The notes under the pieces were generated by a model. That model saw nothing but the letters and a program-made list of their open reading frames with translations. It was not told the origin of the DNA and searched no databases. A stretch of 64,000 nt of DNA from Nannobrachium achirus (taxonomy: Eukaryota; Chordata; Actinopteri; Myctophiformes; Myctophidae), in contig OY997656.1 of assembly GCA_963921795.1 (NCBI GenBank), positions 55,188,338 to 55,252,337 on the forward strand, given 5' to 3'. The position numbers and the translations under genes were made by a program. This document shows, piece by piece, positions 1-64,000 of this stretch. Positions within the stretch are counted from its first letter, which is position 1; each line of letters opens with the position of its first letter.

Positions 1-139
1 GATGCAAGAGATCAAAATAAATACAAGTGGAAGAAATAAGGTTGTGCGGTATCTTCTATGGTTCCATAGGCAGTTTTAGAGTTGGCCAACATGGGGTGCA
101 GCAACTTGCAAAGGAAGTAAGGAAGTGTGCCTGCTTTAA

Positions 140-153
140 TACACACGCACGCA

Positions 154-185
<32 letters not shown>

Positions 186-204
186 CACACGCACACACAC
201 ACAG
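140..204. repeat. (CGCA)n-(CA)n microsatellite
   Basis: Run of about eight CGCA tetranucleotides passing into CA dinucleotides. Low-complexity open frames across it are artefacts. Confidence 0.97.
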
Positions 205-206
205 GT

Positions 207-379
207 TTGCAATTACTACTTTGTGGGGACATTACACATAGTCTACTATATTTGTGGGGACATTCCATTCATTTTTAACCCTAACCCTTAACCCCTAAAC
301 ACCTTGTGAGAATTTGTCCCCACAAGGTTTTTTCTCCGATTGTACTATCTTTGTGGGGACATGAGGTAGTAATTCCCTG
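207..379. mobile_element. Short inverted-repeat element with TTTGTGGGGACAT motifs
   Basis: The motif TTTGTGGGGACAT occurs near 220, 250 and 350, and its complement near 316. The outer edges read AATTACTAC on the left and its complement on the right, so the unit resembles a small foldback or MITE. The middle (about 277-300) holds degenerate telomere-like CTAACCC/CTTAACCC repeats. No coding capacity. Confidence 0.55.
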
Positions 380-380
380 T

Positions 381-462
<82 letters not shown>

Positions 463-510
463 TCTGTCTGTTCCTCACACACACACACACACACTGTCTG
501 TCTGTTCCTC
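380..510. repeat. (CA)n microsatellite with repeated CTGTCTGTCTGTTCCTC spacer
   Basis: About 40 CA units, then a TGTC-rich spacer, a second short CA run and a second copy of the same spacer. Confidence 0.97.
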
Positions 511-609
511 TTCCACAGTTAATCAAGAGGAAATCAATATGCGTCCATGGAGAGTGATGGGGGCGGGGCCAGGAGAGGACACTCTGCTGGTCCCTGTGGA
601 GACATCTGT

Positions 610-612
<3 letters not shown>

Positions 613-691
<79 letters not shown>

Positions 692-716
692 TGTCTCTCT
701 GTCTGTCTCTCTCTCT
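613..716. repeat. (GA)n microsatellite with GACA/CTGT edge
   Basis: About 34 GA units ending in GACAGACAGACTGTCTCTCT, a small inverted edge that could form a hairpin. Confidence 0.97.
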
Positions 717-884
717 CGCACATAACATACTCTGCCATACAGATATACCAGTAAGACTCCCTAATCGGGAGATAAGCGACCGTTGGTCGCTTATCTCCAC
801 AAATAGGCCAAAAGTTTGTTTTACCAATTATCAAGACATACGGGCAGTTGACAGTTTGCCATGGTTACTCATTGAAGTTGAATC

Positions 885-1183
885 TCCATATATGGAGATA
901 ACCTACGCATCACACTAAGTCTGACCTCACCAGCCCATATTTGGGCATGAGCAACTTATGTCTCCATATATGGAGATATGATGACATCACACAGTCCTCA
1001 GCCGATGATGTGGCGTGATGTCATACAATACACAAACGAGCCCTACAGTATAAAGGGGCAATTCTTGCCAGGAAAGAAGCATTTCTTCGACTCAGACCTT
1101 ATCGCCAGGGTTGGCTTATAGCAGCTGTCGGTAGGACCATATATGGATTCTGTTAGTGTGGATCAGGGCATCATCTGGGATAC
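885..1183. other. Gene-free region with dispersed CCATATATGG motifs
   Basis: CCATATATGG occurs near 889, 964 and 1138 in the context CTCCATATATGGAGAT. The same context recurs in the array that follows and at 13.4, 46.4, 59 and 63.8 kb, marking a dispersed repeat family. No gene seen. Confidence 0.6.
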
Positions 1184-1636
1184 AATCCCTTTTATGCCCA
1201 TATATGGAGATCCCTAACAGAATCCCTTTCATGCCCATATATGGAGATCCCTAACAGAATCCCTTTTATGCCCATATATGGAGATCCCTAACAGCATCCC
1301 TTTTATGCCCATACATGGAGATCACTAACAGCTAACAGAATCCCTTTTATGCCCATATATGGAGATCCCTAACAGAATCCCTTTTATGCCCATATATGGA
1401 GATCCCTAACAGAATCCCTTTTAGGCCCATATATGGAGATCCCTAACAGAATCCCTTTTATGCCCATATATGGAGATCCCTAACATAATCCCTTTTATGC
1501 CCATATATGGAGATCCCTAACAGAATCCCTTTTATGCCCATATATGGAGATCCCTAACAGAATCCCTTTTATGCCCATATATGGAGATCCCTAACAGAAT
1601 CCCTTTTATGCCCATATATTATGGAGAAATCCCTGC
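1184..1636. repeat. 37-bp tandem repeat carrying CCATATATGG
   Basis: About twelve head-to-tail copies of a 37-bp unit containing CCCATATATGGAGATCCC followed by TAACAGAATCCCTTTTATG. Most copies are identical. One has CATACATGG and is followed by a small duplication (CTAACAGCTAACAG); the last is broken by TATT. CCATATATGG matches the CC(A/T)6GG form of SRF-binding CArG boxes. Whether it is bound is unknown. Confidence 0.93.
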
Positions 1637-1707
1637 TCTGAGTATCTGACATCAGTGTGATGTCACCTGTTTATGCCCATATATGGAGATCCCTGCTCTG
1701 CGTATCT

Positions 1708-1832
1708 GGTTGCTATGGTAAACAGTTGGTTGCTAGGGTAAAAAAACATGGTTGCTATGGTAAACAGTTGGTTGCTAGGGTAAACAGTTGGTTGCTAGGG
1801 TAAAACCATGGTTGCTAAGGTGGTTGCTAACG
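1708..1832. repeat. GGTTGCTA(T/G)GGTAAAC minisatellite
   Basis: Seven GGTTGCTA cores in about 125 bp, mostly as GTTGCTAGGGTAAACAGTTG units of 19-22 bp. The core resembles the X-box bound by RFX factors (GTTGCYATGGYAAC-like). Confidence 0.85.
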
Positions 1833-1959
1833 TACACTAACAAACCAGCAACAACAGACTGTTGCCACAGCAACGTACACAAAGGTTTGTGTACACATGT
1901 GGTGTGATGTCATACTGATGCGGAGATATGAGCAGGGCAAAGGTGTGACGTGTGACGTG

Positions 1960-1994
1960 TGACCGACGGACGGACGGACGGACGGACGGACGGC
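1960..1994. repeat. (GGAC)n microsatellite
   Basis: About eight CGGA tetranucleotides ending in CGGCCGG. Confidence 0.95.
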
Positions 1995-2054
1995 CGGTGG
2001 AGGTTTTCATAGTAAACTGCTCCCTGACGGTCGCAACAAGTAATATTATATTGA

Positions 2055-2232
2055 AGGAGTAGTTCACCTACAAAATCCAAATGCATTTCCATCCGGAATC
2101 AAAGGGGTACATTTCAATTTGTTATCGATGTGTTGACTTCTATAGCGAAACATACAAATTGAACTCAAGTCTCCATGGCGTGAGTAATCAATAGGGAAAA
2201 AATAAATTGCATTTTGGGGGTGAACTACTCCT
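2055..2232. mobile_element. 178-bp MITE with terminal inverted repeats
   Basis: The left end reads AGGAGTAGTTCACCTACAAA and the right end complements to AGGAGTAGTTCACCCCCAAA, a terminal inverted repeat of about 30 bp with few mismatches. No coding capacity. No clear target duplication was found, so the superfamily is open. Confidence 0.85.
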
Positions 2233-2394
2233 AAAACATACTCACACACAGATTGATTAAAATAAAGTATTCATTAACATAAGTTCTGGGTAGCAGCTTA
2301 CTTTCTTTATGTTTTATTGTGTACTATTTTATGCTGACAACTGCTACTGCTGCCGTCAGGGTTTCAGCTGTCCTCTGGGACACTGGGACACGTG

Positions 2395-2709
2395 CAGGGG
2401 CGTCACAAGGGGGGGAAAGTGGGACTGAGTTACTAGGGCCCAAGGTGGAGGGGCCTTCTTTATTTTTTGTGCTTTAGCTATTGAAAAATAACAGATCTAC
2501 AAGCTGCGAGCTTGTAGATCTGCTATTTTTGAAAAGTCGTGAAAATGTGTGCAAATCTTTGATTATATGTACTTTTTAAGCGAAACATTTGTAACTCACA
2601 TTTTGCTTCTGGGGGGGTCCCTGGAACTAAATATTTTGAGATGAGGGTTTGTGGCCAAAACGGTACATATCATTTTGGGGGTCCTTCACATGAAAATATT
2701 TGAGCACCA
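2395..2709 (+). mobile_element. Truncated copy of hAT-like MITE family A
   Basis: Begins CAGGGGCGTCACAAGGGG like the complete copy at 46835-47289 and, in reverse, 16209-16782. It carries the nested hairpin at 2484-2530 (complementary arms of GATCTACAAGCT) and the block ending GAGCACCACTGG. The distal end present in the other copies is missing. Confidence 0.8.
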
Positions 2710-2859
2710 CTGGCACTGACATAGAAACATCGTTTTTTCCAAAAAGTATTCAGACGGCGCACAAATGTTCACGACACCCTTGGTCCTCTGAGACAGTGAC
2801 ACGGCACTCTGACTATGCTGATGCTGCCTTCACAATCTCTGAGAGAGGGCGAGATCATT

Positions 2860-3471
2860 TAGCGACCTACAACCGGGTCGCAACGCGGTCGGTTGTTTTC
2901 AGCGACCGGGTCGCAAAAGCTACCAACCGGGCCGGTAAATCAGCGACCGTGCCGCTAATTCGAGCGACCGGGTCGCTAAAGTCACCTACCGGGACGCTAA
3001 ATCCATCGACTGGGTCGCTAAATCGACCAACCGGGACGCTAAAGCCAACCACCGGGACGCAACATCTTCCGACCGGGTCGCTAAATCCACAGACCGGGAC
3101 CCTAAAACATCCGACCGGGTAGGTAAATCGGGGTCGCTTTTCCACCGACAGGGCTACTAACCCTAACCCTAACCCTAACCCTAACCCTAAACTTAACCTC
3201 AGTAACCTTACCTCAGTAACTGCCGACGCAACCTCCTGACCGGGTCGCTAAATCACCGACCGTGCCGCTAAAGCGAGCGACCGGGTCGCTAAATCGAACG
3301 ACCGGGGCGCAAAATCTTCCGACCGGGTCGCTAGATGTACCAACCGGGTCGCTAATTCTACCGACCTAAAACTGCAGGCAGGTCGGTAGATTTAGCGACC
3401 GGGTCGGTCGATTTAGCGGCGCGGTCGGTGATTTACCGGGCCGGTCGGTTGATTTAGCGACCCAGTAGCGG

Positions 3472-3475
<4 letters not shown>
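2860..3475. repeat. Foldback minisatellite of CGACCGGGTCGCTAAAT units
   Basis: About 25 degenerate 16-18 bp units. Units run forward to about 3365, then appear as the reverse complement (GATTTAGCGACCGGGTCGG) to the end, giving a foldback layout. A telomere-like CTAACCC tract (about five units, 3153-3190) sits within the left arm. Long open frames here follow from the repeat. Confidence 0.88.
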
Positions 3476-4027
<552 letters not shown>

Positions 4028-4095
4028 TCAAGTAGATTGGACGACTGCAATGCACTCATTGCAGGTCTGCCTACAGAGTCTATTGGAAGGTAGTA
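4028..4095 (+). pseudogene. LINE reverse-transcriptase fragment (L2-like)
   Basis: One frame reads SSRLDDCNALIAGLPTESIG. This matches the conserved SRLDYCN-LLAGLP block near the thumb region of L2-type and related non-LTR reverse transcriptases. Only about 23 codons are recognisable and the flanks are not open, so this is a dead, heavily truncated insertion. The match rests on one short but characteristic motif. Confidence 0.65.
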
Positions 4096-5109
4096 AAGCG
4101 TATTCAGAACTGTGTGCACAACACAACAAGAGAAAACATATCAAGTGGCTATAAGCAGTTTTCTGCTGACATAAGCAGGAAACATGTAATTGCTTATTTT
4201 AATATTTTATTTTTATTTTATTATATTCAGACGGCTAACCATGCTTCCTCAAGAAATGTTGTGTCTGTGACACGTACTTCCTGGAGCCACAATCTGCCTC
4301 CAAAACTATATATTTTTAATCCGTGAGAAGTTCTGTCATTGGTCAATTAGCTGGCAGCCTTGCCAAATTAACAGACCAATCAGGACCGCCTCTTGTTCTT
4401 GTTCGGATTGGTTGACCTGTCTGTCAATCCTTTTAGCCCCGGTCGGCTGGTTCATGCACCAATGAGCTGCTAATCTAAAATGACAGATTCCCAGAAACAG
4501 CGTTTACGTATTGTGGCACCTCCTCAGCTTGTAGATCTGCTATGTTCAAGTAACCGATGTATATGAGTATAGCCAATGTGTATATGTGTCAAGTGGTTAA
4601 AGATATTTTGAAGCTACATTAACACCATTCACAGAGGACCCCCTGGAACCACCTCAAGGACCCCTAGTGGGGTCTCCGGACCCCACTTTGAGAACCCACT
4701 GTCTTACAGAGTGGATTTTAAAGTCCTTACTTGTTTATTACTTGTTTTTACTGCTTCAGACCCTTTCTTTAATGAGCACTTCACGCTAGCAGTGATACAA
4801 AAAAGCTACAAAAAGCAACCGAGCGTGGCCAGCTAACAGTGCTGCCCACTCCGACTCTGATGGAAGTGTTGCTCAAGCCACACTGCATCAATAATTAAAA
4901 GGTTCTCAAGTTCAATAGCATGGGGAACTAAGTTAACTTTCCCTACTTTATTTTACATAACAGACCAGGAATTACGTGGAGAGAAAGAAAGAGTGGGGAT
5001 GGTAAAGCAAAAACATGATATATTGATGGCTCGATTGAGTCATTGGAGCGCCGGAAATTGTCAAGTGTCAGTTTGTACGTCTTTATGTTGCTGCATTGAT
5101 TGATTGACC
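4096..5109. other. Non-coding region with hAT-tip remnant and a half hairpin
   Basis: Holds a half copy of the recurring hairpin (AGCTTGTAGATCTGCTAT, about 4528) and a hAT-type terminus about 4626-4700 ending TTTGAGAACCCACTG, the reverse of the common CAGTGGTTCTCAAA tip. No gene seen. Confidence 0.55.
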
Positions 5110-5269
5110 CTAAAGGCCCATTCCCACTGGGCCAGATAAACAGATAAAAAATATCTTTCTCCATTCAAGTGGATGGTAAGATACTGATAAAAAAAAATAT
5201 ATATATATATCTGTCACAGATATTTTATCTGTTATCTGTTTATCTGGCCCAGTGGGAATGGGCCTTAAG
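5110..5269. mobile_element. 160-bp MITE with about 38-bp terminal inverted repeats
   Basis: Left AAGGCCCATTCCCACTGGGC and right GCCCAGTGGGAATGGGCCTT are perfect complements that continue through CAGATAAACAGATAA. The loop contains an ATAT run. The element is short enough to form almost one hairpin. Confidence 0.93.
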
Positions 5270-5595
5270 ACAGGCAGAAATCATTTGTGGGTTGATTTGT
5301 ATTACGTCTGTCTTCATTGTTACAACAGTAAAAAAAAAATGTCACCGTGGTGCATCCGGCTTTGTCGGGTGTCTACCCGTGTTCGGGGGAGGGAAGCCGG
5401 GCGGGGGAGGGGGACATTGGTATTGCACATTACTCCAACGGGTTCTGGTGGCTCCTGTCAGAGGGGAGTGTTGGGCGAAGGTTCTACGTCGTCCTCCCGG
5501 TGGGGGCTCCTCACTGGCAGGTGAGTTGTCACAGAAATGTGTGTGGGGAGGAATCAATTGGCATAATATAATGACAAAATCTGGGGGGGGGGGGA
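5270..5595. other. Unassigned sequence
   Basis: GC-richer stretch with a poly-A and a poly-G run (5582-5592). Open frames are short and match nothing I recognise. Confidence 0.5.
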
Positions 5596-5925
5596 TACGG
5601 AAAATAGCTGACCTCCAAGCTCACAACTCGGCTATTTTCGGTGCTTGATACCACACTGAACTAAGCATGGATTTGTACATCGAGAGGGCGATTCTTATTC
5701 TTTCAACATAAGATGCTGCATTCAAGTTCAGGAGAGTTTGGACAAGGCAATTCTCTTGCTGCCTTCAGATATGGCATGGATAGATGGCATTTGCATTTCT
5801 TTCACCATTAGTAAGATCTGCATTCATGGTCTGGAGAGGGCACTTTTTTACCAGACGGATAAAAGGGCAGGGGCTCAAGCCCCCTTTGATGTCTATGTGT
5901 GCACGTGCCTGCCGCAGGCTGCTGT
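5596..5925. mobile_element. Partial copy of MITE family C
   Basis: From about 5604 to 5915 it follows the sequence of 10460-10835: half of the recurring hairpin, a GGTGCTT..ATACCACA block, GCATTCAAGTTCAGGAGAGT, and an end reading GGGGCTCAAGCCCCCTTTGATG then TGTGCACGTGCCTG. The left end is lost. Confidence 0.8.
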
Positions 5926-6423
5926 GGGCTACACATCCACAGAAATCTAGAGCAGAACTTTCGTCCCAAAGGACCACCTCCGGTGGCGCTGTGGTCCCTG
6001 GGGGACCCCCCCGGCCGGGACGCTGTCACACTATGGGTGCCGGGTCCCTCAGGGCCTCCCATAGCGTTAAGGCCAACACTGCATGTACATTCCTTCCGGC
6101 GTCAGAAAATATTCGGGTTCTGCGAAGGCCTTTCCGAACTACAGTTCAGAGAGTCAGAACATCTCGTGGGAGCACAGGGTTTCGATGAAAAGATGTGAGC
6201 AGAATGTTGTCAGTTTAGATCTCCCGCCTCCCTTTTCCGAAGCAAAGTTTGTGCGTCGGAAGGAATATCGGACAGAAAGAACCTAAATTAATGGAGTGTA
6301 TTTTTGCAGACTGACAAATGGCAAGAAACCACCTCTTTCCCATGAAAGGCCTAATCAGAGAAAGTCATACAAATAGCTGATCTACAAGCTCAATGTTCAG
6401 CAAATCCCCAGAAAATCTACTGT
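5926..6423. other. Unassigned sequence with a half hairpin
   Basis: Contains TAGCTGATCTACAAGCTCA (about 6374), half of the recurring hairpin. No gene recognised. Confidence 0.5.
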
Positions 6424-6425
6424 CT

Positions 6426-6458
<33 letters not shown>

Positions 6459-6525
6459 TGCGTAAGCGAACGGCTGGGAAACACCATTCAAGGAGACGAA
6501 TGTGGAGAGAGAGAGAGAGAGAGAG

Positions 6526-6602
<77 letters not shown>

Positions 6603-6622
6603 GTATGCGCGCGCGCGCGCGG
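6424..6622. repeat. (ACAG)n, (GA)n and (GT)n/(GC)n microsatellites
   Basis: ACAG tetramers at 6426-6457, a short GA run at 6505-6527 and a GT run of about 35 units at 6531-6598 ending in GCGCGC. Confidence 0.97.
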
Positions 6623-6815
6623 TCCAGACTTTTACTTGTAACAGAGTATTTCTATATTGCAGAATTGATAAGTAAAATATGTGAGCACTTTTTCCAGCTC
6701 TCCTCTCCTCTAATCCCAGTTTGCAGCCTGACTGATGGCTGCTCCTTCTTTCTCCCTGAGATCAACTGATTTCTAAAACACAGTCCTTCTCTTCAAGGGT
6801 ACGGAAGGTGACACA

Positions 6816-6821
6816 TGACTC

Positions 6822-6882
<61 letters not shown>
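6816..6882. repeat. (GA)n microsatellite
   Basis: About 28 GA units. Confidence 0.97.
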
Positions 6883-6885
<3 letters not shown>

Positions 6886-6902
6886 CACATGGAATCAGAC
6901 CC

Positions 6903-7104
6903 AGGGCTGGACTGGGACATAAATTCGGCCCTGGCATCTTGGCCCAGACCGGCCCAACACAACCAGCGCGAACCGAACACAGAAGACCTACAAGCTATCC
7001 AAAAATGGTGGTAAAATAAATAAATAAATGGCCCACAGGCCCACTTGTATAGTCGGCCCACTGGGCATATGCCCGGTATGCCAGATACCCAGTCCACCCC
7101 TGAG
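6903..7104. mobile_element. 202-bp MITE with 8-bp target duplication
   Basis: TCAGACCC flanks both sides (6895-6902 and 7105-7112). The ends are inverted: AGGGCTGGACTGGG on the left against CCCAGTCCACCCCTGAG on the right. An 8-bp duplication fits a non-autonomous hAT element. A short CTACAAGCTA segment near 6986 recalls the recurring hairpin. Confidence 0.8.
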
Positions 7105-7142
7105 TCAGACCCCACTCGCTGTTCTAATTCAGCTGGAATTCA

Positions 7143-7148
7143 CAGCAC

Positions 7149-7203
<55 letters not shown>
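7143..7203. repeat. (AAAG)n microsatellite
   Basis: About 15 tetranucleotide units. Confidence 0.97.
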
Positions 7204-8400
7204 CATGTGGAGCACCATGAATGAACAAACGCAACCGGTTACATTTGTACACTGGGCATTAAAGCTACTGTAAGTTATTTTTGGGTAAAACAACCACAGT
7301 GTATTTGTTTGTTAAAGAAAAAGTACCATTCATCAGTTTCAAAAGTTAGGTAGTAGGCTACCCATTCATCAGCTTCAAATGTATGGTGTTCCACTTCCAA
7401 GTTTGTCTGCTCATTTATTTTATTTTATTTTCCCAAGCTCTTCCATCTTCCGTTGTTTATCCTCTATATCCTGTATGGGTTCTTTCTCCTTATTGGATGA
7501 AATTGGTATCCCCGCCTGAATGTATTATGAGTTTATTAAATAACTGGAGCGACAGGGGAGACCCCTGTTAATCAGCAAAGTGAGCAAACACTCTATAGCA
7601 ATGATTATGATCAGCATACAGCGCCATTTAACACTACAAAACAAACAACAGAGAGTGTCCAAATAGAGAGTGTGCAAATGGAACAAATGGACCCTTGCAG
7701 GCATTTGCACACTCTCAGTGTTACATTGAGGACCCCAAAGGCCTGTCCCTACCTTCTCCGACCATTTGACAACATGACAACCCCCTAGTTAGACCCCTCA
7801 CTCACATCCTACTTAAAGCAGATTTTTTTTTCTGGGTATTTTCCTCCTGTATAGAAAGTCGTTTGGAGCCCAACTTTATATGGATAATTCTATGGGTAAA
7901 CTTCAACATAAAGTTTGGTACCCAAGGCTAAAATCCATCGTTAGGTCCTAAAGAAGCCTCAAAAAAAGTTTGGCGCTTTTATCCGCTTCGTTTCGATAAT
8001 GTCAAAAACCAGGGTTAAGCAACCACACTAGAAGCAGTGTAAAGCTGGTTGCACACTGCTGCGTTTTTTCGTTGCGTTTTGGAAATCCGAAATCCGCAAA
8101 ATCTTTGTTCTGGTCAAGGAGAGAGAGAGGAGAGAGTGAGTTATTATTATTATTTTGAGACACAGTTAATGCCAAAAGAAACCCTGTATTAAAAAAAAAT
8201 CCAGCTGGCTCAATATTTATAAGATGATAGTTTTAAGAGAAACTGACAGGAGAAAACACTGTCAACGTAAACAGTTCATGCCAAATTTTATTTTATAAAT
8301 AAAAATGTCAGACCCAAAAATAAAACAAGAAAGAAAATAAAGTTCACCCCAGAACGGTGATGCTAAGGTTTATGCGGTTAAAAATCCTTACAAAATTCAA
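7204..8400. other. Unassigned AT-rich region
   Basis: No gene seen. The block about 7780-7815 (CCCTAGTTAGACCCCTCA) has a diverged match near 47518, so at least part is a dispersed repeat. GGTTGCACACTGCTGCGTTTT at about 8048 looks like one end of a fish MITE with no partner visible. Confidence 0.5.
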
Positions 8401-8841
8401 GTTAAAGCTATACTTTAATGCGTCTTTCGGCCGTTTTTCGCCGCGGACCGGGCCTCACACCACCGCGTCCGCCTGCACCTCGCCGAGATCTATCTTTAGA
8501 GGGGTCCCTGGTTCCTGTGCGTTCAGGCATTCCGGAGAAACGGACTCCTTCACCCGAGTATATGCTGTTGTTATGTTGAGGCAAGCAACTTCCTGAGAAG
8601 TCAGCAAGATGCACTGTGATTGGCCGGCAGTGTATAACCCTCGCTGTGATTGGCCGGTAGTGTATGATGACGTAATTTTGCCGTGAAATCCGGTCCCCGG
8701 ACAGAATCATAGAAGACATATTTACAGAAGGCTTTAGGGGATGAAATTAACAGAGTGGGGGTTCTAAAACTTTAGCGATTTAACAATTAGGACAATTTTA
8801 AGATTTGTTTTATAAAAAAAGTTACATAGTATAACTTTAAC
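8401..8841. mobile_element. MITE family D, GTTAAAGCTATAC ends
   Basis: Starts GTTAAAGCTATAC and ends with the near complement GTATAACTTTAAC. It shares long blocks with 57514-58014: a GC-rich segment (CGCCGCGGACCGGGCC), GTGATTGGCCGG inverted-CCAAT motifs, TGACGTAATTTTGCCG and an AT-rich tail. The ATTGGC and TGACGT motifs could give it promoter activity. No clear target duplication. Confidence 0.82.
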
Positions 8842-8870
8842 TTTGAAATGATTGCCCCCCAGGCATGGAC

Positions 8871-9277
8871 TAGGGATGGGACGATATGAAAATGTCACAT
8901 CACGACGATTGTGACAAAATAAATCGTGATTTACGATATTATCGTGATAATCAAAATCCACTGGGGCGGAACATTTGCCAAAAAATTGCAGATCGACAAG
9001 CTCATAACGTGTCCCAACGCTACGCATTGTGAGCTTGTAGATCGACTGTTTTTTAGACATTAAGATAGAGTGAAAAAAAAAACTGTATCAAGTATGTACC
9101 TTTTACCAGTTCTAGGGTTTAAATGGTACCAGATATGCAGCTCGGGCAAATAAAAGGTGAATTGATCCCAGTGCATGATGGAGGACGATATCACGATAAA
9201 TTAAATCTCCACGATGCCATTATCGTGAGTGTTTTTTATCAAGATAAACGATAATATCGCTTATCGTCCCATCCCTT
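8871..9277. mobile_element. 407-bp hAT-like MITE with nested hairpin
   Basis: Ends TAGGGATGGGACGATA and TATCGTCCCATCCCTT are complementary. Flanks GCATGGAC (8863-8870) and GCATGTAC (9278-9285) form an 8-bp duplication with one mismatch. The interior is rich in inverted CGATATTATCG motifs and contains a full copy of the recurring hairpin at 8978-9054. Confidence 0.88.
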
Positions 9278-9290
9278 GCATGTACTTTAA

Positions 9291-9663
9291 GGCCATGGCT
9301 ACACAGAGCTGGATATTTCTGAAGCATTTTTTTGTGCTGTTGGGGCTTGCAGCCACATGAAGCTGGATATTTCGGCCGCGAAGCTGGATATTTTTTAAAC
9401 CGGATAAATGGAGAGATTGAAAAATATCTGATTCACTGGATCCGTGTAGACAGGGAACCCGGATATCTCTGAAGACTTTACTGTGTGTGTGCTTGTTAGA
9501 CCTAGATATCTTTGTAGTGTGGACCTAGATATTTTTCTATGTGGATATCTGAAAAACCGGGATATATGAAATATCCAGCTCCGTGTGGACCTAGATATTT
9601 TTCTATGTGGATATCTGAAAAAAACTTGATATCTGAAAAATCCAGCTCCGCGTAGCCATGGCC
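9291..9663. mobile_element. 373-bp MITE with GGCCATGGCTAC ends
   Basis: GGCCATGGCTACACAGAGCT on the left pairs with the complement of AGCTCCGCGTAGCCATGGCC on the right. Inside are several degenerate copies of TGGATATCTGAAAAA, derived from the terminal sequence. No coding capacity. Confidence 0.9.
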
Positions 9664-9964
9664 CAAGAGTTACTTTTCTACCGCTGGAGGCGAGCGAAAG
9701 TGGGCAGCGAGGGAATATGAAGCTTACGGCGAGTCCGTTTGTTCTCGTCCGAGTTTCCAAATCCGTGGGTCCAATTTGCTCCTGGCGGGCGGGCAGTCCA
9801 ATCTCCCAGGGTGCACTCTGTCTTTGTCTGCTGTCCTGGCCATGGGTCAGGGGTCAGGGGTCAACACCCAGAGGAAACACAATCAAAGCCGTAAAGCCAA
9901 AGTTCACAGTCAGTAATTCCAATTTCCTTTGAACAAAGCCTCGATCGGTGTCCTGTCTGCTCTG

Positions 9965-9967
<3 letters not shown>
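9664..9967. other. Unassigned sequence
   Basis: Contains a short GGTCAGG duplication (9845-9862) but no gene recognised. Confidence 0.5.
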
Positions 9968-10022
<55 letters not shown>

Positions 10023-10128
10023 ACACTCGTCTCCTTTCAGAGTGTGTGGTTTGTTCTCCTAGTCCAGTGGTTCTCAAAGTGGGGTTTGGGGACCCCTCAG
10101 GGGTCCTTCGTTGCAGGGGGTCCCCAGA
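9968..10128. repeat. (CT)n microsatellite followed by a hAT tip
   Basis: A CT run (9968-10020), then at about 10066 CAGTGGTTCTCAAAGTGGGG, a typical hAT-family terminus that continues to GGGGGTCCCC. Only this end is visible. Confidence 0.85.
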
Positions 10129-10182
10129 ATAAAATAATGTTTGTCTTAAATCCTTGGACCGCTTTCTACCCGATAAATGTTG

Positions 10183-10204
10183 GCACACACACACACACAC
10201 AAAC

Positions 10205-10282
<78 letters not shown>

Positions 10283-10313
10283 GTACACTCACACACACAC
10301 TCACGTGCACGCA

Positions 10314-10383
<70 letters not shown>
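10183..10383. repeat. Long compound (CA)n microsatellite
   Basis: About 200 bp of CA repeats broken by AAGTACACTC and ACGTGCACGCACGTACAC. Confidence 0.98.
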
Positions 10384-10384
<1 letters not shown>

Positions 10385-10407
10385 TGTGACACAATACACA
10401 GAGCGCA

Positions 10408-10845
10408 GTGACGTGCAGAGAATGTTAGAGAGGCAGGGGCTGACATTTCTAAAAGCGCCTTTTGGTGAAAATATCGAAAATAGCAGACAAGACCTCCAAC
10501 CTCACAACGCATCACATTGTGAGCTTGGAGGTCGGCTATTTTGGTGCTTATACCACAATGAAATAAGCATAATCAAGTGCATGCTGGAGATTTGGCATAA
10601 CGGCATGGATTTCTACACAGAGAGGGCAATTTTATCGACATAAGACGCTGCATTCAAGTTCAGGAGAGTTTGGACACGGCAATTCTCTTGAATGCTGCCT
10701 TCAGTTATGGCATGGAAAGAGGGTATTTGCATTGCTTTCACCACAGGTCTGGAGAGAGGGCACTTTTTTACATACAGATGAAAGGACAGGGGCTCAAGCC
10801 CCCTTTGATGTTTATGTGTGCACATGCCTGACAGAGCGCATATAA
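10408..10845. mobile_element. MITE family C, complete-looking copy
   Basis: Runs from GTGACGTGCAGAG to a distal GTGCACATGCCTGACAGAG. GAGGCAGGGGCT and AGGGGCTCAAGCCCC are subterminal motifs at opposite ends. It includes the recurring hairpin at 10475-10545 in the variant with CCTCCAA in place of TCTACAA. The right 370 bp match 5604-5915. Confidence 0.75.
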
Positions 10846-10924
10846 TATAATTTGTGTTACACAGAACAAAAAGCTACTACTTTTATCCTCTCCTCCAGAT
10901 CAACACGACATGCATGCTGCTCCT

Positions 10925-10927
<3 letters not shown>

Positions 10928-10982
<55 letters not shown>
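10928..10982. repeat. (GT)n microsatellite
   Basis: About 27 GT units. Confidence 0.97.
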
Positions 10983-10984
<2 letters not shown>

Positions 10985-11039
10985 AAGCGCGGGTGCAGTG
11001 GACTTGGCGTGACTAATGGTGACAAATTATAGACCTACC

Positions 11040-11765
11040 TAACATACTGGAAAGAGACAACCCAAAACCAAAGCAACATGGCATGCTATCTGCCACTAAA
11101 AAGAGAAATACATTAGCAGAATATCTGAACACAGTAAACGACCCAAAACTTAGGAAAGCCTTGACTAGGTACAGACTCAGCGAACACAGCCTTGCAATAG
11201 AGAAAGGCAGACAGCCAGACACAGACAGACCCCACTCCCAAGGGAAGATAGACTATGCACCCACTGCACACAATGTGGTAGAAACAGAGCTACACTTTCT
11301 AACCACCTGCCCACTATACCAAGACATCAGAGACACATACCCACAGATTACACACACGCAAAGTGAATTTGAAAACTCGACCAATGATGGAAAACTCCCA
11401 TACCTTCTGAGAGAAATACAACAATGTTCGAACACAGCTGCAAGATTTGTGAACTGTTGCGACAAAAGAAGGCTAGAAACACAACCACCCTAAGGACTAG
11501 AAACCATGGATTGGCATCTAGACCTACTGCACATACAGTATGAAACAGATGAGCTGATACCTTTAAATGCATTTTGAGAAAAATAATGCTGCTATTTGTA
11601 CCCTGTATATAAAATGTCACACTGCGACATAGCTCTGTTTACACAATGCTGTACCCCCTCCAATTATATGTTCCCCATTTTCAACTGTTTTTATGTATTT
11701 GTGATACTTGCTTTGGCAATGTAAACGTATTCTCATGCCAATAAAGCTCCTTTGAATTGACTTGA
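11040..11765 (+). pseudogene. 5'-truncated LINE, C-terminal ORF end and 3' UTR
   Basis: The frame from 11083 to 11493 (136 codons) contains RYRLSEHSLAIEKGR, a His-containing stretch and VVETELHFLTTCPLYQDIR. This is the C-terminal layout of fish I/jockey-type non-LTR polyproteins: the LS-H-L-IE-GR block followed by VE-E-HFL-CP-Y. Endonuclease and catalytic RT are absent. The 3' UTR continues to AATAAAGCTCCTTTGAATTG, the usual tail. The same 3' end reappears as the LINE-derived insert at 51418-51588. A 5'-truncated insertion, not a functional element. Confidence 0.8.
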
Positions 11766-11774
11766 ACTAAAATA

Positions 11775-13215
11775 TAGAATAGGGTATATGCATATACACC
11801 ATTTTGTTCTACTTCCGGGTGTCTTTCGACTTCCTTCACAGGTGTTACCAATTATACTAATGAAGGCTCTGTTCCATTCTGGTCAAACAGAGTCAGGGTG
11901 CTTGTGCATGTTGGCTCACTGGAAACACTCTGCTATTGGGTCTCAAAGTGTCCTTGAGTGGTTTCCAAATGTCCCCATACAGGTGTGTAACTCTGAGAGT
12001 GTACAAATGGAAGCGAATGGACCTGCAAGGGTCCATCTGCTTCCACTTGTTGATTCCATTTGTACAGAGTTATGGGGGTCCTTGAAATGAAAGCACCACT
12101 GTACAATAAATCAAACGGAGCCTTAATTAGTATCATCAGTAACACCTGTGAAGAAAGTCGAAAGACACCCGGAAATAGAACATGGGCTGCGTCCGAAATC
12201 CACCCTATTCTCTAATGTAGTGTACTAAAAGGGGGCTCCGCCATTTTGAACTAGTGTCCGAATGTATAGTGAGCATTTTTGTACCCTAATATAGTGTACT
12301 GAAGTATCCCACAATGCATTTGGATTTGTAGTGAGCATTCGATGGTCACTATTCAAGCGCTATTAAAGTCCCGCCGCCCCACAATGCACTGCGCTGCGGC
12401 CGCTGTCTCGCGCTTTGAGCATGCACATGCGGTGTGCACGCGCACACGCACACTGCAGGCTCGTCTCTGCGTCTCTGGGCAGGAGGAGTAGCCACCTGTT
12501 GCTGAGCAAACGCAACAGAGCCGTCCGTAGCAGAACCACCGGCTAAAGAAAACAACTCGTACAAATGTCCACCAGAGAACAAAATTAGTTTTTCATCATT
12601 TAATGATGAAAACAGCTCTAAAGTTGTTTATGAAGAGAATATACGAGAATAGACGCTGGAGGCTTTTGTTTTTCGATCTTTTCTTCCCAACCTTCCACAG
12701 CTGAGAATAATCATGATAAAATAATGTTATTATTATTATTAGCAAGAATAACCTATTTTGTCACAAACATGGGTGTATGTCTGCATGAGACAAATGAATG
12801 TGGCATAAACATTATTCATTCATTGATTCACCAATGAATGAATACAATTTAAAAAAAATATATAGGCCTATATATTTTTAACATTATTTTATTGAATTGT
12901 GATGAATAAAAACATAATTATATTTGGCCTATTTCTCATAATAACACCGCAACATGTTGGTATGTTATTTAAAATCCACAAGCATTGGGGAGTTGATGTA
13001 CAAGCATTTATTGCTCCAAAAAGCTAGAGCGTTTTAACTGTGCGACAGCGATGACGCAACCAGATGGCGACGGAGTAGTGTCCGAAATGCGCTGATTTGT
13101 TCACTACTGTAGTACACTACATCTGGATCCCTCATTTAGGGTTAGGGAGTAGGGAACGTGTTCCGCATTTCGGACACAGCCATGGTGTATATGCATATAG
13201 CCTATTGGCGAGCTC
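11775..13215. mobile_element. Foldback element E split by a later insertion
   Basis: The left arm (GGGTATATGCATATACACCA, then CTTCCGGGTGTCTTTCGACT and CACAGGTGTTACC) is mirrored on the right (GGTAACACC-like, AGTCGAAAGACACCCGG, then beyond the nested element GGTGTATATGCATATAGCC). The centre has repeated TGGAAGC and CTCTGAGAGTG motifs. A related foldback lies at about 59765-60130. The right arm is interrupted by 12185-13181. Confidence 0.82.
12185..13181. mobile_element. 997-bp transposon nested in foldback E
   Basis: Ends GGCTGCGTCCGAAATCC and GCATTTCGGACACAGCC are inverted repeats; subterminal TAGTGTACT and AGTACACTAC are also complementary. ATG on both sides fits a 3-bp target duplication, since the uninterrupted arm on the left lacks it. 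No transposase frame is visible; the interior is AT-rich with one GC-rich patch (12366-12480). Confidence 0.85.
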
Positions 13216-14440
13216 CATTCAGGGTTGATGCCAGCTGCCTGCCACTCTGTGCCATTCTGTAGATCCTCTGTGTGACACTGTAATGAGACTTGTAATTCCC
13301 TCTTACCATTTTCCCCATTCAAGTCAAATGGGGAAAATGAATTCACTAATAAATGAATGGTCATATATGGAGATCTCTGTGTCAGTCCTTGTCATCTTCA
13401 TGCCCATGTATGGACATTCCAAGATATGTGCTTAATATTGATGACATCAGGGATCTCCATACAGTATTATGGACATACTGTGTCAATCTCATGTGGTCTA
13501 TGTAGATAGATAGATAGATAGATAGATACCTTTATTATCCCAACATCTATGATGTCAGTCATCTCTATATTTGGGAAATTAAAGTCATTGGAGAAAATGT
13601 ATTCACAGATATATAAATTACACTGCGTTACGTATCTCTTAACAAAACGCAACATAAAGTTTATCTAGACAGATGGAGAGAAAGTTGGAATGATGGGTTG
13701 AATAAAGTCAGACGTACTACTGTCTGGTTGCCCAACCACACTTAAAATAATAAAAAAATACCAACAAGAAATACTGTTGTGAAAACAGTGTGGGCTCACA
13801 TGGGCACAAAGATCTACCCAACAGGCACTCCAACATATATGGGCATAAAAACCTGCCCAACGCATTACTTCTGAGACTCCTACATTTCATAATACTTTAT
13901 ATACTTTAGTATCTGAAGATTTGGGAGAACATACTACAAAAGATTTCATGTTGGTGGTGTTGTTGTTTTTCGTTTTCGTTTTCGTGCCCACCCAACAATA
14001 ACTAAAACATTGGCAGTGTAGCGTGGCGTGGCGATGCACAGCTAGCTAGGAAGCAAATAAAGACACCACAGTTAGATTTGCTCATAGCTTAGTCAATTAT
14101 TAAGCCATTTCTAAAATTAAAACGTCTCCATATTGCTTGGGAAGTCCACTTCATTTGTCTGCATTCTCTTGTTTATGTTTATCTTGATATTGATTTTATT
14201 GTTTGTTTATTTGTTCTGTTCTTTGTCTTTTAATACTGCCTTTACTATTATGATACTTTTTGTACTCTTTTTATTTTTTGGGTCAAAATTGGATGGGCGT
14301 ACACTGTGGAACTTTTTTATGCATACATACTGTTTGCTTTTTGACTAGCTACTGAACAGCCTCACCCTGAAATGGATATTTGTATCCCTTATTATGTAAA
14401 CAGGCTCTTTAGTCTTACTAGACCAGGTCTATCAACCTAT
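13216..14440. other. Non-coding region with (GATA)n LINE-type tail
   Basis: Contains a CCATATATGG-like motif (TCATATATGGAGAT, about 13361), a (TAGA)n run at 13503-13529 followed by ACCTTTATTATCCC, a form often seen at fish LINE 3' ends, and a TTTCGTTTTCG run near 13968. No gene recognised. Confidence 0.55.
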
Positions 14441-14574
14441 AACTTGGCACACTGTTAATTTGGAGATCTGGTGGGTGTGTCTTAGTGATTATCCCAAGCC
14501 GTTTCATATTGGTCATTTGTATGTTCCCTTTCCTGTTTGTATTTAACGGGCTTGCCCACATTGACTTGTTAGAC

Positions 14575-14610
14575 CTGATGAAGACCTCGACAGAGGTCGA
14601 AACGTTGTCC
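14575..14610 (+). ncRNA. Hammerhead-like ribozyme core
   Basis: CTGATGA (14575-14581) is followed by a perfect 6-bp stem (GACCTC, loop GACA, GAGGTC), then GAAAC (14599-14603) and a GTT loop closing with GTC. This is the invariant core order of a hammerhead (CUGAUGA, stem II, GAA, minimal stem III, GUC). Such minimal motifs are known in Penelope-like elements and retrozymes. Pairing for stem I is poor: the base before CTGATGA is C and the base after GTC is C. It may be decayed or a transposon tail with chance similarity. Confidence 0.35.
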
Positions 14611-14805
14611 TTCTTGATGAAATAAAATACTATTCCTGGAGCTACGAATCAGTGTGCAGACTTTTCTCCTCCTCCTAAGTACGTATTTTTGTCCAGCACC
14701 TGAAACTTTTTGTGGGATGTGCATGCCTCCTCCTGAACTCTAAGTCCACTTCCATGACATATGGCTGCATTGTGTCCCAGTAAATATTTAAATGTTGTCT
14801 ATTTT

Positions 14806-14832
14806 AAAATAGCCGATGTACAAGCTCACATC
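14806..14832. repeat. Half copy of the recurring hairpin
   Basis: AATAGCCGATGTACAAGCTC, directly before the 44-bp array. Confidence 0.6.
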
Positions 14833-14838
14833 CGTGCC

Positions 14839-15238
14839 CACCCACATTGTGCCAGACCTAGCCGGTTGGTGAATCCTGGCTACGCCCACATTGTGCCAGA
14901 CCTAGCCGGTTGGTGAATCCTGGCTACGCCCACATTGTGCCAGACCTAGCCAGTTGGTGAATCCTGGCTACGCCCACATTGTGCCAGACCTAGCCGGTTG
15001 GTGAATCCTGGCTACGCCCACATTGTGCCAGACCTAGCCGGTTGGTGAATCCTGGCTACGCCCACATTGTGCCAGACCTAGCCAGTTGGTGAATCCTGGC
15101 TACGCCCACATTGTGCCAGACCTAGCCAGTTGGTGAATCCTGCCTACGCCCACATTGTGCCAGACCTAGCCAGTTGGTGAATCCTGGCTACGCCCACATT
15201 GTGCCAGACCTAGCCGGTTGGTAAATCCTGGCTACGCC
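14839..15238. repeat. 44-bp tandem repeat, about 9 copies
   Basis: Units contain CCCACATTGTGCCAGACC and TAGCC(G/A)GTTGGTGAATCCTG. Copies are nearly identical, differing mainly at one G/A site, so amplification is recent. The array abuts the open frame at 15244. Confidence 0.96.
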
Positions 15239-15243
15239 CCTGC

Positions 15244-15492
15244 TCTGAAGACGTTGAGAACTTCTTCAACCAGGACACTTTCTTCACGTTAGACCTGGCG
15301 GATTTGAACCCCTGCTTAATGGTCGACGGAGAAAATTCCAACATGAACACCGACTGCGAGAGCTTCCAGCAGTCCGGAGAGGACCGGACGCCATTGCTGC
15401 AGCTAAATATGCTGATGAGCAGATGTTTGGGTGTTGGTCGCACTTGTTGGTGGTCACCAAGAACACTGCTCCCTCTTTGGGATTTGGTATAA
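15244..15492 (+). pseudogene. Candidate exon of an unrecognised gene
   Basis: Open for 82 codons directly after the tandem array, reading SEDVENFFNQDTFFTLDLAD and later SFQQSGEDRTPLLQLNMLMS before a TAA. Composition (acidic, Asn/Ser-rich, no repeats) looks like protein-coding sequence rather than a repeat shadow. No family recognised. Its upstream part appears replaced by the 44-bp array. The next candidate exon is at 16021, across an intron-like gap holding a MITE. Could be a gene fragment carried by a transposon. Confidence 0.4.
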
Positions 15493-15591
15493 CACACTGG
15501 TCTCGCCTTTCAGCAAGCCCACAATAAAAAGCTAAAATGTGGAGATACAAATGTGGCGATACATGGTTTCTTCTCGACAGCTGGTTGGAGC

Positions 15592-15982
15592 TAGGCTTGT
15601 CACGATACTGGATTTCTAACTTCGATACGATATTTAGAAACATGTCAATACTCTATACCATTTTCGATACCATGCAACCACAGCGATTTAGTGCAAATAT
15701 GTTTATTTTTATTTAAAGAAAAATACAGAACTTCTTGAGGTAGATGGTAGTGCACTTTTTAAAGGGCCATTGATGTTTTCACATTTTAAGTAGAAAAGGG
15801 CCTTTAAAATAACTAGGAATAAGCCAAAGAAGGAAGGATACACATAAAAGTAACGTTGGTGCAAACCAACGAGAGAGGTACAAACTGAGTATCAATATTA
15901 TCGATACTTTGAATCGTATTGAAAATCGATACTATATTCAAAATCTTTACTTTTCGATAAATCGATATTTTTGACAACACTA
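15592..15982. mobile_element. 391-bp hAT-like MITE with 8-bp duplication
   Basis: Starts TAGGCTTGTCACGATACTGG and ends in the rough complement TTTTTGACAACACTA. Flanks GTTGGAGC (15584-15591) and GTCGGAGC (15983-15990) differ at one base. Internally rich in TCGATACGATA-type motifs. Its terminus resembles that of 25832-26915 (TAGGCCTGTCACGATT), so the two may share a mobilising transposase. Confidence 0.85.
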
Positions 15983-16020
15983 GTCGGAGCAATAAAGTGT
16001 GTTTTTTTTTTATCCTGCAG

Positions 16021-16192
16021 GCTAGAAAGCAACAATGGGACCCCAACAACCACAGCTCCTCAGAACGCTCTGAAGGAGCAGGGCAAGGTGCCAGACAGAC
16101 CTGGCACTGAGGTGGCACTCATGTTCATGTGCTGCGCGTCTCCAGTCTCCACTCGACAGACTCTCGACTCGCCTCTTGAACGTGACGTTTAA
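16021..16192 (+). pseudogene. Candidate exon of an unrecognised gene
   Basis: A pyrimidine tract and CCTGCAG precede an open frame reading LESNNGTPTTTAPQNALKEQ then GKVPDRPGTEVALMFMC, ending in TAA at 16192. The acceptor-like site and plain composition suggest an exon, possibly of the gene seen at 15244. No family recognised. Confidence 0.3.
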
Positions 16193-16208
16193 AAGGGCCA
16201 AGTCAGTT

Positions 16209-16782
16209 CAGGGGTGTCATACCAAATTCTGGGCCCAAGGATTCACTTGCGGGCCCCCCATGAATGTCCTTCATAGGGGGAGCGGGTTTAACCATTTAGA
16301 CTGGGAACACATTGAAAAATAGCAGATATACAAGCTCACAGCGTGGCACTCTGAGCTTGTATTTTTTGAAAAATCGTGAAAATGTGTGCAAATCTTTAAA
16401 TATTTCATATCCTTCTAAAATTTTTTGAAAATGTTTCTATGTCAGTGGTGCTCAAACCTTTTCATGTGAAGGACCCCCAAAATTATATGTATTTGGCCAC
16501 GGACCCCCATCTCAAAATATTTAGTTCCAGGGGACCCCCCAGAAGCAAAATTTGACTTACAAATGTTTGCTTAAAAAAAATACATATATTGTTAAAGATT
16601 TGCACACATTTTCACGACTTTTCAAAAATAGCAGGTCTACAAGCTCACAGCGCGTCACCGAGTGCCACGCTAGCATATCTGCTAATTTTCAATAGCATAA
16701 AATAATTAAGGCCCTAATTGGGCCCTAGTAACTCAGTCCCACTCCACCCCCCCCCCCCCCCCCCCCCCTTGTGACGCCCCTG
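16209..16782 (-). mobile_element. hAT-like MITE family A, complete copy
   Basis: AGTCAGTT lies on both sides (16201-16208 and 16783-16790), a perfect 8-bp target duplication. Ends are CAGGGGTGTCATACC and the complement of CAGGGGCGTCACAAG. It carries two copies of the recurring hairpin (16313-16370 and 16621-16690) and a poly-C run (16748-16768). Reverse orientation relative to 46835-47289. Confidence 0.93.
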
Positions 16783-17722
16783 AGTCAGTTACAGATGTCT
16801 CAGAGTGTAATCCATGGAAGCAGGGGAGCTGGGAGCACATCACATGAGCTACGTTACGGCAGACGAGGTGAAGCACAGCAGAGCAGCAGACGGAGAAAGG
16901 AAAAGGGAACAGTAAGTGTTGTACAACACGTCCTGGCCATTGGCAAGACAGTACATTTTCAGGGGATTTGCAGAACATTGAGCTTGTAGATCAGCTATTT
17001 TCATTTCATATTTCTTCATTTCTACCTATGAAGGTGGATTCTGCTTATTCAATGGGAATGGAGTGGCTTCTTGTCATTTGTGAGTTTCTGCAAAATTACG
17101 CTCCATTTTCCATAAAGTTTTAAAAGGCAAAACCGGGAGAGAAACCAATGGAAAACATGCATTTGCAAAACATGTTCAGGAAAAGAGCAGTAAACACTGA
17201 AGAGTTGAAACGACACATCTGTGTAACAACCTCGACAATAGCAGGTTAAATATCCCATCTACCATTTTTATGCAAATAAATTAGAGCCGCCATTACGGGT
17301 GGGCTGAATCCTTCCAACAATTGGTTTTAGTGACAATGGGCCGGATTCATCTATCTGGGCGTGAATCTAGTGTAAACAAAGTGAGTAAATCTGGCGTATA
17401 GCCTATGTCTGTAAGCAAAAACGTGAGACGTGAGATTCACAGAGCAGTGCGGATCACAATCAGGTGTACTGTATATCGGTTTACCCACCTGCTCCGCTGT
17501 GTTGTATAAATGTATGTGTAGGTTGTCTGATTCTGCCAACAGTGTCATTCTAATTTTGACTAACCCTTCATTGAGCTCAGTCAGGTTTGTCTCTAAACCG
17601 TGGAACCATTGGCGTGTAAGCCTGTATAAGGACTTATGATTTTAGATGTAAGTTCGCACCATAAAAGGCGATAAGCCCGACAATGGCATATTTACTGTTT
17701 CTGGTTAATTTTGGCCAACAAA
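16783..17722. other. Non-coding region; possible 5' part of a Harbinger element
   Basis: A half hairpin (GAGCTTGTAGATCAGCTATT) lies at about 16980. GGGCCGGATTCATCTATC at about 17338 could be the terminus of the Harbinger element whose transposase fragment follows. Confidence 0.45.
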
Positions 17723-17844
17723 GCCAGAAGAAGAGGACTGCGTGTCTTCAGGGACCGTGCACATATGTTCGAAGACAGCGACGAATGGCTACAGTGCCGT
17801 TTTTGCACAGAATGGAAAGAGTCTCATCGCTTTCCTTGTTTTTG
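17723..17844 (+). pseudogene. PIF/Harbinger transposase N-terminal fragment
   Basis: The frame reads ARRRGLRVFRDRAHMFEDSD then EWLQCRFCTEWKESHRFPCF and stops. R-R-RVFRDR followed by an acidic stretch and W-L--RF is the N-terminal signature of fish HARBI1-like transposases. An ATG 38 bp upstream is in another frame, so at least one frameshift is present, and the DDE domain is missing. Non-functional. Confidence 0.65.
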
Positions 17845-18924
17845 AACTGCTTGGGTAAAAATGGCCGAACATATCACGTGACGTTGATCGCCGTTGCCAT
17901 TCGCTCATACTAGGACATGACGTTTTTGTATGCGGAAGTATTCCAACGTTCTGTAGTTCTGAAGGCGGGAGCATTCTGATGAGGAAACGCAAGTCTCGGA
18001 GACGTACGTTTGTATTTTTTGGAAACATATGGACTAACACATGCCAACGAGTGGGCTCACCGGTAGATATAAAGCTGTTTCGACGATGCGGTGAGCACCT
18101 TATTGATTTGTACATGTTTTGAGCCGAGTATGGAGGTTGGGGCTCAACCAGTGATACCGGTATGACTCTCCCTTATAACTCCAGGAGAGACATAACTCCG
18201 AATATTAGCGACCTTTATGGCTAGTATGGAAGCCATGTGGACATCTAAGGTTTCAACGTATATAGAAGCTAGGAGAAATTGGTATTATGACCATCGTGAC
18301 TGGGCCAAATGACAACAACTGGCCCTATGTCGAGAACCAGGGTGGCTTCCAACCAGCCTTTAGCCATTTCATCGACAAAGATGAACCAAGGAAACCTTTT
18401 TTGATCGACCATGAAGGCAAAGACACGTGGTCCCTCTCTGTGAAAGAGCGGCCTTTGACAGGACGAGCTTCACGTGGACCCTCTCTGTGAAAGCTCGGGT
18501 TTTGACAGGACAAGCTTTGTTTAAAAGCATATTCATTCACTTGTAATAGCATTAATGTTAAAACTCTGATAAAACCACTATATACGATCACGTGAAAAAG
18601 AAACATTGTAAAAGCCATCTTGAAATAGATGTTATGACAATTTACAGAATAACAATATGTAAATGTATGAACATTCTACCGCACTCTCTGCTATGACGTC
18701 AGAACCAGTGGAGGTGTTAAACACATGTGCTGTGTGTGTGTCTTTTTGCACTCCTTGCAGCTCCAAGTAAAGTACCCCACATCATCCAGCAGCGCCTCTG
18801 TGTGTGCACAGCGGTTACATTTTCAACAGAATGTTCTCAACAGAATTTCAACAAGTTCTCAACGGAACTCGCATTGCATCGAATTGACGATATTGCAACC
18901 CTCTCGTGTCATGTTGCTTAATTA
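17845..18924. other. Non-coding region with a 46-bp duplication
   Basis: ACGTGGTCCCTCTCTGTGAA and the following 26 bp occur twice in tandem (about 18425-18520). No gene recognised; short open frames have no family resemblance. Confidence 0.55.
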
Positions 18925-18930
18925 ATTAAT

Positions 18931-18932
<2 letters not shown>

Positions 18933-18990
<58 letters not shown>
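18933..18990. repeat. (GT)n microsatellite
   Basis: About 28 GT units after an ATTAATTAATTA run. Confidence 0.97.
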
Positions 18991-18993
<3 letters not shown>

Positions 18994-19156
18994 ATACATA
19001 CTGTGCTACACTTGAAGCCCACAGTGGTGGCGCTAGCAAGCGGACACTGCTTTTTTCCCGTCTTGATGGGACCGTGTTGCTGTTTTTTTTGTTTGGTCTA
19101 TCCACCTCTTTCCGTGGGAGTTTACTGGAGATTATTTGGACCACACTTCCGGTTTA

Positions 19157-19222
19157 ACAGCAGACATACAAGCTCACGTCGCGTTGCAGATGCAACCCGT
19201 TGTGAGCTTGTAAATCTGCTGC
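19157..19222. repeat. Recurring hairpin, free-standing copy
   Basis: CAGCAGACATACAAGCTCAC and its near complement flank a GCGTTGCAGATGCAACC loop that is itself palindromic. Confidence 0.85.
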
Positions 19223-19833
19223 GGCACCGGAAGCTCGGTACAACCAGAGTCTTCTAATCAGAGAGTCCTGCCACTGCGGGGTCAGAAACAGCGCTGGTCA
19301 CGTGGTTCATTGTCACTTTACACCTCATAGACTTCAATGCATTTTGTAAACTTCCGGTTCGCCGTTTGTCACTATACGCCAATAGATGTGTGCGTAGAAG
19401 ACCTGGCCCCATGAAGTGAACGGGAGTGGCGCAACTCTCCGTAGGTAGAAGGCTCTGGGTACAACGTCTGCGCAATGCACTATGGGGCGTTGGAAAGCCG
19501 TGGATACAGGAGCTCTGTGGATCAGGGGGCAATGGCTACCACTCCCCCTGTCATTCAATTGTCATTATGGACATTTCAATGGCCGCTTCAAAGGTTTTCT
19601 ACCTCGGTTGCAGGCAATTGGGAGGTACCAGTAGGCTGCCAGCTTTTCATGATCCTCATTACTGTCACAAATTGTGTCCAGTGTCTAATTACCGGTAGCT
19701 CCATTGCATGAGGGGTGAAATGTCATTAATTTAATGATGGACCACCCTCTTGAAAAATGTCATATTGTTTTGAACCACCTGCTCATTGAGCCTAGCTCAA
19801 TACACATCTTCATGTATTTTTTGTTGTTGTCAG
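19223..19833. other. Unassigned sequence
   Basis: No gene recognised. Overlapping open frames on both strands near 19430-19560 are short and unlike known families. Confidence 0.45.
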
Positions 19834-20055
19834 GGACAGCCACGAATCCTTTGAAAAGGCGGATCAGTGCGACATTGCAGTGAATTTACTGCAGGAGTAT
19901 TGCGTGTCCACAAACACTCCCGCAGAACCTCCACCTCCACCAAGCTGCAGCCCACCACCTCCACCAAGCTGCAGCCCACCTCCTCCACCAAGCTGCAGCC
20001 CATCTCCTCCACCTCCCTGTGAGAGCTCAGCAGGCCCAGTGCTCCTGCCACACAG
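19834..20055 (+). pseudogene. Candidate exon with polyproline-cysteine repeats
   Basis: Bounded by TTGTTGTTGTCAG on the left and CACAG/GTATCA on the right, 222 bp, open in one frame. It reads DSHESFEKADQCDIAVNLLQ, then three PPPPPSCS repeats and PPPPCESSAGPVLLPHR. Splice-like borders and a frame kept through the repeats argue for an exon. It lies just upstream of the C2H2 segment at 20166 and may belong to the same gene. No family recognised. Confidence 0.45.
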
Positions 20056-20165
20056 GTATCAAACCCATGACTCCGTAAACCACTTGATCCTCAGCATATC
20101 GTTGTTGAGGCAGAAATTACATATATATTTCTTTCATTTATATATATTTTTCTCATCTGTTCCAG

Positions 20166-20884
<719 letters not shown>

Positions 20885-21002
20885 AGTTTGTTCGAATTCA
20901 ACACTAGCCTTAGCGGTGAACAGGACCTTTCACCCGCGGGTTTCATGACTTGTCTTTCCGAACGGCAGATCAAAATATGGTTTCAGAACAGGACCATCTG
21001 CA
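20885..21002 (+). pseudogene. Homeobox helix-3 fragment (Hox-like)
   Basis: Codons 20951-20992 read CLSERQIKIWFQNR, matching the recognition helix of Antennapedia-class homeodomains, where Hox4/Hox5-type proteins have LCLSERQIKIWFQNR. The 21 codons before it (FEFNTSLSGEQDLSPAGFMT) do not resemble helices 1-2, and after the Arg the frame reads TICKVF instead of the expected RMKWKK. Only part of one exon seems captured. Too long a match for chance, but clearly not a working homeodomain. Confidence 0.6.
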
Positions 21003-21667
21003 AAGTCTTCAGAAGGATAATCCTGATCCGGTTTCTCTACCACCATACTAACCGTTGTCTTGCAGTATGTACTTTGCCTTATTTGTTTTTATTGTTCATT
21101 TCATGTGGATGTTCTCCGTATTCCCAAAGTCTGGTGGAAGAGCCTGGTGGCCCGAAACGATGCCACCATTTGGGAGCACAATTCTGGTACGTGTTCTGTT
21201 CTCAGTGTTCACCAAAACCAATTACATTTTTCTCAAAGTTTTTATTTTATTTTATTTTTTTACATTGTGGATAATTTAGTGTTTTCAGTAACAATCCTAG
21301 TTTACAGAAGTTCTCAAAACGGTTTTGAGTATAAAAACAAAACATAAAATAACCTCTATGGGTATTATATATTTTAGAAAAACAAAGTGAGTAAATATAT
21401 TTATTTCAACTTTATAAAGGAGGGGCGCCTTTCACGCCATGCAAATAAACTGTATATAAAGAGGCAAAGGTTGTATCTAACCTTTGCATGGACTTTATCT
21501 TGTTTTTATCCATTTATAATTAACAAACGATCGACCCAAGAAGTGTTGACTGGCTCAGAGCTGTTTTACTCACCAGAGTCAAAAAATAACTCTGAAACTG
21601 AGAGGCACGTTTGAATCTCTGGTAATTTAATTCCTCAAAGAGGCACAGTATATATACCGAAACACTA
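21003..21667. other. Unassigned sequence with one exon-like segment
   Basis: VWWKSLVARNDATIWEHNS is open at about 21129-21186 and ends at a GTACGT donor-like site. No family recognised. The rest is AT-rich. Confidence 0.35.
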
Positions 21668-22020
21668 TGGAGGAGTCAAAATCTGAGACAGAGGACAGCT
21701 CCTGCAGCAAATCATTCAGGGTGTCCAGCGGGTCCTGGGACAGCCTGATATCTCCTGGCTTGGCAGCCACTCCCTCCATGATATCCAGGGCTCTGCCCAG
21801 ATAGCCAGGGGTCCAGGTGAGAGGCATGCCTTTGAAAACGGCGTTAATTCCCTTCGTCAAAGGCCTCCTGAAGCATCACCTCTTCAACTACTGAACACGC
21901 ACCTTTGAAGTCCTCATCCTTATTGTATGAATCTATCAGTAGATTGAAGGTGAAGTCATCCGGGAACATTCCATATTGGACCTTGTTTTTAACACATTGA
22001 CGAAACAAAAATCCCATAGT
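21668..22020 (-). pseudogene. mrps27: mrps27 pseudogene (mitochondrial ribosomal protein S27)
   Basis: On the minus strand one frame reads [20 protein letters not shown] and [14 protein letters not shown]; another reads FKGMPLTWTPGYLGRALDIM and AAKPGDIRLSQDPLDTLNDL. Both match MRPS27, a PPR-like protein of the mitochondrial small ribosomal subunit. In the real protein these blocks are separated by some 60-70 residues that are missing here, and the reading frame changes at the join (about 21850). N- and C-terminal parts are also absent. A dead fragment; whether it came by retrocopying or by duplication and deletion cannot be told. Confidence 0.88.
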
Positions 22021-22030
22021 GCCCAAAATT

Positions 22031-23088
22031 TAATTTATTTTACCCTATTTCGGAGGCTCAGAGTAAAAGTAATCTGAGTATATATAATCCGAGTATGTCC
22101 TGTTTTTTTTTTTTGTGATTGTATTTTCTTTCAGAAAAATAACAATCGCAGACACCAGTGCTTTTGTAACGGCCGGTAGAGAAGGCCGCGTTTTAAACAC
22201 GAAAGTTAGATTAGGAGATAAATGCACTTTTGTGAATCTCATAACACTGCAAGGGATTTCCGGTCACATGATACCCCATTGCATTTGGGAATTGGAGTGT
22301 TTCTCTTCACCCACGGTTACCACATACAGCAAGCTACACTTTAATATTAAACAATAGAAAACGTGTCAAATGCGTCAAGGGCACCGGGAGACATCAGAGT
22401 GTTGGAGTGTTAAGTGTGTACAGTGCTTTATCCCTAGCTACATATTTGAGATAATGTCTGATCTAACCATGCATAGTCTTCTCTACCCCGGCGCCCCCAG
22501 CCATGTCAGAGCCTCCCTTGTCATCCTGGCACGTCATCAAACATGTCTGAGCCCGTCGTCACCGCGTCTCCATGGCGGTGACATGGATCAGTCAGATGAG
22601 ATATTGTCTCCTCCTGAGGAATAGGTCAGTCCTCTGCGACCAGCCGGTGACCCGGGGACAGTGCCTCGTCGTGCCCTCTACTCTGCCGGAAGGCACCAGG
22701 GTCATGAAAACGCTAATACGTATCTGCCAAAAGGACCTGTCGAAGATCATTGGCTACAGAAAACCTGAGTCCCTTTTGGTCCATGTAGCTGTTTCCGTGA
22801 GAAGCAAACAACGGGGTCTACATCTGATGAGGTCTCACTCTGGGGTCGAGACGGTAACCAGCACCCATGGATTGACCTTCACAGCCCTGGGTATGCACAA
22901 GGCTGTTAACTGTCAGAGCGACCTAGAACACAGCGTTGATATCAAGCCTGAACTGTCTAGGGCAGGGTTCCCCAATTAGTTTTCCCCAAGGGCCGAATTA
23001 TTTCTAGGGTACCAAGCCGAGGGCCACAACATTGCAGGGGGCGGCGGTGGGGTTCCCGCTACTCCAGCGACTGCGACAGTTCAGATAT
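22031..23088. other. Unassigned sequence ending in a hAT tip
   Basis: A 135-codon open frame at 22572-22979 (start MAVTWISQMRYCLLL) has no family resemblance I recognise. CAGGGTTCCCCAATTAG at about 22963 is a hAT-type terminus (compare CAGGGGTGCCCAAA tips) that truncates that frame. Function unknown. Confidence 0.4.
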
Positions 23089-23306
23089 CGTCGTTGTCGG
23101 GTGAAAATCTTGTATGTCCAAAACCATTCGTTTTGCATTTATCATTTAAAAAAATATCTAAACTAGTGAAAACAACCGACAAGCACACAACGCCGTTGTT
23201 TGCTTGTAGATCTGCTGTTTTCACTACTTTTGTGCGACGGCCTTATATGATTTGCGAAAGAACGTACAAATTTGGAGATATGAGATTTCCACCCGACAAC
23301 GACACT
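23089..23306 (-). mobile_element. MITE family B copy
   Basis: Ends read CGTTGTCGGGTGAAAATCTT and the complement CGTTGTCGGGTGGAAATCTC. The centre is the recurring hairpin (23163-23227, variant with TGCTTGTAGATCTGCTGTTT). Other copies: 39757-39970, 45425-45900, 48060-48600. Confidence 0.85.
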
Positions 23307-23434
23307 CAAGTACAACTTACTCGTAATCAATGGGTTAGCCGGGTTCTGATTCGCCTTTTCGGTACCGAGCCACGATGTAAACAAACCAAGCTAAGCTAAC
23401 ACTGGAATCAAGGTTTACAGCCAAAATTAAGTGC

Positions 23435-23801
23435 TTTATCACTAATTATATTAAAAATCGTTACTTTTATCATGTGCCCAATGTCTCAAAGAGTATGTGT
23501 GGTAAATATCAGCTAAAAACGAATTACTTTTTTTTCGGTCGTTTTTTTGGAAAATAAAATAATACTTTATCGATAATTATATTAAAAATCGTTACTTTCA
23601 TCAGATTCCCGATGTCTCAAATAGGCTTTCTGGTAAATATCAGCTAAAACAGAATTATTATTTTTTTCGACAATTTTCAGGATTTTCAGAGGTTATTAAA
23701 GGCAGAGCCCTCCTCAGACCAGTTCATTCCTCTTGTCAGGGAAGGTTTACTGTATTTCTCCTGTTTAGAAGCAGCTTTTCAACCCTAACGCTCTAACCAA
23801 A
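23435..23801 (+). promoter_or_regulatory. Duplicated AT-rich regulatory block and putative promoter
   Basis: A block of about 95 bp containing ATTATATTAAAAATCGTTAC and GGTAAATATCAGCTAAAA occurs twice in tandem (about 23440-23525 and 23569-23659). After it comes GGTTATTAAAGGCAGAGCCCT, a TATA-like sequence about 105 bp before the ATG at 23802. The same block is found once, inverted, at 42590-42690, next to GGCTATATAAGCCAGAGCCC. A shared promoter/operator is the simplest reading, but no transcription evidence is available. Confidence 0.55.
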
Positions 23802-24857
23802 ATGGCCGATGGCCACGAAGAGAACCCTTCGGACCTGGATGAGCTGCTTCGTGAAGAAGCAGCCATCCAGGTCTTCCCGCTCAATCCTCCCCCGGTTGAC
23901 CAACCCTACCGGGGGTTTTATTTTGATTGGGCGTTGGCAGTGATGGACGAAAGGGCCCATGGGGCTCAACCCGTCCGTCGGTGGGACTACGTAGAGGAAG
24001 AGGGCTCTGGGGAGGACCGTACTATTCCGGAAGTATGGCCTCTGACCTCCTCAGGGTCCGCTTCCTCTGGTTCCTCCCCAGAACCCCGTCCCAAAAGGGT
24101 GAGGGTTATGCAGCCAGGCCCTGGCTCTACCCCCCCGGGCTCATCCCACAATCTCTCTGTCCCAGAGCCAACCCAGGCAGGTGAGCCAGGGTCTGGCTCC
24201 TCACCCCGCCCTTCTCCCCTACCGCCATCACCTCTTGCACCTTTTATGTTGCCTCAGCAAGAGGGCTCTGGGGAAGGCCCTACCATCCCCAACGTCTGGC
24301 CTGCTTCCCCCAGCTCCTCTGGGTCCCCACCCTCGCCTGGCCCTGTGGAAGGGCCAGGCAGTCCAGGGGACTCGGATAACTCGGACAACTGGCCGTTGGC
24401 CGAGCTAAATAGGCGCTACCAGCGTCGAGCCATGGCAGCCCCTGTGCCCCTGCCCTCCTCAGGTGAAGATTCCATGCCAGACGACATGCCGTTGGCCGAC
24501 TGGTGGAATCAACGCCAAGGACGGGCATCGGCTAAGCCCTCATCCCCTGATCCCCTACCCGTGCCCCCCTCGCCTGGCCCTGCCCCAGTACCCCTGCCCC
24601 CCAGTCCACCAACTGGGTCCCCCTCATCCCCCCCTGATCCTCTACCCGTGCCCCCCTCGCCTGGCCGTGTGGAAGGGCCAGGTGAGTTTGAACGGGCAGA
24701 TGACCCAGCGTTCAATGACTGGCTGAATCACTATTTTAACGGCCCGGAGGGGGAGTTGGGGTCCTCATTTGGGGAGGAGGAGGAGGAACGAGGGTTTGAG
24801 GAGGTGGCGACAGCTAACGTCGCCAGCCCCCTCAATGTTTATGAATGTCACCCGTAA
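23802..24857 (+). CDS. Acidic, proline/serine-rich 351-aa protein, unknown family
   Basis: Single uninterrupted frame starting ATGGCCGATGG behind a TATA-like promoter. The N-terminus (MADGHEENPSDLDELLREEA) is acidic. The middle is Pro/Ser-rich with two EGSGE-x-TIP-x-VWP repeats. Three degenerate repeats follow: NWPLAELNRRYQRR, MPLADWWNQRQGR and AFNDWLNHYFNG. The tail ends in GEEEEERGF. No signal peptide, membrane segment or catalytic motif. It is much richer in GC than the flanks, and an open frame of this length in repeat-dense DNA suggests recent selection or recent arrival. The repeated acidic-aromatic motifs could be protein-binding or activation segments; that is a guess. The broken gene P1 follows in the same direction. 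It could be a gene of a large mobile or virus-like element. Confidence 0.6.
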   Translation: MADGHEENPSDLDELLREEAAIQVFPLNPPPVDQPYRGFYFDWALAVMDERAHGAQPVRRWDYVEEEGSGEDRTIPEVWPLTSSGSASSGSSPEPRPKRVRVMQPGPGSTPPGSSHNLSVPEPTQAGEPGSGSSPRPSPLPPSPLAPFMLPQQEGSGEGPTIPNVWPASPSSSGSPPSPGPVEGPGSPGDSDNSDNWPLAELNRRYQRRAMAAPVPLPSSGEDSMPDDMPLADWWNQRQGRASAKPSSPDPLPVPPSPGPAPVPLPPSPPTGSPSSPPDPLPVPPSPGRVEGPGEFERADDPAFNDWLNHYFNGPEGELGSSFGEEEEERGFEEVATANVASPLNVYECHP

Positions 24858-24898
24858 CAACGTTCCTCCGCAGGGAGTCGGGCCCCCTGCTCGTAGTC

Positions 24899-24968
24899 CA
24901 CCCCGTCTATGTCCCTGTCGCAGAGAGCTCTCTGCGCTTCAATTTCGAGAGGGACATAGACGGGGTGG
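24899..24968. repeat. 70-bp nested palindrome
   Basis: CACCCCGTCTATGTCCCT and AGGGACATAGACGGGGTG are perfect 18-bp complements enclosing a second perfect palindrome GCAGAGAGCTCTCTGC. It lies just after the stop of the 351-aa gene. It may act as a 3' processing or protein-binding structure, or be the tip of an insertion. Confidence 0.85.
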
Positions 24969-25196
24969 TCATCGAGCCGGTAGTCTCGCGTAGCCAGACA
25001 ACTATTCCACAATCTCTGAATGCTATATAGAGTCTGGAAGAGCAGCTCCCGAACGGCGAGTATCGGAAGTAGCCACTGCTGCACTGAACTGTAGTCCCAT
25101 TGGAAACGTAACAGAAACACAACAGCTCAGACAAAGTCATTCGAGCTGCCTATTATTGTTATGAGTGTATAGTTTAAGAAAACGTTTTAAAACATC
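24969..25196. other. MITE-like tip between the two genes
   Basis: GTAGTCTCGCGTAGCCAGAC at about 24980 is a terminus seen on fish MITEs. The remainder is AT-rich with no gene. Confidence 0.4.
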
Positions 25197-27576
25197 ATGG
25201 AGGTAACACCAATAACACCAGAGAAAGACGAAATAAAGCCCCCAGAAATGTTGAAAGGAGACATAACGCTTCCACTAGGACATGTTATTGTTACTGCACC
25301 AAGGGAGCGGTTGCGTCATATCCGCTTTATCTCGCACTCATCGTTTCTTCCCCGGTTTGCCAGACTGTATGCTGGGAGCATTTGACCAAATCGTGGAGGC
25401 AACAGTCTGGCCACGCGAGACTATCGAGCCGGGGACCCTCTCTAATATCACCCTTCCTATCCATTTCCTGTTCCTGCCCACCTCCCTCCCCAAACGGCAT
25501 ATCCCACATTGGCCGTTCTTAAAAAAGCATGTCCCACTGGCAGAGTTGTCACCCACCGCCCTGGACGAGTGGTTCCATGCGCATGGGACCACTCTGGCCT
25601 ACCCGGACGGCGGGTGGCAACTGCACTGGACGCTGGTGCCCGCGTCCTTCGTGAAGCCGAGTGGGTACCTGGGGAACACCGAGAAGGCGCAGCGGCTGTG
25701 CTTCAGCTACCAAAAAGCCATTGCCCTGAGTTTCCAGAGGCTCCTGCGGCGCATGTCTTTTGAGGAGAGAAGGAGGCCCTCTCTCCTCAAAAACAACTTT
25801 TCCGACACCGGAAGGTTTAACGTGTTGCCGCTAGGCCTGTCACGATTTACTAAACCCACGATTCGATTCGAATCACGATTCAAGGTTGACGATTCACGAT
25901 GTCACGATTTTTTCACGATTTTTTCAACAAATTTATTTTCCAGAGAAATTACCCAAAAAAATCCACAATTCTTACAATTCCATTATTTTTTTTGCTTTTA
26001 ACAATACTGTTTTCTCTTATGCTCTTTTCAATACAGTAGAACTATCAAATGACAAAAAACAACAATAACATTTCAGTTCACTTGTCTTCTCTTACAAGGA
26101 ATCCTGTATGTTTTAGATGTTCTCTTATCCTCTATACAGTAGCAAATAGCAAATGACAGATAGTGTAAACTTATCAATTCTTAAATGTCAAATCCTGTTC
26201 TTTTTTTAAACAACACTCTTACACTTTTTTCAATACTGTATCAAAGAATGCCTTTTTTTTGTGGTACATATCAAGCCAACTGTACTGTAAGCCAGGCACA
26301 AACTAAGGCATAATAACAACTCTTACCCTCTTTTCAAAATCAATAATTCATCAAAGTCAAGACCTAGTGTCTCATTGTGGATAGACTGTTCAAAGTCCCT
26401 GACTTTCTAACACACCATTCCACCAGCTTATATATTGAATGTGTCAATTCTTGTTTACCATTCCACCGGCTTATATATTGACTGTGTCAATTCTTGTTTT
26501 CACTAGAAACGTTGTTTCCACATTGTAACCAGTGGCAGAGACATGCATCTGTACGTAGCATTGTTGTTGTTAGCCCTTAGCACTGATAAGTGCTATGCTC
26601 TGTAGCAGCAAAGTAATGACACAGCACTCAACTAACTGCTCTCTTTGTCAATCGAAATCGCGGAGCTCTTCTCTGCAGCCCAATGGAGGCACGCTGGCAG
26701 CTGTGAGTGGGTGAGCCTTCCTACTGTAGCTGCCGCTGCCTGTGTCTGCCTGACGTTAGACGTTGAATGCAGAGACGTTGAAGACAGAATGGAGATTAAG
26801 TCGAGGGCGACCTCTGGTGGTCGAATCGCGATTCGTTTTTTAAAAAAAATCGATTTTCACCGTCCCCCAATAAAATCGATTTAAATCGATTTTTTCGTAA
26901 ATCGTGACAGGCCTAGTTGCCGCAGGACCAACCCTTCATCCTGGAACTGCTGGACAGGGCCATCGCCGACGTCGAAACGGCCCCCGGGCACAAGGATTAT
27001 GGTCACGCTAACCTGCTTCGGACAGAAGTCGCCGGCCCCGGTTGACCTCGGGGACATAGTCGCGGACACCGCCTCAGTCGAGGCGGTGTCCGTACACGCG
27101 GCTGTGTCCCTGAGGGACACCGACGGGTCGGTTGACCTTCTGTGGTCCCGCTTTGGACTTCACAGGATAATTGGCGGTCTCGGCAGGGTGTTCACCACCT
27201 ATGCCCTGCACGAGGCTGCCAATTATCAAAGCAACCTGACCCACAACACTGCCCCGGACTGGAACGACCGCCTCACCGCGGTGTGGCACAGTTGACGTTT
27301 GTGCAACTGTACACAGACGGGCCACACCTCCATCAGTCGCCGTTTTTTAAACACCCGGTGACGGCGGTTGTGTGTGGCACGGGCCTCGTCCACAGTGAGG
27401 TGGGGAAGAGCCAGTATGCGCGCGCTCGAAAGTACACCGCCAGGCTGGAGGGGGTGTTGCGCTTCTCGCGAGGTGACATCCCCTCCAGCCTAACCCCCAC
27501 TTCCCTGCTGGAAGTACCCCTCATCCTCCCCATGAGGGTTAGGGTTAGGACGAGGAAAAAATGTATACTGGAATGA
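25197..27576 (+). pseudogene. Broken gene P1, unknown family
   Basis: Protein-like frames run in series. MEVTPITPEKDEIKPPEML starts at 25197. A second frame from about 25380 includes HWPFLKKHVPLAELSPTALD and RLLRRMSFEERRRPSLLKNN. It continues across the 25832-26915 insertion into a segment ending near 27044. Two more frames then carry LLWSRFGLHRIIGGLGRVFT and GLVHSEVGKSQYARARKYTA, ending at 27576. At least three frameshifts plus the insertion make it non-functional. No family or motif recognised. A diverged relative is encoded on the minus strand at 42372-42570, so P1 is a real gene family. High GC and tight spacing behind the 351-aa gene suggest the two travelled together. Confidence 0.55.
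25832..26915. mobile_element. 1084-bp hAT-like transposon inserted in P1
   Basis: Ends TAGGCCTGTCACGATTTAC and GTAAATCGTGACAGGCCTA are perfect complements. GTTGCCGC flanks both sides (25824-25831 and 26916-26923), a perfect 8-bp duplication. Subterminal regions are rich in ATTCGATT/AATCGAT motifs. No transposase frame is visible, so it is non-autonomous. Duplication and terminus agree perfectly, so insertion is recent relative to its surroundings. Confidence 0.96.
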
Positions 27577-28955
27577 TAAAAAAAAAAGAAAAAAGGAAAA
27601 GAAAGAACAAATGGTACTATGCTGGTTGTCATTGAGGAATGCTGTAGGCCTAATTAAATACAGATCCTTCTAAAAAAAATTGAATATTGTGTAAAAGTAC
27701 ATTTTCTTGACACTTTCATATATTTCATGAAACTTTCATATATTCTAGATACAATGGACATTCGGTGAATTATTCCAAACCTTTTTTTGGTCAAATTTAG
27801 AATTTTTGTGGCATACGTCTCATGAATATCAAAAGTCCATATTTCAAAATATTACAATATTACATGAGACCACTCAAAACAAGGATTTATAATAGAGAAA
27901 TGTCAACCTTCTGAAGTCAGAGTGGCTTGAAGTCCAGTGGGAAGATTCCACGGTCAGTTATGATTTGAGGTGCTAAGGCATCTGCAATGCTTTTTCACAG
28001 AATATTCGTATTTTTCGAGAAGGATCTGTATACTGTATGTTGGTAATACTGAAGAGTGGGTACCTAAACATTGGTACCTCAATATTAAATTGGTTGTTTT
28101 TTCCCCCCCTTCCAAACAACTCAACCAGGTGCAAGGAGCTGCGGTATCCCGGGAGGCGGGAGGGGGACCAAGACTCCCTGTTGTCCCCCAATATGTCATT
28201 ATTTTTATTTTATTTTTTGCACTTGGAGATGTGCTCTCCTCAACGTTGCCGAGGTGCTGACAAGGAAACCCACCAAAACAGACGTGTCTAACAACCTTAA
28301 CGAGGTCGAGAGCCAGGTCATGGAAGGAGGCTAGAAGATAGAAGCCTAGCCAGAGTGTTTGGTGAGGAGCAGGTGGGCACTAGCAGAGCAGAGCAGCTTA
28401 GCTTTTGAGTTGGCTGTTTGCTGGTTGAAAGGGGGAGCTGAACATTGCCTGAGCCAACAAAGGATGAACCCTCCATCGTCGCTTCCAGTCATCCCGGTTC
28501 TCCATACTCGTTGAACTCAAGCCTTGAAGGGGTGACCTGCAGAGTGGACTGGACTTCAGGGAGGAGTCATCAGAAGATAGCTGGTAATAGAGTGTCTGTG
28601 ACTCAGGAAGGGGAAAACCAAGAACCTTCCCTGAGAGCTGAAACGCATAACGGTGCCAACGCACGCTCTCACCCTGAGTAACGAGGCGTATGGTGCCAGG
28701 GACGTATAGGGGGCCCTACAACCTACGTGGCCCTACTTACCAGCTATCTTCAACCGAGAGGCGCAAGGCTCGGAAAGAACAACTACACTACGTGGATTGG
28801 TGCTGTGCTGTGCTGTGCTGTGCTGTGCTGTGCTGTGGGTGACGGCGCCGTGAGGAGGGCGACGTGCTGGGAGCTCCACAAACTAGTTTTTAGGCTAAGT
28901 AACAGTTTAGGTAAACAGTTTAGGTTAGTCTAGTCTAGTTCACAAGTAAAGGATC
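27577..28955. other. Region between P1 and the LINE; probable LINE 5' UTR
   Basis: AT-rich to about 28200, then GC-richer sequence that may be the LINE 5' UTR. A (GTGCT)n pentanucleotide run lies at 28800-28838. An open frame at 28445-28681 has no recognisable domain. The 5' boundary of the LINE was not located. Confidence 0.45.
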
Positions 28956-31931
28956 TTGTACATCGGAACGATCGGTGGTAGGATGACGACTGCTCAGCGC
29001 AACAAAAGTGGCAGTGCTACCGCCAAACAGGTTGCCTACAGCAAACAAATGCTTCTGAACATCAGAGAAGTATGTCAGACTCACCGATTACGGCCCGACC
29101 CCCTCACCTTATTCCCCGAATTGAGGAGGACTCAGCGGAGGAAGAGAGGCAGACGAGCCGGGACTCTGGTCCGGCTGAGGCGGCGAGCCCATAGAGCCCC
29201 ACTTCCTAGCCTGCTGCTGGCTAATGTACAGTCCCTGGAGAATAAACTTAGTGAACTACGGGCACGAGTCTTCTTCCAGCCCGACATCAGGAGATGCAAT
29301 GTGATCTGTCTCACAGAGACCTGGTTAACGGCTGCAACACCAAGCCATGCCATTGAGCCCATGGGCTTCTCTGTTCATCGGACGGATCGGGACACGGAGC
29401 TCGCGCAGAAGAAGACGGGTGGAGGCGTATGTCTCATGGTGAACCGGGCCTGGTGTCACGAGGAAAACATCACAACTGTTGTTTCAGTTTGTTCCCTAAA
29501 CCTGGAGTGTCTCCTGTTGCAGTGTCGTCCTGCCTGGCTCCCTCGTGAGTTTACATCGGTCACGATAGCCGCTGTTTACATCCCACCGCAGGCGAACAAG
29601 GACGCCGCACTCGAGGAACTCCATGGGCTGATCAGCAGACAGGAGACGGCTCAGCCCGACACTGCGCTGGTCATAGCCGGGGACTTTAATCACGCCAATT
29701 ACGCCAAAATAATGCCCAAATTACACCAACATATAACATTCAAGACGCGAGGCGAAAACACACTCGACCACTGCTACACTCTCTTCCGGGAAGGTTACAG
29801 AGCCCTCCCCCGCCCTGCTTTTGGCAAATCAGACCACTGCTCAATCCTCCTGCTCCCCGCCTATAGGCAGAGACTGAAGAGAGAGCCTCCGGTGCACAGG
29901 GCTGTGCGCCGGTGGTCTGACCAATCAGAAGCGATCTTGCAAGATTGTTTTGATCACACGGACTGGGAGGCGTTCAAGTCGACTGGGAATCTAGACGACT
30001 ACACCAACAACGTCACCACCTACATCAGGGAGTGTACAGAGGCTGTTGTTCCAGTCAGGAATATAAAGATGATGCCAAACCAGAAGCCATGGATAACCAG
30101 TGAGGTACGTGTAGCTCTCCACACACGATCTGTAGCCTATAACACTGGCTCAGTGGAGGAATATAAAAACTCACGTTACGCTCTCAGAGTGGCCATTACA
30201 CAGGCTAAGAAGGATTATGGTCAACGTATGGAGTCAAAACTCATCACCAACAATCCGAGGCACCTTTGGCAGGGGCTTCAAGCCATAACAGACTATAGGG
30301 GGCGCACACAGCAAACCCAACACACAACACCCACCTTTCCAGATGACTTTAACTCCTTCACTGCCAGGTTTGACCCCTCTGCTGGACCCTCTGGCACTGC
30401 TGGCCCATCTCACAACCCCATTGGTGAGCACCCACCTCTGCAACCCCCCCCTGCTGCCATGGGGAGGGGGGAGCAGACCCCCCCTTCAGAAATACCATCA
30501 CGCCCCCATTCCATCACCGGTGCTGACGAAGACTGCCCGCTCTCCATCAGCAGGGTTGATGTCTACCGCTCTTTCAAGCGGATCAACCCACGGAAGGCGG
30601 CTGGTCCGGACGGCATCCCGGGTCGTGTTCTGAAGGTCTGTGCTTACCAGTTGGCGGAGGTATTCACTGACATCTTCAATCTGTCTCTTTCCCTCAGCTC
30701 CGTCCCCACCTGCTTTAAAACCAGCACCATCATCCCCATTCCCAAGCAGCAGAAGGTGACCAGTCTAAATGACTGGTGCCCCATAGCCCTTACTCCTATA
30801 GTGAGTAAATGCTTTGAGAGCCTGGTTAAAGGACTTCTATGCCCAATGCTTCCTCCCACCCTCGACCCCCTGCAGTTTGCCTACAGAACCAACAGGAGCA
30901 CTGAAGATGCCATCTCACACGTCCTCCACATGGCCCTCTCCCACCTGGAGGGCAGGGGCACCTACGTGAGGATGCTGTTTGTGGACTACAGCTCCGCTTT
31001 TAACACCATAGTGCCCTCCAGGCTCTATGGCAAACTCCGGGACCTGGGAGTGAACACATCACTGTGCAACTGGGTCATGGACTTCCTGACAGACCGCCCC
31101 CAGACGGTGAGAGTGGCTGGTCAGTCTTCTTCCACACTGAGTCTCAGCATAGGGGCACCACAGGGCTGCGTCCTAAGCCCACTCCTGTACTCCTTGTACA
31201 CCTACGACTGCGTGGCGACCCAGACAACCAACCATGTCGTTAAGTTTGCTGACAACACGGCAGTGGTGGGTTTGATCTCTGGCGGCGACGAGTCGGCCTA
31301 CAGGGAGGAGGTAGCCACCTTGGAGAGGTGGTGTACAGACAACAACCTCTCCTTGAACGCCAGAAAGACCAAGGAGATCGTAGTAGACTACAGGAAGAAC
31401 AAAGACGAGGTCCAGCCAGTCACCATCAATGGCTCAGCGGTGGAGAGGGTGGACTCCTTCAAATGCCTCGGGGTCAATATAGAGAAGGACCTGACCTGGG
31501 ACTGCCATGTCACCGCAGTCGTGAAAAAGGCCCAACAGCGCCTGTATGGCCTCAGGCGCTTGAAGAAGTTCGGCCTGAGACCATCCACAATCAGGGACTT
31601 CTACAGGGGCACTATAGAGAGCCTCATCACAAGCAGCTTCACATCCTGGTATGGCAGCTGTACGGACAGAAACCGTAAGGCTCTGAGGAGGGTTGTTCGG
31701 ACTGCCGAGAACATCACCGGTTGTGAGCTGCCCAAGATGGAAGACCTCTACAACCAGCGCTGCCTCAACAAGTCCCTGAGGATCATTGAGGACACCACCC
31801 ACCCCCACAAACGACTTTTCTCCCCTCTTAAGTCAAAGAGGGTGAAGGGATACAAGATCCTCACGGCACGCACCACCAGGCTGAGGAACAGCTTTTTCCC
31901 ACAGGCCATCAGACTTTTAAATGCAAAGTGA
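28956..31931 (+). CDS. LINE polyprotein: APE endonuclease and reverse transcriptase
   Basis: One frame of 991 codons; the ATG at 28983 (MTTAQRNKSGSATAKQ) is an alternative start. The endonuclease domain (about residues 85-300) has LLANVQSLENKL, LTETWL, AGDFNHANY and SDHCSILLL. The reverse transcriptase has RKAAGPDGIPGRVLK (about 545), FVDYSSAFNT (about 675) and GAPQGCVLSPLL (about 732). The catalytic motif is FADN instead of FADD: codon 31254-31256 is AAC where GAC is expected, and the preceding C makes this a CpG-to-CpA change. LNDWCPIALTP likewise has Cys where related elements have Arg. The layout fits fish jockey/CR1-group LINEs (Rex1/Babar-like is possible). The frame is intact, but catalysis is probably lost. 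Confidence 0.9.
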   Translation: MYIGTIGGRMTTAQRNKSGSATAKQVAYSKQMLLNIREVCQTHRLRPDPLTLFPELRRTQRRKRGRRAGTLVRLRRRAHRAPLPSLLLANVQSLENKLSELRARVFFQPDIRRCNVICLTETWLTAATPSHAIEPMGFSVHRTDRDTELAQKKTGGGVCLMVNRAWCHEENITTVVSVCSLNLECLLLQCRPAWLPREFTSVTIAAVYIPPQANKDAALEELHGLISRQETAQPDTALVIAGDFNHANYAKIMPKLHQHITFKTRGENTLDHCYTLFREGYRALPRPAFGKSDHCSILLLPAYRQRLKREPPVHRAVRRWSDQSEAILQDCFDHTDWEAFKSTGNLDDYTNNVTTYIRECTEAVVPVRNIKMMPNQKPWITSEVRVALHTRSVAYNTGSVEEYKNSRYALRVAITQAKKDYGQRMESKLITNNPRHLWQGLQAITDYRGRTQQTQHTTPTFPDDFNSFTARFDPSAGPSGTAGPSHNPIGEHPPLQPPPAAMGRGEQTPPSEIPSRPHSITGADEDCPLSISRVDVYRSFKRINPRKAAGPDGIPGRVLKVCAYQLAEVFTDIFNLSLSLSSVPTCFKTSTIIPIPKQQKVTSLNDWCPIALTPIVSKCFESLVKGLLCPMLPPTLDPLQFAYRTNRSTEDAISHVLHMALSHLEGRGTYVRMLFVDYSSAFNTIVPSRLYGKLRDLGVNTSLCNWVMDFLTDRPQTVRVAGQSSSTLSLSIGAPQGCVLSPLLYSLYTYDCVATQTTNHVVKFADNTAVVGLISGGDESAYREEVATLERWCTDNNLSLNARKTKEIVVDYRKNKDEVQPVTINGSAVERVDSFKCLGVNIEKDLTWDCHVTAVVKKAQQRLYGLRRLKKFGLRPSTIRDFYRGTIESLITSSFTSWYGSCTDRNRKALRRVVRTAENITGCELPKMEDLYNQRCLNKSLRIIEDTTHPHKRLFSPLKSKRVKGYKILTARTTRLRNSFFPQAIRLLNAK

Positions 31932-32157
31932 GGAATGTGCAATAACTCTTTGCACTTTGCGCCATGCACTTTATTGGACTGATTATTATTGCCATACCTT
32001 GTGTTTATTTATTACGTATTTTATTGTAGGTTTTTATACGCTTTTATTATCATGTTTTTATTGTACTGGAGCTTCCGAGCATAAGATTTTCACATGTTGT
32101 ACCCAGTGCATCTAAGTGACCAATAAAGTGAATCTGAATCTGAATCTGAATCTGAGG
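31932..32157 (+). other. LINE 3' UTR with (GAATCT)n tail
   Basis: Short UTR ending CAATAAAGTGAATCTGAATC and two or three more hexamers (to about 32155). A microsatellite tail is typical of this LINE group. Confidence 0.8.
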
Positions 32158-32331
32158 CCGGTGCATCGTGAGCAAGTAGACCAAGTAAACATTCAAATGT
32201 TTAGAAATGTTTTAAAGTAACGTCCTTTTTAAAGAATATTAGTAGAAACATCTAGTCTATTAAAGTTCTTTATAATAGTGTTACAAACTCATTTATTCCT
32301 ATCACTCACTATCTTGCCTATTATGTCACGT

Positions 32332-32450
32332 TATGGCGCGGCAGGCCCTGCCCCGCCTGCGGTGCCCGACGTTGGCGGGTCTGCCAGGGATAATCAAAGG
32401 GACGGGGCTGCTGCAGGTGGCCACGGGCTGCAAAGTCAACCTGGGCTCCT
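32332..32450 (+). pseudogene. Candidate 5' exon with splice donor
   Basis: ATG then ARQALPRLRCPTLAGLPGII and LLQVATGCKVNLGS, ending exactly at a GTAAGTA donor. GC-rich against an AT-rich background. No family recognised; no matching downstream exon found. Confidence 0.3.
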
Positions 32451-33534
32451 GTAAGTAAAATGTACAAACTTCCATTGAACTGTCAATTATTAGTACAGTA
32501 GTATTCAGTCTAGGAGACAGTTGTTGCTATTGAAAGAATGTTCTATTGACCAATCGTTTTTTTTATTTATTTTTTTAAGTCCAGGGCATTTTTTATTTGA
32601 TTGCACTGTTTATGTAAGTATAAATTAAGCATTAGATCGCGAGAACTCAGGAAATGCAGTGTTCACTTGTAACACAGTAATTGGAAAATGACCAAGAAAT
32701 ATGCCATTTCTTGGCATACTCATTTGGAAACTGTCAAAATAGATTTGACAGGGCCAGTGACCTACCCTGTGGGCCATGAGCCTGTAATAAAGCTTATATA
32801 TTGGCTTATAACACACATTCAAACCTTAGAGAGGACCCACCAGCAGTGCACCATACCATGCGGCCGTCGCCACTGTCAAGGCGGTATGCATTTAATGTCC
32901 GATCGTTGGTGTAAAAGCCTGTGTATCGTTGGTGTAAAAACTGGGAAACGGTGTCCAGAACTGGCACTGAGTTAAGGCAGGATGTGGCATATTGGGCCAA
33001 GGACCTCATCACAATAATACACTCTGGTACAGACAAGGAGAGGCAGTACGTCCTGGCGAACTCCTCCATCACTGTCCTCCTGAAAGGCCTAGCTGATTGG
33101 CGGTGAGATCGTCCCCCATGCGATCTGGTACCCTGTTGGGTGCCAAATTCTACAAGTTTATTAAGAAGTGTGATGGTTACATTTATTATGGACTTGAGTC
33201 AGACATCTGCAAGTACACTGAAAGAAATGATCCTGATGTCCAGTAGATGTAACATAATTAAATATTTTAAAAGTTACAATAACAAATCAAGTTTACATAA
33301 ATATGTCCAGTATTATGTGAAATATCACTTGTTGAAAATACAAGAATAAGTGCATTTATTCCTCAAATAGCTTTATTTACTTAAAACCAACCAATCTTGT
33401 TCAGTACACAAATTCAACTAATACAATCACATAATATCTACAGCCAAACTCAACAATCAAAACAATTTCTACAGGCAATGAACATCTGTAGAATTTACGA
33501 CCCTGAAACACGTGATCTCCAACTAGCTTCTCAA
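32451..33534. other. Unassigned AT-rich region
   Basis: A frame at 32985-33106 (KERQYVLANSSITVLLKGLA) looks protein-like but is isolated. Otherwise nothing recognised. Confidence 0.4.
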
Positions 33535-33691
33535 GAAGTCACGCCCCTTCCAAAAAGTTTGGAGTTTGGAGAAGAAAGAGAAGACCGCACCGTCGCCATT
33601 ACAGCTACCGCAGCTATACGTTTTATAACTTCAAGGTAAGGATTAAATTAGCTTACAAGCTTTGCATTTGATTGAGGTTCAGTTCCGCAAG
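33535..33691 (+). other. Exon-like segment, copy 1 of a local duplication
   Basis: AAGTTTGGAGTTTGGAGAAG through CGTTTTATAACTTCAAG/GTAAGG is repeated at 35700-35800, where it has an extra CGCCTCGCGACAGAG. Both copies end at the same GTAAGG donor-like site and continue identically into the start of the GC-rich inverted repeat. Could be a duplicated 5' exon; no protein family recognised. Confidence 0.5.
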
Positions 33692-33985
33692 TGTTTTTAG
33701 GATAGTTTTTTTCTTGAAACAGCGGTGGCATGTTCCTAGCTATTAGGCGGCGGTCGGTGCCTCTCGGGGCGCCGTCGCGAGCCGCCACCGCCCGGCGTGC
33801 GTCCAGAGTCGTCGCCGCCGGCTCGCGGCGCCCGGCCCCGCCGAGCGACGGCCTTCCCCGAGCAGGTTGGGCCGGCCGCGGTGGCGGCTCGCGACGGCGG
33901 TGACCGCCGCCTAATAGCTAGAACATGCCGCTGTTTTTTCTTTTTTCTTGCTGTTTCAAGAAAAAAACTATCCTAAAAACACACG
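33692..33985. repeat. Long inverted repeat with CpG-rich core
   Basis: The left arm (GTTTTTAGGATAGTTTTTTT, then AACAGCGGTGGCATGTTC, CTAGCTATTAGGCGGCGGTC) is mirrored on the right to about 33980. The core (33748-33915) is extremely GC- and CpG-rich (GCCGCCACCGCCCGGCG). The second copy of the left arm at 35850-35915 stops where the core would begin. Confidence 0.85.
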
Positions 33986-34574
33986 CGGAGCTTACAAGAG
34001 TCGTCTAAATGTCATTGTTTTGCTGTGGGTATAACGTTGAATTGTTTTTGACGAGGGAAGTTAATTAGTTTGTAGTTTTTGCGCCTAAATCCCATGCCTT
34101 TGTGTTATGTAAGTGTGACTTATAATGTCACGCATTGAGCAATGCCCTAGTTACACTATGGGTGTTGCCCTGTTTAAATCCTATGTGAAACAGTTTTTTG
34201 AACAATGTTGGCCAAATTTCACAAATCGAACCCTTTTGATGTGCCTCTACCCCAACCATCTACAACATATCTACACAAAAAAGGGTTTTTAGCAAGGGTT
34301 TTTTGTCCAGAAACACTGCCAGTTACCACCCACAAACCAATCTAACAGGTTGTGAAACTCATTGATCTTGAGATTGTTTTTGTCCCAGTATTGTTTTGTG
34401 ATTGATGTTACAATTTACAGTCAACAGAAGGTGTAGCAACATGGTGGCCACAATACAACAATACAAGTCCAGTCTTCTACTGATGGTAACTTTGCAGCTA
34501 CCAGTATGGTCTAATGATTAATGAATGTTCCAATCTAGTGTTCTGTAATAACAATAAGTCATGTTCCCCCTTTC
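33986..34574. other. Unassigned sequence
   Basis: No gene or clear repeat seen. Confidence 0.5.
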
Positions 34575-34830
34575 CTCCCAGGTTTGACCCTTGAGGTCAT
34601 TGCAGGGACGTCTTCCAAGGTCAAATGGACCCCATTCTGCCAACTGGTCCACTGGTGATTTTGCACACGTCACCCACCCACTCAATTTGGCTGTCATGTT
34701 TGACCTTTCCTACACTGATGGAGTCCTCACAGGCCTCTGAGGCGATGTAACACTCGGTCTCCAAGCCCAGCTGTTTGAGCACAACGTACCCTGTTGCAAT
34801 GCCATCAAACAGACACAAACACCCTCAGTG
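34575..34830 (-). pseudogene. dnmt3-like methyltransferase fragment, copy 1
   Basis: The minus strand reads [50 protein letters not shown] and, after a frameshift, EWGPFDLGRRPCNDL. These align in order with motif I (FDGIATG), the following strands and the catalytic PCN motif of DNMT3 de novo DNA methyltransferases. Bases normally between FDL and PCN (a V-I-G-G-S equivalent) are altered. The rest of the domain is missing. It has no introns, so a retrocopy is likely. Which dnmt3 paralogue cannot be decided. Confidence 0.85.
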
Positions 34831-35639
34831 ACCAGCGCTGTTGAGAGTGAGCATGAGAGTGCGAGAGAGACTGCAAGAGTGTGCAAGAGACATGGTCAGA
34901 GAGCGCACGAGGGGTAGCTACGGGAATTGTTTGTCTCTCACACCACAGTACAGTAGATATTATGAATGTAGAAGTACGTACAGTAGGTTGTAATCCATAT
35001 TGTCCATTTTCCTATTTTAGTCCCAGACGGCCGAGGGAGCCGAGGGACGACTGGGATTTAGTTCCGAAATCAACCACCAGGTGGAGCAGTTGAGTTTTCT
35101 CCAAGAAAGGTTAACAGGGTTAACAGGGTCTGTTTGTAGTTATTTTTTTGTATTTATTTTCCGTGAGTTCTTTTTGAACTGAAATTGTAATTATTTGTCT
35201 AAATGTAAATAAAATTGCCCTTGCTTAAATGGAGATTGTTTGTATATATTGTTGAAATCCGAGCCAAGGGAATCCACAACCCCCAAAATCAACTGAACTT
35301 AAAATAAAGGGATGAGCCCTGGCCCTGTAAGTATTGTGTAGGTTGCATTATTTGTGTTATGTATGTTCCTTTGTTTTGTACATTCCTTGATTTGAATTGA
35401 TTGATAATTAAAAATAAAAATAAAAAACGCTCCTATGATGCGAACTAGCAGACGGCCGGCGGCGTTGCCATGCAGTGGCACGTCCGCGGTGGCGAATCGC
35501 TGCTGAGGAGCACACAACCAAACCCAGAACAAAACGGAAGAACTGCTCATGCCCTTCGCCTCCTCCCCTCCTCTCAATAATAAGCTACACTTTTATTATG
35601 TTTTAATGTCTATACTGACCTTGTCATATCTACCATTAG
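34831..35639. other. Region with a possible terminal exon
   Basis: CCTATTTTAG/TCCCAGACGGCC at about 35020 begins a short frame ending at 35091, followed by a UTR-like stretch with AATAAA at 35208. This could be the last exon of an unrecognised plus-strand gene. The rest is AT-rich. Confidence 0.3.
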
Positions 35640-35915
35640 AGGACGCGGGCATGAGTGCCTCTTTTAGATTAAGGTTATGGAGCTCGTCAACGCTCAAAAA
35701 GAAGTTTGGAGTTTGGAGAAGAAAGAGAAGACCGCACCGTCGCCATTACAGCGCCTCGCGACAGAGCTACCGCAGCTATACGTTTTATAACTTCAAGGTA
35801 AGGATTAAATTAACTTACAAGCTTTGCATTTGATTGAGGTTCAGTTCCGCGAGTGTTTTTAGGATAGTTTTTTTCTTGAAACAGCGGTGGCATGTTCCAG
35901 CTATTAGGCGGCGGT
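35640..35915 (+). other. Exon-like segment, copy 2 of the local duplication
   Basis: Carries GGTTATGGAGCTCGTCAACG (also at 38640), then the AAGTTTGGAGTTTGG segment and GTAAGG donor shared with 33545-33650, then the left arm of the inverted repeat. Confidence 0.5.
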
Positions 35916-36057
35916 GTACAGTTTATTATTCATTTATTTTTTTCCTGAGAAATTAGGTGATATTGACATTAGGTGACATTGACAATACATTAAATTATTC
36001 TTCAACATTGTATTTAGTTGCTCACCGAAAACAACCGATCTACAAACTTGCAATGCC

Positions 36058-36232
36058 AAACATGAATTTGGCCGTCATGTTTGACCTTTCCTACACTGAT
36101 GGGAGTCCTCACAGACCTCTGAGGCGATGTAACACTCGGTCTCCAAGCCCAGCTGCTTGAGCACAACGTACCCTGTTGCAATGCTATCAAACAGAGACAA
36201 CACCCTTGGTGACCTGCGCTGTTGAGGGGCTC
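36058..36232 (-). pseudogene. dnmt3-like fragment, copy 2
   Basis: Minus strand: [11 protein letters not shown] and, one frame over, [20 protein letters not shown]; then [19 protein letters not shown] after a further one-base insertion. Motif I has Ser for the first Gly. Nearly identical to copy 3, which begins a few bases later, so the two are a tandem duplication. Confidence 0.85.
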
Positions 36233-36236
36233 AAAT

Positions 36237-36460
36237 TCAAATTTGGCCGTCATGTTTGACCTTTCCTACACTGATGGAGTCCTCACAGACCTCTGAGGCG
36301 ATGTAACACTCGGTCTCCAAGCCCAGCTGTTTGAGCACAACGTACCCTGTTGCAATGCTATCAAACAGAGACAACACCCTTGGTGACCTGCGCTGTTGAG
36401 GGGCTCAAATTCCAAAGCACTGTTGTTGGCGAACGGCTGTTGGGACCTTGGTGGACCAGT
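36237..36460 (-). pseudogene. dnmt3-like fragment, copy 3
   Basis: Same sequence as copy 2 but extended on its 5' side: minus-strand VDWSTKVP and, after a frameshift, [18 protein letters not shown]. This matches the linker between the ADD and catalytic domains of DNMT3 (DW-S-L-FFANN-EFEPP). Two or more frameshifts. Confidence 0.85.
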
Positions 36461-37164
36461 CGACCAGCAGTGGACTGATGGGAGCCCCTGCTGCCCCAAG
36501 TGCCGTGACGCCCACTTCCGGGCCAACCTCTTGAGGCTCAACGGGATGGAGGAGGTTTTGGACATCCTCAGAGACACAAAATAGGATTTTGTAGGGTTTT
36601 AGGGCAAGGGTTTTAGGGTTTTTAATCAGGTTTTATTAGTTTTAATGTTTAATGTTTTACCTGATGTTGCAGGGTCCTCAGAGTTACTACAGGGGGTCCT
36701 CCAAATTTTGGGTTAGGAGAACTTTAGCCAAAAATAGCAGATCTAACAGCTCACAACACCTTGTAGATCAGCTATTTTCGGCAAAGAGCTTTGGTGTAGA
36801 GGGGAAACATTGCAGAATAAGTGGAGTTAAAGGTTGTCCTCCGTGGATCACACATGAAACAGCTCCATTGATCTACCTATGTCTTTAATCTTGTCAAAGG
36901 TTTCTGGGGCCACCAGGCACCAGGATGTCAACAAGGTCCTTACAAAAACACCTGCAGCAGCTGACGCCACAGAGAATGGCCACCTGTCCTGCACAACACA
37001 CACTAGGTGTTGGAGAGGATAAGGGCTGTATTAAGCGGGTAGGGTAGGATCATAGTATTCGCCACAGGGAATAAGAATTCATAGGGAGACAAGATGGAGT
37101 GTTGCTCATAGGCACACGCTTTGTTAAATGTAGCACAGCAGTTATGGCAAGTTTGTTTCAACAG
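36461..37164. other. Non-coding region with recurring hairpin
   Basis: A plus-strand frame reading CCPKCRDAHFRANLLRLNG (to 36584) opposes the dnmt3 fragment and is of doubtful meaning. The hairpin at 36728-36780 (AATAGCAGATCTAACAGCTC and complement) is a full copy with a short loop. Confidence 0.5.
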
Positions 37165-38312
37165 GCCCTCATCATGAAAGGGAGGGTTGGCGGTAAGGCC
37201 ACGGCCAAACGCCGTGTCCATCGGGAGGATGAGGATGAGGGCTTCTATAGTAAGCATCTTTTCATGATATTTGATGGTAAATTCATGATATAATGACATG
37301 TTGTATATTACTATCTGAAAGACAGTTGATTCCTGTATTCAATCACATATATGTTTCTGTTTACAGTGGAGGTGGTAAACCACTTCAAAAAATTCAATGT
37401 GTCATTGAAAACGGACCACAAGTGGAAGGACAATGCAATCAGCCAACCATGCAGGGAAGAGCGACCTCAGAGCACTCTCAGAGCATTCTGAGCTACTGAC
37501 AAAGTAGGTGGAGTTCACAAAGTTTCATATAACGACAGACTCCTGATATGTTCTTTTAACTATATCTTCTTTTCACAGATGGACTGAAGAAAACCGGGAG
37601 AGAATGCAACCCACCACGATTAAGAAACACCTCCTCGATTTTAACAAATTCCCGGAGTATCTTGAAAACAACGGTACACTTCGAAAGACTAGCCGTCTCT
37701 CCCTTAGTGAACTTTCGGGCATCAAATACGTGGTTGCTTCGTACCGCAAAGGCAATGCACCCCGCCTTGCAGAACACCGGTACGAGATCCTGCAGCAGAA
37801 ATCAGGTGAGTGTATTTGCAGTCCTACTGCAAGTTTACAGTGTCTTTGACAAACCAAATGTATCAAAACACAATGTCAGGACTTAACCTAATTGTATGCA
37901 CATCTATTTACAGATAAGGAACCCAAGATTGATCACAAGAAGACCTTTGTCAAATACACGAAAGACAATATCGGGACACTGCTGACTAAGTAAATGAATA
38001 AAGACATGAACCTGTGAAGGATTAAAAAAAACTTTCAACACACTGTGTGCAGTTTGTAAAACAATTGACTTAAAATGTTTTATCTTTTGCCTAGACGTTC
38101 CGCACCCCCTGCACCTCCCGGCGGAAAACATGACCCAGATGAAGAAATGTCCATTCTGCAGAATGTAGTTCACGAAACAATGTGACGATAAAAGACATGT
38201 TTGAATTCATACAGGGGAAAAGCCCTTTTCTTGCAAAGTTTGTGGGGTGTCCTTCACCAGAAAGGACACTTGTGGAAAACACATGAGGGTTCAGCATGAA
38301 ACAAAAAACTAA
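37165..38312 (+). pseudogene. Decayed five-exon gene ending in C2H2 zinc fingers
   Basis: Five segments with splice-like borders: 37165-37249 (after TTTCAACAG, before GTAAGC), 37367-37503, 37579-37805 (before GTGAGT), 37914-37989 and 38095-38312. They encode MKGRVGGKATAKRRVHREDE, VVNHFKKFNVSLKTDHKWKD, WTEENRERMQPTTIKKHLLD with SELSGIKYVVASYRKGNAPR, EPKIDHKKTFVKYTKDNIGT, and two C2H2 fingers (KKCPFCRM..., [16 protein letters not shown]). There is a frameshift in exon 2. In exon 5 a TAG falls inside the first finger, and a TGA sits where R(I)HTGE expects Arg, consistent with CGA-to-TGA decay. Exon 3 recalls the N-terminal helical domain of tyrosine-recombinase-like proteins, but this is weak. 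It may be the 5' part of the SET gene downstream. Confidence 0.6.
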
Positions 38313-39756
38313 CACCATACCTGGTCTGTTTCTAAGTTTAGAGGCAGGGTAAGTTATTTCATTTTTCAGTTTTAATGTAGGTGATAGGCAAGGGCCTTCC
38401 TCCAATCATGATCAAGTGGGGACAGGCCTTGGTGCGCCCCAAGGCCTGGTGGATTACAATAAGTGTCGGATGTGGCGGATTACAATAAGTGTTTTGCCAT
38501 TGCATTGCATGGCAGGCACACTTAATAATTATGTAAAAGAAAGCCAAAGCTAGAAGGGTTAGTGTTAGAGTCAGGGTTAGGGTTAGGGTATACCTGTGCA
38601 TTAGGACTGGACACCTGCCAGGGTTTTTTACAAACCTTAAGGTTATGGAGCTCGTCAACGCTCAAAAAGAAGGCGAAACCTATGTGGTGACGTTAAGTCA
38701 AAACGTCTAACAATTCCCATTGTGAGTGTCTTCATGTGGAACCTTGGTAGAATATCTGGGGTTCCTATAGAGAACCCATTACATTGAACAGCTTCTAAGA
38801 GGTTTCTGTGGTCAGGGTGAGTATGGGGACACTTTTGGGTGGGAAACTATATTGATTTGATAGGATATTGTTTGCCCAACTCCCTATCAAAGTCATTTAT
38901 TTTTCTCGCTCAAAAGTCGCAAATTCAACTTTCACCAAGTGCCTGTGGTATAATCAACTTAACAGTTTTTTTTTGCTGTTAGATTCTACAAGCCATGCAA
39001 TAAACAAGGCTTTGTTAGGGTTGTTGTTTGTTCTTTTTATTTCTGATTTCTATGATTTTTTGTTTCTATTCCTGTTAAATGAGGCGATATTAACCTTATA
39101 AACCCATTGGGGTTTTTTAAATCTCACCTGCAAACCCAAGTCGATTCATATTTGTTTCAAATGTGTTGTTTTTGTAAATAAATGTGCAAAGAAAATAAAC
39201 GAAAAATAAAATCTGGTTCTATTTGTATGTGTGGTTCTAAAGAATGGAGACAAAACGAGATACACAATAGTAGGCTACAACAATAACAATTGAATACAAT
39301 AATCCTCCTGTAACTGCAAAACAATGTTACTGCATGAAGCACATAACACTCGCTAAAATATACACAGCATAAATGTACACCATATAGCTATCTAAATATG
39401 CACATGCACAATACACAGCAATTAAATATTCACATTGATACTTATTATGGCTTTATTCTGTCTTATTAGTGTACCGTAAATTGGGGTGGGACCAGAAAGA
39501 TAAATGCACCACTATCAAATATAATCATAAGGTACCAAACTACAATGACATAGAACAGGGGTTTTCAAAGTGGGTGACGGGGCACCCTGGGGTGCCGCGA
39601 CGGCAGTCCAGGACGGCAGTCCAGGGGTGCCGCGAGATAATTTGATAATATTTGTAATTTATTTAGACACTTAAAGAAATATTTAGTATCATTTTATTTT
39701 CAGTCAGTTCTAACGAAAATTGCTATTATCTCAAAGTTTTCCTTGAAACATAATCA
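38313..39756. other. Non-coding region with telomere-like tract and hAT tip
   Basis: GTTAGGGTTAGGGTTAGGGTA-like sequence at about 38572-38590, GGTTATGGAGCTCGTCAACG (third copy of the 35673 segment) at 38640, and CAGGGGTTTTCAAAGTGGGTG, a hAT-type end, at about 39556. No gene seen. Confidence 0.55.
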
Positions 39757-39970
39757 CTAAAATATCATCACTGTCGGGCAGAAACCTCGTATCTCCAAGT
39801 TTCAAATGTGTGTACGTCTTTTGGTAAAGCCAAGCCCCTGCTTCATCATGCAAGACTGTCGCACAAAACCAGTGTGCTTGTAGATCTGCTGTTTTCACTA
39901 GTTTAGTACATTTTATAGATGATATACAAAACGAACGGTTTTGGATATAGAAGGTTTCCACCCGACAACG
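39757..39970 (+). mobile_element. MITE family B copy with half hairpin
   Basis: CACTGTCGGGCAGAAACCTC on the left and the complement CGTTGTCGGGTGGAAACCTT on the right. Only one arm of the hairpin remains (39871-39903). Confidence 0.85.
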
Positions 39971-40261
39971 ATGATATGCTATAAATATAAGGTGCTGGGA
40001 GTGAAAATTATATTGTAGGGGTTCCCTCGGATTAAAACAACTAGCCCTTACCCGTTCAAAGATATGAGCTCCGAAATGATGTGCAGTGTGTGGGTTATGG
40101 GATGTGCACTGTGCACACAGTATATGAGGGATGGAAAGTAACTTTAACTGGTGCTTGCATGCTAATATGTAGGAGCATCAATGTAAGAAATACCCGTTCC
40201 ATTTAACGGCTACAGAGATACTGTGTACCGATCTGCATGATTTTTGGACAACATCTGTAAC
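39971..40261. other. Unassigned sequence
   Basis: Nothing recognised. Confidence 0.5.
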
Positions 40262-40322
40262 AGGGCCAGAACCCCCCACCCCCCCCGCCCGCCTGCCTGC
40301 ACCCCCCCCCCCCCCCCCCCCC

Positions 40323-40369
<47 letters not shown>

Positions 40370-40372
40370 GGG
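40262..40372. repeat. Poly-C tract and (GT)n microsatellite
   Basis: A C run of about 23 (40302-40324) directly joined to about 22 GT units. Confidence 0.97.
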
Positions 40373-40611
40373 GTTTGTGTGTGATTGTGCATGGCCTGAA
40401 CAACAGCGCCCCTCCCTGTGTGACCACATGTGTGGTCACAAAAGGTGCTGTAGGCTAAATAGATATAGATACACCATAAAAATGCTAATATACAGCATAC
40501 GATTTGTGAAAGTGACAAACGGGCTTCACAGTTATGTCAGGTGTGTTCATATGCTGATGGTGATGCGATTTCAGATCAATTGCTCCAGCCACCGAGGAGA
40601 AACGCTGTGAC

Positions 40612-40652
40612 AGACAGACAGACACTCACTCACTCACTCACTCACTCAGACA
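40612..40652. repeat. (ACAG)n and (ACTC)n microsatellites
   Basis: Short tetranucleotide runs. Confidence 0.95.
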
Positions 40653-40831
40653 TTCGCAAAATTATAGTATAGATATTTATGGGGTGACCTGAGACAAAAC
40701 AGTTTGGGAACCCATGGAATACAGTGTAACAACACATGGTTGCCACACTGACAAAGAGCAATCAAACTGGATCCTTCACTTCCTAGCTGCTCAGCAAGAG
40801 ACATCATGTTTTTTTTTTATATCTCAAAGGA

Positions 40832-41735
40832 ATGGCATACAACGCATCCCACAGACTCTGGAAGAATATCAGAGATTGGTGGAGGAGACAGCCGCCGGCT
40901 GATGATTCAGATTGGGAGAGGCCGACCACAAACCGTTTCTTCTGCAACCTGTGATCACATGTGGCTAAGACTTGACCGGAACATCAGAAATTACTCCCGA
41001 CAAGATCCCGGACCCACTACCATCCACACCACCTATCCATTATAAACCGGAGTGGGAGTTCAAGGTCAAGATGGTGGAGGATCCCCCTCTTGTGCATTGG
41101 GCGATGAAGACAGATACTTCAAGCCAAGGACGTGGAATTCTCTGTGACATTATAGGAATATTGTCAGAGAGATGAACAATGCCGGAGATGGAGGCGATTT
41201 CCAACAAAGGAGACAACAGTACCGGCAGAATGTGGCAATAAGGAGGGGAGTCCTGCATGCTGATTATAATGACCAGCGACAGGAAGCAATGGCCTGGCAG
41301 GAATTGTTGGACACGTGTCAAAGATATGAGGAGGAAATACAAGAACTGCAAGTGCAGATATATGTGATCACATGTGGCTAAGACTTGACCGGTACATCAG
41401 AAATTACTCCCGACAAGATCCCAGACCCTTACCCTTACCATCCCCATCACCACCTCCACCTACACCACCTATCCATTACAAACCGGAGTGGGAGTTCAAC
41501 TATCCTTTATAAACCGGAGTGGGAGTTCAAGATCATGATGGTGGAGGATCCCCCTGAGCACCCTCCTCTCCCAGCCTGTCGCCGCACTACTTCCTCTAAC
41601 CACAGCCAGGGTCAGATGCTTGCATACCCGAGGGAAGTAGGGATGCTGCGGGGGAATGAGGTATCAATATGGAAGAAATGCATTTTGTGGGAGGTTTGGA
41701 GGGTAGGATTGTAGCAGAGTAACTGGACCTAATGT
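40832..41735 (+). pseudogene. Coding remnants upstream of the SET exon, with internal duplication
   Basis: ATG at 40832 opens MAYNASHRLWKNIRDWWRRQ then RPTTNRFFCNL. A later frame (41172-41381) reads QQRRQQYRQNVAIRRGVLHA and ELLDTCQRYEEEIQELQVQI, probably a coiled coil. A stretch starting GTGATCACATGTGGCTAAGA occurs at 40951 and again at 41364 (period about 413 bp), and AAACCGGAGTGGGAGTTCAA occurs three times. Frames are interrupted by TGA and TAG. No family recognised; it could be 5' exons of the SET gene or a neighbouring gene of the same element. Confidence 0.45.
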
Positions 41736-41758
41736 TCACATTATTTGTTTCCACAGGC

Positions 41759-42163
41759 CTTTTTGCCGCGACAGACATAAAGAAGGGACAGTTTGTCTGT
41801 GACTACCATGGCGAATATCTTACCCCTCAAGAAGGGAAAGCAAGGTTCGAACAGCAAGAGGCACAGGATTACTACTTCTTCCAGTTCAAGTACGGGTGGT
41901 TTGATGCTCAATCAGAGAGCTGCGATTGTCATCCTGGCATGAGGACATTCGGGAGGAAAATTAACCATTCCAAAAAAAATCCAAATGTAAAGCCATTTTC
42001 CTACCAGATGCTGCTGAAAGACGATCAGAGTGAGAAAGAACATGTCTTACTTTTCAAGGCTATAAAAAACATCAAAGCATACGAAGAAATTCTCTTTGAC
42101 TATGGCGTCAATCAGAGCTCATTTGGTAGGGAAGCTGCCGGCTACGACTGGTTGAATAACTAA
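41759..42163 (+). CDS. SET-domain exon, KMT5A-like lysine methyltransferase
   Basis: After TTTGTTTCCACAG the frame is open for 134 codons to TAA and reads GLFAATDIKKGQFVCDYHGE, YYFFQFKYGWFDAQSES, RTFGRKINHSKKNPNVKPFS, EHVLLFKAIKNIKAYEEILF and DYGVNQ. This follows the SET-domain order of KMT5A (SETD8): DYHGEYL, RxxNHS (cofactor pocket), and E-E-(L)LFDYG (catalytic Tyr and pseudoknot). The C-terminus GYDWLNN parallels the usual PWLKH end. A KMT5A-type enzyme methylates histone H4 Lys20. Multi-copy KMT5A-like SET genes in fish are associated with transposons, as I understand it. A polyadenylation-like AAAATAAAAATAAA lies near 42344. The 5' exons are uncertain. No damage within this exon. Confidence 0.82.
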   Translation, partial: LFAATDIKKGQFVCDYHGEYLTPQEGKARFEQQEAQDYYFFQFKYGWFDAQSESCDCHPGMRTFGRKINHSKKNPNVKPFSYQMLLKDDQSEKEHVLLFKAIKNIKAYEEILFDYGVNQSSFGREAAGYDWLNN

Positions 42164-42371
42164 ACCCTGTTCTTTTTCTTCTTCAATTTTTAAAGGAAAT
42201 GTATATTTTTATCTTTAGTTTGAAGTAGTTAAACTACTAGACTTTGGAGTAACTTCTTTTTTTTAATCTAATTTAAAAAAAAAATCTGTATATTCCTTTT
42301 TTAGTTTGCATTATTTCTGCTGTTGATTAAAGTGTGTGTGGAAAAATAAAAATAAAAAATCTTGCTTTTGA

Positions 42372-42570
42372 TTATTTGTCATTGTTTTTTTTAATAGTTT
42401 GAGTGTAAAGACGGCTCAGTCTGTAGAGTGGGTTTTTCAGGACCGAGGGCCTTATTTTCTCTTCCTGGGGGAGGTTCCTGAAAAGGCGGGACAGTGCCAC
42501 CGCCATGTCCTTTTGCACCTGCCGGGTCATGACGATGGCACTGTCCTTGTTGCGGAAAATGTCCGCTGGC
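42372..42570 (-). pseudogene. P1-related terminal exon
   Basis: The minus strand after CCCTCACTCAG reads PADIFRNKDSAIVMTRQVQK, DMAVALSRLFRNLPQEEKIR and PSVLKNPLYRLSRLYTQTIK before TAA. It aligns with P1 at 25.7 kb (Y-N-A-QKAIALSFQRLLRRMSFEERRRPSLLKNN). It ends about 20 bp from the polyadenylation-like signal of the SET exon, so the two genes converge. Open throughout this exon; upstream exons on the minus strand not found. Confidence 0.6.
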
Positions 42571-42589
42571 CTGAGTGAGGGAAAATAAT

Positions 42590-42763
42590 AATTCTGTTTT
42601 AGCTGATATTTACCAGAAAGGCTATTTGAACCATTGGGAATCTGATGAGAGTAACGATTTTTAATATAATTATCGATAAAGTATTTATTTTTATTTTCAA
42701 AAAACTGTGGCTATATAAGGCTATATAAGCCAGAGCCCTGTCATTTCTTTTCACATTTAAAAA
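42590..42763 (+). promoter_or_regulatory. Inverted copy of the 23.5-kb regulatory block and TATA promoter
   Basis: Reverse complement of the block at 23569-23659 (TTTTAGCTGATATTTACCAG, GTAACGATTTTTAATATAAT), then GGCTATATAAGCCAGAGCCC, a strong TATA box about 45 bp before the ATG at 42764. Confidence 0.6.
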
Positions 42764-42849
42764 ATGGCTCAAGTTGGAGACAGCAGAGACAGTGGGTGTG
42801 AGGAGAGTTCTCCCTTCTCGGGAGACACGTTGATCCATCGTCTGGAACT
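42764..42849 (+). CDS. Putative first exon downstream of TATA box
   Basis: ATG then AQVGDSRDSGCEESSPFSGD and TLIHRLEL, ending at CT/GTAAGTG, a consensus donor. Acidic, Ser-rich, like the start of the 351-aa protein but without clear homology. No downstream exon identified. Confidence 0.45.
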
Positions 42850-43291
42850 GTAAGTGTCCATTTCCTTATCATATCCTTACACGTGCATGTACCTTGATAT
42901 CATGTTATTTAAGGTTAAGGGAAGAGTACCAGGGATGGCCCTCGGGCGATCCTGGTGCCATTCTCAGGGGAGCCGTCCCACCGCCCCCCACCCCACCCCA
43001 AGGGGGTTAAAAAAATAAAAAAAAAAACATAATAAAAAAATGGGACAGGGTAAGGGTTGGGGAATAAAATAAACTATGCCTATTTTAGAAATAAATATTC
43101 TTAAACGACAAAAAAACTAAGAGGAATCAAACTAACCAAATCAAAACAGAAATAACCTAAAATGTGGGTGACTTACATTGGGTCAGTGACGCACACAACT
43201 TAAAACATTTGACTGGTAGTGAACTGGTAACTTGGTAACAAAAAAATAAATAAAATAAATAAATAATATATATATACACAGTATATATATA
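42850..43291. other. Unassigned AT-rich sequence
   Basis: A C/A-rich patch (42970-43000) and A-rich runs. No further exon of the 42764 gene recognised. Confidence 0.45.
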
Positions 43292-43790
43292 TGTTACAGT
43301 ACGTTTGGGTAACTCAGTACGTTCATTGTAAGAGCGCTTGTTTTGTCGTTCACCACACACCAATCACCACCAGATGGCGACGACAGCCATTCACTAGTGA
43401 AGGCGCTGACGTCACTCGTTTGCGACTCTTTCTTTATTTACTAGCCTAGCTCGGCAGTGTTTAGCCATTAGCTTAGCCATTAGCTTACTATGAGCGTTTA
43501 TCGTGGGCTTGCCCAGGCCTTACGGCCTGGGCATAAATATAACGATTGCATTCACCATGGCTTCGCAACTCGCACGGCCCTGGCCCGCTCTTCGCAGCCA
43601 CTCGCGCCTGCGGCGCTCGGGGGCGAAGAGCAGGACCAAGGTCCGCTGGCCTTCGCGCCGCTTGCAATGTCGCGGACAATCGAGCAGCTCCGCCTGGAGG
43701 ACGATGTTGTGGCGACCGCTTGTTCCGCCCCGTGCCGCACGACGAGTGCTCCGTTTCTCGACCGTACTGTTTCTCTATCAAACCGTGACA
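43292..43790 (+). mobile_element. Solo LTR-like element, copy 1
   Basis: Starts TGTTAC and ends GTGACA, the inverted TG..CA dinucleotides of LTRs. Flanks TATA and TACA are a near 4-bp duplication. About 85-90% the same as 49544-50004. It has a GGGCATAAATATAA TATA-like box, GACGTCAC (CRE-like) and a GC-rich downstream part with an open frame (MSVYRGLAQALRPG...) that I take as incidental. No internal retroelement sequence, hence solo. Confidence 0.7.
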
Positions 43791-45424
43791 TACACTAATG
43801 TTCAGCTCTGTTGCTGGCATTCTTTACTCTTCTCTCCTTGTTCTGCACTGACAGAATAACTCTCATCAAGAGCAAGAACCTATTCAGTACAAACAATAAA
43901 AACATCAATAATATTGCTTATGAATGAGCTGGGTGTGGGTGATCCACTTCAGTCTCGGGAGCTCCACAAGACAAACAAAAAATCCTGAAGCTTATTTTAT
44001 TTTTTTCCCTTTTATTCTGGATAATGTCTTGAATCATTGCCGAGTCAGAGTCAGAGTCTGAGTCAGAATCACCTACATTCGGGAAAAAAATCTCAGCTGT
44101 AGGTGATGGTGTGGGCTCTTTTCTTTGGGGGCATGGGATGGTTGTCTGGGTCTGATCGCCATCATTCCGAAGTTAATTTGTAATTCTAGTCAGACGGATT
44201 TCACAAGGGAATAAGAATTCCAGGCTGGAACCACAGGCCGTAAACAAATATGGACGGTGGGAAATATCAGGTGAACCATTGGTTTCTATCAGATCAAAAA
44301 TGAAGCTTTTTTTTTGCCCTGTATGGGTGTCCACCATCATTGTATTAATGGTACATTAATGCCGCCAAAGGTCACGTGCAATCACAGGGATACTTGGGAG
44401 AATGTCTTGAGCTTGGCGAAAATAAAGCACACGAAGAAGCAGCATTGGATCAGAATCGTCACAAGATAGCCACGCCCCTCCAAAAGCACACCCTGCTTTA
44501 ACATCAATTATAAAATTAATGGGAACCTATTTTCACAAAACGCAGCATATCATGGTGATTGAAACTAGACTTTAAACTAGTGACAGGAACCATACAGTAT
44601 TTATCACAATGTTTATTAACAACTTGGGAGCCAAACTCGTTCAGGGACGAGTTATGGCCACAGGTGTCCCCCTGCCAATCTCGTTGAGAGACGAGACAAC
44701 AAAGAGTTAACTGTACAGGCTGTGGCTGCCCTCTGAATGACCCAAGTCCATTACGTCACCCCCCAGCTGCAGGCAGGAAGACAGGGGAAGAAAATGCGAG
44801 GCAGTTTATTGCTTTACATTCTACTTTGAAACATAAGAAGGGCTTTATCTTTGAATGAGGTGAAAAAAGCGCCAGGGAAGCAGAGATCTGATTGTTTTCA
44901 CGGCGACACTTTACCGCGATGGTCGGCCCCGTTTTGGATTATAGTTTCGCGAGCTTTTGTAAACAAAGGGATTATCTTCCTCAATCGTCAATGGACACCC
45001 ACGTGCACACGCACGAAGCTTCCGAGGCACTTCAAAATAAAGCGTAAGTGAATGGTGGCACCAGTAACAGCTAGAAATGTTAGAAACCTTGGCTTCCGTT
45101 GTGTTAAGGCAAGAAAATAAAAAGGAAATTTCGGGTGAAAATAAATGAATGGAGGCCCAGTTAGGCTCGGGCCTTAATTTTCCGGCCCCTTGAGAACTCT
45201 GATATTGACTAGTTTTTAAATGTTTTTATTTGTCCAAAAATTATATTTTAGAAAATTCAACATAACCAAGGCGGAACCAGGGCTGAACAAGGCAGAAGGA
45301 GCCTGCTGGTTGGTCAGTCAGGGACAAACCAGAAAGGCTGACAAAGGGTAAATTAATTCCCATCCATCATGTTGTGGTATTTCTTGGTGCTGGTGCCAAC
45401 AGACATACAGTATGGGCCCCCTGA
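43791..45424. other. Unassigned region with an acidic exon-like segment
   Basis: Minus strand 44030-44090 reads GDSDSDSDSDSAMIQDIIQN after a pyrimidine tract and TGTAG, a possible exon. TCGTTCAGGGACGAGTT and TCTCGTTGAGAGACGAGA (44636-44697) are two small hairpins 50 bp apart. A 66-codon frame at 44851 matches nothing known. Confidence 0.4.
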
Positions 45425-45960
45425 GTTTCTGTATCAGGGGCCCAGCACGTCCCTGGGCGCAGGGCCCCCTGCTGGCCATTGGGAAAAGCGGGACAACTCC
45501 CGAACGGCCGGTTCATTCCTGGCCAGTCCAGGCCGGCCATTAGGAAAACAAAAAAAAAAAAAAAAAAAATGTCGGCCTTCATTCCATTTTCGGGGCTGGG
45601 TGGCCAACAAAGTAAATCGTCACCGTCGGGGCAGAAACCTGGTATCTCCAAGTTTCAAATGTGTACATTTTTTCACAAAGCAAAGCCCTGCTTCATCATA
45701 CAAGGCCGTTGCACAAAAGTAGTGAAAACAGCAGATCTACAAGCCCACAACGCCTCGCGGTGCAAGACGTTGTGTGCTTGTAGATCGGCTGTTTTCACTA
45801 GTTTGAAATCATTTTTAAAATGATAAATACAAAACAAACGGTTTTGGACATACAAGGTTTCCACCCGACAACGACAACTCATGTAATTGGCCCACTGGCT
45901 TGTCACTTGTCATGATCTGAAATGGCAAATCTTTGAGTAGCAGCAGCGCTATAGAGAGAG
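45425..45960 (+). mobile_element. Composite element with MITE family B core
   Basis: CAGGGGCCCAGCACGTCCCTGG-type end (also at 46006), a GGCCGGTTCATTCCTGGCC segment, an A-run, then a full MITE B (CGTCGGGGCAGAAACCTGGT to AAGGTTTCCACCCGACAACG) with a complete recurring hairpin (45721-45801), then AATTGGCCCACTGGCTT. The same composite lies in opposite orientation at 48060-48600. Confidence 0.82.
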
Positions 45961-46651
45961 ATCTCTCTCCATAGCGCGCAAAACTCTTTTTCCCGGGCTG
46001 AATCAGGGGCCCAGCACGTCCCTGGGCGCAGGGCCCCCAGAGTTTCTGTCTACTTCCATTATGAATGCACTGCTGTTGTTGTGAAGAGGCAGAGACAGAG
46101 TTGTCACAGAAGGATCAGCAGTGATCAGTCCTCCAGTGGTCACATACTACTTACTGTACATGGCCGTTCTCTGCAGACAGACACAGACGATGGGCAGCAA
46201 TGTCTTTTCCTCTTAAACTTGAAAACAGAGTTCTAGGAGGTGGGGCTACATTTTCCCGGAAATTGTCTTTTTTTTCCACAGTGCCATGTCCCTGCAAACG
46301 TATTCCCAGCTGAAAAAAAATCTGTTCTATTTCTCCCGCACCGTCGCTTGCGCTTGCAAAAAACAAGATAGAAAAGAATACATCGATTCGGACAACATCA
46401 ACCCTGGATATCCACACATGACCTAGATCACCTAGATCTCCATATATGGAGCTGGTCAATACCTCTACATCTGACCTCACAGACTACATATATGGAAACT
46501 ATACCACAACTATACCACAAGTCCCTTACAGTCTGCAGTATGCAGCCAGCAAGGTTTGTTTGTTTGTCATTTCACATCATGTGTTTATTCGTACAATGTT
46601 TGTAACGTTTCTATTAATGCCAAGCGTTTGTTTATGCTTTATTTTGTGTAG
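45961..46651. other. Unassigned sequence with CCATATATGG copy
   Basis: CTCCATATATGGAGCTGG at about 46438 with CTCTACATCTGACCTCACA, matching the repeat family at 885-940. A 36-codon frame from 46446 lies in this repeat. Confidence 0.5.
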
Positions 46652-46795
46652 TTCCGACGTTGGGTTTTGAATGCCAGCAAGAGAGCAAGAGAGAAGATCA
46701 AAGGCACACAGTGTTACAGGGCCATGCTGAGATTCGACTCCGCAGATGATGCACAAAACGCAATGCTCCAGAACGCAATGCTCCAGATCGACTAG
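46652..46795 (+). pseudogene. Candidate exon of an unrecognised gene
   Basis: TTTATTTTGTGTAG precedes an open frame FRRWVLNASKRAREKIKGTQ, CYRAMLRFDSADDAQNAMLQ, with NAMLQ duplicated before TAG. A basic helical segment is likely. Family unknown. Confidence 0.35.
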
Positions 46796-46834
46796 GGATT
46801 TTCTATCCCACAAAATGGGTTCTTGTGATGGAAG

Positions 46835-47289
46835 CAGGGGCGTCACAAGGGGTAGGAAAGTGGGACTGAGTTACTGGGGCCCAAGTTGGAGGGGCCCTAG
46901 TAACTTTAGCTATTGAAAAATAGCCGATATACAAGCTCACAGCGCGGCACCGAGTGCCGCGCTGCGAGCTTGTAGATCTGCTATTTTTGAAAAGTCATGA
47001 AAATCTGCGCAAATCTTTGAATATTTGTATTTTTTAAGTGAACATTTGTAACTCAAATTTTGCTTCTGGGGGGTCCCTGCATGGAACTAAATATTTTGAG
47101 AGGGGGGGTCCTTCACATGAAAAAGTTTGAGCACCACTAACATGAAAACTTAGGCTTCTTGGCACACATTTTCACCATTTTTCAAAAATAGCAGATCTAC
47201 AAGCTCGCAGCTTTTCAATAGTTAACATTCATGGGGGGCCCGCAGTGAATCCTTGTACCCAGGGCCCAGAATTTGGTGTGACGCCCCTG
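46835..47289 (+). mobile_element. hAT-like MITE family A, complete copy
   Basis: GATGGAAG on both sides (46827-46834 and 47290-47297) is a perfect 8-bp duplication. Ends CAGGGGCGTCACAAGG and GTGTGACGCCCCTG are complementary. Contains a full recurring hairpin (46914-46990) and a half copy (47178-47216). Confidence 0.95.
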
Positions 47290-48059
47290 GATGGAAGAAG
47301 CACTGGAGCTTCAGTTTGACACACATTTTTGCCGAAGGACACTTCGACCCATGGATCATTGGCCTTGGGCTAAATTTCGCCCCCCCCAAAATTGTAAAAA
47401 AGTGATGGGTCATCAACAAATCATCACCTTTCAGAGTTCTGGGGGGCTGATATTTTGCCCTAGGGATGTTTTTCATGCAAAACAAACACTTTCAATGGAT
47501 TCAAAATCATGAAGAACCCCTAGTTTCGACCCCTCACATGCTACTTAAACCACATTTATTTTCTTTTTATAATATTTGTATACTCAAGTCGATGGGACAG
47601 TGTATACAAATGGCTTTACTTTTTTTCGCGCTGTTTCCGACAGAGCAGGCCTCTCATTCTGTGGACCTTAATGACCAAACTAATAGATAAAACAGAAATA
47701 AAAAGTACGGCATGACATCACAGGTCGATCTCCAATTCTGGGTTTGTGGGTCCCTGACTAAATGCATTATGTATGTGACTTTGTTATGGTCCCACCGAAA
47801 GAACATTATTTAGATGACCCCCTTGTATGTTTTAATATTTTGTAATGTGGCCCCCTTTAAAAAACGTTTGACACCCCTGGTATATGGCCCATCAAGATAT
47901 ATATTTTTTTAATTATGTGGTGTCATATATGGCACACTGTGTCATGATATGGCACACTTATCAAGAAAATGAAGACATGTCACTTCATGTCCAAAAGGTT
48001 GCCGACCCCCTGCTCGACTGTGTTTCAACCAGTAGTTAAACAATTGCATCAGTATCGCA
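47290..48059. other. Non-coding region with hAT-type tips
   Basis: TTTGACACCCCTGG at about 47867 and GGTTGCCGACCCCCTG at about 47997 are two hAT-style termini. The block near 47518 matches 7780. No gene seen. Confidence 0.5.
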
Positions 48060-48600
48060 AGGTTGAGAGGTGGGGGAGCCTGGTTTGTTGTTTGTGGGAA
48101 CCACAAACAACAAACACTCAAAGATAGTGTTCTTTGCTACTCAAAGATTTGTGACAAAGTGAGAAGCCAGTGGGCCAATTACATGAGTTATTATATTTCG
48201 TTGTCGTCGGGTGGAAACCTTGTATGTCCAAAACCGCTTGTTTTGTATTTATCATTTTAAAAATGATTTAAACTAGTGAAAACAGCCGATCTACAAGCAC
48301 ACAACGCCTCGCACCGCGAGGCGTTGTGTGCTTGTAGATCTACTGTTTTCACTACTTTTGTGCAACAGCCTTGTATGATGGAGCAGGGCTTTGCTTTGCG
48401 AAAAAATGTACAAATTTGAAACTTGGAGATACAAGGTTTCTGCCCGACAGTGACAATTTACTTTGTTGGCCGCCCAGCCCCCAAAATGGAACAAAGGCCG
48501 ACATTTTATTTATTTTTTTTTCCTAATGGCCGTCCTGGACCGGCCGGGAATGAACCGGCCGTTCCCGCTTTTCCCAATGGCCAGCACGTCCCTGGTCAGT
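48060..48600 (-). mobile_element. Composite MITE B element, inverted copy
   Basis: Reverse complement of 45425-45960 in the same internal order. Its hairpin (48271-48353) is the most perfect in the window, with complementary arms of over 30 bp. Two copies in opposite orientation 2 kb apart could mediate inversion. Confidence 0.85.
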
Positions 48601-49082
48601 GGGGCATACATTGTGCTAAAGACATGCTTTACAAGGTCAGTGGCTGCACCAAGTTTCATCTTGTTTCCAGTGACATGAGAGCTCAACTGTGGCAGTGTCT
48701 TCTCAACATGACCCCCTCTTTCAAATGACCAGAACTGCCTTCCCACCTGGTATATATAGGCCCAGACCCTACCAGCACATCCACACTGAAGGGCTTCATG
48801 GCACTCCCACAATAATTCCAAAAGACACGTAGAACCCATATAACAGCAACAGCATTCACAGACACAGAGTACAAATGTACTACTTGCCTAATACAAGTTA
48901 AAACAGATGTACCAATGAACTAAACACATTCCAAACAACAAACCAAACTACCAAACACACTCCAACCACCCCCCTCTCTCTTCCCAGGCCACTTGGTACA
49001 GCCCCACAAGGTAATTGAGAGTCTTAACGAGATGATTGGCATTAGCTGGAGTCCTGTGCCTGTGGCTGCTAGAAGCTCAGAG
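48601..49082. other. Unassigned sequence
   Basis: No gene or transposon end recognised. Confidence 0.45.
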
Positions 49083-50055
49083 GTCGACAGTAATTAAGTA
49101 CATTTACTTGAGTACTGTTCTTAAGGGCATTGTTTTGCATTACTGCAGTACTGTACCCGTACTTTAATTGAGTATTTATTTTTTTGAGTATTGGATATTT
49201 ATTATATTCCCTCCTCTACATTTCAAAGACAATTATTGTACTTTCGACTCCACTACAGTTGAACTTAAGCCCTATTTCACATATAGTGGAACTAGTTGAT
49301 CTACATGCCCACAGCTTGTAGATCAGCTATTTTCACTATTATGTATATGTTTTTGAAAGTTTAAGGACAATCTTAGACATTTTATTTTGGAAAGATGACA
49401 ACAAAAATGCACTTTGCAATTTCATCTTTTTTTTTTTTTTTTTTTTTTTTTTAATAAGCAAGTACTTTAAAACTAAAGTACACATTTGACAGAGTAACTT
49501 TCACTTTAATGTAGTGTAGTGAATATTTGACCAGGAGTATTTATGTTACGGTTAGTTTGGGTAACTCGGTTAGACTGTGGTAAGAGCGCTTGTTTTGTCG
49601 TTCACCACACACCAATCACCACCAGATGGCGACGACAGCCATTCACTAGTGAAGGCGCTGACATCACTCGTTTGCGACTCTCTATCTTTATTTACTAGCC
49701 TAGCCTAGCCTAGCCTAGCTGGCCCAGGCCTTACGGCCTGGGCATAAATATAATGATTGCATTCACCACGGCTTCGTAACTCGCGCGGCCGGCCCTGGCC
49801 CGCTCTTCGCGGCCACTCGCGCGAAGAGCAGGACCAAGGTCCGCTGGCCTTCGCGCCGCTTGCAATGTCGTGGACAATCGAGCGGCTCCGCCTGGAGGAC
49901 GTTGTTGTGGCGACCGCTTGTTCCGCCCCGTGCCGCACGGCGAGCGCTCCGTTTCTCTATCTAACCGTTTCTCTATCTAACCGTTTCTCTATCTAACCGT
50001 GACATTTATACTTAGACTGGAGTACTGAGGTTGAGAAATGTGTCCACCACTGTAT
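49083..50055. mobile_element. hAT MITE interrupted by an LTR
   Basis: AATTAAGTACATTTACTTGA on the left and GTCCACCACTG on the right are the ends of a common fish hAT MITE (CAGTGGTGGA... and AAGTACATTTACT). The inner TTTACTTGAGTACTG and AAAGTACA motifs are typical. It carries a half-to-full hairpin (49286-49336) and is split by 49544-50004. A remnant of the same family lies near 58740-58800. Confidence 0.75.
49544..50004 (+). mobile_element. Solo LTR-like element, copy 2
   Basis: TGTTACGGTTAG to CTAACCGTGACA, flanked by TTTA on both sides (49540-49543 and 50005-50008), a perfect 4-bp duplication. Differs from copy 1 by a CCTAG expansion near 49700, loss of a GC-rich stretch, and a triplication of TTTCTCTATCTAACCG at the 3' end. 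Nested in the hAT MITE, so younger than it. Confidence 0.82.
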
Positions 50056-50417
50056 AACCAAGAATAGAAACAGTTGCCTTACAGTGTCAATGTGTGCTGA
50101 TTTCAGACTGGCATGTCCATACGGGCCAGCCAGACAACAAGACAATTACTAAATAAAATAGGCATTATAATTTGCTTCATTTGGTGCTGTCATTTTTTTT
50201 CCATTTCCATTGGCACTAGCTGTCATATTATTTGTATTCCCTATTTCAAAGGAATACGTGTTCCATTCGGGAACGGAAGCCTTCCATTATCGTCCCTCCC
50301 TCATTCAATGTTAATTTAATTTCCTCTCTTTTTTTTTTATAATTTAGAGTAGCCAATTAACAGTATTTTTTAACAATCTTTTTCTTCCCAATTTGTTGTA
50401 TCCTACTGACTCCCGCC
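50056..50417. other. Unassigned sequence
   Basis: No gene seen. CTCCCGCC at 50410-50417 is the left target duplication of the next element. Confidence 0.5.
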
Positions 50418-50852
50418 CATAGGCGATTTTAAGGGGTGTCCTAGGGTGCACGTGCACCCCCTGGCCGCCAGGCGGCCATTTTGATTTATTTTTTTTGAAA
50501 AATATTTTTTTTTTTATTTTTTTTTTTAAATAAAAAATATATATATATATATATTTTTTTTTTTGTAATGTAACTTTATTTTATAATTATTAAATAAAAC
50601 AGTGATCGTGATTTGTAAAATGTGCGCAAAAAGAGAGGTGGAGGGGCAAGTATTTCAGCTTGCTTGCTTGCAATGTAAGACCTATCACTGCTTGGCGACG
50701 GCGCTGTTGGCAGACTTGGCAGGCACTGTGGGTGGGCTGTGAGATTAACACCTGTGCTGGCCGGCTCTGATATGATGACACACAATTCCTTGATTTCCTT
50801 ATCTGTTTCCGCCCGCCTAAAACAATATGGATACAGCGGCAGAGCAGCAATA

Positions 50853-53473
50853 ATGGCGAAACGAACTATAAATACAAAGACAATTGACCAATTCTTTATA
50901 AAAAAGAGCAAACCCAGTGCCACAACCGATAATTCATCATCAGGAAATGTGAACACGGGTTCACTCGACACTGACAGTAATGCTAATGAACGCGAACCAG
51001 AGGAGGTGGACGGAGCTTGCAGCAGCAGTGATCCAGCCACCGACATCACTGTGGAAGGCTCGCCGTTGCCGGAGGCCGGGGCCCCGGTTCCTCCACAGCA
51101 AGCAAGCCCCACTCCAGACTCAACTGTTGTTACCCCAGGCCCAGACCCAGAGGAGCCAAATGAAGCCAACTTTGTTCATGAAAGAGACCCTTGCCATGGC
51201 CCGGATAAAGCTAAGCAGTTTTTGGCTTTGGGTCCATATCAGCCAGAAGATGTAGAATGTCCATTAAAGACCGCTGGCGAAAAACAACGCAAATTCAGAA
51301 AGGAGTGGTTTAAAGATTTTGCCTGGCTGGAGTATAGCGTGCGCCATGACCGGGCGTTCTGCTTTCCATGTCGGGCCTTTGGTTCTGAGAACACCGAGCA
51401 AGCTTTCAGGAGGACAGGTAAATAAAGACACATCTCTGTTTACACAATGCTGTTGTACTCCCTCCAAGTGCATAGTCTATTATGTTCCCTTTTTTCAACT
51501 GTTTCGTTATATTGCTTTAATGCTTTGGCAATGTAATCTATGTTTTCTCATGCCAATGAAGCTAATTTAATTTGAATTGAATTTACAGGGTTTCAGGCAT
51601 GGAATAAGGCTAAACAAACTTTTCGTGACCATTCTACAAGAGAGAACCACATTGATGCCTCGGGCAGATGGCAGGGATACCTGGCGTCGCTGGAGAAGGG
51701 AAGCGTCGCGTCAAAATTGGATACCCAGAGACGGGCATTAGTAGAAGACAACCGTGACTATTTACAAGCCGTCATTCAGACGGTTTTATTCTGTGCTCAC
51801 CAGGGAATACCTCTAAGAGGACATGATGAAGGCGAGGACTCTTTAATGTGAGAGAACTCATGCAACTGCGTTCAAATGACAGTGAAGTAATTAGACGGAT
51901 GTTTACCCTGAGAGAGAAGCGCTACACCTACGTCAACAGTGAGTCTCAAAACGAAATTCTTGATTTAATGGCTAAACAAGTGCTAGAAAAAATTGTATCT
52001 GAAGTTAAGAATGCAGGTGTGTTTTCCATAATTGCAGATGAAACAATGGATTTGTCAAAACATGAACAAGTTGCTCTCATTCTCCGTTATGTATCTGAAT
52101 CACTAGAGATTAATGAACGCTTCATTGGGTTTTATCGTACAGAGCTGACTGATGGTGCTTCACTTGCTGCTTTAATTAAAAACACACTGGAAAAATTGGA
52201 CTTAGATATAAACGCTCTGAGGGGCCAGTGTTATGATGGGGCAGCCAGTATGCGTGGTCCTTATAAAGGGGTTGCATCCCGTATCCTAAAAGAAAATCCC
52301 CTTGCTTTCTATGTTCATTGTCATGCGCATATATTGAATTTATGTGTTGTTGACATGGTTTCTAATGTGCCTACAGTCCGAAATGCTTTTGGTACACTTC
52401 AGACACTAAGGAATTTCATTGAGGGCAGTGCTAAGCGCCACGCTGTATTCGAACGAATGACAGCTAGTAAACCATTCGCAGGCGGGGCTGAAACACTCAA
52501 GTCGCTCAGTGACACCCGGTGGAATTGTCGTTTGGAGGCTATAAAAGGAGTGTTAGATAACTATGATGAACTCGTTAATACTCTAGAAGAAATAGCCGAA
52601 TCCAATGATAAAGCAGGTGTAGAAGCAAATTCACTGCTTAAAAATATCCACGATTTCAGCTTTATTTACTGTATGGTCTTCATGCGCAGGGTTTTAACTC
52701 AGACAGATAGTCTAAATAAACTGTTGCAGACAAGAAACTACAAATATGACACTGCATTTGCAACAGTAAAAGCGACTGTTAAAACCATTAAGGATATTAG
52801 AGGGGGAGAGTTTGCTTCTCAGGTTTTCCAGTATGTTAGTCAGATCTGTGAAAGAAATGGTTTTGCTGGTCCTAGTGTGCCACGCAAATCAGTGTTTAAC
52901 ACAGCAGCGGATTATTACCGATGTGATATTCTGTATAGAACACTGGACACACTCATACAACAGCTTGAGGGGCGCTTTTCTGAAAACGATTTTCATATCC
53001 TCCAGTGTCTTGCTGATGTTGTAACCTCAGATAGCCCTCCAGAAAAAAAAAGTGTGACAGACGTATGTCAAACATACACTCTTGATGCAGATGTTCTGAA
53101 AGCTGAAATCTCTGTAATGACTTCCATGTACAGGGAAGAGAATGTGCGCAAAAAAAAAGAAATGGAGGACACGACACTGTTTGAAAAGAAACTTGCTTTT
53201 TTTCAAGAGAAGGGAATGCATAATTCTGATTCATTTGGTACATTAAAACACGTCTACACACTGTACCTCACCATACCAGTTACGAGTGCTTCAGCTGAGC
53301 GCAGCTTCTCTACTTTGAGACAACTAAAAACGTATTTACGGACAACCATGACTGATAAAAGAGTGTCAGATATAGGCATTTTACAGATTGAGAAAATACA
53401 CGAAATTAAAGTGCAGAAAATAATTGAAAGGTTTGCAAGTGCCAAAACCCGGAGGCTGCAGTTCATTGTGTAA
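50853..53473 (+). pseudogene. hAT transposase (TTF zinc finger, hAT dimerisation domain)
   Basis: Start chosen at ATGGCGAAACG (MAKRTINTKTIDQFFIKKSK), typical of ZMYM/TTF-type hAT transposases; an in-frame ATG 114 bp upstream is less likely. A Ser/Pro/Asp-rich linker precedes a TTF-type zinc finger (EWFKDFAWLEYSVRHDRAFC, FPCRAFG). After the intron at 51418-51588 comes GFQAWNKAKQTFRDHS. A frameshift at about 51845, after EGEDSL, breaks the frame; the second part starts NVRELMQLRSNDSEV. RNase-H-like core: IIADETMD (first catalytic Asp), CYDGAASMRG (second Asp), HCHAHILNL, LSDTRWNCR. The C-terminus SASAERSFSTLRQLKTYLRT is the hAT dimerisation region. With the frameshift the copy is probably inactive, though only just so. 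Confidence 0.92.
51418..51588 (+). mobile_element. Intron made of a LINE 3' end
   Basis: Starts GTAAAT and ends TTTACAG, so it has legal splice sites. From about 51429 to 51580 it matches the LINE 3' UTR at 11625-11765 (CTCTGTTTACACAATGCTG, TTTGGCAATGTAA, TTCTCATGCCAAT, TTTGAATTGA). ACAGG occurs on both sides, as a target duplication would. Splicing GT-AG would give the codons for T-G-F-Q-A-W with no change to the frame, matching the usual TGF--W block of this transposase family. Confidence 0.85.
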
Positions 53474-53912
53474 TAAGGATGTGTCTACTATTTGTTTTTG
53501 TGAAATGCTTATTTGACACTGTAAATGACTGCTTGATTGCTTGATGAATGATGATTAACTTGATGTTTGGCTTTGCTGCCTCTGTCTGCAAAATAAGTAA
53601 ATAAATCCTATACTAGACATGCTCATGGTGTCTAGAAAAAGAAGCACCTGTTTTACACTTTTTTTGTTTATATTGTGTTACATTTGGGTACAAAATTAAC
53701 TGCAGAAATCCGCTAAAACAACATTACAAAACCGCTAATATCCGCAATTTGCGCGCACGCGAACGTCGTGCACGCGCGCTGCGCGCGCGTGCATGAGGCG
53801 CGGGCGTGCATGAGGTAATAGAGGTCGTGCACCCCCTGCTGGAAGAGGCTAGAATCGCCTATGCTCCCGCCCAACTCTCCCCGCTGACAGGTGCTACCCC
53901 CAGTCCGTAGGA

Positions 53913-54782
53913 CAGAGGTGGGCAATTATTTTTTCCATGGGGCCACATGAACAACAGAAAATATTGTGGAGGGCTTGGGCCAAAAGGCAGTGCTCCCCGC
54001 AAACCAAACACACGGCTTTACCTCCAACTTCAGTAAATAAATACTTAGCAGTCCAATTGTTGTTGAAAACCCGGCATTCGGCATCGACTTTTCTTTTTTT
54101 AGCCACTTTTACTAATTTTGATGGGTACGGTAAGGCAGGTCGTCTTGACTTCCCAGACAGCACAGCGACATAACGCCGATGCCTACTCTCCCTCTGTAAC
54201 AATGTAGGCGCTATGTAGCGTTGGGAGCGTTTGCTCATTGGGAAGATGCATTTAAGTCGTCGCTGCGCGAACGAGGAGCTAAATTGGCCAGCAACGTCGC
54301 ACATGCATCTTCCCAATGAGCAAACGCTCCCGACGCTACATAGCGCCTACATTTTTAAAGAGGGAGCTACTAGGTCGCTGTGCTGTTGGGGTTGTGACTA
54401 GTCTGACCCCCTGCTTGTTATTGAGACAACATCCAATGATCACGCACACATGCTGATGTACGCATTGCGTCCATATGTACGTGAATAAAAAAAACTTCAA
54501 AATAAAAAGAAATGCAGCTTTAGTCCATGCTTGAGGTAAAATTGGAATATGTCTTTATTTTGTAATTTGCCATTAACCCTACAAGGGCCGGTCAGAGTGA
54601 ACCAAAGGGCCGCATACGCTGGTATTCCAACACTAAAACTAACCCTCACTCTAACCCTAACCCTAAACCTAACCTCAGTAACCGTGACGAGTAACTAACC
54701 TGCCGACGCTAGTCGGAACAGCGGCCCCTCTGCATATTGAGCGGACCCCTACGGCCCCCGGGCCACACAATGCCCAGGTCTG
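53913..54782 (-). mobile_element. Non-autonomous hAT-Charlie-like element
   Basis: CAGAGGTGGGCAATTATTTT on the left and GGGCCACACAATGCCCAGGTCTG on the right resemble Charlie-type ends. Flanks CCGTAGGA and CCTTAGGA are an 8-bp duplication with one mismatch. A telomere-like CTAACCC tract (54640-54672) with CTCAGTAACC and TGCCGACGC matches the one inside the 2860-3475 minisatellite. Confidence 0.85.
53986..54100 (-). pseudogene. Transposase N-terminal fragment, GTF2IRD2-like
   Basis: The minus strand reads KKRKVDAECRVFNNNWTAKY and LFTEVGGKAVCLVCGEHCL, the N-terminal zinc-binding segment of hAT transposases related to GTF2IRD2/ZBED proteins (KRKVDAE-R-F---W---Y-F-E--GK-VCL-C). The His half of the finger and the rest of the enzyme are absent. 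Confidence 0.8.
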
Positions 54783-55705
54783 CCTTAGGAGTATGTGCAT
54801 TGTGCAATGACCAATATGACACTCCCCGTCCAGCTTCCTTCCAGTGAACATGGGCCAATAGTGTTCGCATATAGACGCCCGGCAAAGCCGGGTTGCACCA
54901 CTGTGGATTTCAAACCTACAAACTCTGTGTTAATTCCATTTGTCAGACCCTTCAGTGGAGGGGACAGAATTGAATACGTCTCCAAATGGATGTTGGAAAA
55001 TTATAGCATTTTATATGTTGGATAATGGACGCGCGCCTGCAAGAGGTGAAGGACATGCGGTTACCATAGGCAGGTTTAGTTTGTAGCTCTGTTTTCCAAT
55101 GAAACTAAGTTTAAATGATCTCCTAAATGGGGTCCCTGCCATTAACCTTGGCAGGAAACAAAGCCAAAAGGAGCCATTTGAATTTCAGATATTCGTTTGT
55201 GCTTGAGTTCTGCACTCACGTAGATGCTCCCACTTTAAGGGCGATGCACACATAGCACAAATTTTAAGCCGAAATAAAATCCAGTTCGAGAGGGGTCCCT
55301 GACCCGATTTTATTTTGGCCCTATAAAAGTCCTTTCATACGAATGTGGATCGTGGCTCGCGGAGAAGTGGCTTGTAAATATTGGGTGTCCTTGACATGAA
55401 AATGTTTGTAAACCACTGCTTTAAAAAACAGCAGACATTGAAGTTTGACTGGCCTGCCCAAGGTGCTTGTTTCAGAAGGAGCGAGTGCATTCTCCAGCAG
55501 CGGCGCCAGACGCGACGTCGCCGATAACTGCTGACAACAGCAATCAATCCGCGGCACCGCCGCACGGACCGGCAGTGGACCGGCAGTCCACGGCACTGCA
55601 AACAACCCTCCCTCCCTGCCCCACATTTCTTTTTGATGATAAAGTAACGTTTTAGACCGCGACAGAGGCACCGGGCCGAGCATTGCGAAGTTCGCTTCAG
55701 CCGAC
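54783..55705. other. Unassigned sequence
   Basis: No gene recognised. GTAAACCACTGCTTTAAA at about 55409 may be a hAT tip. The minus-strand frame 55321-55683 shows no known domain. Confidence 0.45.
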
Positions 55706-56035
55706 TAAAGCCCTTTGCACACAGGCGCGTTTATCCGCACGGATAAAACGGACAATTTAATGTTTTTAAAAGAAAACAATGATTCTCTACGACCTCATGC
55801 ACACCGGATCCGAATTAACCATGCGACGAGTGGCTGCGGCCGTGCGTTTTTTTCTCGATCGAACCCAGTTCGATTTGTGCGTCTTGTCGCATGTGGTAAA
55901 AAACTCATCACTCCTTTTATGACTCCTTTTGGGATCCGCAGCGCCGATTCCGCACAGCATTGCACACCAAATCCAATGCGTTTTATTCATGCAGCAAACG
56001 GAAGAAACGCTACTGTCCTGTGTGCAAAGGGCTTA
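55706..56035. mobile_element. 330-bp MITE with AAGCCCTTTGCACACAGG ends
   Basis: AAAGCCCTTTGCACACAGG at the left and its complement CCTGTGTGCAAAGGGCTTA at the right. Internal GCGGATAAAACGGA/TCCGTTT motifs are also inverted. No coding capacity. Confidence 0.92.
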
Positions 56036-56719
56036 AGTGTCGTTTGAGCTGAATTCTGATAGGGACAGAATAGTAACAGAATAGTAGATAATGTTGTTGC
56101 TATGTGAGGCGCACTTCACAAAAAAAAGTGAATTATGCATTGGCCTTCAGAGGGGACAAATTACTCTTTCTTTCTTCCTTTCTTCCTTTCTTTCTATTTA
56201 TATATTTCTGTCCCTGAGTACCCAGTGGCACTGCAGTGAGAGACTGTATTTGATTTCACTACAAATACAAATACAAATACAAATTCTGCTGATGGCCACA
56301 AAACTAAACTTATAAAACACATAATTATTATTGATAATAAAGTTTTCTACCACTCCACAGGGGTGGGTGGCTGTCTGGATAACCATTTCAGAACTGTAAA
56401 CCAACCATGTTTTAAGTAAAGGGTTAGGTAGGGTTAGTAATAGTAAAAAGTGTGGGCGGCATGTGGGTTGTTGTTGCGGGCATACATTCAGAGCAACAAC
56501 CTGCAAGGAGGAGTTAATTACTGGACTTATTTGTGTTTTAAGAGTAACTCAGACCGCTGGGATGTTGATGTTGCTCTACTGGAGATCTCTACGCTCCTGT
56601 GTCACCTCAAGACCTCAGGGGGGACCCAACCAGAGGAGCCTCTTGTTGTTTATGGAGCAGGAGAGAGGAGTTTAGCCTTAGCCAAGAGGAGGAGATGGAC
56701 AGTGATTTGGCCAAAACTG
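56036..56719. other. Unassigned sequence with (TTTC)n
   Basis: TTTC/TTCC repeats at 56163-56196 and (ACAAAT)n at 56259-56283. No gene recognised. Confidence 0.5.
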
Positions 56720-56730
56720 CCGACCCGCCA

Positions 56731-57179
56731 GGTTACATGTCTCCATTCCGACATGTCTCCTTTCCGACATGTCTCCGTTCCGACAAGTCTCCGTTCCGAC
56801 ATGTCTCCGTTCCGACAAGTCTCCGTTCCGACATGTCTCCGTTCCGACATGTCTCCGTTCCGACAAGTCTCCGTTCCGACAAGTCTCCTTTCCGACATGT
56901 CTCCGTTCCGACATGTCTCCGTTCCGACAAGTCTCCTTTCCGACATGTCTCCGTTCCGACATGTCTCCTTTCCGACATGTCTCCTTTCCGACAAGTCTCC
57001 TTTCCGACATGTCTCCGTTCCGACATGTCTCCATTCCGACATGTCTCCTTTCCGACAAGTCTCCGTTCCGACATGTCTCCGTTCCGACATGTCCCTCTAA
57101 CCCTTACCCCAACCCTAACTTCTATGGAAGTGTTGCCACTCCGACAATAAGAAGTCAATGTCGGAATGGAGACATGTCC
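56731..57179. mobile_element. Transposon filled with a 16-bp minisatellite
   Basis: CCGACCCGCCA (11 bp) flanks both sides (56720-56730 and 57180-57190). Ends ACATGTCTCCATTCCGACAT and its complement are inverted. Between them are 22 tandem 16-bp units, (T/A)GTCTCC(G/T/A)TTCCGACA (56737-57088), that derive from the terminal repeat, then a telomere-like CTAACCC tract. A 9-11 bp duplication would suit a Mutator-type element; that assignment is tentative. Confidence 0.82.
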
Positions 57180-57513
57180 CCGACCCGCCATCGTAGGGTG
57201 TAGCGGTTCAGGGTCGAAACACCTGATGATCGATGGTTACCGCCTGAAGACATCAACACTTCCTGGCCAAGGCTTCATTCACCAAACGTGAATGAAGGAG
57301 AATTATTTACATTCTACAATTTACAATTTAGGCATTTAGCAAACACGTTTTATCCGGAGTGACTTACAGTGGGTGATATTATGTCATTAAAGCGGTGTGT
57401 TTCAATTGGGGCCTTTTGACCCAGAGACTTTCAGCTTTGAGGAAGTATCCGAAAATACACAGGGAAGACATATTTGCATATCATAACCACACCCGGTGGT
57501 CTATTAGAGTAAT
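57180..57513. other. Unassigned sequence
   Basis: Includes a TACATTCTACAATTTACAATTTAGGCATTTAGCA-type stretch seen in fish repeats. No gene. Confidence 0.45.
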
Positions 57514-58014
57514 GTTAAAGCTATACTGTGTAAGTTGCTCAACTAGTGGTCAGTAGCGTTATAGCAAACTGCGGTCGCGTCTGCTTTTTTCGGCCGTTTT
57601 TCGGCCGTTTTTCGCCGCGGACCGGGCCTTCAGACCACCGCGTCCGCCTCGCCTCGCCGAGACCTATCCATAGAGGTCTTTCGTGTCCCTCTACGAGCCT
57701 CGGTTGGGGAGATACATGCTAGACTCCTAGCCCATTGTAAACACTGCAGTGTATTTCCTGAAGAGCTCGGCAGTGTATGATCTGTGCTTTGATTGGCCGG
57801 TAGGGAGACACGTGTACAGAATGATGCATATGACGTAATTTTGCCGGGAAAAACAGCCCCGGTCACGGCCACCAGGGCTCAGTAGAACACATATAAAGAA
57901 AAGGCTTTGGGAGCTGAAATGAACAGAGTGGGTGTTCTAAAACTTTAGAGATTTAATAATTAGGACAATTTTAAGATTTGTTTTATTAAAAAAGTTACAT
58001 AGTATAGCTTTAAC
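57514..58014. mobile_element. MITE family D, second copy
   Basis: GTTAAAGCTATAC and GTATAGCTTTAAC are perfect 13-bp ends. Internal blocks match 8401-8841, with CGGCCGTTTTTCGGCC duplicated here. Confidence 0.88.
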
Positions 58015-58151
58015 GTCATAGACACATACACAACAGAAACATGTACAAAACTATGGCACCACCTCTTTAAAGAGCATGAGCGACGCTTTTTGACGGGTCC
58101 TCAGCGTTAAAAGACAATTAAGCTAAAGTATCTCCTGCAGCCCCACACTGT

Positions 58152-58221
<70 letters not shown>

Positions 58222-58225
58222 ACAC

Positions 58226-58305
<80 letters not shown>

Positions 58306-58495
58306 AAACCTGTCCACCATCCACTTACAGCCTGTTGTGTTCCACTGGGAGAACTCATTTCTGTGTTTAATTCCCCGAGGAGAGACAGGTGTTGGTGTGT
58401 TGTTATGTTTCATTGTGCCTGTGTTTGTGTGTGTGTGTGTGTGTGCGTGCGTGCGTGTGTGTGTGAGAGTTTGCATGCATCCGTTTGTGTGAATT

Positions 58496-58522
<27 letters not shown>
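58152..58522. repeat. (CA)n, (GT)n and (GA)n microsatellites
   Basis: CA tract of about 150 bp (58152-58301) with GAGA and CGCA interruptions, GT/GCGT at 58427-58463, GA at 58497-58523. Confidence 0.97.
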
Positions 58523-58530
<8 letters not shown>

Positions 58531-58870
58531 CAGACATACATGTGGTGTTGCCTGGCCCGGCGCCTCAGACAGTGGGAGATTTCTTTTTTTTTTTAAACAG
58601 ACTTATTTCCGAGCGTCTCTGCCAGTCCCAGAGGACAGCTAGCTGGCGTTCTGTCTCACCTTGGATGTGAGGGAAACACATTCCTCCTCCTCTCTGGCTC
58701 GGGTCACTTCTCAAACACCAAAATAAAATAAAATCATACTTTATCAGAGGCAAATATTGCACTTTTACTCCACTAGTTATGTTGCCGCTTTAGATCATGA
58801 CAATACATGTATTTACCACTTCAAAACTTTATAGGTCAAGTTTATTCTAAAACAAATAAATTAAAAATCA
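58523..58870. other. Non-coding region with hAT MITE remnant
   Basis: GCACTTTTACTCCACTAGT at about 58758 is a remnant of the family at 49083-50055. Confidence 0.5.
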
Positions 58871-60490
58871 AACCTCGGTTCGAAGTGAAGCGGTGAACTT
58901 TTATTCTGTGTTCTAGAGTTATGAACTCTGTGATCTATACATTCTTTATATATTCTGAATTCTACATTCTTTATATATTCTGAATGAATGAAGGATTTTA
59001 TCTGGAGGGCCGAATTATCATGTGAAGCTTGACCAATCCTCAAAGTATCCAATCATCAGACCGGTAGGGACACTAGGCTACTCACATATTCTGGACGTAC
59101 AGGACAGATAAAACCTGTTCATTCTGAACTGAAATGGCCATATGTGGACATGGGACACACATTTTGCTTTTTGAAAAAGCCTATTCATTCTGGACTGATA
59201 TTCTGGACGTACGGGACAGATAAAACCTGTTCATTCTGGACTGAAATGACCATATATGGACATGAGGTGACAGACATTTTGTTTTCGAAAAAGCCTGTTC
59301 ATTCTGGACTGAAATGACCATATATGGGCGTGGGACACATAAAGCCACTCATTGGAAGCGGTTTTCACCGCTTCAAAAAAATGACCTTACAAAGGCAGAG
59401 CCCTTAGCCAATGAGGAGCAGCGTTCTTGATGACATCACTACCAGAGTGGGAATACGTAGGGAATCAATGGGAGTGGGAATCAATAGGGAATCAATTGGT
59501 CGAGCTTCACATGACAGTTAGCTTACTGCTGAATATAGTCAGCAACCGTCAGCAACCACACTTGCAATTTCAAATTTCATCCTTCTAATTATTATTAGTA
59601 AGTGTGGTTGCCCAAAGGGCAACACACCATAGTTCTGGGGAAACTTTATTCCGGATAAACCTTTCCGCTGCCACTGGAAATTGATGGAAAGTGACATCAC
59701 TGAATCTGATTGTAGTTGAGATGCATTTGGAATTCAATGAGGGAAAGTGCAATAGGCCCTATGCACAGCAGCCATTTTGGATGGTCTTCTCACTTCCTGC
59801 AAAGGTGTTACCAATGATACTAATGAAGGCTCTGTTCCATTTCATGTTGCACAGTGGTTCTCAAACCTTTTACGCCTGCATTTAGTTCCATTTGAACACT
59901 CTCAGAGTAACAACTTTTAAGGGGTCATTTGAAACCCCCAAGGAAGCATGAGGGTCCCTGGGCCACAATTGAGACCCCCTGGTGTAGCAGAGTGTTTCTA
60001 GTGAGCCAACATGCACAATATCAGCACCCTGACTCTGTTTGAGCAGAATGGAACAGAGCCTTCATTAGTATTGGCAACACCTCTGAAGGCAGTGAGAGGA
60101 CCATCCAACTTCTAGCCAAAATGGCATCTGTGCATAGAGCCTATTGGAATTCAGTGGGGTTTTCTTTTTTTGTTGGGATACCTATTTTATCCAATCAGGA
60201 GAGAGAACTTGCACAGAATACAGATTAAACTAGAAAAGATGAAATTGGAAATTACAAGTGTGGTTGCTGACGTTTGCTGACGTGACTCTGCAGTAAGCTA
60301 ACTGTCATGTGAAGCTCGACCAATTGATTCCCTATTGATTCCCACTCCCATTGATTCCCTGTTGATTCCCTATCCCATTGATTCCCTACTGATTCCCACT
60401 CCCTTTGATTCCCTATTGATTCCCTATCCCGGACAGAAGTCTGTCTGTCTGTCAATTCCCGGAAAAGTTACCCTAGAAATAAATAAAGTT
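58871..60490. mobile_element. Large foldback with nested foldback E relative
   Basis: The outer arms (59485-59580: CAATTGGTCGAGCTTCACAT, CAGTTAGCTTACTGC, GTCAGCAACCACACTTG) are mirrored at 60240-60345. The inner pair about 59765-59840 and 60040-60115 (GGTGTTACCAATGATACTAA, GAAGGCTCTGTTCCATT) mirrors too and resembles foldback E. The right flank holds a TGATTCCC(T/A) repeat. The left flank has CCATATATGG copies (59259, 59326) and GAAGCGGTTTTCACCGCTTC, an 8-bp-stem palindrome (59355). Confidence 0.75.
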
Positions 60491-60806
60491 TCCCCAGGAC
60501 TATAAACCACACTAACAAGTGAAATCTGAAGTGATGACACAAATACATGAGCAGACACATTTAGAACTGGAACACAATATTTTCTGTTCCTTAACTGTTC
60601 TGCTGCCCTTGACGATCCTCACCGTCATTAAAACCGGTTACTACACGACGCCATTGACAGCGCTCACTGTCAATCTTACTGTATTTACAGTAAATGTATT
60701 AATACTTACAGTATGTAGCTACGGTTGCGGCCACATCGGTAATGTCCGCGATTTGTTTAAAACGCACGTTGTACGTGCACGCGAAGTGAAGCTCCTCCAT
60801 GTTAAG
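60491..60806. other. Unassigned sequence 3' of the zinc-finger gene
   Basis: No gene seen. The segment near 60797 (TCCATGTTAAGTCAATGGAG) includes the truncation point of the zinc-finger array. Confidence 0.5.
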
Positions 60807-62183
60807 TCAATGGAGAGGCCCATGTAACATACTGAAACTCTTGTCACATTGTTTACAGTGGAAAGCCTTTTCTTTGGTGTGGACAAGCTGGTGTGTCTTC
60901 AAGTGAGTAATTTGACTGAAACTCTTGCCACACAGTTTACAATGGAAAGGTTTTTCTCCTGTGTGGACAAGCTGGTGTGTCTTCAGGTTTTGTAACAGAC
61001 TGAAACTCCTGTCACATTGTTTACAGTGGAAAGCCTTTTCTTTGGTGTGGACAAGCTGGTGTGTCTTCAAGTGAGAAATGAGACGGAAACTCTTGCCACA
61101 CAGTAGTTTACAACGGAAAGGTTTTTCTCCTGTGTGGATACGCTGGTGTGTCTTCAGGTTTTGTAACATACTGAAACTCTTGTCACATTGTTTACAGTGG
61201 AAAGCTTTTTCTCCCGTGTGGACAAGCTGATGTCTCTTCAACTGAGAAATGCGACTGAAACTCTTGCCACACAGTTTACAGTGGAAAGGTTTTTCGCCGG
61301 TGTGGACACGCTGGTGTGTCTTCAGGGATTGCAACACCCTGAAACCCTTGTCACATTGTTTACAATAGAAAGGTTTTTCTCCGGTGTGGATACGCATGTT
61401 TACCTTCAGGTCATCTGACTGACTGAAACTCTTGCCACACAGTTTACAGTGGAAAGGTTTTTCGCTGGTGTGGATCCTCATGTGTGCCTTCAGAGGACCT
61501 GACTGACTGAAACTCTTGCCACACAGTTTACAGTGGAAAGGTTTTTCGCCGGTGTGGATACGCAGGTGTGTCTTCAAGGATTGCAACAGACTGAAACTCT
61601 TGTCACATTGCTTACAATGGAAAGGTTGTTCTCCGGTGTGGATACGCAGGTGTTTCTTCAAATGATATGACTGTCTGAAGGTCTTGCCACACTGTTTACA
61701 GTGGGAAGGTTTTTCTCCCGTGTGGACAAGCTGGTGTTTATTCAAGTGAGAAATCTGACTGAAACTCCTGCCACACAGTTCACAGTGGAAAGGTTTCTCC
61801 CCAGTGTGGATACGCTGGTGTGTCTTCAGGGCTTGTAAGAGACCGAAACTCTTGCCACACAGTTTACAGTGGAAAGGTTTTTCACCCGTGTGGACAAGCT
61901 GGTGCTTCTTCAGGGCTTGTATCAGACTGAAACTCTTGTCACATTGTGTACAGCGGAAAGGTTTTTCACCCGTGTGGACACGCTGGTGGTTCTTCAAGTT
62001 AGAAATGTGACTGAAACCTTTGTCACATTGTTTACAGACGTGCGTTTTCGTTCCCGTGTCAGTCGGACGACGTCTCTTTACCTCCGGTGGAGTTGAAGTC
62101 CTGGAGGACGGTTGACTGCTGTAAGCCCATGGTTCTTCCGGGTTTCCTTGCTGCTGGCTCGTTGGCGGGAACAGCGGGTCCAT
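60807..62183 (-). CDS. C2H2 zinc-finger protein, 14 fingers plus a truncated 15th
   Basis: Start at MDPLFPPTSQQQGNPEEPWA, the first ATG; TTGCAG 13-18 bp upstream may be a splice acceptor, so an upstream exon is possible. A 45-residue leader (Ser/Pro-rich, KRRRP basic patch) is followed by C2H2 fingers of 28 residues joined by TGEKPF linkers. Fingers mostly alternate between a CKQCDKSFS-LQ type and a CKLCGKSFSQI type, indicating growth by two-finger duplications. Three are abnormal: finger 8 has Asn for its first His (LKVNMRIH), finger 12 has an extra Leu (CKLLCGKSF), and finger 15 stops after KSFSMLHGPLH without histidines. No KRAB, BTB or SCAN domain. Expected to be a nuclear DNA-binding factor; target unknown. 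The single large finger exon is typical of fish ZNF genes. Confidence 0.9.
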   Translation of the reverse strand: MDPLFPPTSQQQGNPEEPWAYSSQPSSRTSTPPEVKRRRPTDTGTKTHVCKQCDKGFSHISNLKNHQRVHTGEKPFRCTQCDKSFSLIQALKKHQLVHTGEKPFHCKLCGKSFGLLQALKTHQRIHTGEKPFHCELCGRSFSQISHLNKHQLVHTGEKPSHCKQCGKTFRQSYHLKKHLRIHTGEQPFHCKQCDKSFSLLQSLKTHLRIHTGEKPFHCKLCGKSFSQSGPLKAHMRIHTSEKPFHCKLCGKSFSQSDDLKVNMRIHTGEKPFYCKQCDKGFRVLQSLKTHQRVHTGEKPFHCKLCGKSFSRISQLKRHQLVHTGEKAFHCKQCDKSFSMLQNLKTHQRIHTGEKPFRCKLLCGKSFRLISHLKTHQLVHTKEKAFHCKQCDRSFSLLQNLKTHQLVHTGEKPFHCKLCGKSFSQITHLKTHQLVHTKEKAFHCKQCDKSFSMLHGPLH

Positions 62184-62636
62184 GGTCAAAGCTGCTGCAA
62201 TGCATGGGCTGCAATGGTCAAGGAATGTAATTATTTGTGTGACCTGACGATCACAGATTGGTCACAGGGCAATTACCAGCTGAAGTGAATATCAAATCGA
62301 TGTATCTTTGAGTGGGATAGTCCCTCTTGTAGGTGATGAAGGCCTCCTCGATGTTTCTCATCAGACTGTCGTTCAGACGGTGCAGTCTGGTTTTAAGCAG
62401 AGCTGATTCAAAGCTCACGTCGTCATTGTGTTGTCACTATGATGTCAGCCGTGACCAAATATGGAGTTCCATGTCCGTTACTGAGTCTATGAATGTCTGT
62501 ATGTGTGTCTTTGTTTGTGTGTTTATGCCTGTAGCCAATCATGGGTTAAGGGCCATGGGCCAATCAGAGAGAGGAAAAGGGTGACGTTATAATATCGAGG
62601 CATACATAAGGGCCACAAGAGGGGAAAGAAATCAAA
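62184..62636. other. Upstream region of the zinc-finger gene
   Basis: Contains the probable acceptor and possible intron of the minus-strand gene. CCAATCAGAG and GACGTTATAA occur near 62560-62592. No exon identified. Confidence 0.45.
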
Positions 62637-63320
62637 GTGAAGTGAAGCGGTGAATTTTTATGTGTTTTATGTGTTTCATGTGTTCTAGAGCTATGAAATC
62701 TGTGTTCTAGATCTATACATTCTGTGTTCTTCTTCTTTCGTGTATCATCGTGCTTGATGATTGGTTGACGACATTTTATTTCACAAGATTTCTTGTTACT
62801 TAGGGGAGGCCATGGGGCTGGCTGTCGTCTTCTCCCCCTTGCTGACGTCGGCTTGAGTGTGTTCTAGATCTATACTTTCTATGTGCTTTAGTTCTATATT
62901 TTTATGAATTCTGAATGAGTGAATGATTTTGTCTGGAGGGCCAAATTGTTATGTGAAGCTTGGCCAATCCTCAATTGGTCAAGCATGCACGGGACATGTA
63001 CGGGACAGACATAATTGACCAATCAGATTGGGGGGACATGTACGGGACAGACAAAATTGACCAATCAGATTGGGGGGACATGTACGGGACAGACATAATT
63101 GACCAATCAGATTGGGGGGACATGTACGGGACAGACATAATTGACCAATCAGATTGGGGGGACATGTACGGGACAGACATAATTGACCAATCAGATTGGG
63201 GGGACATGTACGGGACAGACAAAGCCACACCTTGGAAGCGGCTTTCACCGCTTCAAAAAGAGGAGATTGCTTTGATCCAAAGTCTGTGGGGAAAGAGTGG
63301 AGCAGGTGACCTCTTATAGG
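62637..63320. repeat. Copy of the 58.9-kb repeat containing a CCAAT array
   Basis: GAAGTGAAGCGGTGAA, GTTCTAGAGCTATGAA and GGAGGGCCAAATTGTTATGT match 58884-59040 in order. The 42-bp array lies inside. GGAAGCGGCTTTCACCGCTTC closes it at 63232. Confidence 0.75.
62991..63224. repeat. 42-bp tandem array of CCAATCAGATTGG dyads
   Basis: Five full units: GGGACAGAC(A)TAATTGACC and AATCAGATTGGGGGGACATGTAC. Each holds CCAATCAGATTGG, a CCAAT box and an inverted ATTGG three bases apart. The unit length is a multiple of three, so frames stay open on both strands; those frames are not genes. Confidence 0.95.
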
Positions 63321-64000
63321 TATTTCGTAGGGGTGTAACGATATAGTAACTGAATCAAAAAATGTACTTTAATTTGCAATGATCTACTATATCGTTTGCA
63401 AAAGCAAAACATCAGAACCGTTTTGGCTTGGTATCGTATTGTTTTAAAATGCGATAATCGGTATCGAATCGTTTTGCAAAGCAAATAATTGATTGTATGG
63501 AAACTAAGTATTTGTGCCTTGTAATTGGCCATTTTAAGAGGGAAAATGAAAAAGAGGGGTCAGTCCTGCCACTCAGGACAAGGTGGTCCTGCAGCTTAAA
63601 ATGATCTGAAAGCCTGGCAGAAATGACTGGGGCTCTGTATTCAGGAGGGAACATTCTGCCTCAAACCTTTTGAACTCTTTTAGTGCTAAAACCGAATATT
63701 TTCGGTTCTTTTTGAAGCGGTGAAAGCCGCTTCCAATGAGTGGCTTTGTGTGTCCCACGCCCATATATGGTCATTTCAGTCCAGAATGAACAGGTTTTTT
63801 TCAAAAACAAAATGTGTGTTTCATGTCCATATATGGTCATTTCAGTCCAGAATGAACTGTTTTTTTCAAAAACAAAATGTCTGTCACCTCATGTCCATAT
63901 ATGGTCATTTCAGTCCAGAATAAACAATATGATATTAACTAGAAATACTGTTCCTACGAAACAGTGTGGGCTCGCTCGTGACTATATTCTGCAGCGTGCT
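63321..64000. other. Non-coding region with MITE tip and CCATATATGG repeats
   Basis: TAGGGGTGTAACGATATAG at about 63328 is a hAT-type MITE start, with TATCG motifs to 63470. Three units with CCATATATGGTCATTTCAGT and CCAGAATGAAC (63762, 63827, 63894) are the reverse complement of the repeat at 59100-59340. Confidence 0.65.

Follow-up and report, generated by a model that had tools for sequence, protein, structure and literature searches.

Analysis of a 64,000-nucleotide stretch of DNA (hereafter the window, whose positions are used throughout) identified a hAT-type DNA transposon whose transposase ORF contains the 3' tail of a LINE. We consider it probable, at roughly 0.85, that this tail became a spliceable intron and was then multiplied by transposition of its host element. 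Comparisons among genomic copies and related proteins show the LINE origin of the insert, its position, its exact fit to the codons, the mobilization of the element together with the insert, and that the transposase was still being selected once the insert was in place.

The genome searched, which judging by its repeats resembles that of a fish, comprised 1.66 Gb in 564 contigs, with the window located on contig C19. The hAT copy is 3446 bp long and lies on the forward strand at 50418-53863, with boundaries defined by comparison with other copies and by the flanking 8-bp target site duplication CTCCCGCC, the left (50410-50417) and right (53864-53871) copies of which match perfectly. Its short inverted ends, CATAGGCG and CGCCTATG, and the 8-bp target duplications are those of a hAT element, as are the transposase domains, since the third piece of the window-copy transposase matched PF05699 (hAT dimerisation, E 2.3e-10) and PF14291 (DUF4371, E 3.2e-18). 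The first transposase exon, an open frame at 50853-51417 (forward strand), runs from the ATG to the putative donor over 188 codons plus 1 nt and ends in ...RRT + G. The second, at 51589-53473 on the same strand, resumes as GFQAWNKA and contains the DUF4371 and hAT dimerisation regions. A private 10-bp deletion near 51844 breaks the frame of exon 2 in the window copy, which is therefore nonfunctional, although four sister copies are open. Among 15 aligned rows, exon 1 was free of stops in 12, broken in 2 and N in 1, and exon 2 was open over 630 codons in 6. Both exons (188 + 630 codons) were open in 4/15 rows (L009, L013, L015 and L016), in which the insert is the sole interruption of an open 818-codon frame. 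A preliminary description of this DNA had reported the transposase as interrupted by the insert; this was confirmed, but the interruption is not a feature of one copy, as it is found in all 15 exon-2 copies, and the window frame is additionally broken by the 10-bp deletion.

The proposed spliceosomal intron (GTAAAT...TTTACAG) is 171 nt long, lies at 51418-51588 on the forward strand and would consist of a 5'-truncated LINE 3' tail plus a target duplication. Sequence alignment placed positions 51427-51581 of the insert against a LINE 3' tail at 11626-11766 (forward strand) with 73% identity over 157 columns (E 1e-21), so that the insert is, nearly end to end, a LINE 3' tail, as had been claimed. 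Upstream of that tail, at 11023-11487 on the forward strand, is an open remnant of 155 aa that was judged by eye to be like a LINE ORF C-terminus, and a Pfam search with it returned no match. Away from the hAT copies listed, the 3' part of the insert (51515-51585) also had at least 23 matches with 88-91% identity (40 of 632 candidates scored). Thirteen of these 23 were aligned; they shared the tail ~tgctttggcaatgtaaac...ctcatgccaat[a/g]aagctcctttgaattgaattgaa, and their 5' ends varied by eye, as in 5'-truncated LINE copies. An intact 3' end, variable 5' truncation, a tail ending in a TTTGAATTGAA-type repeat and ACAGG on both sides all point to insertion of a LINE. One LINE copy (L072) has ATACATAACGACA, resembling the start of the insert in the diverged hAT copy L044, TACATAATGACA. 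The insert has AATGAA where the window LINE has AATAAA; loss of the poly(A) signal by selection against premature polyadenylation was considered and rejected, because AATGAA also occurs in 6/13 of the other LINE copies.

The insert is bracketed by two copies of ACAGG on the forward strand (51414-51418 and 51585-51589), which bear out the target duplication that the preliminary description had proposed. The first copy gives the donor AG/G (the slash marks the exon-intron border), and the second gives the acceptor AG together with the first base of exon 2. In the donor ACAG/GTAAAT, the G may come from the target or from the LINE and the T comes from the LINE, and the acceptor TTTACAG/G is supplied by the second ACAGG. 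Exon 1 reads in frame into the insert and stops as ...RRTGK-stop (GGT AAA TAA), and the exon 1-exon 2 join reads AGG ACA GGG TTT CAG GCA TGG (R-T-G-F-Q-A-W). The GT-AG logic put forward earlier, in which the donor combines the duplicated AG(G) with the first base of the insert and the second AG serves as the acceptor, thus holds for an intron at 51418-51588, and its removal would restore the codons exactly, as had been predicted, giving a join that fits intron-less relatives. These features, with the borders ACAG/GTAAAT...TTTACAG/GG, are those of a U2-type intron. The branch-point consensus is yTnAy, and a branch-point-like CTAAT is present at 51562-51566 (forward strand), with its fourth base lying 23 nt upstream of the end of the intron; at the place aligned with this motif, L044 has CTCAT, and both are consensus matches only. 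The length of the proposed intron is 171 nt in the window, 170 nt in the diverged copy L020 and 186 nt in L044.

The identity of the insert to the window LINE copy was 82.7% in L044, 77% in L020 and 73% in the main family. It is thus highest in L044, the most diverged hAT copy, as would be expected if the LINE tail has been decaying inside the hAT family. Four sequences (L044, L020, L019 and L024) have the donor GTACAT, and the remaining 11 rows that could be read have GTAAAT. The duplex formed with the U1 end was estimated at -7.6 kcal/mol for GTACAT and -8.8 kcal/mol for GTAAAT, against -15.2 kcal/mol for a perfect site. The donor has no G at +5 and the pyrimidine tract of the acceptor is interrupted, so that, with such weak U1 pairing, splicing is possibly inefficient. 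Our guess, which rests on one event, is that the improved donor GTAAAT might have helped the subfamily with the most copies to expand.

A search of the genome with exon 2 found 15 places (15/15 candidates scored), and the insert was at the same position in all 15. The donor is covered by N in L021; in L022 the acceptor is disturbed and exon 2 reaches a stop four codons on in the aligned frame. The ten main-family reference copies had 0 or 1 substitution each within the insert, with 11 gap columns in addition in L022, and the donor is kept in L024, a derivative with an internal deletion that is not among the 15. Element ends were examined in 20 copies or derivatives, 12 of which had both ends readable. 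Perfect 8-bp target duplications flanked 11/12 (8/9 exon-2 copies and 3/3 deletion derivatives), the twelfth, L016, having a duplication with 3 mismatches; two of the 11, those of L019 and L020, are uninformative because they are located in TG/CA repeats. Perfect duplications around insert-bearing copies indicate that the element transposed with the insert aboard. Transposase can be supplied in trans, and mobility alone is therefore no proof of splicing. As a separate observation, the acceptor region of L022 is rearranged (AACAGGG...TACAGGG), leaving two possible AGs, so that L022 offers a natural experiment on which acceptor is chosen. A form of the element with an internal deletion is also abundant (L027, L028; 20 places that match query bases 1-110 only, two of them read). 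Its breakpoints correspond to window positions 51514/53135 (in L028 also 50653/50959), and it retains a large part of exon 1 together with 97 nt from the start of the insert.

Comparisons with homologous proteins showed the site without the insert. Among the 120 proteins listed of 308 matches, 66 matched both flanks at E 1e-3 (68 at E 1) and were assessed at the site. The flanks joined with zero residues between them in 43 of the 66, with 1-9 residues in 17 (in the comparison at E 1, such rows were mostly those where the exon-1 match ended short of the exon-1 end), and overlapped or were out of order in 6; the 57 residues expected from a translated insert were present in 0/66. The nearest protein found in the same 120 of 308 listed matches, P0001 (796 aa, on a 3.1-kb contig), has 66% identity over the C-terminal query and reads FRSKGFQAWHKA across the site. 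When P0001 was compared with the genome, 57 of 1857 candidates were scored, and these yielded at least 71 matches. The insert-bearing family matched it in two pieces, with at least 11 N-terminal pieces listed that have one TAA each, and at least 39 places with distant hAT sequence in this genome crossed the site in one piece (29-36% identity, 36 of them stop-free; 57 of 1857 candidates scored). A distant hAT copy, L076, was re-read and is continuous at the site. The preliminary description had implied that distant hAT relatives would lack an intron at this place, and this agrees with the 43/66 proteins joining with zero residues and the at least 39 genomic places in one piece, none with an intron there.

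Close relatives gave a different picture from the one anticipated. The preliminary description had expected them to have a continuous ACAGGGTTTC, and none did so in this genome, where 15/15 exon-2 places bear the insert and two matches to an empty-site pattern are not hAT. No empty-site copy or spliced retrocopy was found in the genome within 3 mismatches of this 24-base flank-to-flank junction pattern, since the two matches, each with 3 mismatches, do not continue into hAT sequence (control 0 and 0). The listed protein matches to the C-terminal piece (120 of 308), to exon 1 (2 matches) and to a flank-joined 165-aa fragment (11 matches) included no relative with more than 66% identity spanning the site, and those to the same three queries included no near-identical protein corresponding to the spliced product of the family. 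The absence of the insert is thus established for relatives at up to 66% protein identity, not for close DNA relatives. One candidate intron-less relative, at C24, was rejected because it turned out to have arisen by deletion from the insert-bearing family.

To assess selection after the insertion, we compared the observed changes with a null model in which the same base changes were placed at random on the same coding sites; several such tests were run, and their P values are uncorrected. L020 is about 8% diverged and L044 about 11-15%, and both carry the insert, so the insertion predates their split from the main family. In L020, 29/61 changes were silent against 15.7+-3.3 expected (P 1e-4; 4e-4 with 5000 draws), with dS 0.055 and dN 0.017. 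In L044, 46/120 changes were silent against 29.1+-4.6 expected (P 6e-4) and 5/120 led to stops, with dS 0.172 and dN 0.068 in exon 2, the first half of which gave P 0.21 and the second half 0/5000 draws. The silent excess in L019 was not significant (P 0.18). Signals in exon 1, which would be separated from the remainder of the protein if the message were not spliced, were weaker: in L020, exon 1 alone gave P 0.13, exon 2 before its Met P 0.15 and the two combined P 0.046, and the exon-1 pieces of L044 (67 codons) gave P 0.011. The selection signal is diluted because L020 and L044 are single, now broken copies. Within exon 2 of L044 there is also a palindromic, MITE-like insertion (L044:3120-3474, by eye).

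The insert itself changed at about the silent rate, with 6/159 substitutions relative to the window in L020 and 25/156 in L044. Its indels relative to the window (4, 3 and 6 bases in L020; 18, 1, 6, 3, 5 and 2 bases in L044) show that its reading frame was not preserved. Relaxed constraint within the insert (L044, 25/156) and constraint in the exons, seen as the silent excess, are as expected of a U2-type intron. Selection thus continued to act on the transposase while it carried the insert, from which it follows that the insert was probably removed from the mRNA, and the contrast between exon selection and silent-rate insert drift is the strongest argument for splicing that the sequences offer.

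From these comparisons we infer splicing of the insert and the following order of events. Target-primed reverse transcription would have placed a 5'-truncated LINE 3' tail in the hAT transposase ORF with the short duplication ACAGG. By chance, the 5' junction would have created AG/GT(ACAT), and the T-rich LINE end with the second ACAGG an AG/G acceptor. With AG/GT and AG/G at the joins, the spliceosome could excise exactly the insert and one target duplication, which would leave the transposase intact. The resulting two-exon transposon would then have kept moving by cut-and-paste, bringing the intron to the 15 places found.

The insertion might instead have been plainly disabling, with the copies being dead passengers mobilized in trans by an intact insert-free hAT, present or former. 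The ends of a DNA transposon suffice for mobilization in trans, members of this family with internal deletions have clearly been moved in that way, and the window copy itself is broken. This explanation nevertheless seems quite improbable to us, because all 15 exon-2 candidates bear the insert and the empty-site pattern has no match in hAT sequence, four copies are otherwise fully open, and a silent excess is seen between copies that all carry the insert, albeit with weaker signs in exon 1. We regard as very improbable indeed that an old hAT intron was hit later by a LINE and that the ACAGG repeat is mere splice consensus. The consensus alone would predict AG/G at both intron borders, but LINE sequence extends almost from border to border (51427-51581 of 51418-51588), and no break is seen at the codon in distant hAT proteins or in distant genomic copies.

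Intron formation from the LINE tail thus remains our preferred reading, and it could be refined, without being excluded, by a two-product element. Unspliced messages would then encode an N-terminal fragment of 190 aa, and the transposase would be made only from a spliced fraction under regulation, so that the retained intron brakes transposition, as retention of the third intron does in the Drosophila P element. The in-frame stop two codons past the last full exon-1 codon (GGT AAA TAA) and the change from the weaker donor GTACAT in older copies to the better GTAAAT in the most numerous subfamily are consistent with this arrangement, but the N-terminal fragment has no Pfam match, and we hold the proposal to be unlikely. 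We are similarly doubtful that the LINE intron is now a functional part of the hAT element, in which regulated retention would set the transposase level, the donor improvement from GTACAT to GTAAAT would have gone along with the rise of the most numerous subfamily, and a splicing switch of one TE would have evolved from the debris of another.

Among the titles and abstracts listed from the open-licence literature, we found no report of a LINE-derived intron within a transposase gene. The origins of vertebrate introns have mostly been inferred from single old events. In maize, insertion of the transposon Ds into an exon is reportedly spliced as an intron, in work attributed to Giroux in 1994; that intron would resemble the hAT case in being a spliced exonic transposon insertion, and would differ in involving a plant, a DNA transposon and a host gene. 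TE-derived introns, including those of fish, are already known; as far as literature searches show, what appears new is a LINE tail as the border-to-border source of an intron, and a transposase gene as the host that spreads it. The intron would spread by cut-and-paste because the host gene is mobile. One probable LINE-to-intron event is kept in the 15 copies found at different loci, two of them diverged, and the LINE is still multicopy in the same genome. These 15 insert copies are natural replicates for studying splicing by context, the order of steps from insertion to intron, and the benefit or burden of the intron to the gene.

Seven routes by which introns may be gained have been proposed, transposon insertion among them (Yenerall and Zhou 2012, PMC3443670), and the hAT case resembles that route in its class of mechanism and its AGGT border logic; in the table row for transposon insertion, the events come from Oryza, Drosophila, Oikopleura and Zea, with no vertebrate, unlike the hAT case. 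Each family of Introners gives rise to many introns independently, and most such families show at least one sign of DNA transposition; a survey by Gozashti et al. (2022, PMC9860276) recorded them, among animals and land plants, in no more than two groups, each of them animal. As in the Introners described there, a TE in a coding frame provides the new intron body, the splice sites come partly from the target duplication, and the mRNA length is usually unchanged. Unlike them, the hAT case would be one LINE insertion and one intron, multiplied since the host is a transposon. The introner-type gain proposed in the preliminary description therefore stands as regards a TE insertion with splice sites from the target duplication, but this would be a single intron gain, and we did not file the insert as an Introner because a single insertion event was seen.

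Two introns of the notothenioid gene slc26a2 consist of transposon-like sequence, one with its GT-AG inside its repeats (PMC12357937). Like the proposed hAT intron, they are recent TE-made introns in a fish gene, with GT-AG derived from direct and inverted repeats, but they involve the inverted-repeat element NTE-1 and a host gene, unlike the LINE tail inside a mobile gene seen here. Melanocortin receptor genes of fish have also gained introns, for which pieces of SINEs, of the LINE UnaL2 and of a hAT have been tabulated (PMC3151243); in the rows concerned, and unlike the hAT case, the repeats are parts of longer host-gene introns and are not shown as a border-to-border source.

Elsewhere in the window, the ORFs at 23802-24857 (351 aa, rich in proline, serine and glycine) and 25282-26001 (239 aa) had no Pfam match at E 0.1. 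A 991-aa LINE ORF at 28956-31931 had a reverse transcriptase match and a weak endonuclease match, and a 460-aa ORF on the minus strand at 60807-62189 contains, by eye, a C2H2 zinc-finger array.
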